64,000 nt of DNA. Source: Thermococcus nautili (GTDB taxonomy: Archaea > Methanobacteriota_B > Thermococci > Thermococcales > Thermococcaceae). This document shows, in pieces, positions 1 to 64,000 of the stretch. The DNA is taken from positions 992,001-1,056,000 of the forward strand of contig NZ_CP007264.1 of assembly GCF_000585495.1 (NCBI RefSeq). Direction: 5' to 3'. The translations under genes were made by a program, and so were the position numbers. The notes under the pieces were generated by a model that had not been told where the DNA came from, did not search any database, and saw only the letters and a list, made by a program, of their open reading frames with translations. Each line of letters starts with the position of its first letter. Positions within the stretch are counted from its first letter, which is position 1.

Positions 1-956
1 TCATGAGCGGGAACCTCTTCAATCGAAACTTCACCAACTTCCTCGGGAAGGGCTTCCGCGACTTCCTCAGCCCCCTCCTCAGGGGCCTCAACTACCTCCA
101 CTTCCTCCGGGGCCTCGACCTCAATCTCCTCAACTTCTTCAGCCTCGGGAGCTTCTGGAGCCTCTTCAACGACTTCAAGCTCTTCGCTCGGCGCCTCGAC
201 TTCCTCGATGGCCTCTGGAACCTCCTCAACCTTGAGCTCCTCAACTTCCTCGACCTCGGGGACTTCGGTTACCTCCTCAACCTCGGGAACTTCCTCGATT
301 TCCGTGACTTCCTCGGCCTCTTCGGCCTTCTCCTCGGCCTGGGCGAGCTCGGCCTGGGCCTCGGCGACAGCCTGCTCCGCCGCGGCAAGCTCCTCTTCGC
401 TGACCTCTTCGCCGGCCTCAATCTTGGCCTGGAGCTCTTCAAGCCTCTCCTGCGCCTCCTCAAGCTTCTCGGCGGCGGTCTTCTCCTCAACCTTCTCCGC
501 GAGCTCCTCAACCTTCTTGTGGAGCTCCTCAAGCTTCTCAACGAGCTCGGATGGGGCCTCCTCTTTCTCCTCCTCTTCAAGGAGCTCCTCAAGCTTGCCA
601 ATCTTCTCGTGGACTTCCTCAACCTTCTTCGAGACGGTTTCGGCCTTCTTCTCGTGGACGTCGAACTTGGCCGTTTCAAGGGTCTCAACGAGCCTGCTCA
701 GCTGCATGCTGAGGTCGGTTAGCCTCTTGCCGAGCTCGTCAACGCGCTTGCTGAGCTGTTCGTACTTGGTAACCTGGTTGCCGTAGGTTTCGAGGACCTT
801 CTGGATTATCTTCTCGAGCTGTTCGTAGGTAAGGTTCTCCTTTCTCGCTATCAGCTTCTCCCTGAGGTCGTTGATGATGACGCTGGGAACCTTGCCCTTG
901 AGCTCCGCGAGCTTTGCGTTGATGTCTGCCTCAGTGACGAGCCTTGCCATCTCCAT
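1..956 (-). CDS. arlD: Archaellum protein ArlD/FlaD, 5' part (runs off window)
   Basis: The minus-strand frame stays open from an ATG at 956 to the window edge, so only the N-terminal part (about 318 residues) is visible. The start is supported by GGAGGTG six bases upstream, just behind the arlC stop. The product begins MEMARLVTEADINAKL and becomes a long Glu/Lys-rich coiled coil, then a very acidic stretch of EEV, EVEEV and PEV repeats. In Euryarchaeota ArlC and ArlD/E are cytosolic parts of the motor that link the archaellum to chemotaxis signalling. Position after the archaellins and arlC supports ArlD; the conserved C-terminal domain lies outside the window. The low-complexity sequence also opens long meaningless frames on the other strand. 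Confidence 0.85.
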   Translation of the reverse strand, partial: MEMARLVTEADINAKLAELKGKVPSVIINDLREKLIARKENLTYEQLEKIIQKVLETYGNQVTKYEQLSKRVDELGKRLTDLSMQLSRLVETLETAKFDVHEKKAETVSKKVEEVHEKIGKLEELLEEEEKEEAPSELVEKLEELHKKVEELAEKVEEKTAAEKLEEAQERLEELQAKIEAGEEVSEEELAAAEQAVAEAQAELAQAEEKAEEAEEVTEIEEVPEVEEVTEVPEVEEVEELKVEEVPEAIEEVEAPSEELEVVEEAPEAPEAEEVEEIEVEAPEEVEVVEAPEEGAEEVAEALPEEVGEVSIEEVPAH

Positions 957-959
957 GCG

Positions 960-1439
960 TCACACCTCCGCGAGCACCTCATAGATTATCGAATCGAGGT
1001 CAACGCCGTAGCCGGCGAGCACCTTTATGTCATTCTTTATCTGGGCAATTTCAAGCTTTAAGTCTTCCAGTTCCTTCCTGAGCTCCTGTATCTCACTGGT
1101 GAGCGGGTTCTCCTGTCCCATCTGCTCCTTGAAGGGGTTTATCTCCTGGCTGATGACCTCGTAGAGCATCATGACGTCCTTGATGGTCTTGTCGAGCCTG
1201 TCTATGTCGTCGCGGAGCTCCTGTATCTGCTTCTTGAGGGTGTCAATGCTTATCTTTATCCTCGGGATGTCGTTCTCAATCTCGTTTATCCTCTCGAGTA
1301 TCTGCGTAATCTGCTCGTTCTCCTGCCTGCTCTCAACTTCCTCTTCGAGCTCCTCAACTTCCATCGGCTCGGGGGTGGTGGGGGTGGGTTCCTCCTTGGG
1401 CTTCTTCTTGAATAAAGATGAAAGGAAGTCAAGGGCCAT
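960..1439 (-). CDS. arlC: Archaellum protein ArlC/FlaC
   Basis: A 159-residue cytosolic protein. It has a short basic N-terminus (MALDFLSSLFKKK), an acidic linker, a coiled coil at about residues 40-90 with regular heptads, and a C-terminal helical part ending GVDLDSIIYEVLAEV, as in FlaC proteins. In Euryarchaeota FlaC works with FlaD/E beneath the motor ATPase ArlI/ArlH and connects to CheF/CheY input. It lies 12 bases after the last archaellin and a few bases before arlD, so it is in the same transcription unit. Length and order agree with other Thermococcales archaellum operons. Confidence 0.9.
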   Translation of the reverse strand: MALDFLSSLFKKKPKEEPTPTTPEPMEVEELEEEVESRQENEQITQILERINEIENDIPRIKISIDTLKKQIQELRDDIDRLDKTIKDVMMLYEVISQEINPFKEQMGQENPLTSEIQELRKELEDLKLEIAQIKNDIKVLAGYGVDLDSIIYEVLAEV

Positions 1440-1451
1440 TTTCCCACCCCC

Positions 1452-2243
1452 TCACTGGAGCTCCATCAGGTTGTCTGTGTAGGTGCTCGGGGTGGTGAAG
1501 TCTATGACGCCACCCGCTCCCGTCTCGGGTATGACCTTACCGGTAACCTTGGTTCCGGGGCCGATACCGTAGCCGTCAGTGTAATCGTTGTTGTCGTCAA
1601 AGGGTATAGTCCAGAGGGCTATTCCCGCGATGTCGCCCCAGCTCAGGGTCGGGTGCTGCCAGCTTCCGCTGAGGCTCTCGTCGTTGTCCGAGACGACTAC
1701 AATTCCGAAGAGCATCTTCTTATCGTTGGTCATGGCGTAGTAGAGGTTCTTCCAGAGGTTCTCGACGGTGTTGTCCGTGCCGGTAAGCGCTGTGTACGCA
1801 GTAGGAGCAGCGGCAAGGACGCCATTGCTGTTCTCTCCAACGTCAGGGAACACGTTGCTGACGTCTCCGCTGTAGAGGAAGTAGTTTTCAGTAACCCCAT
1901 CCTCCTGGGGGTCAACGTACCTGTAAACCGCCATCACCTTGCCGTCGCTGAGGACGACCTTGACGTGGGCGAGGTCAATTCCACCGCTTCCCGCGTTGGG
2001 GCTGACGTAGATGACCATCCTGGTTATCTTACCGCTCCCGGGCGGGTCGGCGGGGGTGTAGCCGTAGATGTTGAGCACCTTTATACCGCTCGCCACCTCC
2101 TGGGTGGTCTCCCTGCCGGTGGCCATAGCTTTCTGCTGGAGGTAGCCGCTGGTGCTTATGAGCACTCCAGCGGCAACTGCCGCCACTAGTACCATCGCGA
2201 TGAAGACGATGAGCGTGCCGATACCTATCGCACCTCTCCTCAT
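1452..2243 (-). CDS. arlB5: Archaellin ArlB5 (flagellin)
   Basis: Archaellum filament subunit of 263 residues. The N-terminus [20 protein letters not shown] is a type III signal peptide: a short basic leader ending at Gly, then the hydrophobic helix, with cleavage by the prepilin peptidase (PibD/FlaK type) expected after the Gly before AIGIG. The ATG at 2243 is chosen over GTG codons upstream because GAGGTGG sits just ahead of it. The middle is variable and Asp-rich; the end, [19 protein letters not shown], is conserved with its paralogues. It is fifth in the archaellin series and 12 bases before arlC. Confidence 0.93.
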
Positions 2244-2253
2244 GGTCACCACC

Positions 2254-2919
2254 TCACTGCAGCACCATCACGTTGTAGTTGAACGTCGCCGGGGTGGTGA
2301 AGTCTATAACACCGGCCGCCCCGACCTCGGGAATGACCTTACCGACTATCTTGGTCGCTGGACCAATGCCCTCCTTGCCGTCCTCGGTCTTGAAGACGAC
2401 CGTCTTTATGAGCAGAGCAACCATGTCGCCCCACTCAAGGTTCGGGTGCCTCGTGTCCATCTCGCTCCCGCCGTCGTGGATTACAGCGATGGCGAAGTTC
2501 GTGTCGGTGAGGCTGGTGTTCTTCCATATCTTGGTCGTTATCTCGGTGCTGTTGAAGAGGTCGTCTATGACGCCCCTGTAGAGGATTCCGCTGTAGTTGT
2601 AGACGACGAGCTTGAGGCCGTCGCTGAGGACAATCTTAACGTTGCTCAGGTCAATGCCCTCGCTGCCCGAGTTGGGGGCTATGAAGATGGCCATCTTGGT
2701 TATGGTTCCCTTGCTCGGAGGGGTCGTGTTGACGTAGCCGTAGATGTTGATTACCTTGAGACCGCTCGCGACCTCCTGGGTGGTCTGCCTTCCAGCCGCT
2801 TGAGCCTTCTGCTCAAGGTAGCCCGCTGTACCGATGATGACACCCGCTGCCACCGCTGCCACGAGGACCATTGCGATGAAGACTATCAGCGTGCCGATGC
2901 CTATTGCTCCCCTACGCAT
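2254..2919 (-). CDS. arlB4: Archaellin ArlB4 (flagellin)
   Basis: The shortest archaellin here (221 residues). It has the same leader MRRGAIGIG, hydrophobic helix and C-terminal [19 protein letters not shown] as its neighbours, but a shortened central domain. It shares the segment [16 protein letters not shown] with ArlB5, and the two look like the closest pair in the set. GGAGGTGAT precedes the ATG. Minor archaellins at the distal end of the array often form the hook-like, cell-proximal part in other archaea; that role is inference here. Confidence 0.92.
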
Positions 2920-2969
2920 AGCATCACCTCCGAAAAATCTTCAAAGAACGAAAGGGAAAGGGGGCAGAA

Positions 2970-3731
2970 TCACTGGAGCTCCATGACGCTCTGGGTGTAG
3001 GTGCTGGGGGTGGTGAACTCGATGACTCCTGGGGCACCGAACTCGGGGACGACCTCACCGGTTATCTTGGTGTTGGGGGCAATTCCGTTGCCAAAGACGC
3101 CCGGGTCAGTGTAAGTGTTAGTACCATCGTTCTTGTATATTCCAACCCTAACGGCAATTATGGCAAGGTCGCCCTTGGTGAGGGTCGGGGTGGCCTCCTT
3201 GAGTGAGCCGTCGCTGTCCTGGACGACGATTATTCCGAAGGTCTTGGCGTCAAGCTGTCCCCAGTTTATGTACTGGTCTCCATCGTAGGCGGTTGCATCA
3301 TCATCGGTAAAGACGTCGTCAGGCATTCCAACGGCGAAGATGTCTTTGTCATTGGTCTCTCCAATAATACCATCACCATCACTGTCAGGGTTGTACCTGA
3401 GCACAGTCTCAATGTTTCCATCGCTGAGGACGACACGGACCTTCTTCATGTCAATGCCGGCCGAACCGGCGTTTGGACTGACGTAGATGGCGAGCTTGCT
3501 GATTGGCTTATAAGTAGTGCCGTCATACGGAGCATAGCCGATGACACTATCAACCTGTATGCCGCTGGCGACCTCATTGGTGGTCTGCCTGCCCGTGCTG
3601 GAAGCCTTCTGCTGGAGGAATCCACTGGTGTTGATGAGCACCGCGGCGGCAACTGCGGCGACGAGCACCATAGCGATGAACACTATCAGGGTGCCAATAC
3701 CAACGGCACCTTTCCTCTTCCTACCGAACAT
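2970..3731 (-). CDS. arlB3: Archaellin ArlB3 (flagellin)
   Basis: A 253-residue archaellum filament protein. Its leader MFGRKRKG is processed before [10 protein letters not shown]. The block from [19 protein letters not shown] through [25 protein letters not shown] is nearly identical to ArlB2 and ArlB1. The centre has an Asp-rich loop ([15 protein letters not shown]) that resembles a calcium-binding loop. The C-terminus is the usual [21 protein letters not shown]. About 50 pyrimidine-rich bases separate it from arlB4, which could act as a weak intergenic terminator. Confidence 0.93.
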
Positions 3732-3764
3732 CTCACCTCACCTCCATAAAATTTGGAAAGGAAA

Positions 3765-5432
3765 TCACTGCAGGGTGATAACGTTGGTGTTGAAGCTGGT
3801 CGGGGTGGTGAACTCGATGACGCCCGGAGCACCGAACTCTGGGATGACCTTACCGGTCACCTTCTGCCTCGGCTGGAAGCCGCCGAAGACGTTGCCAACG
3901 TCAATGGTTATGATGGCGATGTCGCCGTTGTTGAGGGTCGGAGTGGTGTCCTTGAGGCTGTTGTCGTTGTCCTGGACGACCATGATACCGAAGTTGGTGA
4001 TGGCCCTTATGCCGGCCCAGGCATCGTTGGTCTCACCGAAGATTCCTCCGCTGATGCTGTCGAAGCCAGTGAAGGCGGCGCCGACGAGCTTGGGAGTGCT
4101 ATCTGTGACGGTGAGGCTGATAGACAGTGAGGTAACCTGGTTGGCAGTATCTGTCTTCTCGTCCACGAGGGTGTCGTCAATGTAGAACGCCATGTAGTCT
4201 GGGCTGTCCTCTCCGGTACCATCGCTGGCAAGGTCCGCGGCAACTATCTTTATGGTGTGGATTCCTGGCCCAACGGCAACGCCGTTTATGGTGGCGTTTT
4301 CGGCGATGTAAACAGTCTTGGTAGCAGTAGCTACGGTATCAGCGTTTCCGTCACCATCAATATCTACGGTGGACTGAGTAAAGTCTGCATCCGCAAAGGT
4401 CCAAGTGGTGGTGCCGACAGTTACTGTGATTGAATCGTCAGTACCACCACCTATGAGGCCATCTCCAGTAGTAGTGCCCTCAGAGTACGCGATAGTAATG
4501 GTTCCACCGTTGGTAAGTGCAAGGGGTGCGTTGTTAGTCTCAGTGGTCTCAAAGAGGTTCGCGTCATCGTCAACACTCACGCTGTTAGCAGTTGTGACGT
4601 CGAGGACTGTGACCGTTGAACCATCGGCGGGAGCGGAGGTTCCCTGGTCACTCTGCTTACCCCACGCAATGTAGTGAGTCGGATACTTCTCGTTGTAGAC
4701 CTTGATGTAATCTATGTTGGCAAAGGTCGTAGCACCATAGTCGCGGGCCTCAACGACGATGGTGTTAGCGCCCTTGTCTAGGACAAGGCTACCGACGACC
4801 TTGTTGTTGTAGGTTATAGCGATGACGGCATCCTTGTCGGAGTAAACTGTGACAGTGAACTTCTTACCCACATAGACACCAGTTTCGGAGATATCAGTTG
4901 CGGTAGTCGTTGTGAATGATATAGTGTTGGTACCATCGGTGAACGAGATTTCGTAGGAGGGTGTTGCTGTATCAACCTTCACATTTATACCCAAGGCACT
5001 AGCAATTGTTAGCGGGTTCTGACCCGTTTCGGTGGTCTCATCAAAGTTTTCATCGTCATCAATCTGGAAGCTTCCGCTTGGGAAGTCCCCGACGAAGTAG
5101 TTGAATATCGCCTGCTTGTCGCCGTCGCTGAGGACGACGCGGACCTTCTTCATGTCAATGCCGGCCGAACCGGCGTTCGGGCTGACATAAACGGCCAGTC
5201 TCTCAATCTTACCACTAGCCGGCGGGGTGGCCGGGTCGTAGCCGACGACCTTGACGACCTTGATTCCGCTCGCAACGTCCTGGGTGGTCTCTCTACCTGT
5301 GCTGGAAGCCTTCTGCTGGAGGTAACCGCTCGTGTTGATGAGCACGGCCGCCGCTACGGCCGCGACGAGCACCATGGCTATGAACACAATCAGGGTACCG
5401 ATACCGACGGCACCCCTCCTTCCCTTCCTCAT
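3765..5432 (-). CDS. arlB2: Giant archaellin ArlB2 with inserted surface domain
   Basis: This archaellin has 555 residues, about twice its paralogues. The leader [17 protein letters not shown], the N-terminal helix and the block ending [20 protein letters not shown] (to about residue 113) are ordinary, as are the last 100 residues ([14 protein letters not shown] to the end). Between about residues 114 and 455 sits an extra Thr/Asp-rich beta-type region. It contains a repeated motif at residues 124 and 288: DDD-x-N-x2-ETTET-x2-N-x-PL. The insert takes the place of the variable surface-exposed domain, so the subunit should still polymerise and display it outside. Base composition is more AT-rich in the insert than in the flanks. 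Its function is not recognisable. Confidence 0.93.
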
Positions 5433-5471
5433 TCTCTCACCTCCCTCCTAAAATTTGGAAAGGAAACGAAA

Positions 5472-6239
5472 TCACTGGAGCTCCATAACGGCCTCGGTGT
5501 AGGTGCTCGGGGTAGTGAACTCGATGACGCCCGGAGCGCCGAACTCCGGAACGACCTCACCGGTAATCTTGGTGCCCGGAGCGATTCCATAGACGTTGTT
5601 GGCAAGGTCGGCGAAGACACCAACAGCATCAGTTCCAGTTCCATATCCATCGTTACCAAGGTCCAGGGCACCAACGAGCACGGTGAGAACGACGAGGTCG
5701 CCCTGGTTGAGAGTCGGGTAGTCAGCGCTAAGGCTCTGGTCAGCGTCTTGGAGAACTATGATACCAAAGTTCTTAGCCGGGTCGTGCCCAGTAGCCCAAA
5801 GGTTGCTCCACGCAGCAAGGGTAGTGCCAAAGATATCATCAGTCACGCCGTTATAGAAGGCATCGTTTGCATCGTCTGGACCACCGGCGTACTGGAGAAC
5901 GGCCTCCTTGGTTCCGTCGCTCAGGATGACCTTGGTGTTACTGAGGTCAATGCCAGCGCTACCAGCGTTCGGAGAAACGTATATCGCGAGCTGCCTGATG
6001 TAGTCGAGCTCAGTGGTACCCGTAGTATATGGGTCGTCGGTCTTACCAACAACCCTCTCAACCTGCAAGCCACTGGCAACCTCCTGGGTGGTCTCCCTGC
6101 CGGTGCTGGAAGCCTTCTGCTGGAGGTAACCGCTCGTGTTAATCAGCACTGCCGCGGCAACTGCCGCCACTAAAACCATGGCTATGAACACAATCAGGGT
6201 ACCGATACCGACGGCACCTCTTCTGGTCCTGGCCTTCAT
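5472..6239 (-). CDS. arlB1: Archaellin ArlB1 (flagellin), first gene of the operon
   Basis: A 255-residue archaellum filament subunit and probably the major one, as it is promoter-proximal. The leader MKARTRRG is followed by [20 protein letters not shown], and processing should fall between G and A. The conserved N-terminal block [19 protein letters not shown] and C-terminus [19 protein letters not shown] match the other copies. The intergenic stretch after its stop (CGTTTCCTTTCCAAATTTT on the minus strand) is T-rich and recurs after arlB2, so partial termination may adjust the ratio of archaellins. Confidence 0.94.
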
Positions 6240-6286
6240 TCACCACGCACCCCCGTAGGGTTTTCTGCGTTAGGGGTTACGCCCGG

Positions 6287-6348
6287 AAAATATAAAGCCC
6301 TTTTTTGTTCTTAGTAGTGTAGGTGGTTATGTAGGTGCATATGTAGGT
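6287..6348 (-). promoter_or_regulatory. arlB1 operon promoter with triple EarA-like repeats
   Basis: On the minus strand three exact-register 12-mers follow one another: ACCTACATATGC (6337-6348), ACCTACATAACC (6325-6336) and ACCTACACTACT (6313-6324). After a 16-base A/G-rich stretch comes the TATA box TTTATATTTT (6287-6296). EarA, an activator of archaellum operons in Euryarchaeota, is known to use TACATA-type sites upstream of the BRE. The first two repeats each contain TACATA and the third TACACT. A period of 12 bases places the sites on roughly one face of the helix. Confidence 0.75.
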
Positions 6349-6383
6349 ACTAACTACGATGGCCTCGGCGAAACTACCGCTAA

Positions 6384-6394
6384 GGTATATAAAG
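6384..6394 (+). promoter_or_regulatory. TATA box for the divergent surface-protein gene
   Basis: TATATAAA (6386-6393), preceded by the purine-rich BRE-like TAAGG, is a strong archaeal promoter reading right, with a start near 6415 and the ribosome site GGTGAT just before the ATG at 6426. The EarA-like repeats lie 38 bases upstream, between this promoter and the divergent arlB1 promoter, so one protein could act on both. Confidence 0.7.
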
Positions 6395-6425
6395 GGGACA
6401 AGAGCATAAGGTTACGGTGATTCCC

Positions 6426-9400
6426 ATGGTAAGAAGGCAGGGAGCAATAGTGGTGGCATTAATACTGTTGCTCCTCGGCAGTGGTGTGCCCGCTGTCATG
6501 GGAGTGAGTTACGCCTACAGCAGAACTGAGAACGTCCAGCTCTTCATCTGGCCGTCGAGCAGGCTCGTTGAGCCGAACCAGACCGTGACGATTGCGGTCG
6601 TGCTCTGGAAGCCCGGCGAGGGCGGAATAGCGAACGCGACGGTAACCATCGAAACCGAGGACGGGCTCTACAACGTCACCACCAACGAGGACGGCTTTGC
6701 GAGCCTGAACCTGACCTTCGCGGAGGAAGGCGGCTACTGGGTAAGGGCCGCGTACGGAAACCTCTCAACGGGCACCTGGATTGACGTCGAGAAAGTTCCG
6801 CCGTACCTCTTCATCGAGAAAGACCTGGAGCTCCAGGTCAACAGAAGCTACAGCATCGAGTGGACGCTCGTCACGCCCTACGTCCTCACGCCCTACAGCG
6901 GAGCCGTCAACGTGACGGTGTTCTTCAACGGGAGGGAAGTCAGGAGCGAAGTCGTGAACGTCACCGACGGAAAGCTGAAGCTCACCCTCAGGTTCAACGA
7001 GACCGGAGCCGGTGAGGTTCTCTTCGACGGCAGAACGGCGTCCCACTTCGAGGTTCGTGAGAAAATAATCCTCGCCAAGCTCATAGGCCCGGATAAAGCA
7101 TACGTCGGCCAGAACGTGACAGTTCACCTTCTCGTCTGGGACGCCGGGGCAAACGCGCCCTACAGCGGAAACCTCACCGTTGAGCTGAAGAGGTGGTACT
7201 ACAGCAACTGGACAACCATCACGGACAACATAACGGTTGGCGTGAGGGACGGCTACGCCAACTTCACCCTGACCGTTCCGGACTGCGACAGGATTGAAAT
7301 CCTCGCGGGGGTCGGCTCCCACGACATAAGAATTGAAAAGTCCGCCCCAGCTCCCCAGCCGCCAACCAACGAGACCTCAAACGAGACGCCGCTAATCTTC
7401 ACGATAACGCCCGACAGGGTTCTGGCGGAGCCGGGCCAGAGCATTTCCCTCGTCGTCAACACTACCAGGGAAGGCACCTACAACATGACCATCACGTGGT
7501 ACCCCTGGGAGTTCCGCTCCTGGGTGTGGGACTGGAGAGGAGAAACCAACACCACCCTCGTGACCTTCAACGGCACCAAGAGCGTCATCAAGAGGATAAC
7601 CGTTCCGGAGTGGGCATACTACGGCGAGGTCAGGATTGGGGATGCAATGGCAAGGATTTACACCCTGAGGCCGAACCTATGGGGCAGCGCCTGGGTCAAC
7701 CTGACGTACAGCCCCGAGACGGGACTTAAGACCGGAGACACCCTCATGATTAGCGGTGGCCTCGAGAACAGAACCAAGGACTGGTTCTACGACTGGGAGA
7801 AGTTCTACAGGGGACTCGCCAACGAGACCGTGTACATCTTCACCCCCTGGGGCGTTAAAACTGTGAAGACAGACGAAGACGGCAGGTTCAGCGCCAACGT
7901 TTCGGTTCCTTCGGAGAGACTGCCGAACACGGTCTGGGACAGGAAGCCCGAGGTTCTCTTCATCCACAGGTCGGGAGCGTACGAGGACACGACCGTTGAC
8001 ACGCCGAGGGCGAGGGTCTTCGTTAACATGACCTCCGACGGAGTCAGGATAAACATCGAGCCGGCGGACGACAGGGGAATTGACTGGGGCCTCAAGACCC
8101 CGACCGTTGTTGAGTTCGGCCAGTACTTTGACTGGAAATACATCGGAAACGTGACTTCCCTGTACGTCACCTCGAACGCGACCGTTCCCGGCAACGTAAG
8201 CCCAGGGGTTTACCTGTTCAAGATTCTCCCCAACAACTGGCTCTGCTACAGGGACCCGGAGGGCGGCGTTGGTTGCAGTGCAGGAAGTCACACCACCGAG
8301 AGGATTTACTACGTAACCAGCGGGCTTGAGCTTCCCAGGGACGTCGAATACACCGGCGGTGAGCTGGAGGTTCCAATTAAGCTCCCGGGAAAGGGCGTCT
8401 TCTACTACTCCTACGAAATGAACGGGCAGAGATACTACGGAATAGGCTTCACCGACGAGAACGGAAATGGAATTGCCAGGATAAAGGTAGAAGACCTTCC
8501 GCTGGGTGTATGGAGATGGCTTATCATCAAATTTGGATTTGTCAGCGATAAAGGGGCGCTCTTTGACATAGACTGGGACCTGTGGGTGCACAGCACCGTT
8601 GACACCCTCCCGCCGGCAGTAACCGCAACGGTGACGCCCCAGGTTCAGGAGGTCGGAAAGAACGTAACGATTAACATAAGCGTCTGGGACAACGGAGGGA
8701 TTAAGCAGGTGAACTATACAATCACGAACGTAACGGACGTCATAGAGCGGAACAGCCTGAATTTCACCTATGCAATAAACGGCTATTCGGTCATGTTCAA
8801 CTTCACCATCAGGGGCCTCGAAGACTACATCCTGAACGTCACCGCGGTGGATGAAGCCGGCCACGTCACAACTAAGCTCGTCAACTTCTTCGGAAAGGCC
8901 GTCGAGACGAGGGAGCTCAACCTCACAGCCAACGAGACCCACGAGGTCAACGTCGAGAACCAGACCCAGATAGTCGTCGCCCCGGCCCAGAACGAGAGCG
9001 TCACCATGAACGTCACCGTCGCCTCAGGAGTTGAAAACGAAGACGCGAGGGTGAAGATGACTGCCAAGGGCTACGAAGACCTCAAGTACGTCAAGGTCGA
9101 GACCAACGAGACGGTAAAGTACTCGTGGGTAATCCTCAACCTGACCTACAGCGACGAGATGCTCAAGAGGCTCGGCATAAGCGAGAACGCCGTGACGCTC
9201 CTCTACTGGAACGGAACCGAGTGGATTGACCTCAGCAAGCACGTCGGAGAGACCATCCCGGACAACTCGCCGTACGGCAACATAACCGTCTTCGGCTTCG
9301 GAAGGGACCCGGTGCACAACTACGTTTGGGCCAACGTCAGCCACCTGAGCGAGTACGCCCTCGGCGTGAAGTTACCCGACCTCAAGGTCGAGGCCATCGG

Positions 9401-10004
9401 CCCGACTAAGTTCTACGTCGGCGTCCCACAGACGATAAACGTCACGATAAAGAACCTCGGCGGACCTGTTGACAGGCCCTTCGACGTCGTTCTCTACGTC
9501 AACGGAACCGAAGTCGGAAGGGTGACCGTCAGCGAGGTTTCGGAGGGAGCGGAGTTCTCACTGCCCTTCAAGTGGACGCCCGAGAAGGAGGGCAACTACA
9601 CCATAAAGGCCGTCGTTGACCCCGACAACAGGATTCAGGAGAGCAACGAGAGCAACAACGAGCTCATCGTCCTGGCGGAGGCAACCAGGGGAGCGTCACT
9701 CAGCGCTAGCGGGCTCGTTCTGACGCTGATGAGGGTCAACTACCTCTACTACCTCTACTACACCAGAAACATCGAAACCTTCGAAAAGCTCTACCAGGAG
9801 GCTGTAAAGGCCAACGTCTCAAACGCAACGCTCCAGGAGGCCCTCAAGCACAAGGAGCTGGCCGAGGGCTACTACAAGGAAGCCGCCAAGTACGGCCCGG
9901 TTCTCAGCAACATCGGCAACATAAGGCTCTTCCCGTACCTGCGCAAGGCCTACGTCGAGCTCAAGAAGGCAATAGAAATCCTGGAAAAGGCCCTCAAGGC
10001 CTGA
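6426..10004 (+). CDS. Large secreted multi-domain beta protein with CARDB domain
   Basis: A protein of 1,192 residues. An N-terminal signal peptide (basic MVRRQG, then a hydrophobic run to about residue 28) exports it. Most of the chain is beta-rich Ig/invasin-like modules dense in N-x-S/T glycosylation sites. A CARDB-type domain lies at about residues 985-1085 (DLKVEAIGPTKFYVG through ESNESNNE). The last 100 residues are helical (LYQEAVKANVSNATLQEALK, ending LEKALKA), and I see no C-terminal membrane anchor. The ATG at 6426 is chosen because GGTGATTCCC precedes it. It is divergent from the archaellum operon and shares its control region, so a role at the cell surface in motility or adhesion is plausible but inferred. 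Confidence 0.8.
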   Translation: MVRRQGAIVVALILLLLGSGVPAVMGVSYAYSRTENVQLFIWPSSRLVEPNQTVTIAVVLWKPGEGGIANATVTIETEDGLYNVTTNEDGFASLNLTFAEEGGYWVRAAYGNLSTGTWIDVEKVPPYLFIEKDLELQVNRSYSIEWTLVTPYVLTPYSGAVNVTVFFNGREVRSEVVNVTDGKLKLTLRFNETGAGEVLFDGRTASHFEVREKIILAKLIGPDKAYVGQNVTVHLLVWDAGANAPYSGNLTVELKRWYYSNWTTITDNITVGVRDGYANFTLTVPDCDRIEILAGVGSHDIRIEKSAPAPQPPTNETSNETPLIFTITPDRVLAEPGQSISLVVNTTREGTYNMTITWYPWEFRSWVWDWRGETNTTLVTFNGTKSVIKRITVPEWAYYGEVRIGDAMARIYTLRPNLWGSAWVNLTYSPETGLKTGDTLMISGGLENRTKDWFYDWEKFYRGLANETVYIFTPWGVKTVKTDEDGRFSANVSVPSERLPNTVWDRKPEVLFIHRSGAYEDTTVDTPRARVFVNMTSDGVRINIEPADDRGIDWGLKTPTVVEFGQYFDWKYIGNVTSLYVTSNATVPGNVSPGVYLFKILPNNWLCYRDPEGGVGCSAGSHTTERIYYVTSGLELPRDVEYTGGELEVPIKLPGKGVFYYSYEMNGQRYYGIGFTDENGNGIARIKVEDLPLGVWRWLIIKFGFVSDKGALFDIDWDLWVHSTVDTLPPAVTATVTPQVQEVGKNVTINISVWDNGGIKQVNYTITNVTDVIERNSLNFTYAINGYSVMFNFTIRGLEDYILNVTAVDEAGHVTTKLVNFFGKAVETRELNLTANETHEVNVENQTQIVVAPAQNESVTMNVTVASGVENEDARVKMTAKGYEDLKYVKVETNETVKYSWVILNLTYSDEMLKRLGISENAVTLLYWNGTEWIDLSKHVGETIPDNSPYGNITVFGFGRDPVHNYVWANVSHLSEYALGVKLPDLKVEAIGPTKFYVGVPQTINVTIKNLGGPVDRPFDVVLYVNGTEVGRVTVSEVSEGAEFSLPFKWTPEKEGNYTIKAVVDPDNRIQESNESNNELIVLAEATRGASLSASGLVLTLMRVNYLYYLYYTRNIETFEKLYQEAVKANVSNATLQEALKHKELAEGYYKEAAKYGPVLSNIGNIRLFPYLRKAYVELKKAIEILEKALKA

Positions 10005-10016
10005 ACTTTCCCTTCT

Positions 10017-10970
10017 TTAAACTTTTTCCACGACGAGAATGCTTCTTCCAGGGCGCTCGGTTTTGAAGTCGAAGCCCATCTTTTCCAGGGCCCTCGTCAC
10101 TTCCCTCACCGTCGGGAAGCCCGTGAAGTCCCTGTTGAGGGCCTCGAAGAACTCAAGGGCCGAGACGTTCTCAAAGGCGTCCCTGAAGGGCTCGACTATC
10201 ACCAGCTTGCCCCCGCTCTTCAGCGTCTCGAAGGCGTTCTTGAGAACCTTCGCCCTGTCCGGAATGTACTCAAGGACGAAGCTCATCAGAACGGCATCGT
10301 ACTCGTTGACGGGCCGTATGAGCCTGGCGTCGAGCTCTTTAAGGGAAACGGGGAGGTTCTTTTCCTCGGCCCTGGAGCGGGCTATCTCAAGGAGCGCCGG
10401 CGAGTAGTCGAGGCCGAGGTAGAGGCCATCGTAGCCCACAATCCTGCCAAAGAACTCCGGCGAGACGGAACCGCAGCCTATGTCGAGAACCGCCGAACCC
10501 GGCCCCAGGTCGGCGACGTCGGCCATAACCTCACGGTAGGCCCTCGCAAAGGAGGTGCTCATCCTCATGTCCCAGAAGTCGGCGTCCTTGTCGAAGTCCA
10601 TGAGAATGTGCGGATGAGTGGGCGTTATGAAGGCGTAGTCCACCATTCGATAAATCTCCTCGTGGATTGACACCCAGTCCGGGAGAAGGAGGTCGTACTT
10701 GTCGGGCGGAATCTCAAGGGTATATGAAAAACCGTTGAGGTGGAGCCTCCCGGCGCGAACCTCGACGATTCGGAGGTCCTGCAGGGTTGAGACGAACTTA
10801 ACTAGGAGAGCCCTGTTTGGGAGGCCAACCCTGTCAAGGAGCTCCTGAAGGGTGGGTTCCTTCGCGAGGAGGGAAAATATACCGTGCTTCGTGCCGAGGG
10901 AAACAATCTGGAGTATGGCAATCCTAACCATGTGGTCAATGTTGGTGTCCACGACCCTCGGGGAGGACAT
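10017..10970 (-). CDS. SAM-dependent methyltransferase with N-terminal winged helix
   Basis: A 317-residue protein. Residues 1-95 form a winged-helix/dimerisation-like domain (LQELLDRVGLPNRALLVKFVSTLQDLR). The class I methyltransferase fold follows, with the AdoMet motif VLDIGCGSVSPEFFG, the acidic strand end YLGLDYSP, and the motif IV region YDAVLMSFVLEYIPD. This layout resembles O-methyltransferases of secondary metabolism, but the substrate cannot be read from sequence. It lies nine bases after earA in the same direction, so the two are probably co-transcribed; a role in modifying archaellins or a surface molecule is inference. Confidence 0.8.
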   Translation of the reverse strand: MSSPRVVDTNIDHMVRIAILQIVSLGTKHGIFSLLAKEPTLQELLDRVGLPNRALLVKFVSTLQDLRIVEVRAGRLHLNGFSYTLEIPPDKYDLLLPDWVSIHEEIYRMVDYAFITPTHPHILMDFDKDADFWDMRMSTSFARAYREVMADVADLGPGSAVLDIGCGSVSPEFFGRIVGYDGLYLGLDYSPALLEIARSRAEEKNLPVSLKELDARLIRPVNEYDAVLMSFVLEYIPDRAKVLKNAFETLKSGGKLVIVEPFRDAFENVSALEFFEALNRDFTGFPTVREVTRALEKMGFDFKTERPGRSILVVEKV

Positions 10971-10979
10971 CTCCCCACC

Positions 10980-11309
10980 TCACAGGAACCGCCTGTAGTA
11001 GCGGTAGTATTCCTTCAGGTAATCCACGACCTTCTTGCCGTATTCCGTGAGGCGATAGTACTTGAAGCCGTTGCTTGCTATCTCCTCAACGAGGCCGAGA
11101 TAGACAAGGGAGCTCTCACCGTTGTAGCGGTTACCAAGACCAACGAGAGCGCCCCTAACGTTGGAGGGGTCAGAACCGACGACCCTCGCAATCTCGGACA
11201 GGTACGTCGCGGACGGGTATATCTCGTTCAGGTACATCAGTATCTTCTTCCTGAGCTCACTGCGGTGCAATGACCTGAGCACCTGCGGGTCTATCACCAC
11301 CGAGTTCAT
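10980..11309 (-). CDS. earA: EarA-type archaellum transcriptional activator
   Basis: A 109-residue winged-helix protein. The HTH is at about residues 25-60 (YPSATYLSEIARVVGSDPSN, then VRGALVGLGNRYN), the wing region reads SNGFKYYRLTEYGKKVV, and the end is Tyr-rich (EYYRYYRRFL). These traits and the location between the archaellum and chemotaxis genes fit EarA of Methanococcus and Pyrococcus, an activator that binds upstream of the BRE at TACATA-type sites. The ATG at 11309 follows GGTGGTGGAAGG directly; a longer frame extends upstream but lacks a ribosome site. Its own promoter carries the same 12-bp repeats, suggesting autoregulation. Confidence 0.82.
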   Translation of the reverse strand: MNSVVIDPQVLRSLHRSELRKKILMYLNEIYPSATYLSEIARVVGSDPSNVRGALVGLGNRYNGESSLVYLGLVEEIASNGFKYYRLTEYGKKVVDYLKEYYRYYRRFL

Positions 11310-11356
11310 CCTTCCACCACCCCGGGCTTTTTCTGAGCTGATTGTACCCCTCTGAA

Positions 11357-11392
11357 CTTTATGTAGCTGGCCATGCAGGTGCATCGTGTTAG
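11357..11392 (-). promoter_or_regulatory. EarA-like triple repeat upstream of earA
   Basis: On the minus strand three consecutive 12-mers read CTAACACGATGC (11381-11392), ACCTGCATGGCC (11369-11380) and AGCTACATAAAG (11357-11368). They are in the same register and spacing as those of the archaellin promoter. The outer flank GTTAGTAC is also shared with that promoter. No strong TATA box is evident below, which fits a weak promoter that needs an activator. Confidence 0.65.
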
Positions 11393-11603
11393 TACTAACG
11401 ATTGGAAGATATATAACGTTTTCGCATGGATAATGTCCCTGATACAACGAAAATCTCATCGAATTGGGGAATCATCACAACATTTCGATACTCGTGGAAG
11501 GTTGGTACATCCCTCTATGATTTTGGATAAAATCCAAGGCAGTTTCACAAAACATTTAAAGCATTGGTGCGCATATTAGTTCCACGGGCTCCGGGTGGTA
11601 ATC

Positions 11604-12650
11604 ATGTGGGAAGCGATTGCAGTAACGGCAGCGGTCGCAGTGGCGCTCGTTCTCTACGTTAGGGACGTCACGAACAAGGTTCTCGCGAGGTACTTCGAAC
11701 TCAAGGACGACCTCATGGAGCTCGAAGAGAACTTCACCGGCTTCCGTTCTGCCATTGAAAAGAGGATTTCAGAACTGAGAAGCTCCGAGAGAAGTCCCAC
11801 CCAAATCCCGGAGCTGAAGGAGATAAGGGAGAAGCTGGCTTCACTTGAAAAGTCCCTGAAGGAGTTCAAGAAGTTCGAGACGAAGTTTGACTTCGAGATT
11901 GGGAGCGTTAAGAACGGCCTTGAGAGGCTTGAAGGCAGGGTCGAAAAGCTGGAAAGGGAAGTCGAGGAGAGCAGGGAGCTTATAAAGGAGGAGCTGAAAG
12001 AGGAAATCATCAGGGAGCTTGAGGAGGAGATAGAGCACCTCGAAGAGGTCATCGAGAGGAGGAAGAACGAGGAAGTGGAGGAGTTCCTTGAAGTCATCAA
12101 GGCCGCCATAACCCTCCAACCAGAGAAGCTCCGCGAGGGCCTTCTCGAAGCCAAGCGCGCGCTCCTCTCGCTCAGGGACATAGCGAAGGTGTACGTCCTG
12201 ACCGGAAAGGGGCAGAAGGAGTTCCAGGAGCTCAAAGAGAACCTCGTCGAACTCCTCAAGAACCTGAGGAAGCTGGCCATCGTTTCCGTCCCGGACGAGA
12301 ACGTTTACTCCAAGTTCAACGAGGTCATAGTCAAGACCAAGAGGCTCGAACTCCCGATGAAGCGCGGGGACAAAGAACTCTCGCCCGAGAAGAGCTTCAT
12401 CGAGATACACAGGATAACCTACGAGCTGGCCGGTGAGATTGACAGGATTGCCGAGATGCTCGGAGAGCCCGTCCCCGTGACGCCGGTAGAGAAGGAGTTC
12501 TACGAGAAGCTGCGCTACCAGTTCGAGGAGCTGAGAAGGCTGGAGGAGCAGGTGCAGAAGTTAATGCTCAAGCTCGGAGCCGTTGAGAAGGAGCCCGAAG
12601 AGAAGAAAGACGACATAGAGGAAATTCTAAAGGACCTCAACCTCCTCTAA
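11604..12650 (+). CDS. Membrane-anchored coiled-coil protein of unknown function
   Basis: The 348-residue product starts with one transmembrane helix (AIAVTAAVAVALVLYV, residues 4-19). Long coiled coils follow over residues 25-165 (ELREKL, LEKSLKEFKKFE, LEGRVEKLEREVEE) with a highly charged E/K composition. The second half is a helical domain (about residues 165-320) and an acidic tail ending DDIEEILKDLNLL. ATG 11604 has GGGTGG upstream. TATA-like CATTTAAAG lies near 11553. I do not recognise a family. Its position between earA and cheW suggests a structural or signalling role at the archaellum or chemoreceptor site. It converges on cheW, overlapping it by four bases. Confidence 0.75.
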   Translation: MWEAIAVTAAVAVALVLYVRDVTNKVLARYFELKDDLMELEENFTGFRSAIEKRISELRSSERSPTQIPELKEIREKLASLEKSLKEFKKFETKFDFEIGSVKNGLERLEGRVEKLEREVEESRELIKEELKEEIIRELEEEIEHLEEVIERRKNEEVEEFLEVIKAAITLQPEKLREGLLEAKRALLSLRDIAKVYVLTGKGQKEFQELKENLVELLKNLRKLAIVSVPDENVYSKFNEVIVKTKRLELPMKRGDKELSPEKSFIEIHRITYELAGEIDRIAEMLGEPVPVTPVEKEFYEKLRYQFEELRRLEEQVQKLMLKLGAVEKEPEEKKDDIEEILKDLNLL

Positions 12651-13087
12651 AACTCGTCGCCGAGGAGCTTGTCGAGGTCAATCATTATGAGAAGCCTCTC
12701 GCCGTCGTTTATCTTGGCGATGCCCTTTATGTAGCGTATGTCCACCCTGCTGGCAAGGGTCTTCGGAGGCTGTTCTATCTGCTCGTCGGTGAGGGTTATG
12801 ACGTCCGAGACGGCGTCAACGATTATGCCGACAACCTCGTCCTTGACCTCGGCGATGATAATCTTCTTCTTGGAGAGGTCCTCGTCCGGGTCGTAGTAGC
12901 CGAGGAGCTTTTTGAGGTTGACGACGGTGGTAATCTGACCGCGCAGGTTTATGACGCCCTCAACGAAGTCCGGCGCGTTGGGAACGCGGGTTATGGGCAT
13001 CATCTCCTTGATTTCCCTGACCTTGGAGATGTCAAGGCAGAACTCTTCGTTGCCGACCATGAAAGCCACAACCTGAATCTCCCCCAA
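12647..13087 (-). CDS. cheW: Chemotaxis coupling protein CheW
   Basis: A 146-residue CheW adaptor that links chemoreceptors to CheA. It shows the family pattern: EIQVVAFMVGNEEFCLDISKVREI at the start, the loop VPNAPDFVEGVINLRGQITTVVNLKKLLG, and DEVVGIIVDAVSDVITL. The start is taken as TTG at 13087, giving the usual N-terminus; GGGGGTGAT lies four bases before it and overlaps the end of the mcp gene. A longer frame to 13216 runs inside mcp and is not credible. Coupled tightly to mcp (gap of four bases). Confidence 0.93.
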   Translation of the reverse strand: MGEIQVVAFMVGNEEFCLDISKVREIKEMMPITRVPNAPDFVEGVINLRGQITTVVNLKKLLGYYDPDEDLSKKKIIIAEVKDEVVGIIVDAVSDVITLTDEQIEQPPKTLASRVDIRYIKGIAKINDGERLLIMIDLDKLLGDEF

Positions 13088-13091
13088 GGTA

Positions 13092-14300
13092 TCACCCCCC
13101 AACCCTTTCAAGGAGTTCACGTGAACGCGAAACCGATTCGGCAAGCTCCTTAAGACCCTTTCTAATCTCCTCCAGCCTCGTCTGGACGTCCGCGACGAAG
13201 GTGGTGAAGCCGTCAATCTCAGTCGAGAGGTCTTCCTGAACCTTGTAAACGCTGTCCAGGGTGTCCATCAGCATCTGAACCGACTGGGCCTGGCCCTCGA
13301 TGCTGTCGGAGAGCTCCTTTATCATGTTGGCCGTCTCGTTGGCGCGTCTCGCTATATCGTCGAAGGCCGCGATGAGCTCTTGAACGGCGTCCTTTATCTC
13401 CTCTGTGACCGTGAACTCCTTCTTTATTGAGCCGACGACCTTGTCAATGCTCTCCTGCATGTTCCTAATCAGCTCTGCAATCTGGTCGGTTGACTTCTTG
13501 GACTGGTCTGCCAGCTCGCGGATGTTTTCAGCGACCACAGCGAAGCCCCTTCCGTGCTCTCCGCTCCTCGCGGCCTCTATTGCGGCGTTGAGGGCCAAAA
13601 GGTTCGTCTGCTCCGCGATGTTGCCGATGACCTCGACGATTTCGCCGACCCTCTTGGAGTGCTCGACGAGGAGCGAAAGGGCCTTCTCCATGTCCTGGTT
13701 GACCTCGTTGATGCTCGCGACGTTCAAAGCCACGTTGTCGGAAATCTGCTTGCCCTTCTCGGCCATGTTAGCCGTTTCGAGGGCGTAATCGGTCAGCGCC
13801 TGAGCCTGGGTGTTCATCTCTTCAATGCCTGCGGTGAGGGTCTGGATGTAGTCTCCGAGCTCCGCCACGCGGGAGCGCTCGTCCTGAATGAGGGTGAGCA
13901 GTCCATTGGAGTCGAGGGAAACCTCAAAGTCGGTGCTCTCAAGAAGCGATGTTGCCTTCTCGTCGGCGTTCCTGAGCTCCTCAAGGGCCTCGCGAACCTC
14001 CTCCGGAACGCCGACCCTTTCAATCCTGACCTCCCTCTTTGATTTTGCCTTTTCGGCTATGCGGAGAAGACGGGAGGCCGTCTCCTGGTCAAAGCCCTCA
14101 AGGGGAACGTGCTCCCCCTCGATTAGCTTCTCAAGAACGTCGAGGAGGTCTTCCCTTCGGGAGCCGGAGGAGAGGTAGAGTCCAACGACCAGAGCAGTGC
14201 CGATGCCCGCTATTGCACCCACCGCTAGAGAAACCGCAGAACCCGCGAGCGTGACCACTGGAACCGATAGCACCGAGGCGAGAGTTACTGACCTGCCCAT
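13092..14300 (-). CDS. Methyl-accepting chemotaxis protein without sensor domain
   Basis: A 402-residue chemoreceptor. Residues 1-47 hold two short hydrophobic segments ([19 protein letters not shown] and [17 protein letters not shown]), and no periplasmic domain follows. The signalling domain occupies about residues 120-400 with the hairpin tip [26 protein letters not shown]. This looks like a receptor that senses at the membrane or in the cytosol. ATG 14300 is used because the region above carries the promoter; the frame extends further upstream only by chance. It forms an operon with cheW. Confidence 0.9.
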
Positions 14301-14338
14301 GGGCGCACCCCCTGACTGGTACTTATTGTCACTTCGGG

Positions 14339-14363
14339 GATAAAAGACTTTCGTATGTATGTA
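14339..14363 (-). promoter_or_regulatory. mcp-cheW promoter with TACATACATA motif
   Basis: On the minus strand TACATACATAC (14353-14363) stands five bases upstream of the TATA-like CTTTTATCC (14339-14348). It contains two overlapping EarA-type TACATA cores, but not the 12-bp spaced form of the cheR and arlB1 promoters. Confidence 0.55.
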
Positions 14364-14409
14364 ATAACCAGTGCTACGAGTCACTATAATAACCCTTCGA
14401 TTCGTAACG

Positions 14410-14458
14410 ACCTGCGTATGCACCTACACAACCATCTACACTAAAGGCTTTTTATGAG
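14410..14458 (+). promoter_or_regulatory. cheR operon promoter with triple EarA-like repeats
   Basis: Three 12-mers lie end to end: ACCTGCGTATGC (14410-14421), ACCTACACAACC (14422-14433) and ATCTACACTAAA (14434-14445). Three bases later comes the TATA box TTTTTATGAG (14449-14458). The order of the 12-mers matches the arlB1 promoter almost base for base (…TATGC, …AACC, …ACTA). Confidence 0.7.
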
Positions 14459-14490
14459 AAAAGGCCCATAAACTTGTAGGGAATTTCGTT

Positions 14491-14507
14491 GAGCCCCCAA
14501 CGGGCTC
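14491..14507 (+). other. Short hairpin in the cheR leader
   Basis: GAGCCC-CCAAC-GGGCTC forms a perfect six-pair stem with a five-base loop about 40 bases ahead of the cheR start. It would lie in the 5' untranslated region of the chemotaxis mRNA. Its role, if any, is unknown. Confidence 0.4.
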
Positions 14508-14545
14508 GCCTTCATCCCGGACATTCACCAAGGTGAGTGGGCCGT

Positions 14546-15409
14546 ATGATGGACTACAGGGACCCCGGCTATCTGAAGATTAAGGAGGAGCTCTTTCGGC
14601 ACCTCAAGGTTAGCAGTGACGCCTACAAGGATTCCTACCTTATGAGGAGAATCCGCGCGAGGATGAGAAAGCTGGGGATTACGAACTTCATGGAGTATTA
14701 CCGCCTGATAAAGACGAACAAGAAGGAGCTTGACGAACTGCTCTTAACGGTCGCTATAAACGTCACCGAGTTTTTCCGCGACCCAATCGTCTGGAAGACC
14801 TTCGAGAAGAAAGTCATCCCCGAGCTCGTGAAGATAAAGAAGGAACAGCACAGCTCCTCGCTCAAGATATGGAGCGCGGCCTGCTCCACGGGACAGGAGC
14901 CCTACTCAATAGCGATGACCCTCTATGAGGCCCTTGGAGAGAACCTCGGCGGTTTCAGGGTTCAGATACTCGCGACCGATATAGACAGAGAAGCCCTCGC
15001 GGTCGCGATGCGCGGCGAATACCCGGTTGACGTCGTTGAGAAGCAGGTTCCGAGGCACATGATACCTAAGTACTTCACGAGGGTCAGCGACGAGCGCTAC
15101 CGCGTCTCACCGAAGGTGAAGAGGCTCGTTAAGTTCCAGCAGTTCAACCTCTTCAGCCCGAGGTATCCAACGGGTTTCGACGTCATATTCATCCGCAACG
15201 TGCTGATTTACATCAAGAGGGAGGCGCAGGAGGAGATATTTGCCAAGCTGTACGACTCCCTCGAAGACCACGGTTTCCTTATTCTGGGTAAAACTGAGAC
15301 GATACTCGGAAACGCGGCAAAGCTGTTCAAATTGTACGACCTCGTCGCGAGGATTTATCGCAAGAACCTGGAGGTGAAGAAGCATGGCTCGGGTTTTGGT
15401 CGTAGATGA
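14546..15409 (+). CDS. cheR: Chemoreceptor methyltransferase CheR
   Basis: A 287-residue S-adenosylmethionine-dependent methyltransferase that methylates glutamates of the chemoreceptors. The N-terminal helical domain (DSYLMRRIRARMRKLGI) and the catalytic domain with NVTEFFRDPIVW, the motif IWSAACSTGQEPYSIA, the acidic site ILATDIDREAL, and FIRNVLIYI are all as expected. ATG 14546 is chosen with AGGTGAG eight bases upstream; GTG 14537 overlaps that site. It is the first gene of the chemotaxis operon and overlaps cheY by 26 bases. Confidence 0.95.
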   Translation: MMDYRDPGYLKIKEELFRHLKVSSDAYKDSYLMRRIRARMRKLGITNFMEYYRLIKTNKKELDELLLTVAINVTEFFRDPIVWKTFEKKVIPELVKIKKEQHSSSLKIWSAACSTGQEPYSIAMTLYEALGENLGGFRVQILATDIDREALAVAMRGEYPVDVVEKQVPRHMIPKYFTRVSDERYRVSPKVKRLVKFQQFNLFSPRYPTGFDVIFIRNVLIYIKREAQEEIFAKLYDSLEDHGFLILGKTETILGNAAKLFKLYDLVARIYRKNLEVKKHGSGFGRR

Positions 15410-15746
15410 CGCCGCCTTTATGCGCATGCTCCTGAAGAAGATACTGACCCAGGGCGGCCACCAGGTGGTTGGCGAAGCCAGCAACGGAAAGGAGGCCGTT
15501 CAGAAATACCAGGAGCTCAAGCCCGACGTGGTAACGATGGACATAGTCATGCCGGAGATGGACGGAATAACGGCCGTCCGCGAGATAAAGAAAATCGACC
15601 CCAACGCCAAGATAATCATGATTACCGCCGTCGGGCAGGAGAGCAAGGTCATGGAAGCCCTCAAGGCCGGCGCCTCTGGATACATCGTCAAGCCCTTCCA
15701 GGCCCCGAAGGTGCTTGAGGAAATCAACCGCGTACTGTCGAGTTAG
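15384..15746 (+). CDS. cheY: Chemotaxis response regulator CheY
   Basis: A 120-residue single receiver domain. The acidic pocket is VVDDA, the phosphoacceptor is Asp53 in TMDIVMPEMDG, Thr80 lies in MITAVGQ and the conserved Lys102 in IVKPF. CheA phosphorylates CheY, and CheY-P signals to the archaellum motor through CheF and ArlC/D/E. The start lies inside cheR, typical of coupled translation. A separate adaptor (cheF) is not visible in this window. Confidence 0.95.
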   Translation: MARVLVVDDAAFMRMLLKKILTQGGHQVVGEASNGKEAVQKYQELKPDVVTMDIVMPEMDGITAVREIKKIDPNAKIIMITAVGQESKVMEALKAGASGYIVKPFQAPKVLEEINRVLSS

Positions 15747-15757
15747 GGTGAGTGATG

Positions 15758-16867
15758 ATGCCCCTGAGCTCACCCAAGAAAAAGATTAGGGTACTCGTCG
15801 TTGATGACTCCGCCTTCATGCGCAAGATACTCAGGGATATAATCAACTCCGACCCCGAGCTAGAAGTCTGTTGCGAAGCCCGTGATGGAATCGAGGCCAT
15901 AAACATGGTCAAGCTCCACAAGCCCGACGTGGTAACGCTCGACATTGAGATGCCACGAATGAACGGCCTCGACGCCCTCAGGGTTATAATGAAGCAGAGC
16001 CCGACGCCGGTAATCATGGTGAGCGCACTCACGCAGGAGGGGGCCGAGGCAACGATAAAGGCCCTCGAGTACGGGGCGATTGACTTCATCCCCAAGCCCA
16101 GCTCTTCCATTTCCCTCAGCATGAAGGAGATGAAGGACGAGATAATCGCGAAAATCAAGGAGGCGGCGAAGGTTCCAAAGAGGTTCCTTGAGCTCAAGAG
16201 GACGAGACTGCTGAGGGCCCAGAAGAGCAAGGTCAAGAGGAAAGGGGTTCCCGCGAGGATTGCGGTTGCAATGGCGGCCTCAACCGGTGGACCGCAGTCC
16301 CTCCTCAAGGTTTTCCCCAAGTTCCCCGAGCACCTCGGCGCGGCAATCCTGCTCGTCCAGCACATGCCCCCCGGCTTCACGAAGTCATTCGCCAAGAGGC
16401 TCGACAGCGTCAGCAAGCTCAACGTGAAGGAGGCGGAAGACGGAGAACCGATAGAGGAGGACTGGGCCTACGTTGCACCGGGCGACTACCACATGGAGGT
16501 CGAGCTGAGGCGTGGAAAGCCCGTGATAACCCTCAACAAGAAGCCGAAGATACACGGCGTAAGGCCCGCGGCCGACCCGATGATGATTACCGCCGCGGAG
16601 GTCTTTGGAAGGAAAACCGTCGGCGTCGTCATGACGGGAATGGGACGCGACGGGGCCCAGGGAATAGTCGCCATCAAGAAGAAGGGCGGAATCACCATCG
16701 CGCAGGACAAGGAGACCTCGATAATCTACGGAATGCCAAAGGCGGCCGCCGAGACGGGCATGGTTGACTACATCGTGCCGCTCGATAAAATCGCCGACAC
16801 CGTTGTGATGGCAGTGAACAAGATAAAGCGGGGTGGTGGCGGTGGAGGACCTTTCACAGTACCTTGA
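15758..16867 (+). CDS. cheB: Chemoreceptor methylesterase/deamidase CheB
   Basis: A 369-residue protein with an N-terminal receiver domain ([12 protein letters not shown], phosphoacceptor in [10 protein letters not shown]) and a C-terminal esterase domain. The catalytic serine is in [11 protein letters not shown], the histidine in [10 protein letters not shown], and the aspartate in [11 protein letters not shown]. It removes methyl groups from chemoreceptors when phosphorylated by CheA. Three start codons lie together (GTG 15752, ATG 15755, ATG 15758); the last has the best spacing from GGGTGAG. The 3' end overlaps cheA. Confidence 0.95.
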
Positions 16868-19196
16868 TGAGTTCCTCGCCGATGCGAGGGATAGGATAGA
16901 CAGCCTCAGCAACGCCATACTCACGCTGGAGAAGATAGTCAAGGAAGGCGGCAGCGAGGAAGAGAAGAAGGCAATGATAGACCAGATTTTCCGCGACGCC
17001 CACACGCTCAAGGGTACGGCCGCGACGATGGGTTTCATGAAGCTCAGCGAAGTGGCCCACAAGATGGAGAACCTCTTCGACCTCGTCAGGAGCGGTAAGA
17101 TTGAGCCAACTCCCGAGCTTATAGACGTCCTCCTCGAATTCCTCGACATCATCGAGGCCATGGTTGACAACATCGAGGAGACGGGGGAGGAGGGCGACTT
17201 CGACGTTGATTCGCTCTTCGAAAAGGCCCAGAAGTTCTTCGACCAGGCGGGGGCAGGCGGCGGAAAGAAGGAAGAGGAAAAGGAGGAGAAAGAGGAGAAA
17301 GCCCCCGAAGAGGGAGAAGGGGAGGAAGCCGAGGCGCCAGAAGCTCCCCCCGCCGGCAACCGCTACCTCGTGAAGGTCTACTTCCAGAAGGACGCCCCAC
17401 TGAGGGGGGTCAGGGCTTTTCTCATCCTCTCTGACCTGGAGGAGCTTGGAGTCGTCGTCGAGACCAACCCCGAGAGGAAGGTCATCGAGGACGGAAAGGC
17501 AGACGTTGATGTGCTCGAGTTCGTCATAGAGACAGAAGAGGACCCGGAGAAGATTAAAACAGTCGTTTCTCGGCATCCCGAGGTTGAGAAGGTCGAGGTT
17601 CAGACGCTCGGCGGCGAGACCGTTGCGAGCGGAGAAGGTAGAGGAGAAGGAGGAGAAAGGAAGTACGAGGTCACGGTTTACCTCCAGAAAGACGCACCGC
17701 TCAAGGGGGTTCGCTCTTATCTCGTTCTCCAAGACCTTCAGAAGGTTGGAGTCGTTGAGAAGACCGAGCCCAACGCGATTGACATCCAGAACGGCGAGCT
17801 GATTGACGGCTACTACTTCAGGGTCATTCTGAGGACGAACCTCAACAAGGAGGACATAGTTAAGATAATCACCAAGCACCCGGACGTCGAAAACGCCGAC
17901 GTTAGGGAGATTGGGGAAGAGGCCCCGGCTCAGGCCCAGCCCAAGCCAGAAAAGAAGGAGGAAAAGAAGGCAGAGAAGGCCGAAAAGAAGGAGAAAAAGG
18001 CCGCAAAGGGCCCGATAAAGACCCCGAAGGTCAAGATTTCCAAGATAATCAAGGTTGACGTCAGCCACCTCGACAGGCTGATGAACCTCGTCGGTGAGCT
18101 GGTCATCACCAAGGGCCGGCTGGAGCAGATAGCCGAGAGGCTCGGCGACAGAGAGCTTCTCGAGACGCTGTCAACGCTCTCAAGGCTTCTCACCGAGCTG
18201 CAGGACGAGATAATGGAGATGCGCCTCACACCGGTCGCCGAGGTCTTCAACAAGTTCCCGAGGATGGTCCGCGAGCTCGCGAGGAAGATGGGCAAGGAAG
18301 TCGAGTTCATCATCGAGGGAGCGGACATCGAGGTTGACAGGACGATACTCGACAAGCTCGGCGACGTCCTCGTCCACCTCCTCAGGAACGCCATAGACCA
18401 CGGTATTGAGCCGCCGGAGGAGCGTGAGAAGCTCGGCAAGCCGAGGGCAGGAAGGCTTGAGCTCATAGCAAGGCGTGAGAGGAGCCACGTCGAGATAATC
18501 GTCAGGGACGATGGAAGGGGTATAGACCCGGAGAAGATTAAGAGGAAGGCGATAGAGAAGGGCCTCATCACGCCGGAGCAGGCAGCTGAGATGAGCGACG
18601 AGGAGGCGATAAACCTAATCTTCCTGCCTGGATTCAGCACCAAGGACCAGGTCACGGACGTTTCAGGAAGAGGAGTCGGTATGGACGTCGTCAAGGAGGT
18701 CGTCAAGAGCCTCAACGGAAGCATAGCCGTTTACAGCGAGGTCGGAAAGGGAACGACCTTCGTGCTCAAGCTGCCCGTGAGCATGGCCATCATCCAGGCG
18801 CTCCTCATCAAGGTGCAGGACGAGGTCTACGCGGTTCCGATAAACAACATCCTTGAGAGCATCGAGATAAAGCGCGAGAACCTCAAGAGCATCGGCGGAA
18901 AGGAGGTCATAGTTCTCCGCGGCGAGATTATACCGGTCATAATGCTCCACGAGCTCTTCGGCCTGCCGATGCCGGAGCTTGAGGAGTTCCCGGCTTTGGT
19001 TGTTGACCTCGGCGCCCAGAAGGTGGCCATAGGAGTTGACGAGCTTCTCCACAAGAAGGACATCGTCATCAAGAGCCTCGGCAAGATGCTCTCGCACATC
19101 AGCGGCTTCGCAGGAGCGACCATACTCGGTGACGGTAGCGTCGTGCTGATTATCGAGATTAACGGTCTCCTCGGAGGTGGACGTGGTGGAATCTGA
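16842..19196 (+). CDS. cheA: Chemotaxis histidine kinase CheA with two P2 domains
   Basis: A 784-residue kinase. P1 carries the phosphorylated His54 in [13 protein letters not shown]. An acidic linker leads to two similar P2-type domains at about residues 173-255 and 274-360; both share VY-x-QKDAPL-x-GVR. P3 is a helical dimerisation domain ([21 protein letters not shown]). P4 has the N box [17 protein letters not shown]1 [11 protein letters not shown] and G2 [14 protein letters not shown]5 is CheW-like. GTG at 16842 gives the start [14 protein letters not shown] codons at 16833 and 16836 overlap the probable ribosome site. It overlaps cheB by 26 bases. Confidence 0.95.
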
Positions 19197-19818
19197 GAAC
19201 TACGAGGAGTACATAAAGAACCTCGACGAGTTCGCCAAGAGCGCGTTAGTTGAGACCTTCAACATAGGCGCCTCCAGGGCGGCCGATGCCCTCAGCGAGA
19301 TGACAGGTTTGACGGTGAACATCACGGTTCCGGAGATAGAGATAACCTCCATCAAGTCCGTCCCAGAGAAGGTCGGTGAGGACGTTAAGGTGGCGGTTTA
19401 CATACAGCTCAGCGGGGGCTTTGAGGGCCACGCGTTCTTTTTCCTTGACTTTGAGGACGCGCTGAGGATATTCGACCTCATGATGGGCCAGGAGCCGGGA
19501 ACAACAACGGAGTTCGACGACATGGTTGCGTCGGCCGTTATGGAGATGGGAAACATCCTAATCTCGGCCTTCGCCAACGCCCTCAGCGAGTTTCTGGGAA
19601 CGGAAATCAACCAGACGCCGCCGGACATCGCGATTGACTTCACCCCGGCGATACTGGACTTTGCACTGGCCGACGTTGCCCAGCACTGCGACTACACGAT
19701 GCTCCTCAAAACCGAGATGAAGATTGAGGGAATCGAGTTCAAGGAGCACTTCACGATTATCCCGCACCCGGCCTCGATGAAGAAGGTTGTTGAGACCCTG
19801 CTGGGGGGATTCGTATGA
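19183..19818 (+). CDS. cheC1: CheY-P phosphatase CheC (first copy)
   Basis: A 211-residue member of the CheC/CheX/FliY phosphatase family. Both active-site motifs are present: S-x3-E-x2-N as SALVETFN in the first half and SAVMEMGN in the second. GTG at 19183 follows GGAGGT by six bases and overlaps the cheA end. CheC dephosphorylates CheY-P and binds CheD. Having two cheC genes side by side is common in archaea. Confidence 0.93.
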   Translation: MVESENYEEYIKNLDEFAKSALVETFNIGASRAADALSEMTGLTVNITVPEIEITSIKSVPEKVGEDVKVAVYIQLSGGFEGHAFFFLDFEDALRIFDLMMGQEPGTTTEFDDMVASAVMEMGNILISAFANALSEFLGTEINQTPPDIAIDFTPAILDFALADVAQHCDYTMLLKTEMKIEGIEFKEHFTIIPHPASMKKVVETLLGGFV

Positions 19819-20588
19819 GCGGGCACAAGAACTGGTTTTCGGAGTGGTATCAGGACATATTTAGGGAAGCCTCCAACATAGCGATGAGCCACGCTCTCAC
19901 GGCGCTCTCGAACATGATAGGCGAGATAGAGATGGAGCCCCCTACTGTAAGCGTTCTTCCAAGGGCAAAGTTCCTCCACGAGCTCGCGAGCAGGGGCATA
20001 AAGAACAGCTTCGTCGTCATGTTCGACATAACCGAGGGGCTCAGCGGTCTGACGATACTCCAGTTCCCCAAGGAGAGCGCCAAAGCTCTCGTCATGACGC
20101 TCCTTGGAATGGACCCCGGCGACGAGGGGATAGACGAGATGGGACGCTCGGCGATAATGGAGATAGGCAACATACTGATTTCGGTTTACACCGACATCCT
20201 CGCCAAGCTCATCGAGGAGCCGGTGTCGCTGAGCCCGCCGAAGCCAGCCGAGAGCCTCTACGACGTTGAGAAGGAGCTGTCGAGGCCCGACCTCAGGGAC
20301 GTCACCGAGGTCATAATGTTCAAGACGCGCTTTTACCAGAAGGACACTGGAATAGAGAGCCTGTTCTATCTAGTGCCGACCAAAGACGCCTTTGACAAGC
20401 TCGTCGGCAAGCTTGAGGCTCAGGTGAAGGACGTCGAGCCCGAGATACCGCCCGAGGAAACGATAGAGCCGGGCGAAGAGGTGAAGGAGAGCAAGGTTGA
20501 GGAAGTCACCGAAAACGCCCCGGAGGAAGCCCAGGAAAGCCCCACTGAAGGTTCCGAGCCTACAATCAACGAGAAAACCGAGGGTTGA
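19815..20588 (+). CDS. cheC2: CheC-family protein (second copy) with acidic tail
   Basis: A 257-residue CheC paralogue. It keeps D-x3-E-x2-N (DIFREASN) at the start and S-x3-E-x2-N (SAIMEIGN) in the second half, so both phosphatase sites look intact. The last 45 residues are a Glu/Pro-rich acidic tail (PEIPPEETIEPGEEVKE) that the first copy lacks. The tail may bind a partner or be unstructured. It overlaps cheC1 by four bases (ATGA). Confidence 0.92.
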   Translation: MSGHKNWFSEWYQDIFREASNIAMSHALTALSNMIGEIEMEPPTVSVLPRAKFLHELASRGIKNSFVVMFDITEGLSGLTILQFPKESAKALVMTLLGMDPGDEGIDEMGRSAIMEIGNILISVYTDILAKLIEEPVSLSPPKPAESLYDVEKELSRPDLRDVTEVIMFKTRFYQKDTGIESLFYLVPTKDAFDKLVGKLEAQVKDVEPEIPPEETIEPGEEVKESKVEEVTENAPEEAQESPTEGSEPTINEKTEG

Positions 20589-20591
20589 ACC

Positions 20592-21083
20592 TTGCCAGCG
20601 GAGATAAAGGTCGGTATCGGCGACTACGCGGTCGGCAAGAAGGAGGGGATAATCAGCACCTACGGGTTAGGTAGCTGTGTCGGTATAACCCTCTACGACC
20701 GCCTAACCAAGGTCGGCGGCCTGCTCCACGCGCTCCTGCCCGAGGCGAGCTACTACGGCAACAAGGGAAACCCTGCGAAGTACGTTGATACCGGCCTGCA
20801 GCTGCTCATCAGGGACATCCAGAAGCTCGGCGGGAATCCAAGGCGAGCTGAGGCAAAGCTCTTCGGAGGGGCGCACATGTTCACCAACGTGACCAGCGAG
20901 AAGCTGATGATAGGCAAGAGGAACGTCGAGGTCGCAAAGAGGGAGCTCAAGAAGTACGGCATACGACTTGTCGCGGAAGACACGGGTGGAAAGGGTGGAA
21001 GGACTATCTACCTCGACCTCTCGACGGGTAAAGTCAGGATGAGGCGTGTTTCCGGCGGAAAGGTCATCGAGAAGATTTATTAA
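20592..21083 (+). CDS. cheD: Chemoreceptor glutamine deamidase CheD
   Basis: A 163-residue deamidase. The catalytic cysteine is in [12 protein letters not shown] and the histidine in [21 protein letters not shown] is also conserved. It deamidates receptor glutamines and forms a complex with CheC. The start is a TTG at 20592, three bases after the cheC2 stop, giving the usual N-terminus [14 protein letters not shown]. Confidence 0.94.
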
Positions 21084-21108
21084 ATCAGGAGCTCACGGGG
21101 GTGATTCG

Positions 21109-23352
21109 ATGAACTTCAAGACAAAGATGGTGGGCATCGTCGTCGTGGCGTTGCTCCTCGTAACGGTGGTCGCGAGTGCAATGATGCTCTACACCGGCGA
21201 CCACACCAGCAACATCATAGAGGAGAAGCTCGCGCCCGAGATAGACCAGCAGGCGAGGGACATGACCCTCGCCCAGGCAGAGGCGCTCGCCAATCAGTTC
21301 AGCGGGTTCTTCAAGGAGGTCGAAGCCCTGGGAACCGCGACGTCAGAGATGGTAATCCAGGCAATCACGGAACTTAACGAGCAGGGAGTCTCCTTTGGAA
21401 GTCCAGGATATGCTGAGAAGCTCAAGCCGGTCCTCCTCGACCACTTCAAGGCCATAGCCAAGGCCGAACCCCTGCTCAGCGGCGTTTACTTCGGCGACGT
21501 TAACGGCAACATGTACATCTACCCCGAGCAGGAGCTTCCCCAGGGCTACGACCCGAGGAAGAGGCCCTGGTATCAAGAGGCCGTCGCGAAGAACGGCCCC
21601 GTCTGGAGTCAGCCGTATAAGGATGCCTCCAGCGGAAAGTGGGTTATAACCTACGCCGTTCCCGTTTATCTCAACGGTAAGCTCATCGGTGTCGTTGGTC
21701 TGGATGTCTTCATTGATACCCTCGCGCAGGCGGTTAAGAAAGTCAAGGTCGGAGAGACGGGCTACGCATACGTTGTCGGTCCGGATGGAACCATAATCAT
21801 GCATCCCAACGAGAAGTACGAGATGACCCTGAACGTCTTCAAGGAACCCACCCTCAAGCCCGTTGCGGAGATTATCCAGAGCGGAAAAGATGAGGCAACC
21901 ACGATATACACCTTCAACGGAGTTAGAGCGGTAGCCGCTGGTGTTAAAGTGCCCGAAACCGGCTGGTACGTCTTCGCCAAGGTCCCAGTCAACGAGATAA
22001 GCGCAGGAATAATAAAGGCGGTTAACGACACCCGCGAAGCGACAAAGAAGTCAACGGTATTCCTAACCGTGATAATACTAGCCATGTCAGCGATTCTCGC
22101 GGGCATATCATACAAGCTCGTCTCAAACTCGCTCAAGCCGCTTGAAAAGCTCAGCGAAGTTGCCAGAGACCTGGCCGAGGGCAGGCTGAGCGAGGTGAGC
22201 AGGAAGCTCAAGGGCATCCGCTACCTTGAGGACGATGAGATTGGTGCACTCATCAGGGCCTTCGAGTCCGTTGGAAAAGACCTCGTTGGAACGCTGACGG
22301 TAATAGGAGAGAAGCTTGAGCGCTTGGCTGAAGGCGACCTGAGCAACGGCCTAACGGCCGAGGCCAAGGGCGAGCTCAAGGAAATCCTTGAAGACCTCCG
22401 CGACACAACCCACAAGCTCAAGGGACTCATAGGAGAAATCGTCAACGTCACTGACGAACTCGAAAAGAAAGCCAACGTGCTGGCGCAGATAGCGACCGAC
22501 GTTACTGAAGCCATCAACCAGGTTAATGAGGCCGTCCAGCAGGTGAGCATAGAGGCGCAGAGACAGCAGGAGAGCATCAACGAGATTACCGAGGGAATGC
22601 GCTTTGTAGCAGAAACCAGCGCCGAAAGCGTCAGGGCAATGGAAGAGTTCGAAGGCGCGGTGAGTGAAGTCGTCAGCATAGCAAACGAGGGAAGGGAGAA
22701 GAGCGAGGTCTCGGCCCAGCAGATAGAGAGCATACAGGAGACCATGAGCAAGATTGAGCACGCCGTTACGAAGGTCGCGGAGATGAGTAGGAGTATTGAG
22801 GAGATTACGGATGTGATTACGAATATTGCTGAGCAGACTAACTTACTCGCCCTCAACGCGGCTATTGAAGCAGCGAGGGCTGGGGAAGCTGGTAGGGGTT
22901 TTGCCGTCGTTGCTCAGGAGATTAGGAAGCTTGCCGAGGAGAGCAAACAGGCTGCAGACAACATCAAGAACATCATCGACCAGATAACCACAGAAATCAA
23001 AGACGCAGTGGAGAGCACCGAGAAGGGCGTCCAGGTCGTCGGCGAGAGCGCCGAGACCCTCAGGGAGACGATAACCTACCTCGGCAACATTGCTGACCTT
23101 CTCCAGGAGGCTAGTGGTCGGATGGGTGAGGTTAAGGAGCAGATTATTCGTACGCAGGAGGAGGTTGATAAGGCGTTGCGTGCTTTGGAGAATTTGGCTG
23201 CCAGTGCTGAGGAAACTACTGCCAGTGCTGAGGAGGTTAGTTCTGCCGTTGAAGAGCAGACTGCAGCAACAGAAGAACTCGAAAGAGCAGCAAACGACCT
23301 CAAAAACATCGTGGCCCAGTTGCGCGATATTATCAGCAGGTTCAAGCTCTGA
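21109..23352 (+). CDS. Methyl-accepting chemotaxis protein with dCache sensor
   Basis: A 747-residue transmembrane chemoreceptor, last gene of the operon. TM1 is at residues 8-27. The extracellular dCache-type domain (about 30-300) contains [24 protein letters not shown] and [14 protein letters not shown]2 is near residues 315-340, followed by a HAMP segment ([16 protein letters not shown]). The signalling hairpin has the tip [20 protein letters not shown]. The ATG at 21109 has GGGGGTGAT upstream. Two stretches, about 22,780-22,940 and 23,100-23,260, use codons ending in T or A, unlike the rest of the gene. Confidence 0.93.
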
Positions 23353-23383
23353 TATGGTTTCTCTCGTATTTTCCTTTTCTTCT

Positions 23384-23406
23384 GACCTCTTCCGAAAGGT
23401 CTTTTT
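23384..23406 (+). terminator. Hairpin plus T-run after the chemotaxis operon
   Basis: GACCT (23384-23388) and AGGTC (23397-23401) pair around an eight-base loop and are followed by TTTTT. A run of pyrimidines (TTTTCCTTTTCTTCT) also precedes it. In archaea the T-run matters more than the stem. Confidence 0.45.
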
Positions 23407-23429
23407 GGAGAAGATGCGTACCATAATCC

Positions 23430-23768
23430 ATGAAGCCCTATCGAGGACTGGCGATAATATTCGGTTTCTACGCGCTCGGCGAGATGGTAAGCTCTGCCCT
23501 TCACCTCCCGGTCCCGGGTAGCGTTCTCGGGATGCTGTTCCTGCTCTCGGCGCTTCTGAGCGGTGCTGTGAAGCTTGAGTGGGTCGAAAACGAAGCCGAG
23601 CTCTTCGTGAAGAACATGAGCGTCCTCTTCATCCCGCCGGGAGTCGGGATAGTCACTTACCTCGGCCTGATAAAGGCCCAGCTCGTTCCGATATCGGTCG
23701 CGCTGGTTCTCAGCTTCGTCGTCACCCTCTTCGTGACTGCAAAAACCGTGGAGGTCGTTCGGAGATGA
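23430..23768 (+). CDS. CidA/LrgA family membrane protein
   Basis: A 112-residue protein with about four transmembrane helices (LAIIFGFYALGEMVSSAL, LGMLFLLSALLSGAV, NMSVLFIPPGVGIVTYLGLI, ISVALVLSFVVTLFVTA). The segment LHLPVPGSVLGMLFL is the family signature. In bacteria CidA/LrgA proteins act with CidB/LrgB as holin-like or metabolite (for example pyruvate or glycolate) transporters; the archaeal role is unknown. It overlaps the next gene by four bases (ATGA). Confidence 0.9.
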   Translation: MKPYRGLAIIFGFYALGEMVSSALHLPVPGSVLGMLFLLSALLSGAVKLEWVENEAELFVKNMSVLFIPPGVGIVTYLGLIKAQLVPISVALVLSFVVTLFVTAKTVEVVRR

Positions 23769-24436
23769 ACCCCTACGGGATAGCCCTAACGCTCGTGGTG
23801 TTCTACGTCTTCTCGGAGCTCCACGCGAGAAGAAAGGCGTTCTACACGAACCCAGTCCTGCTCTCGATACTTACAATCGCCGTGGTTCTCAAGCTTGGAA
23901 ACGTTTCCTACGACTCGTATATGGAGAGCGCGGTTTTCCTCAAGTTCCTGCTCGGACCGGCAGTCGTGAGCCTGGCAATCCCGGTCTACAAGAACAGGGC
24001 GCTTATAGCCAGGTACGCAAAGGAAATCTCGCTGGGAATTCTAATCGGTGGAACCACCGCGGTGCTGAGCGCCTACTGGACGGCACAGTTACTCGGCGCG
24101 AGCGAAACCGTTCTTCGAAGCATAGCCCCCAAGAGTGTAACGACTGCCATAGCCATAGGCGTGAGCGCGAAGATAGGCGGAATCCCATCGCTGACGGCGG
24201 TTCTGGTGATAACGACCGGACTGCTCGGCAACGCCTTCGCGCCGGAGTTGCTGAACGTCTTTGGGGTGGGGGACAGAATAGCGAGGGGTTTGGCAACGGG
24301 GGTTTCCTCACACGGCCTTGGGACGGCGAGGATAATAACCGAGGACGAATTGGCCGGAGCCGTGAGCGGGTTAGCCATGGCCCTGAACGGGGTCTTTACC
24401 GCCATCCTTCTTCCGTATCTCATCGAAGTCATCTAA
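23765..24436 (+). CDS. CidB/LrgB family membrane protein
   Basis: A 223-residue membrane protein with several hydrophobic helices. The LrgB signature is present in LLGPAVVSLAIPVYKN and PKSVTTAIAIGVSAKIGG, as is GVSSHGLGTARI near the C-terminus. It is the partner of the LrgA-type protein in front of it. The start is the ATG within the 4-base overlap; longer frames upstream are shadows. Its 3' end overlaps the convergent Tfx-type gene by about 66 bases. Confidence 0.92.
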   Translation: MNPYGIALTLVVFYVFSELHARRKAFYTNPVLLSILTIAVVLKLGNVSYDSYMESAVFLKFLLGPAVVSLAIPVYKNRALIARYAKEISLGILIGGTTAVLSAYWTAQLLGASETVLRSIAPKSVTTAIAIGVSAKIGGIPSLTAVLVITTGLLGNAFAPELLNVFGVGDRIARGLATGVSSHGLGTARIITEDELAGAVSGLAMALNGVFTAILLPYLIEVI

Positions 24437-24838
24437 GATGCACTCGCTGACGCGAAGCCTGTCGTTGGCGTCGAGGAAGAGAGTGAAGTCCCTCTTCGCC
24501 AGCCTGTCGTCAACTGGTGCGTGCTCGACGAGGAAGGCTATTATTTCGGCCGTGCTGTAGGGCACCTTGACGCCGAGCTCGTCGGCCTTGCTGAAGAGCT
24601 TGTCGGGAACGTCAAATATGTCCTCGCCGCGTTTGACTTCGACGCTCACCTTCGAGTTAATCTGCTCCCAGATTAGGAGGGTGTTTCGGGCCTTCTCAAT
24701 TTTCTCCAGGGCCCTTCTCTCCAGTATGCTAACGTTGGCCCTGCTCGTGCCGAGAAGCTCGGCAATCTCGCTCTGCTTGAGGCCCCTCGCGCGGAGGCGG
24801 AGAATCTTAATCTGCTGTTCGGTTAGAAAGCTCTTCAT
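24371..24838 (-). CDS. Tfx-family DNA-binding regulator
   Basis: A 155-residue regulator with an N-terminal LuxR/sigma-like HTH (TEQQIKILRLRARGLKQSEIAELLGTS, then RANVSILERRALEKI). The C-terminal domain includes YSTAEIIAFLVEHAPVDDRLAKRDF. Both fit the Tfx family, named for an activator-like protein binding downstream of the molybdenum fmdECB promoter in Methanothermobacter. ATG 24838 is preferred because GGTG sits six bases ahead; a TTG at 24850 is possible. TATA-like CTTTTAACC lies upstream. Confidence 0.88.
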   Translation of the reverse strand: MKSFLTEQQIKILRLRARGLKQSEIAELLGTSRANVSILERRALEKIEKARNTLLIWEQINSKVSVEVKRGEDIFDVPDKLFSKADELGVKVPYSTAEIIAFLVEHAPVDDRLAKRDFTLFLDANDRLRVSECILDDFDEIRKKDGGKDPVQGHG

Positions 24839-25087
24839 TGTAAACACCAAAGCTTAACAGAACGTAGAAGGTTAAAAGTTTTTAGGTCTGGGCAGCGGTG
24901 GGGCATTCTCAATGGTACCTCTAACTCCGATGAAACTTTTGTACAGCCTTGGGAAGGTTTGGCAAAAGGAGCGCCCTTCTATCCAAGGAGCCGAAAAACA
25001 GTCGTGCACTCTCTTGAAAATATCGCCTCTTGAGAGTGCAAACCTCTTAGAATTGCATTCTTAGAGGGAGAATCACGAACCTTGGTC

Positions 25088-25109
25088 AAACTTCGCGCAG
25101 GCGAAGTTT
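25088..25109. other. Perfect 9-bp inverted repeat beside attL
   Basis: AAACTTCGC-GCAG-GCGAAGTTT lies five bases outside the left copy of the att core, on the host side. Before integration it stood directly downstream of the tRNA-His gene, so it may have helped end that transcript. It could also be a host-side mark next to the att site. Confidence 0.45.
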
Positions 25110-25113
25110 GTAG

Positions 25114-25160
25114 TTCTGGGGCCGGGGCCGGGATTTGAACCCGGGCTAGGGGATCCACAG
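25114..25160 (+). repeat. attL: 47-bp core copy (3' half of tRNA-His)
   Basis: These 47 bases are identical to 50394-50440. They cover the tRNA-His gene (minus strand) from the anticodon loop through the T arm, acceptor 3' strand and CCA, plus three further bases. Here the tRNA lacks its 5' half, and the sequence continues to the right into int(C). Confidence 0.93.
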
Positions 25161-26153
25161 CCTGAAAGAGCTTTATTCGCCAAAAGAAGGCAGGAAATAG
25201 CAGAGAAATTCGAAGGGCAAAACGTTGCCATGCCGACATTTGTACATAAACGAGCGGACGACAACCAATACATAATAACAAAAAGACACCTCGACATTCT
25301 TTTGCTTGAACTAAAGGCCAATAACGTCGCTGAACATCACCTAAAGTTCGTAAACCGCGTGGTTCACAAATTCCTTGACAAAACAACCCAACACGGCGAT
25401 TACTGGTCATTCACGGTCGAAGACCTGATTTCACACCTCCAGGAGCTTCAGAAGCAGTATTCGCCTTCAATGTACCGCAAGCACATTACATATCTCAAAA
25501 AGCTCTTCAGAATCGCCAACCTTCCGCTTGAGCACCACCTCAAGAGTCCGAGATACGTTGGAGTGGATATGACGGTCATCACCGTTCAGGACGTTCAAGC
25601 TCTCCTAAAGATAATACGCAGGGTGCAGTTTGCAAAAAGGGAGGAAGTCTCAAAAAGGATTGCCAACAAAATGACCCTGGGTCTCCTCATAATGGCAACA
25701 AGTGGTTTGAGAGTGTATGAGCTCACCAAGTTGCCACTCTCGTACATCGACCTGGACAAGAGACTCATTAGAGTTCCTCCAAGCGTCGCCAAGACAGGCC
25801 AGCCGAGAGTGACGTTCATAACGAAAGAAGTTCAGGGCCTTCTCAAGAAATATATCGAGAGATACAACCCAGAACCCGATAAGCCCGTCATCTCTTACTT
25901 CAGCCTCGAAAAGCCATTCATTCGGAGAGCGGAGTTAATCAACCAGCCAATTCGGCCTAAGCACATGAGGAAGTTCTTCTCTCAGGAGTGGGACAGGCGG
26001 AACGGCAATGCAACCGTTAAGAAGCTCCTTATGGGCCACTCAATCAGGGGCGATATAAACGTACTCCATTACTCCCATCACACGCCGGAGAGTCTTCAGA
26101 GCGTTTACGATGAGGTCTTCAAAAAATTGAAATTCGGGGCAAAGCTCGTGTGA
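25161..26153 (+). CDS. int(C): C-terminal part of split SSV-type integrase
   Basis: This 330-codon frame has no start of its own and opens through the att core. It carries the tyrosine recombinase catalytic domain: the first Arg in TSGLRVYELTKL, then HMRKFFSQEW, GHSIRGDINVLHY and the nucleophile Tyr in HYSHH. Joined with int(N) at the right end it gives one 407-residue protein in frame through the codon CAG that closes the core (25158-25160 equals 50438-50440). Integration therefore inactivates the gene, and excision would restore it. An internal ATG at 25230 could yield a catalytic fragment. Confidence 0.92.
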   Translation, partial: PERALFAKRRQEIAEKFEGQNVAMPTFVHKRADDNQYIITKRHLDILLLELKANNVAEHHLKFVNRVVHKFLDKTTQHGDYWSFTVEDLISHLQELQKQYSPSMYRKHITYLKKLFRIANLPLEHHLKSPRYVGVDMTVITVQDVQALLKIIRRVQFAKREEVSKRIANKMTLGLLIMATSGLRVYELTKLPLSYIDLDKRLIRVPPSVAKTGQPRVTFITKEVQGLLKKYIERYNPEPDKPVISYFSLEKPFIRRAELINQPIRPKHMRKFFSQEWDRRNGNATVKKLLMGHSIRGDINVLHYSHHTPESLQSVYDEVFKKLKFGAKLV

Positions 26154-26578
26154 GTGCCTTAGATGGGTTTCTCAATTTCTTCCAATCTTGTTTCGAGAAC
26201 CGCCTGCCGTAGGGGGCGCTCTGGAATCTGGTAAACGCCTCGTTTTGACAAAGTCGTGATAAATGATTCTGAGCGGTGTTTGTTGAAAGATTAGTAGTGG
26301 TAACGTTGGTTTTGTGACCCTCTTTGGGACTCAAAATCGCAACGAAGTCACTGTCATCAACGGCTTTCTAAGTTCCTAAACGCCTTCCTGTGGACTTTTC
26401 CATGGAGGTTTTCCCAAACCCAATATCAATTGGATGCTGAACAAAGTGAACACCCCATCACTAGTGACGGGCCGTCACTTTTACAAGGTTTCCATACAAA
26501 GCCGTTGAGTTCAGAAAAAGGCATTACAAGGCGAGCACCAATCACAGAACTTAGAAAAAGAAAAGCCACAAGAAAATC
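26154..26578. other. 425-bp gap without a convincing gene
   Basis: Short frames occur on both strands but none has a ribosome site or protein-like composition. The interval holds one strong hairpin, AGTGACGG-G-CCGTCACT (about 26463-26479), followed on the plus strand by TTTT. It could end transcripts from either recombinase gene. Confidence 0.5.
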
Positions 26579-27745
26579 TCACCTTCTTCTCCTGCGCTTT
26601 CTCCTGCCTGTCTTCCTGGGGAGATACCGTGAAACCATCGCCCGCTGTTTCTTCGTCAGGAAACGAACGTTGCCGAAGACCCTGTTGTATTCCTCAAAGA
26701 GCTTCTTGTGGTGCAATCCTCTTGCATAATGGAGCTCGTGAACCGTGCTCGGCGAGTGCCCAACGAGTTTCTTGAGTATAAGCTCGTTTCCGCCCTTCTC
26801 ATACCAGAACTGAATGAAGAACTTCCTGAACATGCCTGCCGTGAGCGTCCCCGGGCTGTAAATGAGCTTCACCCTCAGGCTCTTGTGCTTTTTGATTAGT
26901 GCATCAAAGAACGTCGGGTTCTCGGATTTCCTGGTCGGCACGGCGAAGAGATATCCGTCGTTGGCTTCGATTGCATATCTGAATTTAGTCGTGTACATTT
27001 TAAGGCAGGCCCTTGCCTCTGGATGCAACGGAAGAATCTCGAATCCCTCCACTTCCTTTAGCTGCCTGCCGACTTTCGTCGCTGAGTGGGGAAGCTTAAT
27101 CATATTGTGCTCGAAGTCGAACCAGCTGATGTGGGCCCTCGCGATTTCTTCTTTCCTTCGGCCCGTCGTTGCAAGCAACAGCAGGAACGCAAGCGTCTTG
27201 CAGTACTGCTCTTCTTTTATCTCGTAATCCTCAAAGAGGTCTTCAAGGGCCCGAAAGAGGTTGTCAATATCCTCTTTGGTGACCGTTTTGGTGTTCATTG
27301 CCACGTGCATCTTCCACTTTCTCCTGAGCTCTGTTTCCACGGCTTTGAGCCGGTTTATTATCTCTGGGTCGTTGACGCCAACTGCCGTCAGGAACCTTCT
27401 CACGGTTGCGATTCTGTCTTTCTTTACCTTGTATCCGAGACTCTGACCGTCTTTGCCCTTGAGGGACTCCAGGTACTCCAAATATTCCTCGATGGTCACA
27501 GCACTTACCACGTAAATCTGCTCCGATGACTGGCCGAGCACGGGCAGGACAGAGAGAAACTCTTTGAGGAACTGGATTTGCTTCTTCTTATGCTTCTCAC
27601 TGATGTCCTTGAGCTCCAGCTCGTTAAGGTATCTCTCGATTTCACTGGCGGGTATTCCGTATCTTTCCCCGCTTGCCCTCCTAACGATCTGGATTCCAGC
27701 TGGAAGCTGGGCCTCGTATGCATCTTTCACCATCGCCTCTCCCAT
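26579..27745 (-). CDS. Tyrosine recombinase, second of the element
   Basis: A 388-residue recombinase. An N-terminal helical core-binding domain (about residues 25-130) is followed by the catalytic domain with Arg in LATTGRRKEEIA, MFRKFFIQFWYEKGG, VGHSPSTVHELHYA and the Tyr of HYARG. The last residues are very basic (RKTGRRKRRRRR). It resembles int(C) around RKFF and GHS but is not the same gene. GGAGGTG lies only one base before ATG 27745, so a start at ATG 27733 is possible. Its role may be DNA-multimer resolution or inversion rather than integration. Confidence 0.85.
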   Translation of the reverse strand: MGEAMVKDAYEAQLPAGIQIVRRASGERYGIPASEIERYLNELELKDISEKHKKKQIQFLKEFLSVLPVLGQSSEQIYVVSAVTIEEYLEYLESLKGKDGQSLGYKVKKDRIATVRRFLTAVGVNDPEIINRLKAVETELRRKWKMHVAMNTKTVTKEDIDNLFRALEDLFEDYEIKEEQYCKTLAFLLLLATTGRRKEEIARAHISWFDFEHNMIKLPHSATKVGRQLKEVEGFEILPLHPEARACLKMYTTKFRYAIEANDGYLFAVPTRKSENPTFFDALIKKHKSLRVKLIYSPGTLTAGMFRKFFIQFWYEKGGNELILKKLVGHSPSTVHELHYARGLHHKKLFEEYNRVFGNVRFLTKKQRAMVSRYLPRKTGRRKRRRRR

Positions 27746-27909
27746 ACACCTCCACCCAAAATTGGGAGTTGGAAGTGGGCAATTAAATATAACTCCCCTA
27801 ATTGAATGAAAGAAAAGTCATGTAAACTTGGGCGACAGGAATGTTGAGGGATAAACAGACGAAGGAGAAGGGTATATAAGCTTCAGGGGGCTTGCTCCTC
27901 ACTCAAAAA

Positions 27910-28326
27910 TTAAAAATTGGAAAGGAGCTTAACTTCCAGGCCCTTCGTGGCGTGGTTGAGTATCTTTGAAAAGACCTTTTCGCGGTTGCCATCGCTTAAA
28001 TGCAGTGTCATCAGGATGATGTTTTTGGCTTCGGGGGCTTTTATCAGGACATTTCGTCGTCTGTTGTGTCCATCTCTGACGCCCTGAATCTTCCATATTC
28101 TTGCCTCAATGCGGGTATCAACCCTGAATGCTTCGGCATATATAATTAAGGTATCAAACTCTCTGTCCTGGATGGCGCTGGCGAGGGCAGTTACCGATTC
28201 TGGTGGCAGGCGCAGGGTGGTTACTCCTGCGAAGTATTCTGCAATGTCTGTGGCTTCAAGTATTGCATTTGGTTTTGGCTCAAGTTCAAGATTTATTGAG
28301 CCAATTTTTCTAATTTGCCCGGTCAT
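27910..28326 (-). CDS. Element protein of unknown function
   Basis: A 138-residue soluble, mixed alpha/beta protein (start MTGQIRKIGSINLELEPKP). It has no recognised motif. GAGGTG precedes ATG 28326 by six bases, and the TATA-like AGTTTTAAC lies near 28360 on the minus strand. It faces the small recombinase gene across a shared 160-bp control region, so it might regulate that gene; this is a guess from position only. Confidence 0.6.
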   Translation of the reverse strand: MTGQIRKIGSINLELEPKPNAILEATDIAEYFAGVTTLRLPPESVTALASAIQDREFDTLIIYAEAFRVDTRIEARIWKIQGVRDGHNRRRNVLIKAPEAKNIILMTLHLSDGNREKVFSKILNHATKGLEVKLLSNF

Positions 28327-28487
28327 GGCTAACACCTCGGCCCCGAGCGGGGGATGGTGAGTTAAAACTAACGGATCACCCGGGTGTTTAACTTACGGCC
28401 ATAAGCCAGCAAAATAAACACTAACAAGTAAAACTTAAAAGCATAATTTGCATTTAAATCAAACAAAAATCCAATCAGGTGGTTCAC

Positions 28488-29036
28488 GTGGGCTGGGACA
28501 TGGGACTCGATTATGAAGAAACATACAAGCTCCTTCTCAAAGACCTCACCGAGGCGAGAAGAAAAGACGGCATAAAAGCACTCAAGAGAAGGCTTTACCT
28601 GATAATCCTCCTTACTCAGCTCAGGAATGGCTCGCGGATTGGTGAGGCGATTGAGTTCATATCGAAAGTCTCGCAGGAATACTCGCGAGAGGCCCTTATA
28701 ACGGTGGAAAAGCGAACCGATGGGTACCAGAGGCTGATGGTGTTGCCCAAAGAAGTCAAGAAGGCAGATTTATTGACTGTCAAAGGCCTTCTTGAGGAGG
28801 AACTCCAAAAGCATGGCAGAAAGGGCATGGTTGCTAAAATCTCGACTTGGGTGAAAAAGACATACGGCTTCAACACTCACAGCCTAAGGTATGCCTTTGT
28901 GAGTTATCTCGCTCAAAAGAAGTACCCACCGCAGATTATTGCAAAAATAACGGGTCATAAGAGGCTCGATTACATTCTTCATTATACTCAGGAAAAGGCC
29001 GCTCAAGAATTGCTTGTGAAGCTGGATTTGATTTAG
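28488..29036 (+). CDS. Small tyrosine recombinase (catalytic domain only)
   Basis: About 182 residues and without the usual N-terminal DNA-binding domain. The catalytic set is visible: Arg in RNGSRIGEAIEF, Lys in VEKRTDGYQ, HSLRYAFVSYL, GHKRLDYILHY and the nucleophile Tyr in HYTQEK. Small archaeal recombinases of this sort occur on plasmids and viruses. GTG 28488 is chosen with AGGTGG upstream; ATG 28500 is an alternative. It is the third tyrosine recombinase in the element. Confidence 0.82.
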   Translation: MGWDMGLDYEETYKLLLKDLTEARRKDGIKALKRRLYLIILLTQLRNGSRIGEAIEFISKVSQEYSREALITVEKRTDGYQRLMVLPKEVKKADLLTVKGLLEEELQKHGRKGMVAKISTWVKKTYGFNTHSLRYAFVSYLAQKKYPPQIIAKITGHKRLDYILHYTQEKAAQELLVKLDLI

Positions 29037-29089
29037 CTTCCAAAAATACCTTTCTCAATTTTAAAAATACTAATATTAGTATTAATTCA

Positions 29090-29111
29090 GTGTAAGGTAA
29101 GTGCCTTACCG
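29090..29111. repeat. Element palindrome, copy 1
   Basis: GTGTAAGG-TAAGTG-CCTTACCG; the last two bases deviate. It ends seven bases before the TATA-like TTTTAAAC that would drive the GC-rich RNA. Confidence 0.85.
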
Positions 29112-29144
29112 AAAAATTTTTAAACTCCTCAAGGGTTATATGTT

Positions 29145-29370
29145 CTCGTAGGGACGACCCAGTGGGCGTCCCGTCCGTCCGACGGCTCCGCGGGCGGTTC
29201 GATGACCCCCGTGTAGGGAGAGGGGTGCGCAGGCCGTGCCCTCCTGAAGCGGGGCGAGGTAAAACATGAGGACCCCTCGCGAGGGGGTCTGATGCTCAGC
29301 AGGGACTTCGTGGCAGGGAATCCAGCGGCTGGAGCGGGGGCCACCCCCTCTTACTCTTCCCAGGGAACTT
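29145..29370 (+). ncRNA. GC-rich structured RNA candidate in the element
   Basis: About 225 bases of very GC-rich sequence stand in an AT-rich neighbourhood, a classic mark of structured RNA in hyperthermophiles. Hairpins seen by eye: GGGACG…CGTCCC enclosing CCC-AGT-GGG (29151-29172); CCGTCCG…CGGGCGG (29174-29196); GACCCCT-CGCG-AGGGGGTC (about 29271-29289); CCAG-CGG-CTGG (about 29323) inside GTGGC…GCCAC. A TATA-like TTTTAAAC at 29118 would start transcription near 29145. Reading frames here look unlike protein. I do not recognise RNase P, SRP or an IS200/605-type guide RNA in it. Boundaries are approximate. Confidence 0.6.
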
Positions 29371-29375
29371 TATAC

Positions 29376-29397
29376 GAGTTTTAAAGTTTTAAAACTC
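29376..29397. terminator. AT-rich perfect inverted repeat after the GC-rich RNA
   Basis: GAGTTTTAAA-GT-TTTAAAACTC is a perfect 10-bp inverted repeat just beyond the RNA candidate. It may end that transcript. The TTTTAAAAC inside could also serve as a TATA box. Confidence 0.4.
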
Positions 29398-29450
29398 TTG
29401 ATTTACTCTTCAGAACCTCCAAAAACCTGGAAGCAACAACTCAAAATTCA

Positions 29451-29472
29451 GTGTAAGGTAATCACCTTACAC
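29451..29472. repeat. Element palindrome, copy 2
   Basis: GTGTAAGG-TAATCA-CCTTACAC, both arms perfect. It overlaps the stop codon of the zinc-finger gene and, unlike most copies, is not upstream of an obvious TATA box. Confidence 0.88.
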
Positions 29473-29799
29473 CGGCTCCACCCGCTTTATCTTTCCGACC
29501 AGCATTGCCACGAGCTCATCAACACTCTTATCCCTGAACGTGGGAACGTCTTCTTTAGAGTGAACTTCGATAACGTGCCATCGAGCGCTCTCAAAGTCGT
29601 CAAAAGCGTCCAGGCAGGCCTTACAGTAAAACTTCGAGCTTGAGGGGACCTCAAACACGAGGGCGCCAATGGCAACCTCCTCATCAAAGCCTAACTCCTT
29701 GAGCTTTTCAGTCGTCAAACCCATCTCCTTTTTGACAGCCTTGAGCAGGACTCCGTAATCCTCACTTGCCAGCCCGGTTTCAATGTGAAGGAACACCAT
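29467..29799 (-). CDS. C2H2 zinc-finger protein
   Basis: A 110-residue protein with a single finger at about residues 58-82: C-x2-C in FYCKACLDAF, then H and H in RWHVIEVH (C-x2-C-x12-H-x4-H). The N-terminal half is small and acidic; the C-terminus is helical. Such proteins are frequent on archaeal viruses and plasmids, where several bind DNA. GGGAGGG precedes the ATG by eight bases. It could be a regulator, although nothing ties it to the palindromes beyond sharing the element. Confidence 0.75.
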   Translation of the reverse strand: MVFLHIETGLASEDYGVLLKAVKKEMGLTTEKLKELGFDEEVAIGALVFEVPSSSKFYCKACLDAFDDFESARWHVIEVHSKEDVPTFRDKSVDELVAMLVGKIKRVEPV

Positions 29800-29830
29800 C
29801 TTTAATTCCCTCCCTAATTACGGTCGAATC

Positions 29831-30430
29831 TCAGTCGTCTAAATAATACACCATAAAATCAATGAGGCTGTCCTCTTCGAGTTCATCAAGATAATCGTAG
29901 TAATAATCATCGTCATCATAAACTGTGGGCTGGATGTTATGCTGTGAATTCTGCTCTTCATGGCCTCCACCAAAAATCCCTGCCATGGCGATTAAGAGGG
30001 CAATACCAAGCACAACTTCTCCCGCAATGAAGCTGAATATCGCCATTGCTAAAAAGAACAACCCTAAAAGCAACTTAAGTAATGCCCAAATTGTTTGACC
30101 CCAGTTACGCCTCTTCTGGATTTTATGCGACTTTGTGTATGTTTTTGATTGTACTCTCATGGGTTTCGCCGAGGCCCGGGTTACATTGGTGGCTTGGCTT
30201 TCTTTTTGAACGTTTGGATTTTTCTCTTGGAGTTTTTGTTTTGGTCTGGTAATAACTTCGAAAACAAGCTTCTTGGGAGTTCGTTCAATTAATCTTACGC
30301 GTATTCTTTTGGGGTGAGGTTTATTCGGAACCCAAAAAATATACATTTCTCCCTCTTTAAATTTGTCCACGACCCAGAACGCTCTCTTTCTGTCTTTTAC
30401 GACCTCTTCTCTCCTGAAGAAACTTCCCAA
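29831..30430 (-). CDS. Putative membrane protein with acidic C-terminus
   Basis: A 199-residue frame. The N-terminal 70 residues look like a small beta domain (WVVDKFKEGEMYIFWVPN). A basic Gln/Lys-rich linker follows, then two hydrophobic helices at about residues 115-155 (LLKLLLGLFFLAMAIFSFIA, VVLGIALLIAMAGIFGG) and a tail rich in Asp and Tyr (DDDDYYYDYLDE). The start is uncertain: the only in-frame codon near the edge is TTG. No family is recognised. Confidence 0.6.
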   Translation of the reverse strand: MGSFFRREEVVKDRKRAFWVVDKFKEGEMYIFWVPNKPHPKRIRVRLIERTPKKLVFEVITRPKQKLQEKNPNVQKESQATNVTRASAKPMRVQSKTYTKSHKIQKRRNWGQTIWALLKLLLGLFFLAMAIFSFIAGEVVLGIALLIAMAGIFGGGHEEQNSQHNIQPTVYDDDDYYYDYLDELEEDSLIDFMVYYLDD

Positions 30431-30574
30431 CTCTAACCAGATTGTCTCGCTTCACAAGTTCCAGCCTTCTCATTTAATCACACACCCCTGAACATCAAAA
30501 AGAAGGTATGAAAAAGGACCTAAACCAGTTAAATCCAATCTCCACTTGTCACCTTATTAGACATCATTGCGAAA

Positions 30575-31108
30575 TTAGCATGCCCCTAGCCCACTAGCAT
30601 AACCATCATCATATCCAATGTCATACCAGTCTCCCCAGGTCCTTTCCCAAGTAATCTTGTTATTTACATCAATTAGCTTAATATAAGTGCGACCCTCCGT
30701 ACTGTATCCCATGTTTTCATATCTTAAAATCTTGGCTTTATTTGTGTTGACATTGACGGCTAGTACCACGATATATTTTATTGTTAAATCCGTTCCAAGG
30801 ATAAGCTTGTCTGGATTGTGGTCCTTGAGGATTATCCTGTTTTCAATATAAATGGGGAATTCCACATTGACTCTTGCTAAATACATTCCTTCATATTTAT
30901 CGGATTTTTTAATATTTATTATTTTTATTGAAATATCCTCACTGGCAGGATAATAATAGTAAATATGTGTTGCGATGACAGTTTTCACATAGTAATCGAC
31001 CATAACCCTTTTCAGTGGACCTGATATGGAGTTGAAAACAATCTCTTGGACCTTTTTCTTTTTGTTCCATTCTTGAAACTTGTTTTTTACTTTATCCATT
31101 ACCCCCAT
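30575..31108 (-). CDS. Element protein of unknown function
   Basis: A 177-residue protein with a Lys-rich helical start (MDKVKNKFQEWNKKKKV) and then alternating beta-type segments rich in Tyr and Ile (YYVKTVIATHIYYYYPASE). It has no signal peptide and no membrane segment. Strongly AT-rich coding with A/T third positions contrasts with the host. The second Met (31099) is an equally good start. The function is unknown. Confidence 0.6.
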   Translation of the reverse strand: MGVMDKVKNKFQEWNKKKKVQEIVFNSISGPLKRVMVDYYVKTVIATHIYYYYPASEDISIKIINIKKSDKYEGMYLARVNVEFPIYIENRIILKDHNPDKLILGTDLTIKYIVVLAVNVNTNKAKILRYENMGYSTEGRTYIKLIDVNNKITWERTWGDWYDIGYDDGYASGLGAC

Positions 31109-31158
31109 AAAAATCCCCCCAGGGATTATGGTCCCTAAAGACTAAAAATAAGAGATGT

Positions 31159-31791
31159 TTACCTGCCAAGGCTAATTCTGTCTGGTTTTATTATCCATAA
31201 CAGCCATGCCAGTGGTTCAATGGTAGCCCACAGTATCACTATCCCTCCAAGCCACATAATAAGGGCAGCAAGCCCTATCAATATGTGGAAACCAGGTGTT
31301 GCAATCCATCCCTCAGTTGCATTCTTAGCATTTCTCTTGATGTTGTTATATATTTTCCATACAAAATTTAACATTGTGGACGATGTCGCCACCTCGGAAG
31401 ATGTCTTATACTTTAGGTACGTTCCAAGTGCAAAAACTGCCATAACAAGGATCCACAATTCTTCAGTAGTCCACCCCGACCCCAAATAATCCGCAGGATC
31501 TTTTATTAGTTCCACCCACAACCATATCCATCCAATTCCGATTATTGCAGAAATTGCTCTGGAGATTTGAATTTTCATGTTAGGCTTTGATCCAAAGTAC
31601 TCAATTGCAAATGATGCTAAGGCCGCGAATATTGCAGATAACCCCAAAGCCAATGCCGGGCTTGGGCCCCCTGCTAAGATTCCCCATATGAACAATGGGC
31701 CCGACAACATTCCTCCAATTCCAACTGGTATCCTCATCAAGCTTCTGTGTTTTATAACTATGTCTGTCTTTGACCACATCTGTTCGGCCAT
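31159..31791 (-). CDS. Polytopic membrane protein of unknown function
   Basis: A 210-residue protein with about six hydrophobic helices (for example IGGMLSGPLFIWGILAGG, ALGLSAIFAALASFAIEYFG, ISAIIGIGWIWLWVEL, LWILVMAVFALGTYL, ILIGLAALIMWLGGIVILWA). GGTGATGCC precedes ATG 31791. It forms a same-strand AT-rich cluster with the two genes downstream, which may build one membrane structure. Confidence 0.7.
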   Translation of the reverse strand: MAEQMWSKTDIVIKHRSLMRIPVGIGGMLSGPLFIWGILAGGPSPALALGLSAIFAALASFAIEYFGSKPNMKIQISRAISAIIGIGWIWLWVELIKDPADYLGSGWTTEELWILVMAVFALGTYLKYKTSSEVATSSTMLNFVWKIYNNIKRNAKNATEGWIATPGFHILIGLAALIMWLGGIVILWATIEPLAWLLWIIKPDRISLGR

Positions 31792-31897
31792 GGCATCACC
31801 AGTTTAAGTCAGAAATCTGCCCAATATATAAAATTTATCAATGAAAAAATTATCACACTTTTAAAAATAAAAACTTATTGAACATAAAAATAAGTTT

Positions 31898-32266
31898 TTA
31901 ACTAAACCCAATCTCTTTCAAGAGTTCAACGACCCTGTTGAATGGCTCTGCCAGAACCTCTTCGTCCCAGAACTCGTCGGGAACGGCCATCTTAGCGTGG
32001 ACCTTGCCGTCCTCCTCATAAAGGAGCAGGTGGCACGGGGCGACCATTCCGATTTCCTCATTCCTCGTCCAGAGGTCGTAAAATATCTTGGCGTTGCAGA
32101 GGCCAAGAGTCTTGTACTTGGGCATATCAATGCCGAGCTTATTCTTCACAACGGCAGTGAAGTCCTGCTCCCAAACAACGGCGAAACCGGCCTGCGGAAG
32201 AACCTCCTTCACCTTGGCCTCAGCCTCATCGAAGGTTCCGTTAAACACCAACTTTGCTTCAATCAT
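31898..32266 (-). CDS. DUF302 family protein
   Basis: A 122-residue protein. It matches the DUF302 pattern: the AGFAVVWEQDFTAVVKNKLGID block, LGLCNAKIFYDLWTRNEEIGMVAPCHLLLYE and a C-terminal helix. DUF302 proteins bind small ligands or heme-like groups in some cases, but no reaction is established. Codon use is GC-rich, unlike the three genes downstream of it. GGGTGTATTG lies before the ATG. Palindrome copy 3 stands about 105 bases upstream, next to its TATA box. Confidence 0.8.
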   Translation of the reverse strand: MIEAKLVFNGTFDEAEAKVKEVLPQAGFAVVWEQDFTAVVKNKLGIDMPKYKTLGLCNAKIFYDLWTRNEEIGMVAPCHLLLYEEDGKVHAKMAVPDEFWDEEVLAEPFNRVVELLKEIGFS

Positions 32267-32372
32267 TCAATACACCCTCCACTAACCCTTGTTGGTTTGT
32301 AGGAAGGCTGTTTGTCGAGTAAACGCCTAAACGGCAGAAAAAAATCGGGATTTCAGACTTTATAAAACTTAC

Positions 32373-32394
32373 GTGTAAGGTAGTTGCCTTACAC
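32373..32394. repeat. Element palindrome, copy 3
   Basis: GTGTAAGG-TAGTTG-CCTTACAC, both arms perfect. It lies five bases upstream of the minus-strand TATA box GTTTTATAAA (32359-32368) for the DUF302 gene, where it would overlap the BRE. Confidence 0.9.
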
Positions 32395-32489
32395 AGATAA
32401 AAGATTTTTTACTTGACACAATTTAACAAAATGGGTCCGAGCAATCCTGCTTGTTAGGTTCGAAAATGAAACAAAATGCACAGGGAATT

Positions 32490-32951
32490 TCAGTCATCTC
32501 GAATCGGTGTGAGACTTCTCTCGCCATAATCCTTGAGGAATATCCCAGCCGCGTGAAGGAGCGCGTCAATGAACCATTCACTCGGTTCGACTTCAAAGTA
32601 TGCCATAATCGGTTTTCCGTTGAGTGCGCCCCTCAGAAGAACCCTGTCCTCAGAGAGTCTAATGAGAAACAAATCGACAATTGCACCTCTTCCGTGATTT
32701 CTTATGACCATCCCTCGGGAGATGGGCATAAAACCATTAATCCAGAAGGCGTTAATGTCTTCTCCGTTGTGAACCTTGAATATTTTCACTTTTTTGATAT
32801 TGATACTCACGTTGAGGTCTGGCGAGAAGTATCCATCCGCGATTGGGTCAATACCAATGTCTTTTGGCTGGGCCTCTTCGAGCTTGAGGCGTGGATTGTC
32901 CTTGATTAACCTGGCAATGATTTCGGCGGGCATTAAGTTTTCCCCATTCAT
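32490..32951 (-). CDS. Element protein of unknown function
   Basis: A 153-residue soluble protein (start MNGENLMPAEIIARLIKDNP). It has a helical N-terminus, a beta-rich centre (VSINIKKVKIFKVHNGEDIN, LFLIRLSEDRVLLRGALNG) and a C-terminal helix. No motif is recognised. GGGGTGGTG lies just before ATG 32951; GTG 32960 is also open. Palindrome copy 4 is beside its promoter, so it shares control with other element genes. Confidence 0.6.
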   Translation of the reverse strand: MNGENLMPAEIIARLIKDNPRLKLEEAQPKDIGIDPIADGYFSPDLNVSINIKKVKIFKVHNGEDINAFWINGFMPISRGMVIRNHGRGAIVDLFLIRLSEDRVLLRGALNGKPIMAYFEVEPSEWFIDALLHAAGIFLKDYGERSLTPIRDD

Positions 32952-33009
32952 CGACACCACCCCATTTGACCCTAAAGAAGACTGTAAACGGTCAAAGTTT
33001 AAAAAGACT

Positions 33010-33031
33010 GCGTCAGGCTTTTGCCTTACAC
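33010..33031. repeat. Element palindrome, copy 4 (degenerate left arm)
   Basis: GCGTCAGG-CTTTTG-CCTTACAC. The left arm has GTCAGG in place of GTAAGG, the same change seen in copies 5 and 6. It lies five bases upstream of the minus-strand TATA box TTTTTAAAC (32998-33005). Confidence 0.8.
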
Positions 33032-33327
33032 TGAATCAAAGCCGGAGAATTTAAATACACATAAAAACGCCGTTTTTATGTGCATGAAAATTATATAAAC
33101 CTGTTCCCTGTAAAGTTTTTTAAATTTTGTAAAAAATCCAAAGAGAACATCGCGTGTACTCTTTAGTGCAGTATATACCCAAGTTTGTACCTGTACCCTT
33201 GGATTTTTGAAAATCGAAAAAAATCGTTGAGGGAACCAGAGAACATTACGATGAACAATCGTATTGCATTGTGGGGCAAATTTGTGGATTTTGCTCGTGA
33301 AACTCCCCTCTTACCACTCCTTTGGTG

Positions 33328-33520
33328 TATATAAGGTGGACAGGGACCCCCCAGTTTTGCGAAAAATTCGAAGGGTACGGAGAACAGGGAACGAGAATTT
33401 GAATACATTTGTACAGCAAAACTTGTACACCCGTGCGTTACTCTGATGAGTGTTATGTTCCCTGTTCTCCGTACCCTAATATTTTTTCGCGTACTTTCGC
33501 TGACACCCCCCTGTATATAG
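33328..33520. promoter_or_regulatory. Convergent TATA boxes around a 34-nt inverted repeat
   Basis: A plus-strand TATATAAG (33328-33335) and a minus-strand CTATATAC (33513-33520) point at each other. Each lies about 44 bases outside the nearer arm of the inverted repeat at 33359-33490. Two short opposed transcripts would therefore each begin just outside an arm and be complementary. Confidence 0.5.
33359..33490. repeat. 34-nt inverted repeat in the origin region
   Basis: Left arm 33359-33392 and right arm 33457-33490. The inner 20 bases (GGGTACGGAGAACAGGGAAC, 33373-33392) are perfectly inverted at 33457-33476. The outer GCGAAAAA is also matched. The 64-base centre contains TTGTAC twice. Confidence 0.9.
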
Positions 33521-33598
33521 GCCCATTTTTGCAAAAATTCTGCATTTTTCACTCTCCCCTGCACCACCCGTGTATAACCCCACCAGTCGAGCAGTTCA

Positions 33599-33620
33599 GC
33601 GTAAGGCACTCACCTGACAC
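33599..33620. repeat. Element palindrome, copy 5
   Basis: GCGTAAGG-CACTCA-CCTGACAC, one change in each arm. First of three copies in the 90 bases ahead of the MCM promoter. Confidence 0.82.
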
Positions 33621-33625
33621 CGCCG

Positions 33626-33647
33626 GTGTAAGGCAAAAACCTGACAC
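33626..33647. repeat. Element palindrome, copy 6
   Basis: GTGTAAGG-CAAAAA-CCTGACAC; the right arm has GAC in place of TAC. It starts 27 bases after copy 5. Confidence 0.85.
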
Positions 33648-33663
33648 TAACCACGGGACATCA

Positions 33664-33685
33664 GTGTAAGGCACTTGCCTTACAC
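33664..33685. repeat. Element palindrome, copy 7
   Basis: GTGTAAGG-CACTTG-CCTTACAC, both arms perfect. It ends 15 bases before the TATA-like TTTTAAT (33700) of the MCM gene. Confidence 0.9.
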
Positions 33686-33742
33686 CAGCGACCAGCTTGT
33701 TTTAATTGCTCATACCTAACTCCCTCTTTTCGGGTGAAGGGC

Positions 33743-36538
33743 ATGGCTGTGGGAGCTGAGAATATTAACATTAAGGACGTCCTTTCAAGGGCTGAAGAGC
33801 TGGACCTGAGTGTTGAGGACCTCTTCAGGAGTCACGAAGAAATCAAAAAGGAGATTGATAAGAAAGGTGCTTTGAACATTGGGAGCTTTGATTTCCTTGC
33901 CCGGAAGGCCATAAAGGCGGTTTTTGGTGAGGAGATTGGGGTCATAACCCAGGAGCACCTTGAGGTTTTTGCAAAAATTTTGCACCAAATTAAGAGCGAG
34001 ATATTAGATAACGATTCGAGGAAAAAATTTTTTCCTCCTTTTCCTGAAGGGGAAAAAGGCAAAAAAGACACAGAATCTTTTCCTTTCCAAAAGGAAATGG
34101 AGGAAAAAGATAATATCCAAAAGGAAAAGCAGGAAAATCTTAGAGATACTATTGAACTTCAGCTTCAGGCAATCAAGAGGACAGTTGAGTTGAACAAGCA
34201 ACATGATTCTCTTGTGATATTAGCCTTATGTCATGAGCGAGATTATGTTGCATATTCTGACCTGATTGACAAGGTTACTCAAATCAACAAGGTTCTCGGA
34301 AAGAGGTATGCAAACTCTTCCCTAAGACAGGCCGTCTCAAGAGTCGGGAATGATACCAATATTGTGGAGAAAAAGGTCTCACGAGACGTGAGATACTTTC
34401 GCCTGCTCCCTGAAGTCAGAGACGAAATATGTGAAACCTTCACAAAACTTCTGGAACACGAACAAGCGAAGAAAGGTCTCAAATCCCTTGATGGAGGAGA
34501 CCGGAAAGCAATGATTGAGGCATTTAAAACGTTCATTCTCAGTTACACTGAGGGGAACGGAGAAAAGATTTATCGAGAAAAACTCGCCAGTCTGCTGACA
34601 GAGGAAAGCAAGAAAAGCCTTGAGATTGACTTTGTCCATCTCAGCTCAGTTCTTGAACGTATCCCCAAGAAGCTCTTAGAAGAACCCGAAGAAGTCATCT
34701 CGGCTGCTGAAGACGCTGTTGAACTTATACTGAAAGAAGAATTCTTCAAGGATAATCCACCCCACATTCACGTCCGGTTTTACAACCTCCCCAAAACGCT
34801 TGAACCACGCTTTGTGAGCCCAGAACACATCAACCGCTTCATTCAAGTAAGGGGAGTCGTCACGAGGCTCTCAAGCATTGAGCCTTTCATATCCGAAGCT
34901 GTTTTCGTATGCAGAGACTGTGGAAATGAGATGCCCAGAATACAGAGAGAGTACTCACTAAAGCTCGAAAGACCAGTTAAGTGTAACGCCTGTGGCTCCA
35001 AGAGCATCGAGCTCAATCCAGAAAAGAGCACTTTCCGGAAGTATCAATCCGCAACAATCCAGGACCTTCCGGAGAGGCTCAAGGGTGGGCAGTTACCCAG
35101 ACAACTTAACGTTATTCTCCTCGATGACCTCTGCGACACCATAACCCCCGGCGACAGGGTCATCATGAGTGGGACCCTCCGACTTATCGAAGGTGAAGAG
35201 GAAAACAAGCCCGTTCGAAAAGTTGTATTAATCGTGAACCACGTCGAGAAAGAGAGTAAGGACGAGGAGGACATCAAGATAACGCCGGAGGAGGAGCGGA
35301 GAATCCTTGAGGAAGTGAAGTCACCAGATTACAAGAAAAAGCTAATTCAGTCGTTTGCCCCCACAGTTCACGGTTACGAGAACGAGAAGCTGGGCATACT
35401 GCTCTCCCTCTTCGGAGGCCATGACGAGTATTCGCCAGCCGGAGAAAGAAAGAGGAAGCGGATTCACGTCCTCCTCATCGGAGACCCTGGAACGGCGAAG
35501 TCTCACCTGCTCGACTTCACGGCCAGGATTGCACCGAGAGCCGTTAGGGCTTCAGGAAAAGGAGCGAGCGGGGTGGGTCTTATGGCCGCCGCCAAAAAGG
35601 ACAACATCACCGGGCGTTGGACAGTTGATGCCGGAACCCTCGTGTTAGCAGACAACGGCTTCGCGATTATTGACGAACTGGACAAGATGAGCAAAGAAGA
35701 CAGGAACAGCCTTCACGAACCGATGGAACAGGGCAGTGTTTACTTCGCCAAGGCCGGCCTCAACATGGTTCTTAACGCAAGGGCAACCGTCATCGCCGCG
35801 GCAAATCCGAAGTTCGGCAAGATTAACAGAAACAAAACGATTCCCGAGCAGATTGACCTTCCGCCTTCACTGATGAGCAGGTTTGACTTGATATTCACCT
35901 TCATAAACACGGTTGATGAGGAGAAGGATCAGCTGGTGGCTGAAGCGATTCTGAAGAGGTGGTATGAGGGTGAGCGTGTTAGACCTCCGTACTCGCCGGA
36001 GTTCATGAGGAAGCTGATTGTTTACGCTCGGAAGAAGATTAAGGCGACGAGGCTCGACCCCCAGCTGAAGGAGGAAATCCAAAAATATTATGCAGAGCTG
36101 AGGAAGAGGCTGAAGAACAAGGAGGGCTTTTCGATAACTCCGAGACAGCTTGAAGCCATCCTGAGACTTGCGGAAGCTCACGCGAGAATGCACCTTAGAG
36201 ATACAGTAACTAAGGAGGACTTTGATGTTGCAGTGAATCTGCTTGAGTATTCTCTTCAAAAAGCAGCGATTGATGAAGAAGGAGACATTGACGTTTCGAT
36301 ACTTGAGATTGGACAGTCATCAAAACGACGGAATTTGAAGCAAAGGGTTCTTGAGGTCATCGAGAAGCTTCAGGACTCCGGTGAGTGGGGAGCTTCGAGG
36401 GAGGACATCATTGAGGAAGTTCAACAGTTCGGCTTCAAGCGCGTTGAGGTTGAGAAGGCACTCAGGGAACTCATGGAGTCAGGAGAGGTTTACCAACCAA
36501 AGGGTGGGTATTACAAGATAAATCCTGAGGAAAACTAA
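33743..36538 (+). CDS. mcm: MCM-family replicative helicase with long N-terminal extension
   Basis: The product has 931 residues, against roughly 680 for typical archaeal MCM. Residues 1-250 are an added helical, charged region with no recognised motif. The MCM core follows: an OB/zinc domain with CRDCGNEMP…CNACGSKS (about residues 390-415), Walker A GDPGTAKSHLL (about 580), Walker B with IIDELDKMS (about 642), the arginine finger LMSRFDLIF (about 710), and a C-terminal winged helix. It should unwind the element's origin. ATG 33743 is favoured by GGGTGA; GTG 33734 is an alternative. Thermococcales elements often bring their own MCM copy. Confidence 0.93.
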   Translation: MAVGAENINIKDVLSRAEELDLSVEDLFRSHEEIKKEIDKKGALNIGSFDFLARKAIKAVFGEEIGVITQEHLEVFAKILHQIKSEILDNDSRKKFFPPFPEGEKGKKDTESFPFQKEMEEKDNIQKEKQENLRDTIELQLQAIKRTVELNKQHDSLVILALCHERDYVAYSDLIDKVTQINKVLGKRYANSSLRQAVSRVGNDTNIVEKKVSRDVRYFRLLPEVRDEICETFTKLLEHEQAKKGLKSLDGGDRKAMIEAFKTFILSYTEGNGEKIYREKLASLLTEESKKSLEIDFVHLSSVLERIPKKLLEEPEEVISAAEDAVELILKEEFFKDNPPHIHVRFYNLPKTLEPRFVSPEHINRFIQVRGVVTRLSSIEPFISEAVFVCRDCGNEMPRIQREYSLKLERPVKCNACGSKSIELNPEKSTFRKYQSATIQDLPERLKGGQLPRQLNVILLDDLCDTITPGDRVIMSGTLRLIEGEEENKPVRKVVLIVNHVEKESKDEEDIKITPEEERRILEEVKSPDYKKKLIQSFAPTVHGYENEKLGILLSLFGGHDEYSPAGERKRKRIHVLLIGDPGTAKSHLLDFTARIAPRAVRASGKGASGVGLMAAAKKDNITGRWTVDAGTLVLADNGFAIIDELDKMSKEDRNSLHEPMEQGSVYFAKAGLNMVLNARATVIAAANPKFGKINRNKTIPEQIDLPPSLMSRFDLIFTFINTVDEEKDQLVAEAILKRWYEGERVRPPYSPEFMRKLIVYARKKIKATRLDPQLKEEIQKYYAELRKRLKNKEGFSITPRQLEAILRLAEAHARMHLRDTVTKEDFDVAVNLLEYSLQKAAIDEEGDIDVSILEIGQSSKRRNLKQRVLEVIEKLQDSGEWGASREDIIEEVQQFGFKRVEVEKALRELMESGEVYQPKGGYYKINPEEN

Positions 36539-36663
36539 GTCAGTTTTTAGTTCATATATCTGAATTTCTTCCCAAAACCTTTTCTTATTTTGAAGATTTA
36601 TCAAGTTGGGTTGAGTTATGCATAAATATGAGTTACTAATGTGAACAGTTGGGTGGATCAATT

Positions 36664-37470
36664 ATGGATATAGGGTATGTAGATATTACGAGAGGGTATG
36701 GATTCGACGCTAAGGAGGCCCAGCAGGTTAGAATTGCCTGGGAAATCGCGAACGAACTGATCGACATTGTTCCGGAGCCCAAGGTATGGGTCGAGCTCCA
36801 TAACGAAATCCTGAAGAATTTCATTGAAACATCAGAGCTGTATTCCCTAAAAACATACCTCGACTTTATCCACGACTTCTTCGCTGAGAAAATCGACGAG
36901 GAAACGGCCGAGGAAGTAATTGAAGTGTTCAAGAAGCACTCGGAGGCATTGTTCTTCAAGCTCAACGAGGAATTCGTGGCCCCCTCCTTATTGATGGCCC
37001 AAGTGTTCGGGTTCATAGAGCACGGGGAAAAGTTCTTGGAAATTCTTATGGCAATTGGAATTCCTCAAGTCAAGAGATACGAAAGCACCGCCGAAATGCT
37101 TAGAGATGTTCCGCCAAAGATGAGAGGCGCGATAATCGCAGGAATCCTCCTTAACAGAGTTCCCGATGTTGAATCATGGGTTTATGCAATCAGCAAAATT
37201 CAAGATGAAATTCAGGCCAGGGGAGGCATTATATCCAAAAACAAGGCTGGAAAAATCATAAGGAATGCGTTTGAAGAACTTGGAAACAAGGAAGGCGCGG
37301 TGCAGGCCCGCAAGGTATTCATCGAGTACATTGGGGAGATTCTAGAAGAGGTGCAACCGGAGATTTATGCGGCAACACCCGTGCTCCTCGACGTCAACAC
37401 GGCGCTCACCGTGATACTCTCAGACAAGCATCCGGACGTACTTTCCCATCTCGTTGGTCTCCGCTTCTGA
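36664..37470 (+). CDS. Helical element protein of unknown function
   Basis: A 268-residue, mostly helical soluble protein (MDIGYVDITRGYGFDAKEAQ at the start). It lacks membrane segments and recognised motifs. The end, LLDVNTALTVILSDKHPDVLSHL, is conserved-looking but not familiar. GGGTGGATC precedes ATG 36664. It stands alone between mcm and the restriction genes, and could belong to replication or be an accessory of the cargo. Codon use changes toward the host's GC-rich pattern within this gene. Confidence 0.6.
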   Translation: MDIGYVDITRGYGFDAKEAQQVRIAWEIANELIDIVPEPKVWVELHNEILKNFIETSELYSLKTYLDFIHDFFAEKIDEETAEEVIEVFKKHSEALFFKLNEEFVAPSLLMAQVFGFIEHGEKFLEILMAIGIPQVKRYESTAEMLRDVPPKMRGAIIAGILLNRVPDVESWVYAISKIQDEIQARGGIISKNKAGKIIRNAFEELGNKEGAVQARKVFIEYIGEILEEVQPEIYAATPVLLDVNTALTVILSDKHPDVLSHLVGLRF

Positions 37471-37513
37471 CCCTGCACCTTTTCCTTTTGCTATGACTCT
37501 CACACCCAGATGT

Positions 37514-37537
37514 ATAAGCTAAAATATTTTAGCTTAT
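37514..37537. promoter_or_regulatory. 24-bp perfect palindrome upstream of hsdM
   Basis: ATAAGCTAAAAT-ATTTTAGCTTAT is perfectly self-complementary and ends 26 bases before the TATA-like GCTTTTAAG (37564) of the restriction-modification operon. Its sequence differs from the GTGTAAGG palindrome, so a separate operator is likely. Confidence 0.6.
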
Positions 37538-37603
37538 TAATTAAGTTCAATCAAAACCAAAAAGCTTTTAAGTTAAATTGCCCACAATATGTTGGTGGTC
37601 CAC

Positions 37604-39448
37604 ATGGCAAGGCCCAAATCCAAAACCAATGGTAAAGATGAGTGGGCAATTCTTGAGGAACTCCAGCCCTGGGTTCGTGAAAGGTACTTCCTTATAAAAG
37701 AGGCGTTTAAGGACAGAGAATTCACCCAGGAAGACGTTGAAAAGCTCTTTGAGGCCAAAAGGAAAGAGCTCCTTGAGAAGGGCATAAAGGAACCCAAATT
37801 CACGACCAAGAACGTTGGTGAAGTTCTCTCAATCCTCCGCAAGGCCGGCCTCATAACGGCCAGAAAGGACCTTTACGATTACCGCAAAACGTATTACCGC
37901 CTGAAGTTCCCTGGAGAAACAAAAATCACCCGCGACAGGCTCATCTCACTCCTCAAAGCGGCCGCCGACCAGATAAGGGGAGGCCTCGATTACAAGGCCC
38001 TGCTCGTGTTCCTGTTCTACAAGGCCATAAGCGACCGCTGGATGAAGAGGGCTCAGGAGCTGATGGCTGACGGCAAGAAGCCCTTCCAGGCTTACATGAT
38101 TGTAAACAGGGAATATTACGTCCTCTTCGACGAAGGCACTGGAAAACTCTACACCTGGCACCAGGTCGTTAAGACGAGGGACAGCATAAAGGAGATGGCC
38201 AACGCCCTCATAAAAATTGCCGAGATGAATGAGGAGCTTGCCGACCTGAAGAAGCTCGTCGAGGTTCTCGGCCTAATCGGCTTCATCAAAGAGGACAACC
38301 TCCACAAGCTTGAGGAAATCGTGAAGATATTCAACCGCGTCGATTTTGCGGAGTTCGACAGCGACATACTCGGCGATGCCTACGAGTGGATTCTCTCATA
38401 CTTCGCCCCCCAGAAGGCCAAGGAGGGCGAGGTTTACACGCCGAGGGAGGTTATCAGGCTCCTCGTCGAGTTGCTCGACATCGAAGACGAGAGCGATGTC
38501 CTCGACCCGGCGAGTGGCTCGGGTGGAATGCTCATCGAGGCTTACCGTTACGTGAGGGAAAAGGTCAAGAAGGAAAACCCGGACGAAGAGCCTGCGGTCA
38601 TGCTTTACGGCCAGGAGCTCAACGAGACGACGGCGGCGCTCTCAAAGCTCAACCTAATCCTGCACGGAATCCAGGACTTCGTAATCTTCGAAGGCTCCGA
38701 CAGCCTCGTTAACCCTCGCTGGGAGGAGGAGCTCAAGGAGAACGGGGTCGAGGACGGAAAAGTTGATTACGTTATTGCCAACCCACCCTGGAACCAGGAC
38801 GGCTACGACGAGACCCGCTTGAGCGACAGGAGGATAAAACACATTTACAAGTACGGATACACAACGAAGCAGTCCGCCGACTGGGCGTGGGTTCAGCTGA
38901 TGCTTTATTACGCGAGGAGGAAGGTTGGCATCGTCCTCGACAGCGGGGCCCTCTTTAGGGGAGGTGCTGAAAAGGCAATAAGGCAGGGCATCGTCGAGGA
39001 CGACCTGATTGAGGCGGTAATTCTGCTCCCGGAGAAACTGTTTTACAACACCGGCGCGCCGGGAATCATAATGGTTCTCAACCCAAATAAGCCCGAGGAG
39101 AGGAAGGGGAAGATACTCTTCATCAACGCCTCCCGTGAATACCGCAAGCACCCCGAGGTCAGGAAGCTCAACCAGCTCGGCCCGGAGCACATAAGGAAAA
39201 TCGTTGATGCTTACAGGGAGTTTAAGGATGTTGAGGGCTTCTCAAGGGCCGTAAGCTTGAAGGAGATACGGAAGAACGATTACAACCTGAACGTCAGCCT
39301 TTACGTGTTCCCTGAGGAGGAGAGGGAGAAAATCGACTTAGCTAAGGAGTTCGAGGAGTTCAGGAAAATCGAGGAGAAGGAGAGGGAACTGGTGGAGAAG
39401 GCCAAGGCCTACATCGAGGGCATAATCAAGGTGATGGGCAATGAGTGA
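37604..39448 (+). CDS. hsdM: Type I restriction-modification DNA methylase subunit HsdM
   Basis: A 614-residue adenine-N6 methyltransferase. An N-terminal extension of about 110 residues looks like a winged helix. The HsdM N-domain follows ([25 protein letters not shown]), then motif I in [16 protein letters not shown] and the catalytic NPPW in [14 protein letters not shown]. With HsdS it methylates host DNA; with HsdR the complex cuts unmodified DNA. ATG 37604 is chosen with GGTGGTC upstream; ATG 37589 is less likely. It overlaps hsdS by eight bases. Confidence 0.95.
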
Positions 39449-40778
39449 GGCCCTCCCCGCTTTTCAGTTTTACAGGGAGACGAGGCTCAAGGAGGTCGAG
39501 CTGAACGGCAGGAAGGTCCGGATTCCAGAGGAGTGGGAGGTTAAAAAAGTTGCTGATCTTTTTGATGTTAAGACTGGAACAACACCCTCAACTAAAAAGA
39601 CAGAGTACTGGGAAAATGGAGAAATCAACTGGTTCACTCCAGTGGATCTAAGCAAGCTGGGAAACTCTCTTTATCTTAAAGAAAGCGAGAGAAAGATAAC
39701 TAAGCTCGCTCTCCAGAAGACAAACCTAAACTTGATTCCTCCAGGCTCAATAATTCTTTCCACTCGCGCACCGGTTGGATATGTTGGAGTAACCACTATT
39801 GAGGCAACTTTTAACCAGGGTTGCAAGGGATTAGTCCCCAAATCCGAAGTTTCAATTGAATACTTCGCTTATCAATTGCAGTTGTTCAAGAAAGACTTAG
39901 AGAACAGAAGCGGGGGAGCGACATTCAAAGAGCTTGCCAAGAAAATGCTTGAGGGATTTGAGCTAATAACGCCACCCCTCCACGAACAAAAGAAAATCGC
40001 CGAGGTGCTCCGCTCCATTGACGAGGCGATTCAGGCCGTCGAGGAGAGCATTGCGAAGCTTGAGAGGCTTAAGAAGGGCACGATGGAGCAGTTGCTCACG
40101 AAGGGCATCGGCCACACCAAGTTCAAGACCGTCGAGCTGAACGGCAGGAAGGTCGAGATTCCGGAAGAGTGGGTGGTCGTCAAGGTTGAGGACATTATCA
40201 CAGAGGCTAAGCCTGGCTTTGCAAGTGGAAAACGAGACGAGAACGGCATAATTCAGCTCAGAATGAACAACATAACAACAGACGGGCGAGTCGTACTTGA
40301 CCAGTATCTGAAAGTTCCAATACCCAAAAACAAGGACATTAACGATTATCTCCTAAAGCCTGGCGATGTGTTGTTCAACAATACCAACAGCGTTGATTTA
40401 CTGGGTAAGAGTGCCGTCTTTAGAGGAGAATGCGAGTTTTGCACATACAGCAATCATATAACACGTCTCCGCGTTAAAGAGGGCGTTACGATACCCGAGT
40501 GGCTTGTTTACAATTTCATTAGACTTTGGCAGATGCAATATTTCAAGCAAATCGCCATAAGGCACGTGGGACAGGCAGGAATACGGAAATCTGACCTTTT
40601 GAACATAAAACTCCCCCTCCCGCCCCTCGAAGAGCAGAAGCAAATCGCCGAAATCCTTCGCACGATTGACGAGGCCATCGAGGCCAAGAGGCAGAAGAAG
40701 GAGAAGCTCGAACGCATGAAGAAGGCAGTGATGGAAAAGCTCCTCACGGGGGAGATAAGGGTTCGGTCGGACGGCTAG
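39441..40778 (+). CDS. hsdS: Type I restriction-modification specificity subunit HsdS
   Basis: A 445-residue DNA-recognition subunit with two target-recognition domains (about residues 35-170 and 250-390). Each is followed by a conserved helical spacer: [20 protein letters not shown] and [20 protein letters not shown]. The two halves start with the same motif, VELNGRKV-x-IPEEW. The spacers have GC-rich codons; the recognition domains are more AT-rich, which suggests domain exchange between specificity genes. Confidence 0.95.
39495..39518 (+). repeat. 24-bp direct repeat before TRD1 of hsdS (partner at 40131-40154)
   Basis: These 24 bases (from GTCGAGCTGAAC to GGAAGGTC) recur exactly at 40131-40154, where they precede the second target-recognition domain. 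They encode VELNGRKV in both places. Such repeats let recognition domains swap by homologous recombination. Confidence 0.85.
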
Positions 40779-40844
40779 TCCCAACTGGCGACCCCCGTCC
40801 TCATTCCTTTTTGTCCTTTTCACTTCCCCTTTATGTGGCTTTTG

Positions 40845-40896
40845 ATGTCTCAAAAACCCAAATGTTTTTATAAAATCGTTCGGAGATTTGAGACAT
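40845..40896. promoter_or_regulatory. Inverted repeat spanning the promoter of the AbiE-like pair
   Basis: ATGTCTCAAA (40845-40854) and its exact reverse complement TTTGAGACAT (40887-40896) flank the TATA box TTTTTATAAAA (40865-40875). The right arm overlaps the start codon of the regulator gene at 40895. The arms are 42 bases apart, about four helical turns. AbiEi-type antitoxins are known to repress their own promoters through inverted repeats. The expected transcript start is close to the ATG, so the mRNA may be leaderless. Confidence 0.65.
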
Positions 40897-41836
40897 GACA
40901 CTCACAAAGGCTGAGCTTAAAACGCTCCTCGCAATCGAAGAACCAATTACAATGACCGAGTTGGCCAACAAACTCGGCCTCTCAAAGGGCACCCTCTCCA
41001 CCCTCCTTCACTCGCTCAAAAAGACGGGACTCATCGAGCTTGAGGGGAAGAAACCGATGATTATAAAGCCCGCAGAGAATAAAGCACTGCATCTTCTCAG
41101 AAGAATCGCCACAGATTTTCCCCACGTTAATCTCGAAGTCCTCACAGGGAGCAGTTTAAAGGTCGTCTCGGCCTTAGATGTAAAGCCCCAGCCCCTCTGG
41201 CTCATTCAGTTGAAAGCAAACGTGAGCAGGGCGACGCTCCACAGGAGTCTAAGCCAACTTATGGAGAGACTCATTGTGGGAAAGAAAGAGGGAGGTTACT
41301 TCATAAGCAAACGTTTTGCCCCCTTCAAGGCCTTCGCTGACGAGTACTTTTATCTGCAGAACTCCATTAAGGCGAAAGAGTTTGACCCCAACGCCTCGGT
41401 CGTCTGGAGCGGTGTTGAAGAGCTCATACTCGCGACTGGGGGTTTTAGGGGAAAAAGCGTCGGAGAGTTTCAGCTGACTGGTCTGGCTCGATTCTCTGAC
41501 TTTGGGCTTCCCCTAATCTCATCGGGGATTTATCATTATTACTGGCCGGCCAGGGAGCTCAGCCTCGAAGATGTCGTTGTGCATACGTTAACGCTCGGAA
41601 AGGATGCGAGGGAACTGCTTTACGCCACCGTCCTTCTCAAAGGAAAAGGTTTCGATGAGCGCAAACTCAAAAAGCTCGCCGCTAAATTTGGCGTTTCCGA
41701 TGCTGTTAATGAAGTACTTGAATACCTCCAGGGAGCAAATAAGCCGTATCCGTTCCCGTCAATGGAAGAGGTTGAAGAGCTCTGCCGTCAGTATTTTGGA
41801 GGTTCCTGCGATGATAACGAGGGAGAGGCTGATTGA
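40895..41836 (+). CDS. Winged-helix regulator, AbiEi-like antitoxin candidate
   Basis: A 313-residue protein with an N-terminal HTH (PITMTELANKLGLSKGTLST). A second winged-helix unit lies at about residues 95-150 (NVSRATLHRSLSQLMERLIVG), then an alpha/beta C-terminal region. It overlaps the next gene, a nucleotidyltransferase-like protein, by 26 bases. Regulator plus nucleotidyltransferase is the layout of type IV (AbiE) toxin-antitoxin pairs. The assignment rests on layout and the promoter repeats; sequence alone only shows an HTH protein. Confidence 0.7.
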   Translation: MTLTKAELKTLLAIEEPITMTELANKLGLSKGTLSTLLHSLKKTGLIELEGKKPMIIKPAENKALHLLRRIATDFPHVNLEVLTGSSLKVVSALDVKPQPLWLIQLKANVSRATLHRSLSQLMERLIVGKKEGGYFISKRFAPFKAFADEYFYLQNSIKAKEFDPNASVVWSGVEELILATGGFRGKSVGEFQLTGLARFSDFGLPLISSGIYHYYWPARELSLEDVVVHTLTLGKDARELLYATVLLKGKGFDERKLKKLAAKFGVSDAVNEVLEYLQGANKPYPFPSMEEVEELCRQYFGGSCDDNEGEAD

Positions 41837-42539
41837 AGAGTTTGCCCTGCTCGATGAAAAGGCCAGGCTCATGGATTCCGAGGAAATCCACATTTACCTC
41901 ATCGGCGGAGGGAACCTCGCTTTGAGAGGCATCAAGCCGGCAACGGCTGATGTTGACGTTGTCGTTGAGAACGTTGGAGTCTTGAACCGTCTGGAGAGGG
42001 TTCTCACTGACCCCTCGCCGGAGTTGAAGACGAGCAAGGGGCTGGTTATTTACATTAAGGTCGTTGAACACGAGTACAGGAGAAAGCTCGGAGCTTATTC
42101 GGTTTACAGAAAGCTGGACCCTGAGCTTGAGGATTTCAACCTCGACGTTTTCGTAAGGAGGGTTTTGAGAGGAATAACACTCACTGAGGGCATCATGAAG
42201 AGGGCATTCGTTCCCAAAGAGTTCAATGAGCTGGAAAAGCTTAAGGTTCACCTCGTTTCTCCCGAAGACATATTCCTGTTTAAGGGTGTCACCTCCCTGG
42301 GCCGTTCGAAGGACATTGACGACATCATGAGACTCCTCGAGCTGGGGATTGACTTTGACGTGGTTTTAGATGAAGTTAGGGCGCAGAAGGAATTTATTGA
42401 ACCGGAGCGGTTTGAACACCTTGCGGGCCTTTTGCTTGAGAAGCTGATAAGCGTTCAAAGAATCCTTGAAGAGAGGGGCCTGAGGAGTTCCGGCTTGGAT
42501 AAGTTTATTAGTTCCCTGGAGAAGTTGTTGTTCGGGTAA
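41811..42539 (+). CDS. Nucleotidyltransferase-like protein, AbiEii-like toxin candidate
   Basis: A 242-residue protein. Its nucleotidyltransferase core reads IYLIGGGNLALRGIKPATADVDVVVE: the G-G-N turn and the D-x-D metal site are both present, as in DUF6036/AbiEii-like proteins. The rest is helical. ATG 41811 has GGAGGT seven bases upstream; the longer frame from 41604 lies inside the regulator gene and is not real. The pair sits between hsdS and hsdR, inside the restriction operon, which would tie its loss to loss of the operon. Confidence 0.72.
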   Translation: MITRERLIEEFALLDEKARLMDSEEIHIYLIGGGNLALRGIKPATADVDVVVENVGVLNRLERVLTDPSPELKTSKGLVIYIKVVEHEYRRKLGAYSVYRKLDPELEDFNLDVFVRRVLRGITLTEGIMKRAFVPKEFNELEKLKVHLVSPEDIFLFKGVTSLGRSKDIDDIMRLLELGIDFDVVLDEVRAQKEFIEPERFEHLAGLLLEKLISVQRILEERGLRSSGLDKFISSLEKLLFG

Positions 42540-42552
42540 GAGGTGAGAGAGT

Positions 42553-45500
42553 ATGGCCATGAAGCCCGAGTCTGTGGTTCATAAGGAGATTGCCGACGGT
42601 CTTCTGAAAATCGGCTGGGAAAACGGCAACGAAAAGTTTGGAATCGAGGAGCACAGACTTCTGACCAACGTTGAGAGGCTAACCCTTCTTGGCGACGTGA
42701 TTATATGGGACGTTCTGGAGAGAAAAATTAAGGAGCTTAACAGGTCATTCTTTGTGAACCTCACCGATGAAGAAGAGGAGAAGGTTTGGGAAGAGATAAA
42801 GCTCAAGCTTGAGTCCTCTGACGAAGTTGAACTTCTTGAGGCCCTAAAGTATGGCCTCCACTTAACTGCCCTCGGGAAATACGACCGGATTAAACTCATC
42901 GACTACGAGAATCCCGACAACAACGAATTCTTCTTTCTCCATGAGGCTAAGTACCCGGGCTCTCCTGACAACATAAAGCCTGACTTCAGCCTGTTCATCA
43001 ACGGTATCCCCGTCGTCATAATCGAGGCCAAGGCCCAGGGAATAATCGAGCTCGATGAGATTGACTGGAGAAGATGGGCCCACGTCCACGGCACGGAAGA
43101 GGAAGCTTTAACTCAGATACGGAAATATGAGAAATATTCGCCAAGGCTCTTCCGCTTCGTCCAGTTCGCGGTCGCTTACGGGGATAAGCAGGTTTACACT
43201 CCCACGATGCCCGGGAAGCATTACGCTCCCGCCTTCGAGTGGAGGTACCCGAACGAGGACGTTTCGAACATCTTCGACCTCCTGGCCCCTGAAAGGCTTC
43301 TTGACGTCCTCCGATACTTCACGTTCTTCTTCAAGAGAAACGAGAAGGGCGCAAAGAGGATTAAGGTTATCACCCGTTGGAACCAGTATCGGGCGACGAA
43401 GAGGGCCATTGAAAGGATTACCAGTTACCTTTCCGGCAACGACGAGAAGAGCAACGGTTTAATCTGGCAGTGGCAGGGAAGCGGAAAGACTTTCATAATG
43501 TTCTTCATCGCCAACTGGTTCCTTAACAATTACAAGGACAGGAACCCCGTCGTTTTCTTCATTGTTGACAGGAACGACCTTGAGGAGCAACACTCGGGCG
43601 TTTTCCAATCCGTTGAGGACAGGGAGTTCTTAGAGCATTTTGATGTTATCGAGAGAATTAACGAGCTCAGGACGAGGATTGAGGAGATGATAAAGGCCGA
43701 GGACACTGGAAGGGTTATTCCCACAGGGCTTTACATCGCAAAGATTCAGAAGTTCCAGTACTCCAAGTTCAAGGACATGGTCAAGGTTCGGAAGGTTAAG
43801 GGGGAAGAGCGGTTCGAGGCAGAGAAGGCCGTCAGGAAGCGGGAGGTTCTCTTTCTCGTTGATGAGGCCCACAGAACCCAATACGGCCGGCTTGCCTCCG
43901 TCATGCGTGCCCTCTTCCCGAGGGCAATGTTCTTCGGCTTCACCGGAACGCCGATTTTCAAGAGGAGTAGGAACACCTTTTACGAGTTCGCTTACCCCAA
44001 GGAGGGTGAGTACTTCCTCGACGTTTACTTCATCAAGGACTCCATTAGGGACGGCTTTACCCTCGACATAACCCACGCCATCGTCGAAGAGGAAGACGTG
44101 AGACTCAAGATTGATGAGAACCGGCTGAGAGCCTTTATGGAGGCTTACGAGAACAACGACCCCGAGGATTTCGAAGCGTTCCTTCTGGGGAAGAGGAAGA
44201 CCCTCAAAATGACGTCAAAGGAGTTGCTTGAGGAGCTGAGGAAGTCAAGGGTCTTCCTTGAGAGTCCCAAGGAGATTGAGCGCTTCGCCGAATACATCGC
44301 CAAGCGGATTTACGACGACACGATGGGCTTTCAGTTCAAGGCGATGGTTGTCGCCGTCAACAGAAAGGCCTGTGTGCACTTCAAAAAGGCCCTTGATAAG
44401 GCGTTTAGGAATTACTTCTGCTCGAAAATTGAAGAGCTTGAGAATGAAGGCAGACATGAGGTTGCCAAGCACTTCAGGGAGCTTTGCGAGAACGCTGAAA
44501 GGCTTTCCGAGGTTGTCATGACGTATCCTTACAACGAGGACGATGAGGACATCATTGAGTTCAAGCGGTGGCTCAAAACCAGGAGGGAGTTCCAGAACAA
44601 GAGTTACAATGAAATGAATAAGGTCATCGTGGACTGGTTCAGGGAGGAAGAGTATCCAAAGGTCCTCATCGTTACGGACATGCTTCTCACGGGCTTTGAC
44701 GAGCCAAAGCTGAGGGTGATGTACCTTTACAAGCCGATTTTCGAGCACAGGCTCCTTCAGGCCGTTACGAGAGTGAACCGACCATACCCCGGCAAGGAAA
44801 CGGGCCTTGTCGTTGATGCCGTTGGCCTCTGGAACGCGGTGATTAGGGTCAAGGGAATTTATGAGATGCTGGCCGAGCAGGATCCCAGGGTGCTCAAAGA
44901 CTTTGAGAGAAACTTCGCCAGGAGCATCGAAGAGAAGGTGAAGGAGTTCGAGGACAAGCTTTCAGATATCAAAGAGGAACTTTCTGCGATTGGGATTGAA
45001 GTTGAATTGATAAAGGCACTCAGGAAGCAGGGGCGGTGGGAAGAGCTTGAGCGGGAAATTAACAGGGTGAGGGAAACCCTGGCCCCAATTGCACTGGCGT
45101 TCAAGGGCAATGACCCGCAAGCGGTCAGGCTCCTTAACGACCTCAGGGAAGTGGTTTCCCTTTACCGGTCCCTCGGTGCTCATCGGGCGAGATTAGCTTA
45201 TCTTGAGGACATGATGGCAGTGGGAGCGGTGTATTCAACGTTCATACGGCTAATCGGATTCACTGGAAAGAAGAGCAGGTTCTGGGACGAGTTGCTTCGC
45301 TTTGTCCACGAGAACATGGAAGTTGGTCCAATGAGGGAAATCCTCCAGATTAAACTGGGGGAGCTCTCTGGAACAGGTTCTTCGTTTGATACTGTGGCTC
45401 GGTTTTACAAGCTGTATTACCGGGCCGAGGACAACTCTCACGACCCGGTGTACAAGGCCATTCTTGAGCGCTTGAACAAGCTCCTTGAGCAGTGGCTCAA

Positions 45501-45870
45501 CAGGAACATTGACCTGAAGACTCTTGCAAAGGAAATAAAGGCCCTTGAGAGCCAGGCAGATGAGTACGATAAAAAGAGAACCGAGAGGGGATGGAAAGAG
45601 TCCTTGGTCGAATCGGTCAGGTTTTATCTTGCCAAATACATGGGACTGGAAAACGTTGAGCTGAAGAAATTCCAGAGGGAGCTAAAACGGCTCAAGCGGT
45701 TCACAAAGGGAACGAGTAAGAAGCTTTCTGGGGCTCTTATTCAGGATATTATGAGTTCGATTGAAGCGGATGACAATGAAACGTACCGCAGGATTTCAAG
45801 GGAGATTGACAGGTTGATGGAGGACTCAATAATTCCAGCGGTGCGGAGGTATGCTGGAGGACGTTCTTGA
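42553..45870 (+). CDS. hsdR: Type I restriction enzyme motor/nuclease subunit HsdR
   Basis: A 1,105-residue protein. An N-terminal PD-(D/E)xK nuclease (PDFSLFINGIPVVIIEAKAQ) is followed by a superfamily 2 translocase: Walker A WQGSGKTFIMFF, DEAH box LVDEAHRTQYG, SFTGTP-like GFTGTPIF, TDMLLTGFDEPKL and QAVTRVNRPYPG. It moves DNA and cuts when HsdM/HsdS find an unmethylated site. The ATG has AGGTGAGAG upstream. The 3' end overlaps the metallopeptidase gene by 20 bases. All catalytic motifs look intact. Confidence 0.95.
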   Translation: MAMKPESVVHKEIADGLLKIGWENGNEKFGIEEHRLLTNVERLTLLGDVIIWDVLERKIKELNRSFFVNLTDEEEEKVWEEIKLKLESSDEVELLEALKYGLHLTALGKYDRIKLIDYENPDNNEFFFLHEAKYPGSPDNIKPDFSLFINGIPVVIIEAKAQGIIELDEIDWRRWAHVHGTEEEALTQIRKYEKYSPRLFRFVQFAVAYGDKQVYTPTMPGKHYAPAFEWRYPNEDVSNIFDLLAPERLLDVLRYFTFFFKRNEKGAKRIKVITRWNQYRATKRAIERITSYLSGNDEKSNGLIWQWQGSGKTFIMFFIANWFLNNYKDRNPVVFFIVDRNDLEEQHSGVFQSVEDREFLEHFDVIERINELRTRIEEMIKAEDTGRVIPTGLYIAKIQKFQYSKFKDMVKVRKVKGEERFEAEKAVRKREVLFLVDEAHRTQYGRLASVMRALFPRAMFFGFTGTPIFKRSRNTFYEFAYPKEGEYFLDVYFIKDSIRDGFTLDITHAIVEEEDVRLKIDENRLRAFMEAYENNDPEDFEAFLLGKRKTLKMTSKELLEELRKSRVFLESPKEIERFAEYIAKRIYDDTMGFQFKAMVVAVNRKACVHFKKALDKAFRNYFCSKIEELENEGRHEVAKHFRELCENAERLSEVVMTYPYNEDDEDIIEFKRWLKTRREFQNKSYNEMNKVIVDWFREEEYPKVLIVTDMLLTGFDEPKLRVMYLYKPIFEHRLLQAVTRVNRPYPGKETGLVVDAVGLWNAVIRVKGIYEMLAEQDPRVLKDFERNFARSIEEKVKEFEDKLSDIKEELSAIGIEVELIKALRKQGRWEELEREINRVRETLAPIALAFKGNDPQAVRLLNDLREVVSLYRSLGAHRARLAYLEDMMAVGAVYSTFIRLIGFTGKKSRFWDELLRFVHENMEVGPMREILQIKLGELSGTGSSFDTVARFYKLYYRAEDNSHDPVYKAILERLNKLLEQWLNRNIDLKTLAKEIKALESQADEYDKKRTERGWKESLVESVRFYLAKYMGLENVELKKFQRELKRLKRFTKGTSKKLSGALIQDIMSSIEADDNETYRRISREIDRLMEDSIIPAVRRYAGGRS

Positions 45871-46168
45871 GAGAGCCAAAGAACTCACCAAATATCAGGG
45901 AGAATTCAGGGTTAAGGTCAGGCCCCTCAAGACATCGATTGCGAGGGTCTCGTTCAGGCACGGCACGATTACTGTTGACCCGTCTGTGCTTAATCTAAGT
46001 GAGGAAGAGATACTTTACATCTTAGTTCACGAGCTTGCTCACCTGAAGGCTGGGACTGTTTACCATTCTTCCCTCTTTTGGGAGGTGGTCTCCCAGGTGT
46101 TTCCGAAGGAAATTGCAGTGGAAATGGAGGACAGGATTATCCTGAAGCTTAGAAAGAAGCTGGTGTGA
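45851..46168 (+). CDS. Small M48/YgjP-like zinc metallopeptidase
   Basis: A 105-residue protein with the zinc site HELAHLKAGTVYHSSLFW: HExxH followed by a third histidine, as in YgjP/SprT-like DUF45 proteins. The YgjP group often travels with type I restriction genes, but its function is unknown. It overlaps hsdR by 20 bases, so it is translated with it and is probably part of the same system. Confidence 0.85.
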   Translation: MLEDVLERAKELTKYQGEFRVKVRPLKTSIARVSFRHGTITVDPSVLNLSEEEILYILVHELAHLKAGTVYHSSLFWEVVSQVFPKEIAVEMEDRIILKLRKKLV

Positions 46169-46177
46169 GGTGATTGG

Positions 46178-46726
46178 ATGGGACAGAGGAGGATATTCGT
46201 AATTCTCCTGCTTTTAACGTTCCTAACTCCTCTGGTTTTTTCTGGGAATTTCCAGTCGACTTCGCCTCAGCAGGCTGTTCAAGATTCCGACGAACTTGCA
46301 AAGTGCGAGCAGAACCTCTCGATTCTGAGACAACAGCTTCAGGAGCTTAATCAGACCTTGGAGAACGTTACCAGGGAGAGGGATTATTACAAGACCCGGT
46401 ACGAGAACATGACCGTGAACGTTACGAACCTTGAATTGATTGAGATTAAGCAGAATATAACCATTCTCAACCAGCAGATACAACAGTTGAACGTCTCAAT
46501 TTCAATGCTCGAACGCAAGACCGAAAACATCCTCGTTAAAATGTGGTATCTGGAACTTGGGGTTGGAGCACTTGTTAGTGTGACCATTGTTGAGACCGTC
46601 ATTAAGATTGCAAAAGAATACAAAAAGAGGAAAGAGAAGAAAAATGAAAAGCTAAAAGTAGGCCCGGGTGAGGAAAATGCCCCTAATAAAGAAAACAAAG
46701 AGGGAGAAAGCGGTAAAGGGGAGTAA
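46178..46726 (+). CDS. Membrane protein with external coiled coil
   Basis: A 182-residue protein. A signal anchor (IFVILLLLTFLTPLVFSG, residues 5-22) leads to a coiled coil with N-x-T glycosylation sites (LSILRQQLQELNQTLENV, ITILNQQIQQLNVSISML), then a second membrane helix near residue 130 (ELGVGALVSVTIVETVI) and a charged cytosolic tail rich in Lys and Glu. The ATG follows GAGGTGATTGG. It overlaps the next gene by about 50 bases; together they could make a membrane complex. Confidence 0.7.
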   Translation: MGQRRIFVILLLLTFLTPLVFSGNFQSTSPQQAVQDSDELAKCEQNLSILRQQLQELNQTLENVTRERDYYKTRYENMTVNVTNLELIEIKQNITILNQQIQQLNVSISMLERKTENILVKMWYLELGVGALVSVTIVETVIKIAKEYKKRKEKKNEKLKVGPGEENAPNKENKEGESGKGE

Positions 46727-47753
46727 ATCCATCAGGGGCATACTTGTTAGGTGGCTTATCCTTAGCCTTCTGCTCGTTGTTGGATTAAGTTTAGTCCTCT
46801 TCGTGGTTCCTGGGGCGTACGAGGTTGTTAGGGGCGATGAAATTACACGGCAAGTTCTGTCCCAGCTTGAAACGGAGGCAGATAACCCAAACCAGATGGC
46901 GATTAAGATACACAAGTGGGAGCAGGAGAATTTTCTCTCCCCTTACTCAATCAACCCAAAAGATTTGTCCTTCTTTGAGCAGGTTCTTGCCGGTTGGGGA
47001 TTTTATGAGAACAAGGAAGGGGAGATACACCTTTTCCGTCCTGGGTTTGGCCTTTACTCGGTTCCTCCCCAGTGGGTGCTTCACTCAAAGCTTGCAAACT
47101 GCAAAGAATATGCAGAGGTCTTTGTTTATCTTATGAACAAAGCGGGATTCAAAGCGAGGGTTGTAAGGGCTCCTGGCGAGGACCACACTTGGGCCGAGTA
47201 TTACATTGGAAGTTACAAAATTATTTTTGACCCGAGCAACCCCGTAAATCCGGTTATTGTGAACCCCAAGAGCTTTGGGGAGAGAAGACATTTTTCGTAC
47301 GTTGAAGCTTACGACCTCCAGAATCCCAACCAACGTGAGGACGTTTCCGATGAGTACATCGAGAGGGGTATTCTTGTTGTCGAAGTCGTCAGGGATAACA
47401 GACCCGTTTCGGGTGCAACGGTTGAGGTTCTGAGTATGTATCTAATGGAGAGATATCCTGAAAGATACAAAAAGCCGAGACCAGTCATATCCAATAAGAC
47501 ACACGAAGATGGACTCGTTCAGTTCAAACTTGGGCCCAACAATTACACTCTTGTTGCCAAAAAGTGCTCTCTTCTCGTATGCTGGAAAGGGGAGGTCTCC
47601 GGAAACGTTAGCGTTGGTAAATCAACTCATGTACTTGTGGAGCTCCATGTTGATTATCTGAATACTGGTCTGAGAGGGGTTTTGGTGCTTGGGGTTCTCG
47701 GAGTGGTTTTGGTTAAGTTCCGCAAAAGATATTGGGGCAAACTTCCAAAGTGA
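46677..47753 (+). CDS. Membrane-anchored transglutaminase-like protein
   Basis: A 358-residue protein with a membrane helix at about residues 26-48, an extracytoplasmic transglutaminase-like domain, a beta domain (residues 230-310) and a second helix at the C-terminus (LRGVLVLGVLGVVLVKF). The catalytic triad can be read: Cys in LANCKEYAEVFVYLMNKAGF, His in GEDHTWAEYYI and Asp in IFDPSNPV. Such proteins act as cysteine proteases or cross-linking enzymes. ATG 46677 follows GGGTGAGG. The partner gene upstream suggests a two-part surface or membrane device. Confidence 0.78.
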   Translation: MPLIKKTKREKAVKGSKSIRGILVRWLILSLLLVVGLSLVLFVVPGAYEVVRGDEITRQVLSQLETEADNPNQMAIKIHKWEQENFLSPYSINPKDLSFFEQVLAGWGFYENKEGEIHLFRPGFGLYSVPPQWVLHSKLANCKEYAEVFVYLMNKAGFKARVVRAPGEDHTWAEYYIGSYKIIFDPSNPVNPVIVNPKSFGERRHFSYVEAYDLQNPNQREDVSDEYIERGILVVEVVRDNRPVSGATVEVLSMYLMERYPERYKKPRPVISNKTHEDGLVQFKLGPNNYTLVAKKCSLLVCWKGEVSGNVSVGKSTHVLVELHVDYLNTGLRGVLVLGVLGVVLVKFRKRYWGKLPK

Positions 47754-47768
47754 AAGTGGTGACTCAAG

Positions 47769-48200
47769 ATGAGGTACTGGCTCTGCATCACCAACCGCGA
47801 CAATTGGGAAGTTGTGAAAACGAGGAATGTTTGGGGTGTGGCGAAGAGGCATAAAAACACCCTTGCCAAGGTTAAACCGGGCGACAGGCTCGTCTTTTAC
47901 GTTAAGCAAGAGCGGAAGGACAAAGAAATTCTTGAGCCGAGGATTGTTGGCATCTTTGAAGTCGTGAGCGAGCCGTACACTGACCCGTCAAAGATATTCA
48001 AGAGCCCGCCACACCTCAATGAGACTTACCCACTTAGGGTTAAAATCAAGCCCGTGAAGCTCGGCGAGCTTGAGTTCAAGCCTCTTATTCCAAAGCTGAA
48101 GTTTATCACCAACAAGAAGCGCTGGAGTGGGCACTTGATGGGCAAGGCGATGAGGGAGATACCAGAGGAGGATTATAAGCTGATTGAGAATTCCCTTTGA
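47769..48200 (+). CDS. EVE-domain protein
   Basis: A 143-residue single EVE domain ([45 protein letters not shown]). EVE belongs to the PUA-like fold and is thought to read modified bases in DNA or RNA; it is often found with restriction systems. It lies 16 bases after the transglutaminase-like gene, in the same direction as the whole cargo. Here it may recognise modified DNA, complementing HsdR. Confidence 0.88.
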
Positions 48201-48240
48201 TGGGTTGATGAAAAATGTATTGAGAAAAATCTCATGAGCG

Positions 48241-48777
48241 CTAAATTTTTCCCTTCTCTTGGAGTTCTTCTAGGAATTCCCTCGGGGTTAGTATCTTAAG
48301 TCTGCAGACTTCGTTTCCATTCTCGTCTTCAATGATGACTTCCTTGGTTTTAGGGTCTCTCAGTGACAAGATATCGTTCCAATCTTGGGTTATTACGTAC
48401 TCAACGCCTGCATCACAAGCGACTGACAGCACTTCGTTGTCTTCATAATCATCGCTAGCCTCAACCCAGACTTTCGGGTCGATTATCACAGACTTCTTTC
48501 GGTATACTTCCATAATTGCGTACGGCTTGTATCTTAGCAGTTCGCCGGTTTCACCGTAAGATTTGTTGGCGAGATACCTTTGAATGCGCTAACTGCTCAA
48601 TTTAGCCGCAAGGCGTTCCAGCATCTGATTTGATGCAAAGTTTACAAGTCTGCCCTCAATCAGCAGTTGCATTATCCTTGCTGGTGCCGCGGTTGGTCCT
48701 CCTAACGCGGAGGACACGACGACGTTCAGGTCGGTTACTACCAGAACTAAGCTTGGCTTTAACTTCTCGCTCGACAT
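48241..48777 (-). pseudogene. VapC-type PIN ribonuclease with an in-frame TAG stop
   Basis: Two frames join without any shift: 48777 down to a TAG at 48589-48591, then 25 codons (RIQRYLANKSYGE and on) leading into 48513 and the remainder. Ignoring the stop, the 178-residue product is a PIN toxin: VTDLNVVVSSALGGP at the start and EDNEVLSVACDAGVEYVITQDWND near the end, with the final ILTPREFLEEL. Asp residues of the active site lie in both parts, so the truncated 62-residue product cannot be active. A single point mutation explains it. Upstream vapB overlaps it by 122 bases. Confidence 0.85.
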
Positions 48778-49060
48778 CAGCTAACACCTCTCTAACCTCG
48801 TTCTCGCTGGGAGGTGATTCTGGCCCTAAGGCCATCATCTTTAGCAGGTCATCATCGGATACCGGGAGATTTATTGAGGCGAGTTCAAAGAGAGTCTTTT
48901 GAATTGCATAATTTATGAAGTCAGTTCTGCTTGAGAACACTCCAAGCTCGACCAGGGCCTCGATTTGCTCGTATGCGAACTCTGGGATTCTGACACTAAT
49001 TAACTTGGTTTTGGGGCGGTTTTTATTGGTTTTTTGGGTTATCTTGATGGAATATGCCAT
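48656..49060 (-). CDS. VapB-type ribbon-helix-helix antitoxin
   Basis: A 134-residue protein with a ribbon-helix-helix domain (KLISVRIPEFAYEQIEALVELG, then SSRTDFINYAIQKTLFELA). An acidic helical middle and a basic tail follow, as in the antitoxin partner of PIN toxins. The frame extends well into vapC, longer than usual, so the true end may be affected by change in this locus. ATG 49060 is supported by GGAGGGTGAT. With the toxin broken, the antitoxin may persist as a DNA-binding protein. Confidence 0.8.
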   Translation of the reverse strand: MAYSIKITQKTNKNRPKTKLISVRIPEFAYEQIEALVELGVFSSRTDFINYAIQKTLFELASINLPVSDDDLLKMMALGPESPPSENEVREVLADVEREVKAKLSSGSNRPERRRVLRVRRTNRGTSKDNATAD

Positions 49061-49125
49061 ATTAATCACCCTCCAAAAGGTGTTTCTCTTTCAATTCTCG
49101 ACGAGTCTTATTTAACCCATGTTTT

Positions 49126-49160
49126 TGTATTACATTTGTGATACACAACTTAAAAATATT
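49126..49160 (-). promoter_or_regulatory. vapB promoter and operator
   Basis: On the minus strand the TATA box ATTTTTAAG (within 49149-49160) is followed at 49126-49145 by an imperfect palindrome, TGTATyACA-N2-TGTrATACA, overlapping the expected transcript start. That is where a self-repressing VapB would bind. Confidence 0.5.
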
Positions 49161-49224
49161 TTGGTCAAGTTGCCGTCAATTTTCCCTCGGATTGTGGGCG
49201 TTATTGTCTTTTGCTGACAATTCT

Positions 49225-49246
49225 GTGTAAGGCAAACACCTTACAC
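49225..49246. repeat. Element palindrome, copy 8
   Basis: GTGTAAGG-CAAACA-CCTTACAC, both arms perfect. It stands about 65 bases upstream of the vapB TATA box, farther from a promoter than the other copies. Confidence 0.9.
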
Positions 49247-49712
49247 CAGCACTCCAAGAGTACATCTCTGTACACTCATTTAACAAAGAGGCCTTCTGAG
49301 GACCCGTTTAATCCATTGTCGCGTTACAAACTGCCTGGTGTGGTCGCCCAAGAGTTATGGGAAAGCTCATTATCGCGCCCTTCAGGAGACTTTTTGTTTT
49401 TACATTGTTTTTCGGCCAATTCAAGCCCTCTCGTGCCTTCTTTTTGGAGTATGGTTTTGTGAATGTACAAGTTTATGCGTTGCCTTTTTTGCAACTCGCG
49501 CTTAAATGCAAAAATTAATGAAAACAGCTCTCGAAAAGAAGCTTTCTCCTGCCCCCCTTGTCTTCCACGAGTTTCCAAAAATGAAACTCGGAGGCGTTCG
49601 AGTTATCAAATCTGCTAACTCGTGCGAAATTTGGGTTTCTTAGTGACTCTGTGTGGTGATAAGGAGTTATGTTTAATTGCTCGTCCTGTGCGTGGGGCGT
49701 TGGTGGTCAGTG
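49247..49712. other. Gap of about 470 bp without a convincing gene
   Basis: Frames at 49211-49462 and 49324-49578 lack ribosome sites and protein-like composition. The interval contains CGTGCGAAATTTG (near 49623), which recurs before int(N) near 50159, and GGTGGTC just ahead of the next gene. Confidence 0.5.
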
Positions 49713-50102
49713 ATGGAAGCTGTTGAAGTTGTATTAGCTGAAGTCTTTAGAAAGATTCAGGAACTGAACCTCGAAGAAGTCGATGGAAAGATTGTTGGGG
49801 CATTGGTTGAGCGTTTGGAAGACCTTGGCGCGCCGAGTGAGTTCTGGCAGGAGGTTTACTCTTTCATGCAAGGCGGTTATGATGGGCGTAAGTCCCTCAT
49901 TGATGCACTGGACCTTTTCAAGTACCTCCTCGATGATTTTGTGAAGCAGGGGCTAATTGATGCGGAGACTGTTCTTAATTTGAGGATGTTCGTTGAGCGA
50001 TTCAAGGACACATTGTTCCCGAGGAGTGAGAACTGTGTGAGGATGCCATCGGTGACTGCCTTGGAAACGTTTTTCGTCCTCGCTTATGGGAATGTTGAAT
50101 GA
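49713..50102 (+). CDS. Small helical element protein
   Basis: A 129-residue, mostly helical acidic protein (MEAVEVVLAEVFRKIQELNL at the start, ALETFFVLAYGNVE at the end). ATG 49713 is picked because GGTGGTCAGTG precedes it; the longer frame begins without a ribosome site. It is next to int(N), where excision or replication helpers often sit. No family is recognised. Confidence 0.6.
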   Translation: MEAVEVVLAEVFRKIQELNLEEVDGKIVGALVERLEDLGAPSEFWQEVYSFMQGGYDGRKSLIDALDLFKYLLDDFVKQGLIDAETVLNLRMFVERFKDTLFPRSENCVRMPSVTALETFFVLAYGNVE

Positions 50103-50127
50103 GTTTTTTCTTCTTTTTTAGCCTTCA

Positions 50128-50149
50128 GTGTAAGGCACTGACCTTACAC
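50128..50149. repeat. Element palindrome, copy 9
   Basis: GTGTAAGG-CACTGA-CCTTACAC, both arms perfect. It ends 22 bases before the TATA-like TTTAAAT (50172) of the integrase gene. Confidence 0.9.
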
Positions 50150-50209
50150 CGGTTTCTGCGTGCGAAATTTGTTTAAATCGGGATTCCTCACTCTTTTTGG
50201 TGCCAGGCT

Positions 50210-50440
50210 ATGGGACTTGACACGGGTAATTACACGTGTATTTACACGGGTGATGTACAGAACCGTTCAAAGAAGCGGAATGTTACCGTGACAATCCGGG
50301 CTGATCTGGTGGAGTTTGCGAAGAGAGAAGGCATTAATATGTCGAAGTTGCTTGAAGAAGCTTTGAAAGCGTTTTATTCTGGAAAAGCGGTTCTTCTGGG
50401 GCCGGGGCCGGGATTTGAACCCGGGCTAGGGGATCCACAG
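50210..50440 (+). CDS. int(N): N-terminal part of split SSV-type integrase
   Basis: 77 codons from ATG 50210 (GGTG upstream) to the end of the att core. Residues 20-57 look like a ribbon-helix-helix unit (KRNVTVTIRADLVEFAKREG, NMSKLLEEALKAF). The last codons, VLLGPGPGFEPGLGDPQ, are encoded by the antisense strand of the tRNA-His 3' half. In the integrated state the frame runs on by chance to 50500 through the rest of the tRNA. Fused to int(C) at the other end it gives a 407-residue recombinase. Confidence 0.92.
50394..50440 (+). repeat. attR: 47-bp core copy within intact tRNA-His
   Basis: Identical to 25114-25160. At this end the core completes a full tRNA gene, so the host tRNA stays functional after integration with its 3' half supplied by the element. 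Confidence 0.94.
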
Positions 50441-50474
50441 TCCCCTGTGCTGACCAGGCTACACCACCCCGGCC
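50397..50474 (-). tRNA. tRNA-His (GTG)
   Basis: On the minus strand the acceptor strand GCCGGGG (50467-50473) pairs with CCCCGGC, with an encoded G at position -1 facing C73, the identity mark of tRNA-His. The anticodon loop is CTGTGGA with anticodon GTG (50436-50438). The T arm reads CCGGG-TTCAAAT-CCCGG, and CCA is encoded (50397-50399). It is the integration site of the element. Confidence 0.95.
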
Positions 50475-50500
50475 ACGTCCAGCTTAAGCTTTTGGGTTAG

Positions 50501-50510
50501 CTTTATAAAG
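50501..50510 (-). promoter_or_regulatory. tRNA-His promoter TATA box
   Basis: CTTTATAAAG, a near-consensus TATA box (itself a palindrome), lies 27 bases upstream of the tRNA 5' end on the minus strand, as expected for archaeal tRNA genes. It is on the host side of the element. Confidence 0.7.
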
Positions 50511-50615
50511 TTTTCGTCAGATGGCGGGAGCAGAGGTGGCAAATCCCGTCTTCACCCGAGATTAAGGCGTGCGTGCAGTTAAACACCGATTGAAAACCTC
50601 ACTGGGGGCTGAGGA

Positions 50616-51239
50616 ATGAAGGCAAAGCGGGAAGCGCTGGTCAGCCTCTTCACGGCGATGAGAGAGGGCAAGGTTGACGAGGACATAATAGACCTCCTCC
50701 TGCTCATCAACTCCATCAGGGGAATCTACACGACGAGCTCGTGCTCGGGCAGGATTGGAATCATCGAGGAGCCAGCTTTGGGCGCCAAACCCCTGAGCAG
50801 GTGGCTGATTAAGGTTCACCGCGAGATGACGTTCCCCGAGGCAAAGAAGGCCCTTGAAAAGGCCAGGGAGGGCTTGATATTCCTCAAGAGCCAGCCCCCG
50901 ATTTTCCACGTCGTAGCCGAGGACCTTGAGAAAGCGAAGAGGCTCCACGAGCTCGGCCTCGCCAGCGGTTTCAAGTACACGACCTTCAAGGTAATCTCCA
51001 ACCGCTACCTCGTCGAGATAAACGCCACCGAGTATCTAACCGCTCCACTTGGCAGGGATGGAAAAATCCTCGTAAGCGACGACTACCTGCGCTTCGCCCT
51101 CGAAATCGGCAACTCGATGTTGAGACGCTCGAAGGGCAGGCTTCCGAGGCTGATGAAGAACTTTGAAAAACTCCGCGAGGAGCTCGGTGAGGACGAGCTG
51201 TTCTACGAGCTGGCGGGGGAGTTTGGTGTGAGGTTCTGA
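50616..51239 (+). CDS. tRNA wybutosine-synthesis methyltransferase TYW3-type
   Basis: A 207-residue protein of the TYW3 family. It shows the signature YTTSSCSGRIGIIE, LSRWLIKVH and GFKYTTFKVISNRYLVEINATE. TYW3 N-methylates the wyosine precursor at G37 of tRNA-Phe. It is host DNA right of the element; before integration the tRNA-His gene separated it from the Tfx-type regulator. ATG 50616 has GGGGGCTGAGG upstream. Confidence 0.92.
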   Translation: MKAKREALVSLFTAMREGKVDEDIIDLLLLINSIRGIYTTSSCSGRIGIIEEPALGAKPLSRWLIKVHREMTFPEAKKALEKAREGLIFLKSQPPIFHVVAEDLEKAKRLHELGLASGFKYTTFKVISNRYLVEINATEYLTAPLGRDGKILVSDDYLRFALEIGNSMLRRSKGRLPRLMKNFEKLREELGEDELFYELAGEFGVRF

Positions 51240-51279
51240 ACTGCGTAAACTTTATCCCTCCTTAATCAGACTCTCAACC

Positions 51280-51573
51280 ATGAGGACATTGAAGGAGATT
51301 GAGGAAATTCTGAGGGCCCACAAGCGGGAGCTTGAAGAGCGCTTCGGCGTCCGTGAAATCGGCATATTCGGGTCGTACGTACGGGGGGAGGCAACCGAGG
51401 CGAGCGACGTGGACATTCTCGTGGATTTCTACGAGGTGCCATCCCTTCTGAAGTTCATCGAGCTTGAGGAGTACCTTGAGAGCCTTCTCGGGATTAGGGT
51501 AGACCTCGTCCTGAAATCCGCCCTCAAACCAAAGATTGCCGAAGGTGTGGGCAGGGAGGTCGTTTACGTATGA
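51280..51573 (+). CDS. MntA-type nucleotidyltransferase antitoxin
   Basis: A 97-residue minimal nucleotidyltransferase. The core motif is GIFGSYVRGEATEASDVDILVDF (G-S-x7-9-D-x-D), followed by IRVDLVLKSALKP. In MntA/HepT modules this protein adenylylates and so silences the HepT toxin. It overlaps hepT by four bases (ATGA). Confidence 0.92.
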   Translation: MRTLKEIEEILRAHKRELEERFGVREIGIFGSYVRGEATEASDVDILVDFYEVPSLLKFIELEEYLESLLGIRVDLVLKSALKPKIAEGVGREVVYV

Positions 51574-51899
51574 AGAGGACCCACGAGGATTATCTCAACG
51601 ACATTGTAGAAGCGATAACCCTCATTGAAGAGTTTACTGAGGGAATGTCCTTTGAGGAGTTTCGGCTGGATAAAAAAACTCAGTTTGCCGTTATCCGTGC
51701 GTTGGAGGTTATTGGAGAGGCATCAAAAGCAATCCCGCCCGAATTTAAGGAACTGCACCCTGAAGTGCCCTGGAGGGAGATGGCACGAATGCGGGACAAG
51801 CTCATCCACGCGTATTTTGGCGTTGACCTTCGAGTTGTGTGGAGAACAATTAAAGAGGACATCCCTCGGTTGAGGGAGATTTTTAAGGGACTCCTTTAG
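51570..51899 (+). CDS. HepT-type (DUF86) toxin
   Basis: A 109-residue helical HEPN ribonuclease. The R-x4-H-x-Y active site is seen in RDKLIHAYFG, and the family block AVIRALEVIGEASKAIPPE is present. It pairs with the overlapping MntA-type gene as a toxin-antitoxin unit. This pair is in host DNA, 0.8 kb right of the element. Confidence 0.92.
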   Translation: MKRTHEDYLNDIVEAITLIEEFTEGMSFEEFRLDKKTQFAVIRALEVIGEASKAIPPEFKELHPEVPWREMARMRDKLIHAYFGVDLRVVWRTIKEDIPRLREIFKGLL

Positions 51900-51905
51900 C
51901 GTGTC

Positions 51906-52655
51906 TCACCTCATCTCGTTCCACTCTGGATTTCCGTAGCGCTTCTCGATGAGCTCCTCGGCAAGCTCAAGCTCGTAATCCGTCAGCTCGCCCTCCTCTA
52001 GCTCGAAAGCGCTGAAAAAGCTCTCCCTCAACAGCTCGTAGGCCTCCCAGCGGTTCAGCTTTATTCCCTCGCGCTCCAGGGTTGTAACGCGCTCCCAGAT
52101 GCTCGAAACGCCCTTGTCAGCGAGCTTCGCCTTGGAAGCCCTCAGGACTTTTCCGAGGATTTCAACGCGCGTCGCGTACATGAACGTCCCGTGCTGAAGG
52201 ATTACCCCCTTCCTCCTCGTCTGTGCCGAACCGCTTATCTTCTTCCCGTTGGCAACGATGTCGTTTAGGCCAGAGAAGCCAGCCTTAAGCCCGAGGTCGT
52301 TGAGGGCATCTACAAGCGGGCCCGCCAGATAGCGGTAGCTCGTCTCGACGTTCCTCAACGCTGGATGAAGGTCTTCACCAACGACGACTGAATAGGTTAT
52401 CTCGCCGAACTCGTCGTGGAAAACGCTTCCTCCGCCGGTTATCCTGCGCACGACGGGAATGCCGAGCCTCCTGGCCTCTTCAAGGTTGACGTCGTGGACG
52501 ACGCTCTGGAAGCGGCCTATCGTCACCGAACTCGGTGAGAAGGCGTACAGCCTCACCGTGTCGGGAACCTTCCCCTCGATTCTGGCAATCATTATCGCCT
52601 CATCTATTGCCATCTGAACCTCCGGTTTGGCAACGATGAGCGGGATGAAGCGCAT
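51906..52655 (-). CDS. Lipoate-protein ligase A
   Basis: A 249-residue ligase that attaches lipoate to carrier proteins such as GcvH. Motifs are VTIGRFQSVVHDVNLEEA, VVRRITGGGSVFHDEFGEITYS and NDIVANGKKISGSAQTRR. The C-terminus is short, so an accessory domain may be encoded elsewhere, as in other archaea. ATG 52655 with GGTGGTCGCT upstream is chosen over a longer frame. Confidence 0.9.
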   Translation of the reverse strand: MRFIPLIVAKPEVQMAIDEAIMIARIEGKVPDTVRLYAFSPSSVTIGRFQSVVHDVNLEEARRLGIPVVRRITGGGSVFHDEFGEITYSVVVGEDLHPALRNVETSYRYLAGPLVDALNDLGLKAGFSGLNDIVANGKKISGSAQTRRKGVILQHGTFMYATRVEILGKVLRASKAKLADKGVSSIWERVTTLEREGIKLNRWEAYELLRESFFSAFELEEGELTDYELELAEELIEKRYGNPEWNEMR

Positions 52656-52810
52656 AGCGACCACCAGGGTTAAAAGGTTCCATGAGCTTTTAAGCCCAGC
52701 GATGATGACGCCCAAGCCCTCCTGAGGGAGTGATGAGAGCGGTCACCACTGAGCACATGGCATATACCAAAACTTTTTAAAACCCCGGGCACTCCACTAT
52801 AACCGGGAGT

Positions 52811-52888
52811 GGGCCGGTAGCTCAGCCTGGTACGAGCGCCGCCCTCGCAAGGCGGAGGCCGCGGGTTCAAATCCCGCCCGGTCCACCA
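52811..52888 (+). tRNA. tRNA-Ala (CGC)
   Basis: The acceptor GGGCCGG pairs with CCGGTCC and includes the G3-U70 pair that marks tRNA-Ala. The anticodon loop CTCGCAA gives anticodon CGC, reading GCG. CCA is encoded. A TATA-like CTTTTTAAAA lies about 40 bases upstream. Confidence 0.95.
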
Positions 52889-52934
52889 ACAAAACGTTTT
52901 TACGCACCTTTTCCAACTCCATTAAGGTGGTGCC

Positions 52935-53486
52935 ATGGGCTCCCTTGAGGGGTTCTTTGAGTCCAGAGACACAACAGAGTTGCTCGAGCTCGTGTCCAAA
53001 CTTCCCCCAGAGGACGTTTTAGGGTACCTTCTTTCGACGTCCAAACGTGTTCTCGCAGTTTATGCCACGATGAGGGATTCACTTCCCCGGGGTTACGGTA
53101 GAGTGAAGTTCTCACGCTTCGTTGAGGCAAAGGGGCGGCAGGTGGAGGAGCTCTGCAGAATCGCACTCAAGCTGTATCCTCAGGCGCTTTCTTCCGAGAC
53201 CTCCGGTGAGGATGTTAAGGTCTCCCTCTCCACGGTCGGAGATTACCTCGACGTCCTCAGGGAGGCGGTAAAGCTTGAGGAGCTCCAGCTTCGAGCCGCC
53301 AGGTATCTGGCCGGAAAGGTCGGGGACTCTGATATGAGGGCAATACTTGAGGACCTTTCAGCCGAAATCGAAGAGAACATATCGCTTCTCAAGAAAGAGC
53401 TGGAGAGGGCAGAAAACTTTGATAGAAAGGCCAAGTTCTCCGATTTCGTTAAGGAGCTGGTTGGTGATAGGGATGGACGAGTTTGA
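52935..53486 (+). CDS. Helical protein of unknown function
   Basis: A 183-residue, all-helical soluble protein (MGSLEGFFESRDTTELLELV at the start) with amphipathic segments in the second half (LDVLREAVKLEELQLRAARYL, SAEIEENISLLKKELERAEN). This resembles a ferritin-like four-helix layout, but I see no clear metal-binding pairs, so I assign no function. GGTGG precedes ATG 52935. It overlaps the M20 peptidase gene by 13 bases and is probably co-transcribed. Confidence 0.7.
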   Translation: MGSLEGFFESRDTTELLELVSKLPPEDVLGYLLSTSKRVLAVYATMRDSLPRGYGRVKFSRFVEAKGRQVEELCRIALKLYPQALSSETSGEDVKVSLSTVGDYLDVLREAVKLEELQLRAARYLAGKVGDSDMRAILEDLSAEIEENISLLKKELERAENFDRKAKFSDFVKELVGDRDGRV

Positions 53487-54582
53487 ACTCCTTAAAAAGC
53501 TCGTTGCCATTGAGTCTCCCTTCGGCAGGGAAGGGGAAATTTCACGCTTCATAGCGTCCCTGCTGGAAGAACACGGTTTTGAGGTCGAAACACTTCCCGT
53601 TGAGGGCTTTGGCGACGACGTGCTGGCATATCTCCCCGGCAGGGGCCTAACGGTCGTGCTCAACGGCCACATGGATACGGTAAACCTCTCGCCGGGCTGG
53701 ACGAGGAATCCGAAGGGAGAGCTCGACGGCGACCGCTTCTACGGCCTTGGAAGCGCGGACATGAAAGCCGGATTGGCCGTTCTGCTGAGCCTCTTCGTAG
53801 AGATGGGTGAGCTTTCAAAGCGGGAGAGGCCGAACCTAATCTTTACAGCGGTGAGCGACGAGGAAGGTTACTCGCGCGGAACCTGGGAGCTGATAAAGAG
53901 CGGAAAGCTCGAGAATGCAGATTTGGTTCTCGTGGCGGAGCCGACGCGTGAGAGGCTGATGCTCGGCGCGAGGGGTCGCTTCGTAATCACCGTTAGGGCC
54001 AAAGGAAAGAAGGCCCACGCCGCAAGGCCGGGGCTGGGAATAAACGCCATCGAGGAGCTGGCAAAGTTAGTTTCGAACCTTGGGCGGATAAAGACGAAGA
54101 GCCACATAAAGCTCGGCAGGGGCTCGTACTGCACGCTCTATATGAAGGGCGAAGCCGACGGCCTGAGCGTCCCGGACTACGCGGAGGCGATAATTGACAG
54201 GCACACCGTCATAGGGGAGGACTGGGAGCGCGTTGAGGCCGAGCTGAGGAAGCTCGCGGACCGGGTTGGCGTTAAAGCTGAGCTCGAAATTGAGAAGTTC
54301 CCGAGGCCAACGCCGGACATGCTCCCCTACGTTGTGAGGGAGAACCTCCACGAGGTCCGGCTGTTTAAGAGGGCGTATTTCTCTGTAACGGGCCTCGACC
54401 CGGAGGTGACCTACGGCAGGAGCGTCGGCGACTTCAACTACTTCGCGACCTACCTCGGCAAGCCAACCTTCGTCTTCGGGCCGGAGGGAGGCAACTGGCA
54501 CGCAAGCGACGAGTGGGTGAGCGTTTCGTCGATGAGAAGGGTGAAGGAAGTTTACAGGGCCTTCCTTGCGTCGCTGGTGTAG
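53474..54582 (+). CDS. M20-family zinc peptidase/deacylase
   Basis: A 369-residue metallohydrolase of the ArgE/DapE/CPG2 family. Metal ligands lie in VVLNGHMDTVN, GLGSADMKAGLAV, VSDEEGYSRGTWE (catalytic Glu), LVAEPTRE, and the C-terminal FGPEGGNWHASDEWV. A dimerisation domain (residues 165-275) interrupts the catalytic one. ArgE/DapE- or LysK-like activity is possible; the substrate is not clear. ATG 53474 lies inside the end of the previous gene. Confidence 0.9.
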
Positions 54583-54672
54583 CCTCGGAAAAGCCGGTCT
54601 CATCACCGCTCAGGGCAGGGAGTTTTCCTCATCGGCGCGAAGACTTTTAAGCTTCCCCTTTTAACCCCTTCC

Positions 54673-55938
54673 ATGTTCGCGCTCATAGCGAGGGCAAGGA
54701 AGGACGCGAAGGCCCTAAGCTACATAAACGAGAGAAACTACGGGGGCTTCCTGAGGGTTGAGAGCCTCGGCGGGGGCAGAACCAAGGAGGAAGTCCTTGA
54801 GAACCTTGAGAGAATTCTTGAGGGGCCATACATTCCGGTTCTCCTCCTCGGCGAGAAAGAGAAAGACCTCATGGAGGAGCTTTTGCCGGTTCTGAGGGAT
54901 TCAGGAAAGCCCTTCTACGCGAGGGTTCTGAGGACGAAGCGCGTTAGAAACATGCGCGTTGACGAGCTCTACTCCCACATCGAGGAGATAAAGGCCCGCT
55001 TTCGCCTCGGCATCGAGTGGAAGGGAACCTACGCCCTCAACCCCGAGAATCCCTTCGGTCTCGAAATTAACCCTGACTACGACGTTTACCTCGCCCTTGG
55101 CGACGGCTTCAGAAAAGCTATGATTTCGCTCCTCGACGTCGAGCTCGGCGAGAACTCGCTCGTCCTGAGGAAGACTATGAACCAGGAAATTTACTTCTCC
55201 GGCCCGAACAAGGTGGCAGAGATTAGCAAGAAGCTCGGCTTTCCGACTGAAGTCCTCTGGAAGTGCCCCTGCACCGAGGACGTCTCGCTCGACTCGCTCA
55301 TTTCCGCCAACAGGGAATACATAGAGGCCTTTGCCAGCGCATCGAAGGCTTTTCTCAGGGCCTTTGAAGACTACGACATCGTCGTTCCCTGGAGCGGGGG
55401 AAAGGACTCGACGGCCACACTTATTTTAGCGAAAGAGGTCTTCGACGAGGTTACCGCTGTCTACGTCAGGATGGAGTACGAGATGCCCGGAACGGACGAA
55501 TACGTTGAAGAACTCGCGAAAAGGCTCGGCGTTAAGCTCGTCCGCGTCGACGTCCCGATGCCCATCGAGGAGTACGGCATGCCGACCCATCGGAACCGCT
55601 GGTGCACGAGAAAGAAGGTTGAGGCCCTCTATTCGGTCGTTTCGGAGTTTGAAAACCCGGTTCTCCTCGTCGGCGACAGAGATGGGGAGAGCGCGAGGAG
55701 AAGGCTCAAGCCACCGGTCGTTGAGAGAAAGACGGACTTCGGAAGAATCCTTGAGGTTATGCCGATAAAGTTCTGGAGCGGGTTCATGGTCCAGCTCTTC
55801 ATACTCATGAGGGGCTTTAATCTTCACCCGCTCTACTACGAGGGCTTCTACCGGCTCGGCTGTACAATCTGTCCGAGCCTTGCCGAGTGGGAGGTCGAGC
55901 TGTTAAAGAAGAGGGGAGTGAAGGCCCTTCCGGGCTAA
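54673..55938 (+). CDS. PP-loop (PAPS-reductase-like) ATPase protein
   Basis: A 421-residue protein. The C-terminal half has the PP-loop ATP-pyrophosphatase motif VPWSGGKDSTATL and the PAPS-reductase features RNRWCTRKKVEAL and GCTICPSLAEWE. The N-terminal half has a CPC motif (KCPCTED) that could bind a metal or cluster. Such fused archaeal proteins may act in sulfur transfer or RNA thiolation; the reaction is not established. Confidence 0.82.
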   Translation: MFALIARARKDAKALSYINERNYGGFLRVESLGGGRTKEEVLENLERILEGPYIPVLLLGEKEKDLMEELLPVLRDSGKPFYARVLRTKRVRNMRVDELYSHIEEIKARFRLGIEWKGTYALNPENPFGLEINPDYDVYLALGDGFRKAMISLLDVELGENSLVLRKTMNQEIYFSGPNKVAEISKKLGFPTEVLWKCPCTEDVSLDSLISANREYIEAFASASKAFLRAFEDYDIVVPWSGGKDSTATLILAKEVFDEVTAVYVRMEYEMPGTDEYVEELAKRLGVKLVRVDVPMPIEEYGMPTHRNRWCTRKKVEALYSVVSEFENPVLLVGDRDGESARRRLKPPVVERKTDFGRILEVMPIKFWSGFMVQLFILMRGFNLHPLYYEGFYRLGCTICPSLAEWEVELLKKRGVKALPG

Positions 55939-57863
55939 AGCTTCCTTCCAACCGCCAGACCGACGACGAAGGCAACTATCGCGAAGAGGCCGATGAGCCC
56001 GTAGTCTGCCTCGCCCGTTGCAGAGCCGGTGGAACTCTGGGCCGGGGAGCTGGTTGCAGTTGGGATGCTTACCTCGGGAACCGTTGAGTTTCCGGCTGGC
56101 ACTTTCGGAACCGGATTGAGGGGCGTTGAAAGGAACAGGTTCGCGGTTTCCTTGGCGTACATGTAGAAGGTCATCGCAGTCTGGAGGTCGTCCGTGCTCT
56201 GGTTCTTCTTCGCGAGCTCTTCAAAGCTCTGGGCGAACTCGTAGTAGGCTATGGCAAGTATGGGGGTTATTCCCTTCTCCTCGGCGATGCCTATCGCGGC
56301 CTTGGCGTCGCCCTTGACCATGTTGAGTTTGTCCATCAGAACGGTCCAGTTGGTTATCGCGAGGGTGTCGAGGAAGACCTCACCCTGAACGCGCGCCTGC
56401 ATGGCCGTGAACAGCGCCGCGGAGTACTTTCCGTCGTCATAGTACTGCTGGGCCTTCTCTATCGTGTCGGTGAGGCTGTTTCCGAGGACGTCGCCGTACA
56501 TGGACTCGATGTAGGCGACGATTAGGTCGGACTCGTCTATGTAGTCTCTCGCCGTGGCTTTGATTAGGTCTTTCTTGATGGGCTCGCCCTTGGCGAAGCG
56601 CTTTCCGAGGTCTGTCCACAGGATTGCGGTTTTTGCCCTTTCGTAGGCGTAGGCCGCCTTTCCTATTGCGTCCCAGTAGTCCCCCGAGTAGTAGGACTTC
56701 CACGCCTGGTCAAGGTTGCTCTTTGCGTCCTCTATCCTCTGTTCGGCCGCGGCAACTGCCTGGAGCATCGTGATTCCTCTAATGCTCTGGTTCTCGACGT
56801 AGGCTTCGGCGCTCTTGATTGTCTCGCTGGTGTTCTTCAGGAGCTCCTCAACGTCCTTTGGGGTGTTGGTCTGGAGGTACCAGTCAACGTGCCTTATCAC
56901 TATCCTCGCCTGGAAGTCCTTGCTAAGGGCGGTGTAGTAGAGACCTTCGTCTATGTACCCCTTCGACTGGTTGAGCAATTGCCCAGCGTTGTTCAAAGCC
57001 GCGAGGAGCGTCATGTAGGTGTCGTAGCCGACGTTGCTTTCCTTCAGTTCCTTCATGACCCTCTGGTAGTAATCGGTTGTGTTCTTGTAGTCGCTCAGGG
57101 CGTCGTTTCTGAGGAAGGAGGTGTCAATCTGGACGTTCTGGGGGGCCTTCGGTTTCGGGAGCCTGTGTCCCGTGAAGTAGTATACCGCCTCGTAGATGTC
57201 CTTAACTTCCACCACTTTGAGCCCCCAGCGCTCCTCCGCGTACTTGACGACGTCAACTGGCTTGGTCTCGGTGTTTATCTCGATAACGCCGCCGATTTCC
57301 TTCTTCTGGGTTTCCTGGACGTACTGAATCCTCTGGCCTTCGGGAATCAGGAAGAGCTTTACCCCTGCCTGGTGAGCGGCGGCCGCCTTCTCAAGGATTC
57401 CGCCGACTGGACCGATACTGCCGTCCGGGTTAATCATTCCAGTCATCATGACGTTTGGGTTTACCTTCCAGCCCATCAGTGCCGCGATTATTCCGACGGT
57501 CATTGTTCCTCCAGCCGAAGGGCCGCCGATGATTGAGGTGTTCGCGCGAACCTGGATAAAAACGTCGTAGTGACTCATGTTGACTCCGAGAACCCTTCCT
57601 GCCACTTGAGTGGCCAATCTGGCGCTGGCCTGCATGTCGACCTGGGCCAATGGCCAGGTCTCTATGTAGACGTGTCCGCTTCCTGGAGTTACCGTAATCA
57701 CGAACTCCGTGACGACACCGGTCAGCTCGCCGGTTGAGGTCTTGGCGACGGCTGGAGCGTGCATTATCACAGTGTGTCCCTCGCTTGGACACTGGGCCAT
57801 CACTGGCGTCGCTAACGGAAGCAGAAGGAGTACTGCCAGAACTAAAACGACCGCTCTCTTCAT
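55935..57863 (-). CDS. Secreted S16 (Lon-type) serine protease
   Basis: A 642-residue protein. Residues 1-24 form a signal peptide (VVLVLAVLLLLPLATPVMA). The Lon-type proteolytic domain follows, with catalytic Ser in GGPSAGGTMTVGI and Lys in GGILEKAAAAHQAGVK. A long helical region (about residues 240-580) leads to a Thr/Ser/Pro-rich linker and a C-terminal membrane helix (GLIGLFAIVAFVVGLAVG) ending RKL. There is no ATPase domain, so it should act outside the cell membrane without ATP. ATG 57863 follows GGTGAAAGG. Confidence 0.88.
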   Translation of the reverse strand: MKRAVVLVLAVLLLLPLATPVMAQCPSEGHTVIMHAPAVAKTSTGELTGVVTEFVITVTPGSGHVYIETWPLAQVDMQASARLATQVAGRVLGVNMSHYDVFIQVRANTSIIGGPSAGGTMTVGIIAALMGWKVNPNVMMTGMINPDGSIGPVGGILEKAAAAHQAGVKLFLIPEGQRIQYVQETQKKEIGGVIEINTETKPVDVVKYAEERWGLKVVEVKDIYEAVYYFTGHRLPKPKAPQNVQIDTSFLRNDALSDYKNTTDYYQRVMKELKESNVGYDTYMTLLAALNNAGQLLNQSKGYIDEGLYYTALSKDFQARIVIRHVDWYLQTNTPKDVEELLKNTSETIKSAEAYVENQSIRGITMLQAVAAAEQRIEDAKSNLDQAWKSYYSGDYWDAIGKAAYAYERAKTAILWTDLGKRFAKGEPIKKDLIKATARDYIDESDLIVAYIESMYGDVLGNSLTDTIEKAQQYYDDGKYSAALFTAMQARVQGEVFLDTLAITNWTVLMDKLNMVKGDAKAAIGIAEEKGITPILAIAYYEFAQSFEELAKKNQSTDDLQTAMTFYMYAKETANLFLSTPLNPVPKVPAGNSTVPEVSIPTATSSPAQSSTGSATGEADYGLIGLFAIVAFVVGLAVGRKL

Positions 57864-57920
57864 CCTTTCACCCGTTTGGAGAATTAGAAAGGCCAAATAA
57901 AGCGTTTGTGGTTCAACAGT

Positions 57921-58175
57921 TTAACGCCTCCAGAGGGCCAGGAAGAACAGCAGGAGGACGAGCACCTCAAGGAAGTCAACGATTAATCCGATGTCCCTTC
58001 CCAGCGCCCTGCTCTCCGCTGAAATCTCGACGACCTTCTTAAAGGCGAAGAGCAGGAACGCCAGCGCCAGGTAGAGCGTTGCCCTGAGGTGGCTCTTGCG
58101 GTAGGCCAGGTAGCTGACCCCAACCAGCGCCATTGCAAGCAGGATTATCGCAACGTCGAGGAGCATCTCCATCAT
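57921..58175 (-). CDS. Small membrane protein
   Basis: An 84-residue protein with three hydrophobic helices (LLDVAIILLAMALVGVSYLAY, ATLYLALAFLLFAFKKVV, LIVDFLEVLVLLLFFLALW). It overlaps the regulator gene upstream by four bases, so the two are translated together. A membrane partner of an HTH regulator is a common archaeal pairing; the function is unknown. Confidence 0.8.
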   Translation of the reverse strand: MMEMLLDVAIILLAMALVGVSYLAYRKSHLRATLYLALAFLLFAFKKVVEISAESRALGRDIGLIVDFLEVLVLLLFFLALWRR

Positions 58176-58681
58176 TCACCCTCACCCATTCCAGCGAGGA
58201 GGTCTATAAGGCTATCTGCCAGCCTCTCCCACAGTCCCGGCCTGTAGTCCCTAATCAGTCTCACCAGGGTTTCCGGGTCGTAGTTAATCGTGTATATCAC
58301 GCTCTTTCCGGTCCTTTCGGCCTTCACGACGCCGAGCTTCTCGAGTTCACGCATATGGTAGCTCACCGTCGGCTGGCTGACCTTCAGCCTTTCCGCTATT
58401 TCGCCCTGACTCATAGGGCCTTCCATGAGCAGGAGCAGTATCTTCCTCCTTGTCTCCGTTGATATCGCCATCAGCAGTCTCTGGGCCTCTTCCTCGAAGC
58501 CGGCCGGAAAGATGTAGCGCCTCCTGCCAACCTTCCGTGAAAACACCTTGCCCTCCTTTTCGAGCTTTCCGAGGTGGTACTGAAGGTCGCCGATGCCCAG
58601 TCCCAGCTCCCTTGCTAGCTCTCTGAACGTCACGCCGGGCCTGTTTCGGATGTAGTTCAGTATCTCGTTCCTCCGCTCCAT
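58172..58681 (-). CDS. ArsR-like regulator with two winged helices
   Basis: A 169-residue protein with two HTH units: VTFRELARELGLGIGDLQYH at about residues 19-38 and MSQGEIAERLKVSQPTVSYH at about residues 93-112, each with a following wing. Tandem winged helices of this sort are typical of Thermococcales regulators. It may control its own operon with the small membrane protein, or the divergent tldD. Confidence 0.85.
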   Translation of the reverse strand: MERRNEILNYIRNRPGVTFRELARELGLGIGDLQYHLGKLEKEGKVFSRKVGRRRYIFPAGFEEEAQRLLMAISTETRRKILLLLMEGPMSQGEIAERLKVSQPTVSYHMRELEKLGVVKAERTGKSVIYTINYDPETLVRLIRDYRPGLWERLADSLIDLLAGMGEGE

Positions 58682-58763
58682 CTTTCAACCCTTAAACCCT
58701 GTGGTTCATCCCTCTATGGCAAGTGATATAAGGCCTTCCCCTTTTATGCCCTGCGGTGAGAGT

Positions 58764-60125
58764 ATGGAGTGGCTGATTAAAAAGGCTGAGGAGCTTGCGA
58801 GAAAACACGGTCTCGATTACTATGAAATCAGGCTCGTTAAGGTCACCTCAAGGAGGCTCGTCATGAGCAACGGCCAGCTGAGAGAGCTCTCAAGCAACTC
58901 CGAGCTCGGCATCGGCGCGAGGGCCTTCAACGGAACGTGGGGCTTTTCGAGCGCCAACGACCGCGAGAGGTTTGAGAAGGCAATAGAAACGGCGATGAAG
59001 ATAGCGAAGCTCTCTCGCGGGAACGCGAGGATTTACCTCGGCGAGCCCGTGAGAGACGAGGTCGAACTTAAGGTCAAGAAGCCCTTCACTGAAGTTGACA
59101 TCGAGGAGAAGCTCTCGCTCGTCAAGGAAATCGACGGTCTTCTTAGGGGCGAGAAAATCGTCAGCAGGACCGTCAACTACGGCGACTCAATCGTCGAGAC
59201 CTTCTACTTCAACTCCCTCGGGAGCGAGATAAGAACCGTCGTCCCGAGGATACGGCTCGGCTTCTCGGTAACGGCCAAGGAAAACGGCGAGATGCAGGAC
59301 TTCTGGAAGAGCTTCGGCGGAACCCTCGGCTGGGAGCTGGTTGAGGGTATTGACCTCCACTACTGGACGGCCCACGTAAAGGAGAAGGCCCTTGAGCTTC
59401 TGAGGGCATCTTCGCCGCCCTCCGGAGAGATGGACGTCATAGCCGACCCAGAGCTGACTGGGGTTTTCATCCACGAAGCCCTCGGCCACGCCGTCGAGGC
59501 AGACTCCGTCAAGAACGGCGACAGCATCTTAGCTGGAAGGCTCGGGGAGAAGATAGCGGTCGATGGTCTGAACGTCGTTGACGACCCCACTCTGCCGGGC
59601 AAGTTCGGGAGCTATCCGTACGACGACGAGGGGATTAAAGCGAGGCGCGTTGAGATTATCAAGGACGGCGTTCTCGTCAGCTACCTCAACGACAGGGAAA
59701 CTGCCGAGTATTTCGGCCTTGAGCCCAACGGCCACGCGAGGGCTGAAAGCTACTCCCATCAGCCCCTCGTGAGGATGGGCAACACCTACGTCGAGCCCGG
59801 CGACTGGTCCTTCGAGGAAATCCTTGAGGCGGTTAAGAACGGCCTCTACATGCTCGGCGACAAGGGTGGCGAAGTTGACACCGCCAACGGGACGTTCACC
59901 TTCGGGGCGAAGCTCGGCTACATCGTGGAGAACGGCGAGATTAAGGAACCGGTCCGCGACGTCGCGCTCTCGGGCAAAATCCTCGACGTTTTGAAGAACA
60001 TAATGGCCATCGGAAACGACACGCGCGTTGAGTTTCCGGGCTACTGCGGAAAGGGCCAGTGGGTCCCGGTTGACGACGGCGGGCCACATATACTCACGAG
60101 GGCCCTCGTGGGGGGATTGAGATGA
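58764..60125 (+). CDS. tldD: Metalloprotease TldD
   Basis: A 453-residue protein of the TldD/PmbA family. The zinc site HEALGHAVEAD (HExxxH) is present, along with SNSELGIGARAFNG near the start and DDEGIKARRVEIIKDG. With TldE it forms a heterodimeric protease that cleaves unfolded or modified peptides. ATG 58764 has GGTGAG upstream; the frame from 58701 is too long. It overlaps tldE by four bases. Confidence 0.93.
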   Translation: MEWLIKKAEELARKHGLDYYEIRLVKVTSRRLVMSNGQLRELSSNSELGIGARAFNGTWGFSSANDRERFEKAIETAMKIAKLSRGNARIYLGEPVRDEVELKVKKPFTEVDIEEKLSLVKEIDGLLRGEKIVSRTVNYGDSIVETFYFNSLGSEIRTVVPRIRLGFSVTAKENGEMQDFWKSFGGTLGWELVEGIDLHYWTAHVKEKALELLRASSPPSGEMDVIADPELTGVFIHEALGHAVEADSVKNGDSILAGRLGEKIAVDGLNVVDDPTLPGKFGSYPYDDEGIKARRVEIIKDGVLVSYLNDRETAEYFGLEPNGHARAESYSHQPLVRMGNTYVEPGDWSFEEILEAVKNGLYMLGDKGGEVDTANGTFTFGAKLGYIVENGEIKEPVRDVALSGKILDVLKNIMAIGNDTRVEFPGYCGKGQWVPVDDGGPHILTRALVGGLR

Positions 60126-61405
60126 TTGAGGCCGTTGAGAGGCTCGTGAAGCTACTTGAACGCGAAAACGTCGAGTGGGAGGTATTCTACCAGTTCGGGC
60201 GCTCGGGCTCGTTCAGAATCGAGAGGGAAACCCTTGAGCGCTCCCAGAGGAAGTTCTACTCCGGAATAGGTCTCAGGGTTGGTTTAAAGGGTAGGCTCGG
60301 CTTTTCCTATATAACGGGCCTCCACCCAAGCGAGGAGGAGCTTAAGAAGCTGGTGGAGAGGGCGGTAAAGCTGGCGAAGATAAGCGAGGTTCCCTTCAGG
60401 GGCTTTCCGGCCAGTGGAAGGGTGAACCGCGTCAAGGGAATCTACGACGGGGAGATAGACGAGATTCCCTTCGAGGAGGCTCATAAGCTCGCCCTCGAAT
60501 ACGCTGAGCTGATGCGGGAGAAGAAAGGTAAGGAGACGCTCTCGGGTTCGCTCTCTCTCGCTGTCGGGACGAGCGGGGTCGTCAACTCCAACGGAATCGA
60601 GCTTGAAGAGCGCTCCACCTACATGGGAGTTTCGGCCTACGCGGTGCTCAGCGAGCCTCCGGGGACAGGCTCCTACAGGCAGAGCTTCACCTCCCTCCAG
60701 CCGGTTGAGGAGCTTGAGCGCGCTGTTGAGAAAGCCATTGACGAGGCGAGGCTGAGCGCGAGGGCGAGGAAGCTCGAACCCTACTCGGGGGAACTCGTTC
60801 TGGAGTCCAACGCTCTGGCTTCAATCATGGAGGTCTTCCTGAGCAACCTCTACGGCGATGAAGTGTATCACGGCAGGAGCAGGTTCTCGAAGCCCGGCGA
60901 CGAGGTAGGTTCCTTCACGCTCGTGGACGACTCGACCCTTCCGGAACTGCCGGGGAGCTACTCCTTCGACGGGGAAGGAAGTCCGGGCCAGAGAACTGTT
61001 CTCGTCGGGGACGGAATAGTTAGAAACTTCCTCCTCGACCACACCTATGCCTCTTTCCTCGGCATGGAGAGCACGGGGAACGCGCTGAGAACCTTCAGGA
61101 GCGTCCCGTACATCGGAACGAGCAACCTAATCCTCGAGCCCGGGGAGGAGAGCCTTGAGGACTACGAGGGTGTCATCGTTAGAAAGGTCTTCGGTGAGCA
61201 CACGGCCAACCCTGTGAGCGGTGACTTCTCGCTGACGGTCGAGCTCGGCTACGTGGTTGAGAACGGTGAGCTGAAACCGTTCAAGGACAACATGCTCGTC
61301 GGCAACGTCTTCGAGCTCCTTAGAACGCTGAAACCCGGAAAAGAGATTGAGAGAATTTCGAGTTTTCTTTCACCGAGGGCAATCGTCGAGGGGAGGCTCG
61401 TTTGA
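60122..61405 (+). CDS. tldE: TldE/PmbA partner of TldD
   Basis: A 427-residue protein of the same fold as TldD, but without the HExxxH site, which is the usual state for TldE/PmbA. Conserved parts include GIGLRVGLKGRLGFSYITGL and GNALRTFRSVPYIGTSNLIL. The ATGA overlap shows coupled translation. Confidence 0.92.
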   Translation: MIEAVERLVKLLERENVEWEVFYQFGRSGSFRIERETLERSQRKFYSGIGLRVGLKGRLGFSYITGLHPSEEELKKLVERAVKLAKISEVPFRGFPASGRVNRVKGIYDGEIDEIPFEEAHKLALEYAELMREKKGKETLSGSLSLAVGTSGVVNSNGIELEERSTYMGVSAYAVLSEPPGTGSYRQSFTSLQPVEELERAVEKAIDEARLSARARKLEPYSGELVLESNALASIMEVFLSNLYGDEVYHGRSRFSKPGDEVGSFTLVDDSTLPELPGSYSFDGEGSPGQRTVLVGDGIVRNFLLDHTYASFLGMESTGNALRTFRSVPYIGTSNLILEPGEESLEDYEGVIVRKVFGEHTANPVSGDFSLTVELGYVVENGELKPFKDNMLVGNVFELLRTLKPGKEIERISSFLSPRAIVEGRLV

Positions 61406-61451
61406 CAACGTTTTTATATTTTCTCGCTTAACCCTATTTAGGGGATGCCCC

Positions 61452-62090
61452 ATGACCAGCGATGAGCTTGATGAGATTCTATCCCTTCTCAAACCCGGTG
61501 AGACAGTGCTCGTTGAGTACACTCAGGATTCTCCCTCTGAGCTCCTCCTGTGGTTGCTCGTGGGGTGGGCAAAGGCAAACGACAGGGCGATTCTCATTGA
61601 TGACGTCCTCGACACTTTTCCAGAGGTGCTTGCCAGACTCGAAGTTCTCGGCTTCGACGTCTCTGGCTTTGAAGAACTGCCCGTAGTCAAAATCGGCGGT
61701 TCAAGGAACGTTGGAAACGTAATAGGGACAATAGACGTTGACAGGCATTCAATCGACTTCCGCTACTACGAGAGGATATACTCCAAGGCCACCGATGGCG
61801 TCATGGTGAACCCCGTCCTTGGGTTCCACAAGCTCTTTCTGGTTCTTACGGACCGGGAGCTCCTGAGGTTAATCCGCAACGTTGCAGGCTTCGTTGGGAA
61901 GAAGGACAGGATAGCCCTGTACCTCGTCAATTCCGACGTCATAGCTTCAAAGCCCGGTGGCTTCGGAGCCCTCTTCAGGGAAATCGCAACGACAGTCTTG
62001 GCACTTTACCCAACGGAAAGGGGCTATGTTCTCGGCGTTGTAAAAACATCGAGAAGAGAACTTCTCGGGAAGGAGGTCGTAATCCTCTAA
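61452..62090 (+). CDS. DUF257 family protein
   Basis: A 212-residue cytosolic protein that fits DUF257, a family found in Thermococcales. It looks like a RecA/KaiC-like alpha/beta core without the P-loop (VLVEYTQDSPSELLLWLLVG, ILIDDVLDTFPEVLARL). ATG 61452 is taken because the longer frame reads back into tldE. TATA-like TTTTTATATTT lies near 61411. Its 3' end meets a convergent gene with a four-base overlap. Confidence 0.8.
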   Translation: MTSDELDEILSLLKPGETVLVEYTQDSPSELLLWLLVGWAKANDRAILIDDVLDTFPEVLARLEVLGFDVSGFEELPVVKIGGSRNVGNVIGTIDVDRHSIDFRYYERIYSKATDGVMVNPVLGFHKLFLVLTDRELLRLIRNVAGFVGKKDRIALYLVNSDVIASKPGGFGALFREIATTVLALYPTERGYVLGVVKTSRRELLGKEVVIL

Positions 62091-62659
62091 ATCTCCTCCA
62101 GCAGTTTCTTCCTCTTTTCTTCGTACTCTTCCTGGCTTATGACGCCCATGTCGTAGAGTTCCTTCAGCTTCTTCAGCCTGTCCATCGGGTCTTCCTTCTT
62201 CTCCTGAACCGGTGCAGTGTGTGAGATTGGGGCCGTTCTCGTGACGAGCTCCTTCGGCTTGTTGAGAACCCATTCCTCGCTGGTGAGGCCCTTTTTGACC
62301 GCTATGCTCACTGGCTCGACCGCTATCGCGTTGAGGGCCTCCTTGATGGCGTTTATCGTCTTCCTGGCCTCCTCCTTGTCCATCCAGCCGAGCTTCAGCG
62401 TTATGCTCTCCTCGCCCTCTATTATGAACTCGGAGCTCATTATGCCGAGCTTGACAGTGACCCTCTCGAGCTTCTGGTAGGGCAACGCCCTGACGTCGTA
62501 CCTCCCGAGAATCTTCTCATCAAGGTAGATAATCCTCCTGTCCGTAACGAGAAGCCACTTGGGCTTTTCAAGGCTCATCTTCTTCTTGACCGAGTAGAGG
62601 ACGCGCTCCCCGGGTTCAATAATCTTCCCGAGGGCCTTCGGAAGTTCGGGCTCTCCCAT
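62087..62659 (-). CDS. PH-like domain protein with SHOCT motif
   Basis: A 190-residue protein. The N-terminal 120 residues resemble a bacterial-type PH domain (GERVLYSVKKKMSLEKPKWLLVTDRRIIY, RVTVKLGIMSSEFIIEGEES). The C-terminus is a SHOCT motif: DRLKKLKELYDMGVISQEEYE. SHOCT sequences promote oligomerisation. ATG 62659 has AGGTG six bases upstream. No specific role can be named. Confidence 0.82.
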   Translation of the reverse strand: MGEPELPKALGKIIEPGERVLYSVKKKMSLEKPKWLLVTDRRIIYLDEKILGRYDVRALPYQKLERVTVKLGIMSSEFIIEGEESITLKLGWMDKEEARKTINAIKEALNAIAVEPVSIAVKKGLTSEEWVLNKPKELVTRTAPISHTAPVQEKKEDPMDRLKKLKELYDMGVISQEEYEEKRKKLLEEI

Positions 62660-62750
62660 GGACAACACCTAACCTAATTTGGCGGTGGAATATATTAACC
62701 TGCCGGAAACCGTTTAAGGAGAAGCCCCCTACGGTTGGGGAGGTGTTGGT

Positions 62751-63533
62751 ATGGACTTCGAGAGGAAACCGCTCATCGGGATGGTTCACCTCAAGCCCCT
62801 CCCCGGCTCGTACCTCTACGACGGCAACCTTGAGACCGTTATTGAGCTCGCCCTGAAGGATGCGAAGACCCTTGAAGAGGCGGGCTTCGACGCGATAATG
62901 ATTGAGAACTTCGGCGACGTTCCGTTCCCAAAGACCGTTGACAAGGTGACGGTTGCTTCCTTCACCGCCGTAGCAAAGGCAGTCAGGGACGAGGTGAGCG
63001 TTCCGGTCGGGATTAACGTCCTCAGGAACGACGGGATATCGGCCTATTCAATAGCCTACGCGATTAAAGCGGACTTCATAAGGGTGAACGTGCTGAGCGG
63101 AGTTGCCTTCACCGACCAGGGAATCATCGAGGGCATCGCCCACGAGCTTGCAAGGCTGAGGAAGCTTCTCCCGAGCGGAATCAAGGTTTTCGCCGATGTG
63201 CACGTCAAGCACGCGGTTCACTTCTTCGACTTTGAAGATGCCATAAGGGACACCGTCGAGCGCGGTCTGGCCGATGCGATAGTGGTGAGCGGAAAGGCAA
63301 CCGGAAAGCCCGTGGATTTAGAAAAGCTCGCCCTCGCGAAGAGAATCTCGCCAGTTCCGGTCGTTGTCGGCTCCGGAACGACCTACGACAACCTGCCGGA
63401 GCTGTGGAGGTATGCGGATGCCTTCATCGTCGGCACGTGGCTCAAGCGCGATGGAAAGGTCGAGAACGAGGTTTCCCTTGAGAGGGCCAGAAAGCTCGTT
63501 GAGCTGGCGGAGAAGTTGAGGAGAAGTTCTTAG
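62751..63533 (+). CDS. BtpA/SgcQ family TIM-barrel protein
   Basis: A 260-residue protein. It has the family blocks LIGMVHLKPLPGSYLY, AGFDAIMIENFGDVPF, SVPVGINVLRNDG and GSGTTYDNLPELWRYADAFIVGTWLKRDG. BtpA is linked to photosystem I in cyanobacteria; archaeal members are of unknown reaction, possibly sugar or nucleoside metabolism. GGGGAGGTG precedes the ATG. Confidence 0.9.
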   Translation: MDFERKPLIGMVHLKPLPGSYLYDGNLETVIELALKDAKTLEEAGFDAIMIENFGDVPFPKTVDKVTVASFTAVAKAVRDEVSVPVGINVLRNDGISAYSIAYAIKADFIRVNVLSGVAFTDQGIIEGIAHELARLRKLLPSGIKVFADVHVKHAVHFFDFEDAIRDTVERGLADAIVVSGKATGKPVDLEKLALAKRISPVPVVVGSGTTYDNLPELWRYADAFIVGTWLKRDGKVENEVSLERARKLVELAEKLRRSS

Positions 63534-63659
63534 CTTTTCCTTCAGAATTCTTCGAATTTTCTTCTCCGAAAGTCTTATTACGATTGGGCGCGTATCTTCT
63601 AGAAGCCCTGTCCCGCTTTTCTCTTCCGCGAGATGGGTTGTTGTTTGGAGGTGCTAAGT

Positions 63660-64000
63660 TTGGGAATCCCGAAGAAACTTGTGGTTGGGTTTTTCCTGCT
63701 CATCTTCCTCGGCGTCGCGGCAATCTTCGGAATGCAGTACTACTACGAAACCGCTTACGACAAGGTTCCGGTCGAGGTCAAGACCGAGACGGTGAGCGGA
63801 GACGTCTTCTACCTCAGCCACGTGCTCGAGCCGGGAAAGTACAAGATAACGGCCGAGAGCGAGGGGACGGTCGAGAAGATAACGATACTCGACGAGAACG
63901 GCAACGTGCTGACCGAGTCCGAGACGGACAGCCTCATCTACGGCTCCAGCGTGCCGTTTCAGGTGCGGGTTGACTACAAGGCGCCCGTTAACGTGGACAG
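63660..64000 (+). CDS. N-terminally anchored extracytoplasmic protein, 5' part (runs off window)
   Basis: The open frame begins at TTG 63660, seven bases after GGAGGT, and continues past the window. It starts LGIPKKLVVGFFLLIFLGVA, a membrane anchor, followed by a beta-rich external region (VEVKTETVSGDVFYLSHVLE). The frame printed from 63584 on the same strand is a shadow. Too little is visible for a family call. Confidence 0.7.
   Translation, partial: MGIPKKLVVGFFLLIFLGVAAIFGMQYYYETAYDKVPVEVKTETVSGDVFYLSHVLEPGKYKITAESEGTVEKITILDENGNVLTESETDSLIYGSSVPFQVRVDYKAPVNVD

Follow-up and report, generated by a model that had tools for sequence, protein, structure and literature searches.

The DNA analysed here (the window) is a 64,000-nt stretch of the genome of Thermococcus nautili 30-1 (G000:C1:992001-1056000; genome 1,976,356 bp, single contig). 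It contains a 25.3-kb integrated plasmid-like element (25114-50440) in a tRNA-His gene, which, besides mcm, carries genes for tyrosine recombinases, a type I restriction system and an EVE-domain protein; positions 25.2-29.0 kb hold three integrase-like genes. Elements in two other genomes, G027 and G087, have the same tRNA-His att sequence at their boundaries. The subject of this study, a 130-base inverted repeat with a TATATA box outside each arm, sits within the element and is flanked by genes that both point away from it, a minus-strand gene at 32490-32960 on one side and mcm on the other.

25114-25160: attL, 47-bp perfect direct repeat with 50394-50440
50394-50440: attR, inside tRNA-His (50397-50473)
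33734/33743-36538, plus strand: mcm (MCM helicase), with an N-terminal extension of about 250 amino acids

Anatomy and conservation of the inverted-repeat unit

A reading made previously from the sequence alone (the sequence-only reading) had placed 34-nt repeat arms at 33359-33392 and 33457-33490, in a non-coding, AT-rich stretch ahead of the replicative helicase gene. The arms were recovered at these coordinates (34 nt, 88% complementary, 64 nt between them), and mcm indeed follows at 33734/33743. The stretch is also non-coding, as the sole long overlapping ORF (33163-33609, minus strand) is interrupted by stops in G027, and a protein-coding reading was rejected on this ground. The perfect inner part of the arms exists but measures 21 bp (33372-33392 and 33457-33477) instead of the 20 bp originally given. 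AT-richness holds mainly for 33000-33250 (GC 0.25-0.39), the hairpin itself having 41-43% GC. No other perfect 20-bp inverted repeat with a spacer of 20-150 occurs in the 64-kb window, and the chance expectation is about 8e-6.

33328-33333, plus strand: left TATATA box, centre 28.5 nt outside the left arm; conserved in G027
33359-33392, plus strand: left arm; outer 8 bp GCGAAAAA; heptads GGGTACg, GAGAACa and GGGAAC at 33373, 33380 and 33387; 33/34 identical in G027
33393-33456: centre between the arms, 64 nt, two TTGTACA motifs; 54/64 identical in G027, gapless
33457-33490, minus strand: right arm; the same three heptads on the minus strand (33457, 33464, 33471); outer GCGAAAAA; 34/34 identical in G027
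33514-33519, minus strand: right TATATA box, centre 26.5 nt outside the right arm; conserved in G027
33035-33260: AT-rich part of the non-coding region, possibly an unwinding element

A plus-strand C6 run stands beside each TATA box (33347-33352 and 33506-33511); both runs are kept in G027, and their orientation is direct, not mirror.

Among the 93 other Thermococcales genomes, G027 alone has a homologue of the unit, which keeps both boxes, both arms and all spacings. No further copy was found in the remaining 92 genomes or in annotated plasmids or phages, and the T. nautili genome holds no second copy. A match in IMG/VR (L158) was rejected, as it lies inside an ORF on a contig without a match to any element protein. 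The alignment with G027 is gapless over the whole unit, with identities on the left side of 10/11 for the TATA box, 8/22 for the spacer and 33/34 for the arm, and on the right side of 34/34 for the arm, 18/22 for the spacer and 8/10 for the TATA box. Since the left spacer has been replaced at an unchanged length of 22 nt between conserved parts, box and arm appear to work together at a fixed distance. The presence of the unit in only two elements could be taken to mean a relic or a chance symmetry without function, but we find this scarcely credible given that the arms are 97-100% conserved, against 79-84% for the neighbouring upstream non-coding DNA, in a unit without indels.

The length of the inverted repeat, the hairpin origins of archaeal rolling-circle elements (PMC13107129) and the three integrase-like genes of the element would also fit a DNA hairpin or recombination site, that is, a rolling-circle nick site, a single-strand origin or an inversion/resolution site for one of the element's integrases. 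We consider this very improbable: no rolling-circle Rep domain was detected among the element proteins scanned (several of them without any match), the att sites lie elsewhere, the 64-nt centre is oriented in G027 as it is here, and the genome has no second copy.

The borders of the region carry a 22-bp palindrome, GTGTAAGGyAnnnnCCTTACAC, which is limited to 5 of the 94 Thermococcales genomes (copies also in G026, G027, G030 and G087) and adjoins several promoters of this element family. In the window it occurs at 29451, 32373, 33010, 33626, 33664, 49225 and 50128. One copy lies upstream of a ribbon-helix-helix (CcdA-like) gene at 50213-50500, and the palindrome is possibly the operator of that gene.

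33010-33031: element-specific palindrome (GTGTAAGGCA-type), left border of the swapped module described below
33626-33685: two copies of the same GTGTAAGGCA-type palindrome, directly upstream of the mcm start

TATATA boxes and possible transcripts

Two strong TATA boxes, each about 44 bases outside an arm and pointing inward, had been proposed to drive two short complementary RNAs. The boxes are in fact 24-26 nt from the arms (28.5 and 26.5 nt from their centres), a distance of 44 fitting the perfect inner part only. Nor did they prove strong: scored against a BRE+TATA matrix derived from 25 tRNA promoters of T. nautili, the left box reaches -5.7 bits, and the right interval gives nothing above -0.1 bits. 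The A-rich BRE that typically precedes the TATA box here, as judged from the same tRNA-promoter matrix, is absent at both boxes in T. nautili; the sequence in front of the right box of G027 is AAAAAATGGC, a partial match to an A-rich BRE. On the same scale the best match of the stretch, located elsewhere, reaches +8.7, and the promoter of the minus-strand gene at 32998 reaches +8.4. The box itself lends no support to the inward direction, since TATATA is its own reverse complement, and only the spacing and the T-runs at the far arms favour inward transcription. The two boxes do stand out by density, with 4 of the 11 TATATA sequences of the 64 kb in this non-coding stretch, and by their conservation in G027.

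33084-33099, plus strand, rightward: best BRE+TATA match of the stretch (ATGAAAATTATATAAA), +8.7; conserved in G027
33482-33487, plus strand: T6 run at the far arm, identical in G027; putative end of a rightward RNA
33362-33366, minus strand: T5 run at the far arm, identical in G027; putative end of a leftward RNA

The distance from an archaeal TATA box to the transcription start is usually about 27 nt (PMC5316973). The box centres are 26.5-28.5 nt from the outer arm edges, so the starts predicted about 27 nt from them fall at the outer arm ends (33357.5 and 33489.5). Facing promoters at these positions would produce two fully complementary, self-folding RNAs of about 130 nt, each extending from an arm start to the T-run of the far arm, which would set mcm expression or copy number. 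The geometry would allow two such short complementary RNAs, and antisense copy control is one of at least two live readings of the unit, although we regard it as rather unlikely. Besides the spacing, the T-runs and the exactly kept length of the replaced left spacer, it could draw on the folding of both strands, which is far better than that of shuffled sequences (z about -9.5; an 8-bp outer and a 21-22-bp inner stem). However, any DNA inverted repeat folds as RNA, and the fold is therefore not independent evidence. The single arm change in G027 leaves a G-U pair in the leftward RNA but an A-C mismatch in the rightward RNA and is therefore not decisive. The poor promoter scores, the missing BRE and the undefined direction of TATATA also argue against antisense control. 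Moreover, neither RNA would be complementary to the coding part of mcm, which would be affected only if rightward transcription from 33358 passed the T6 run. A scan against Rfam returned plant microRNA models only, all below the cut-off, because the stem is long.

Face-to-face promoters are known to block each other in some temperate phages. A comparable switch at this locus would involve long transcripts that overlap, one running rightward into mcm and the other leftward into the 32490-32960 gene, with a repressor bound to the heptad repeats of the arms (see below) as the switch. In its favour, the flanking genes point away from the unit, and the heptads, at about +13 to +34 of each predicted start, offer a place for a repressor or roadblock. 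We nevertheless consider the switch improbable: the minus-strand gene has a strong promoter of its own, kept in G030 and G087 without the unit, and T-runs on both paths (33218-33224 and 33482-33487) would stop long transcripts.

Heptad arrays and exchange of the replication module

Each arm consists of three tandem heptads, GGGTACg GAGAACa GGGAACg. This triple heptad has four occurrences in the 94 Thermococcales genomes, all of them the arms described here, and the reversed control pattern has none. The hexamer GRGWAC reaches 12 copies within 33101-33500, while 400 bp contain 1.2 on average, and the next-best place outside the stretch has 6. The 6 copies observed outside the arms exceed an expectation of 1.7 (P=0.009). 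When one arm was excluded, 2 of 300 shuffles matched the best degenerate hexamer family, which had 9 copies. As GRGWAC was defined after the arms had been seen, these statistics are moderate evidence.

33101-33245: six further GRGWAC sites (33103-, 33143+, 33156-, 33193-, 33231+, 33239+), 5/6 kept in G027

Judged by their sequence, the arms equally resemble protein-binding repeats. Three plus three heptads and six further GRGWAC sites give several short direct repeats beside a Rep gene, a feature of iteron origins, and the whole reads as an iteron-like layout. The consensus of archaeal origin recognition boxes (ORB) was taken to be of the TTCCA-n-TGGAA type, and no ORB or mini-ORB match of this type was found in 33032-33733.

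At its opposite end the element has a further non-coding stretch (49246-49715; counterpart in L086 at 5485-5960) with GAGTT-type repeats. In G027 this stretch contains a 20-nt inverted repeat with a 71-nt spacer, and it has the 10-mer AAACTTGTAC in common with the centre of the inverted-repeat unit.

The connection with replication made by the sequence-only reading is well supported, as sister elements gain or lose the unit jointly with mcm. It is present with mcm in T. nautili and in G027, which keeps the non-coding stretch and mcm together, and absent in G087 and G030. In the latter two, the minus-strand gene is retained at 84% and 52% identity, as are the palindrome at its promoter and the restriction genes, while a different non-coding stretch and an ORF of about 1,130-1,180 amino acids replace exactly 33032-33733 plus mcm (33732-37500 compared with G087:C1:1492300-1497200 and G030:C1:355400-360300). 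We call this ORF a primase-helicase from a reading of its sequence, not from a family match. The joint and exact replacement indicates that the unit belongs to the MCM replication module. The non-coding stretches of G087 and G030 have 0 and 2 copies of GRGWAC, without a cluster, and share a repeated hexamer of their own, ATTCCC (7 copies; 0/200 shuffles in both). Thus, each replication protein comes with its own repeat-bearing non-coding DNA. Among the proteins shared with G027 and missing from G087 and G030, MCM is the sole one with a known DNA-acting domain (Pfam).

The GC-skew and AT-skew minima of the element, at 33731 and 33575, agree with an origin here; in G027 the minimum of the GC skew lies away from the module. 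Because gene direction confounds it, skew was rejected as proof of an origin.

MCM extension, in-gene arrays and comparison with known systems

The N-terminal extension of the element MCM contains a predicted winged helix at residues 155-221, counted from the ATG at 33743. A fold search against the PDB returned generic winged-helix matches, none below E 0.001 and with Cdc6/Orc1 (2qby) in third place, so that support is limited to the fold class. In a 2026 preprint, N-terminal extensions of Thermococcales mobile MCMs were independently proposed to recognise origins, and its passages on this point name no recognition sequence (PMC12934983).

The mcm gene also has a repeat array of its own in the region coding for the linker. 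Element-specific arrays in the 5' part of mcm were significant in 12 of 14 mobile-element genes (at most 3 of 200 synonymous-codon shuffles) and in none of six cellular mcm genes. Five mobile mcm genes of other genera, fetched afterwards, were all significant (at most 2 of 300 shuffles), one of them being a near-copy of L102. These arrays exceed what protein sequence and codon use explain, and they are candidate MCM recognition sites or origins. In the related mcm genes of TKV1, G043, G037 and G010 the order and spacing of the copies are common to all four while the repeat itself differs (TTGGGGAC, TTGGATAC, TTGGGAAC and TGGGACA). In pTN3-like elements a second repeat set is found in the gene upstream of mcm. 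In L096-L099 the upstream gene has GGGAACA, CGAACA or CGATCA and mcm has TTTGAAC or GGGAACA, a pattern that would suit two proteins with separate sites. At the other mobile mcm genes examined, no comparable inverted repeat with two boxes was found, the upstream DNA of L028 and L095 being too short to tell.

34018-34137, plus strand: AGGAAA/TTTCCT array in the mcm linker, 8 copies; reached by 0/200 synonymous-codon shuffles
Other mobile mcm genes with 5' arrays: L089, L088, L100, L101, L102, L096-L099, L173, L180, L175, L181, L183

Our preferred reading of these observations is that the inverted-repeat unit forms the centrepiece of the cis-acting replication region of the element, combining an origin with initiator-binding control. 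The arms would be two inverted arrays of three GRGWACn heptad sites, and the AT-rich upstream DNA would hold six more. A DNA-binding initiator encoded by the element, in all likelihood the winged-helix extension of its own MCM, would bind the heptads, and this binding would load the helicase nearby and/or shut the promoters beside the arms. Autorepression of this kind is proposed because the first heptad lies about 14 nt past the predicted start on either side. We give about an even chance to 33032-33733 being a cis-acting origin or initiator-control region whose arms are binding arrays for the MCM extension. The unit more probably belongs to a region that starts or controls replication than it represents two established antisense-RNA genes. 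Against an origin stands its presence in two elements only; also, as mcm holds the AGGAAA array, the initiator might read that array and leave GRGWAC to something else.

A broader model, to which we give somewhat less than an even chance, is that mobile-element MCMs are combined initiator-helicases reading element-specific iterons, mostly inside mcm. The present lineage would have gained a second, non-coding array, in which two triple heptads make up an inverted repeat flanked by TATA boxes; it would tie loading of the helicase to the shutting of promoters or to transcription across the origin. To our knowledge, neither Orc1/Cdc6 nor ORB is known from the MCM-bearing plasmids and viruses of hyperthermophilic archaea. 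The locus and the arrays in other mobile mcm genes provide concrete short DNA candidates for origin recognition by MCM extensions, and should the RNAs exist too, the locus would add a rare archaeal example of replication controlled by RNA.

Iteron-type theta origins combine short tandem repeats and AT-rich DNA beside the gene of a replication protein, with an inverted copy of the repeat near promoters. The region in front of mcm has the same components, and its repeats move together with the Rep gene. It differs from the bacterial iteron plasmids with theta origins in that the putative initiator is a winged-helix MCM helicase instead of RepA or TrfA, and in having heptads where those plasmids have iterons of about 20 bp. 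Our literature search found no paper combining iterons with Thermococcales MCM elements.

A similar arrangement is known from Thermococcales plasmids. In the pT26-2 plasmid family of Thermococcales a repeat-rich non-coding stretch lies beside an MCM or other Rep gene, the replication module is often replaced, and predicted origins adjoin the Rep gene in 12 of 15 related plasmids (PMC6972569). Unlike the present region, these predicted origins are described without a consensus or an inverted-repeat unit with flanking TATA boxes, and no sequence is shared with them. For pAMT11, a 2026 paper states that the origin region may lie upstream of the rep gene (PMC13107129). By its N-terminal extension, the element MCM falls in the class of Thermococcales viral and plasmid MCMs with an N-terminal winged helix (pTN3, TKV1, TKV4) described in PMC12934983; candidate sites are described here, whereas the preprint passages name none.

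Previously, antisense transcripts have been found to be common in T. kodakarensis, their function being undemonstrated there (PMC4247193), and Sulfolobus provided the first reported example of antisense regulation in hyperthermophilic archaea (PMC3674436). In plasmid copy control of the ColE1, R1, pT181 and pMV158 type, antisense RNA acts beside a replication gene, and at this locus, too, two complementary RNAs could arise in that position. Unlike in those systems, the RNAs would be self-complementary hairpins transcribed from mirror promoters.
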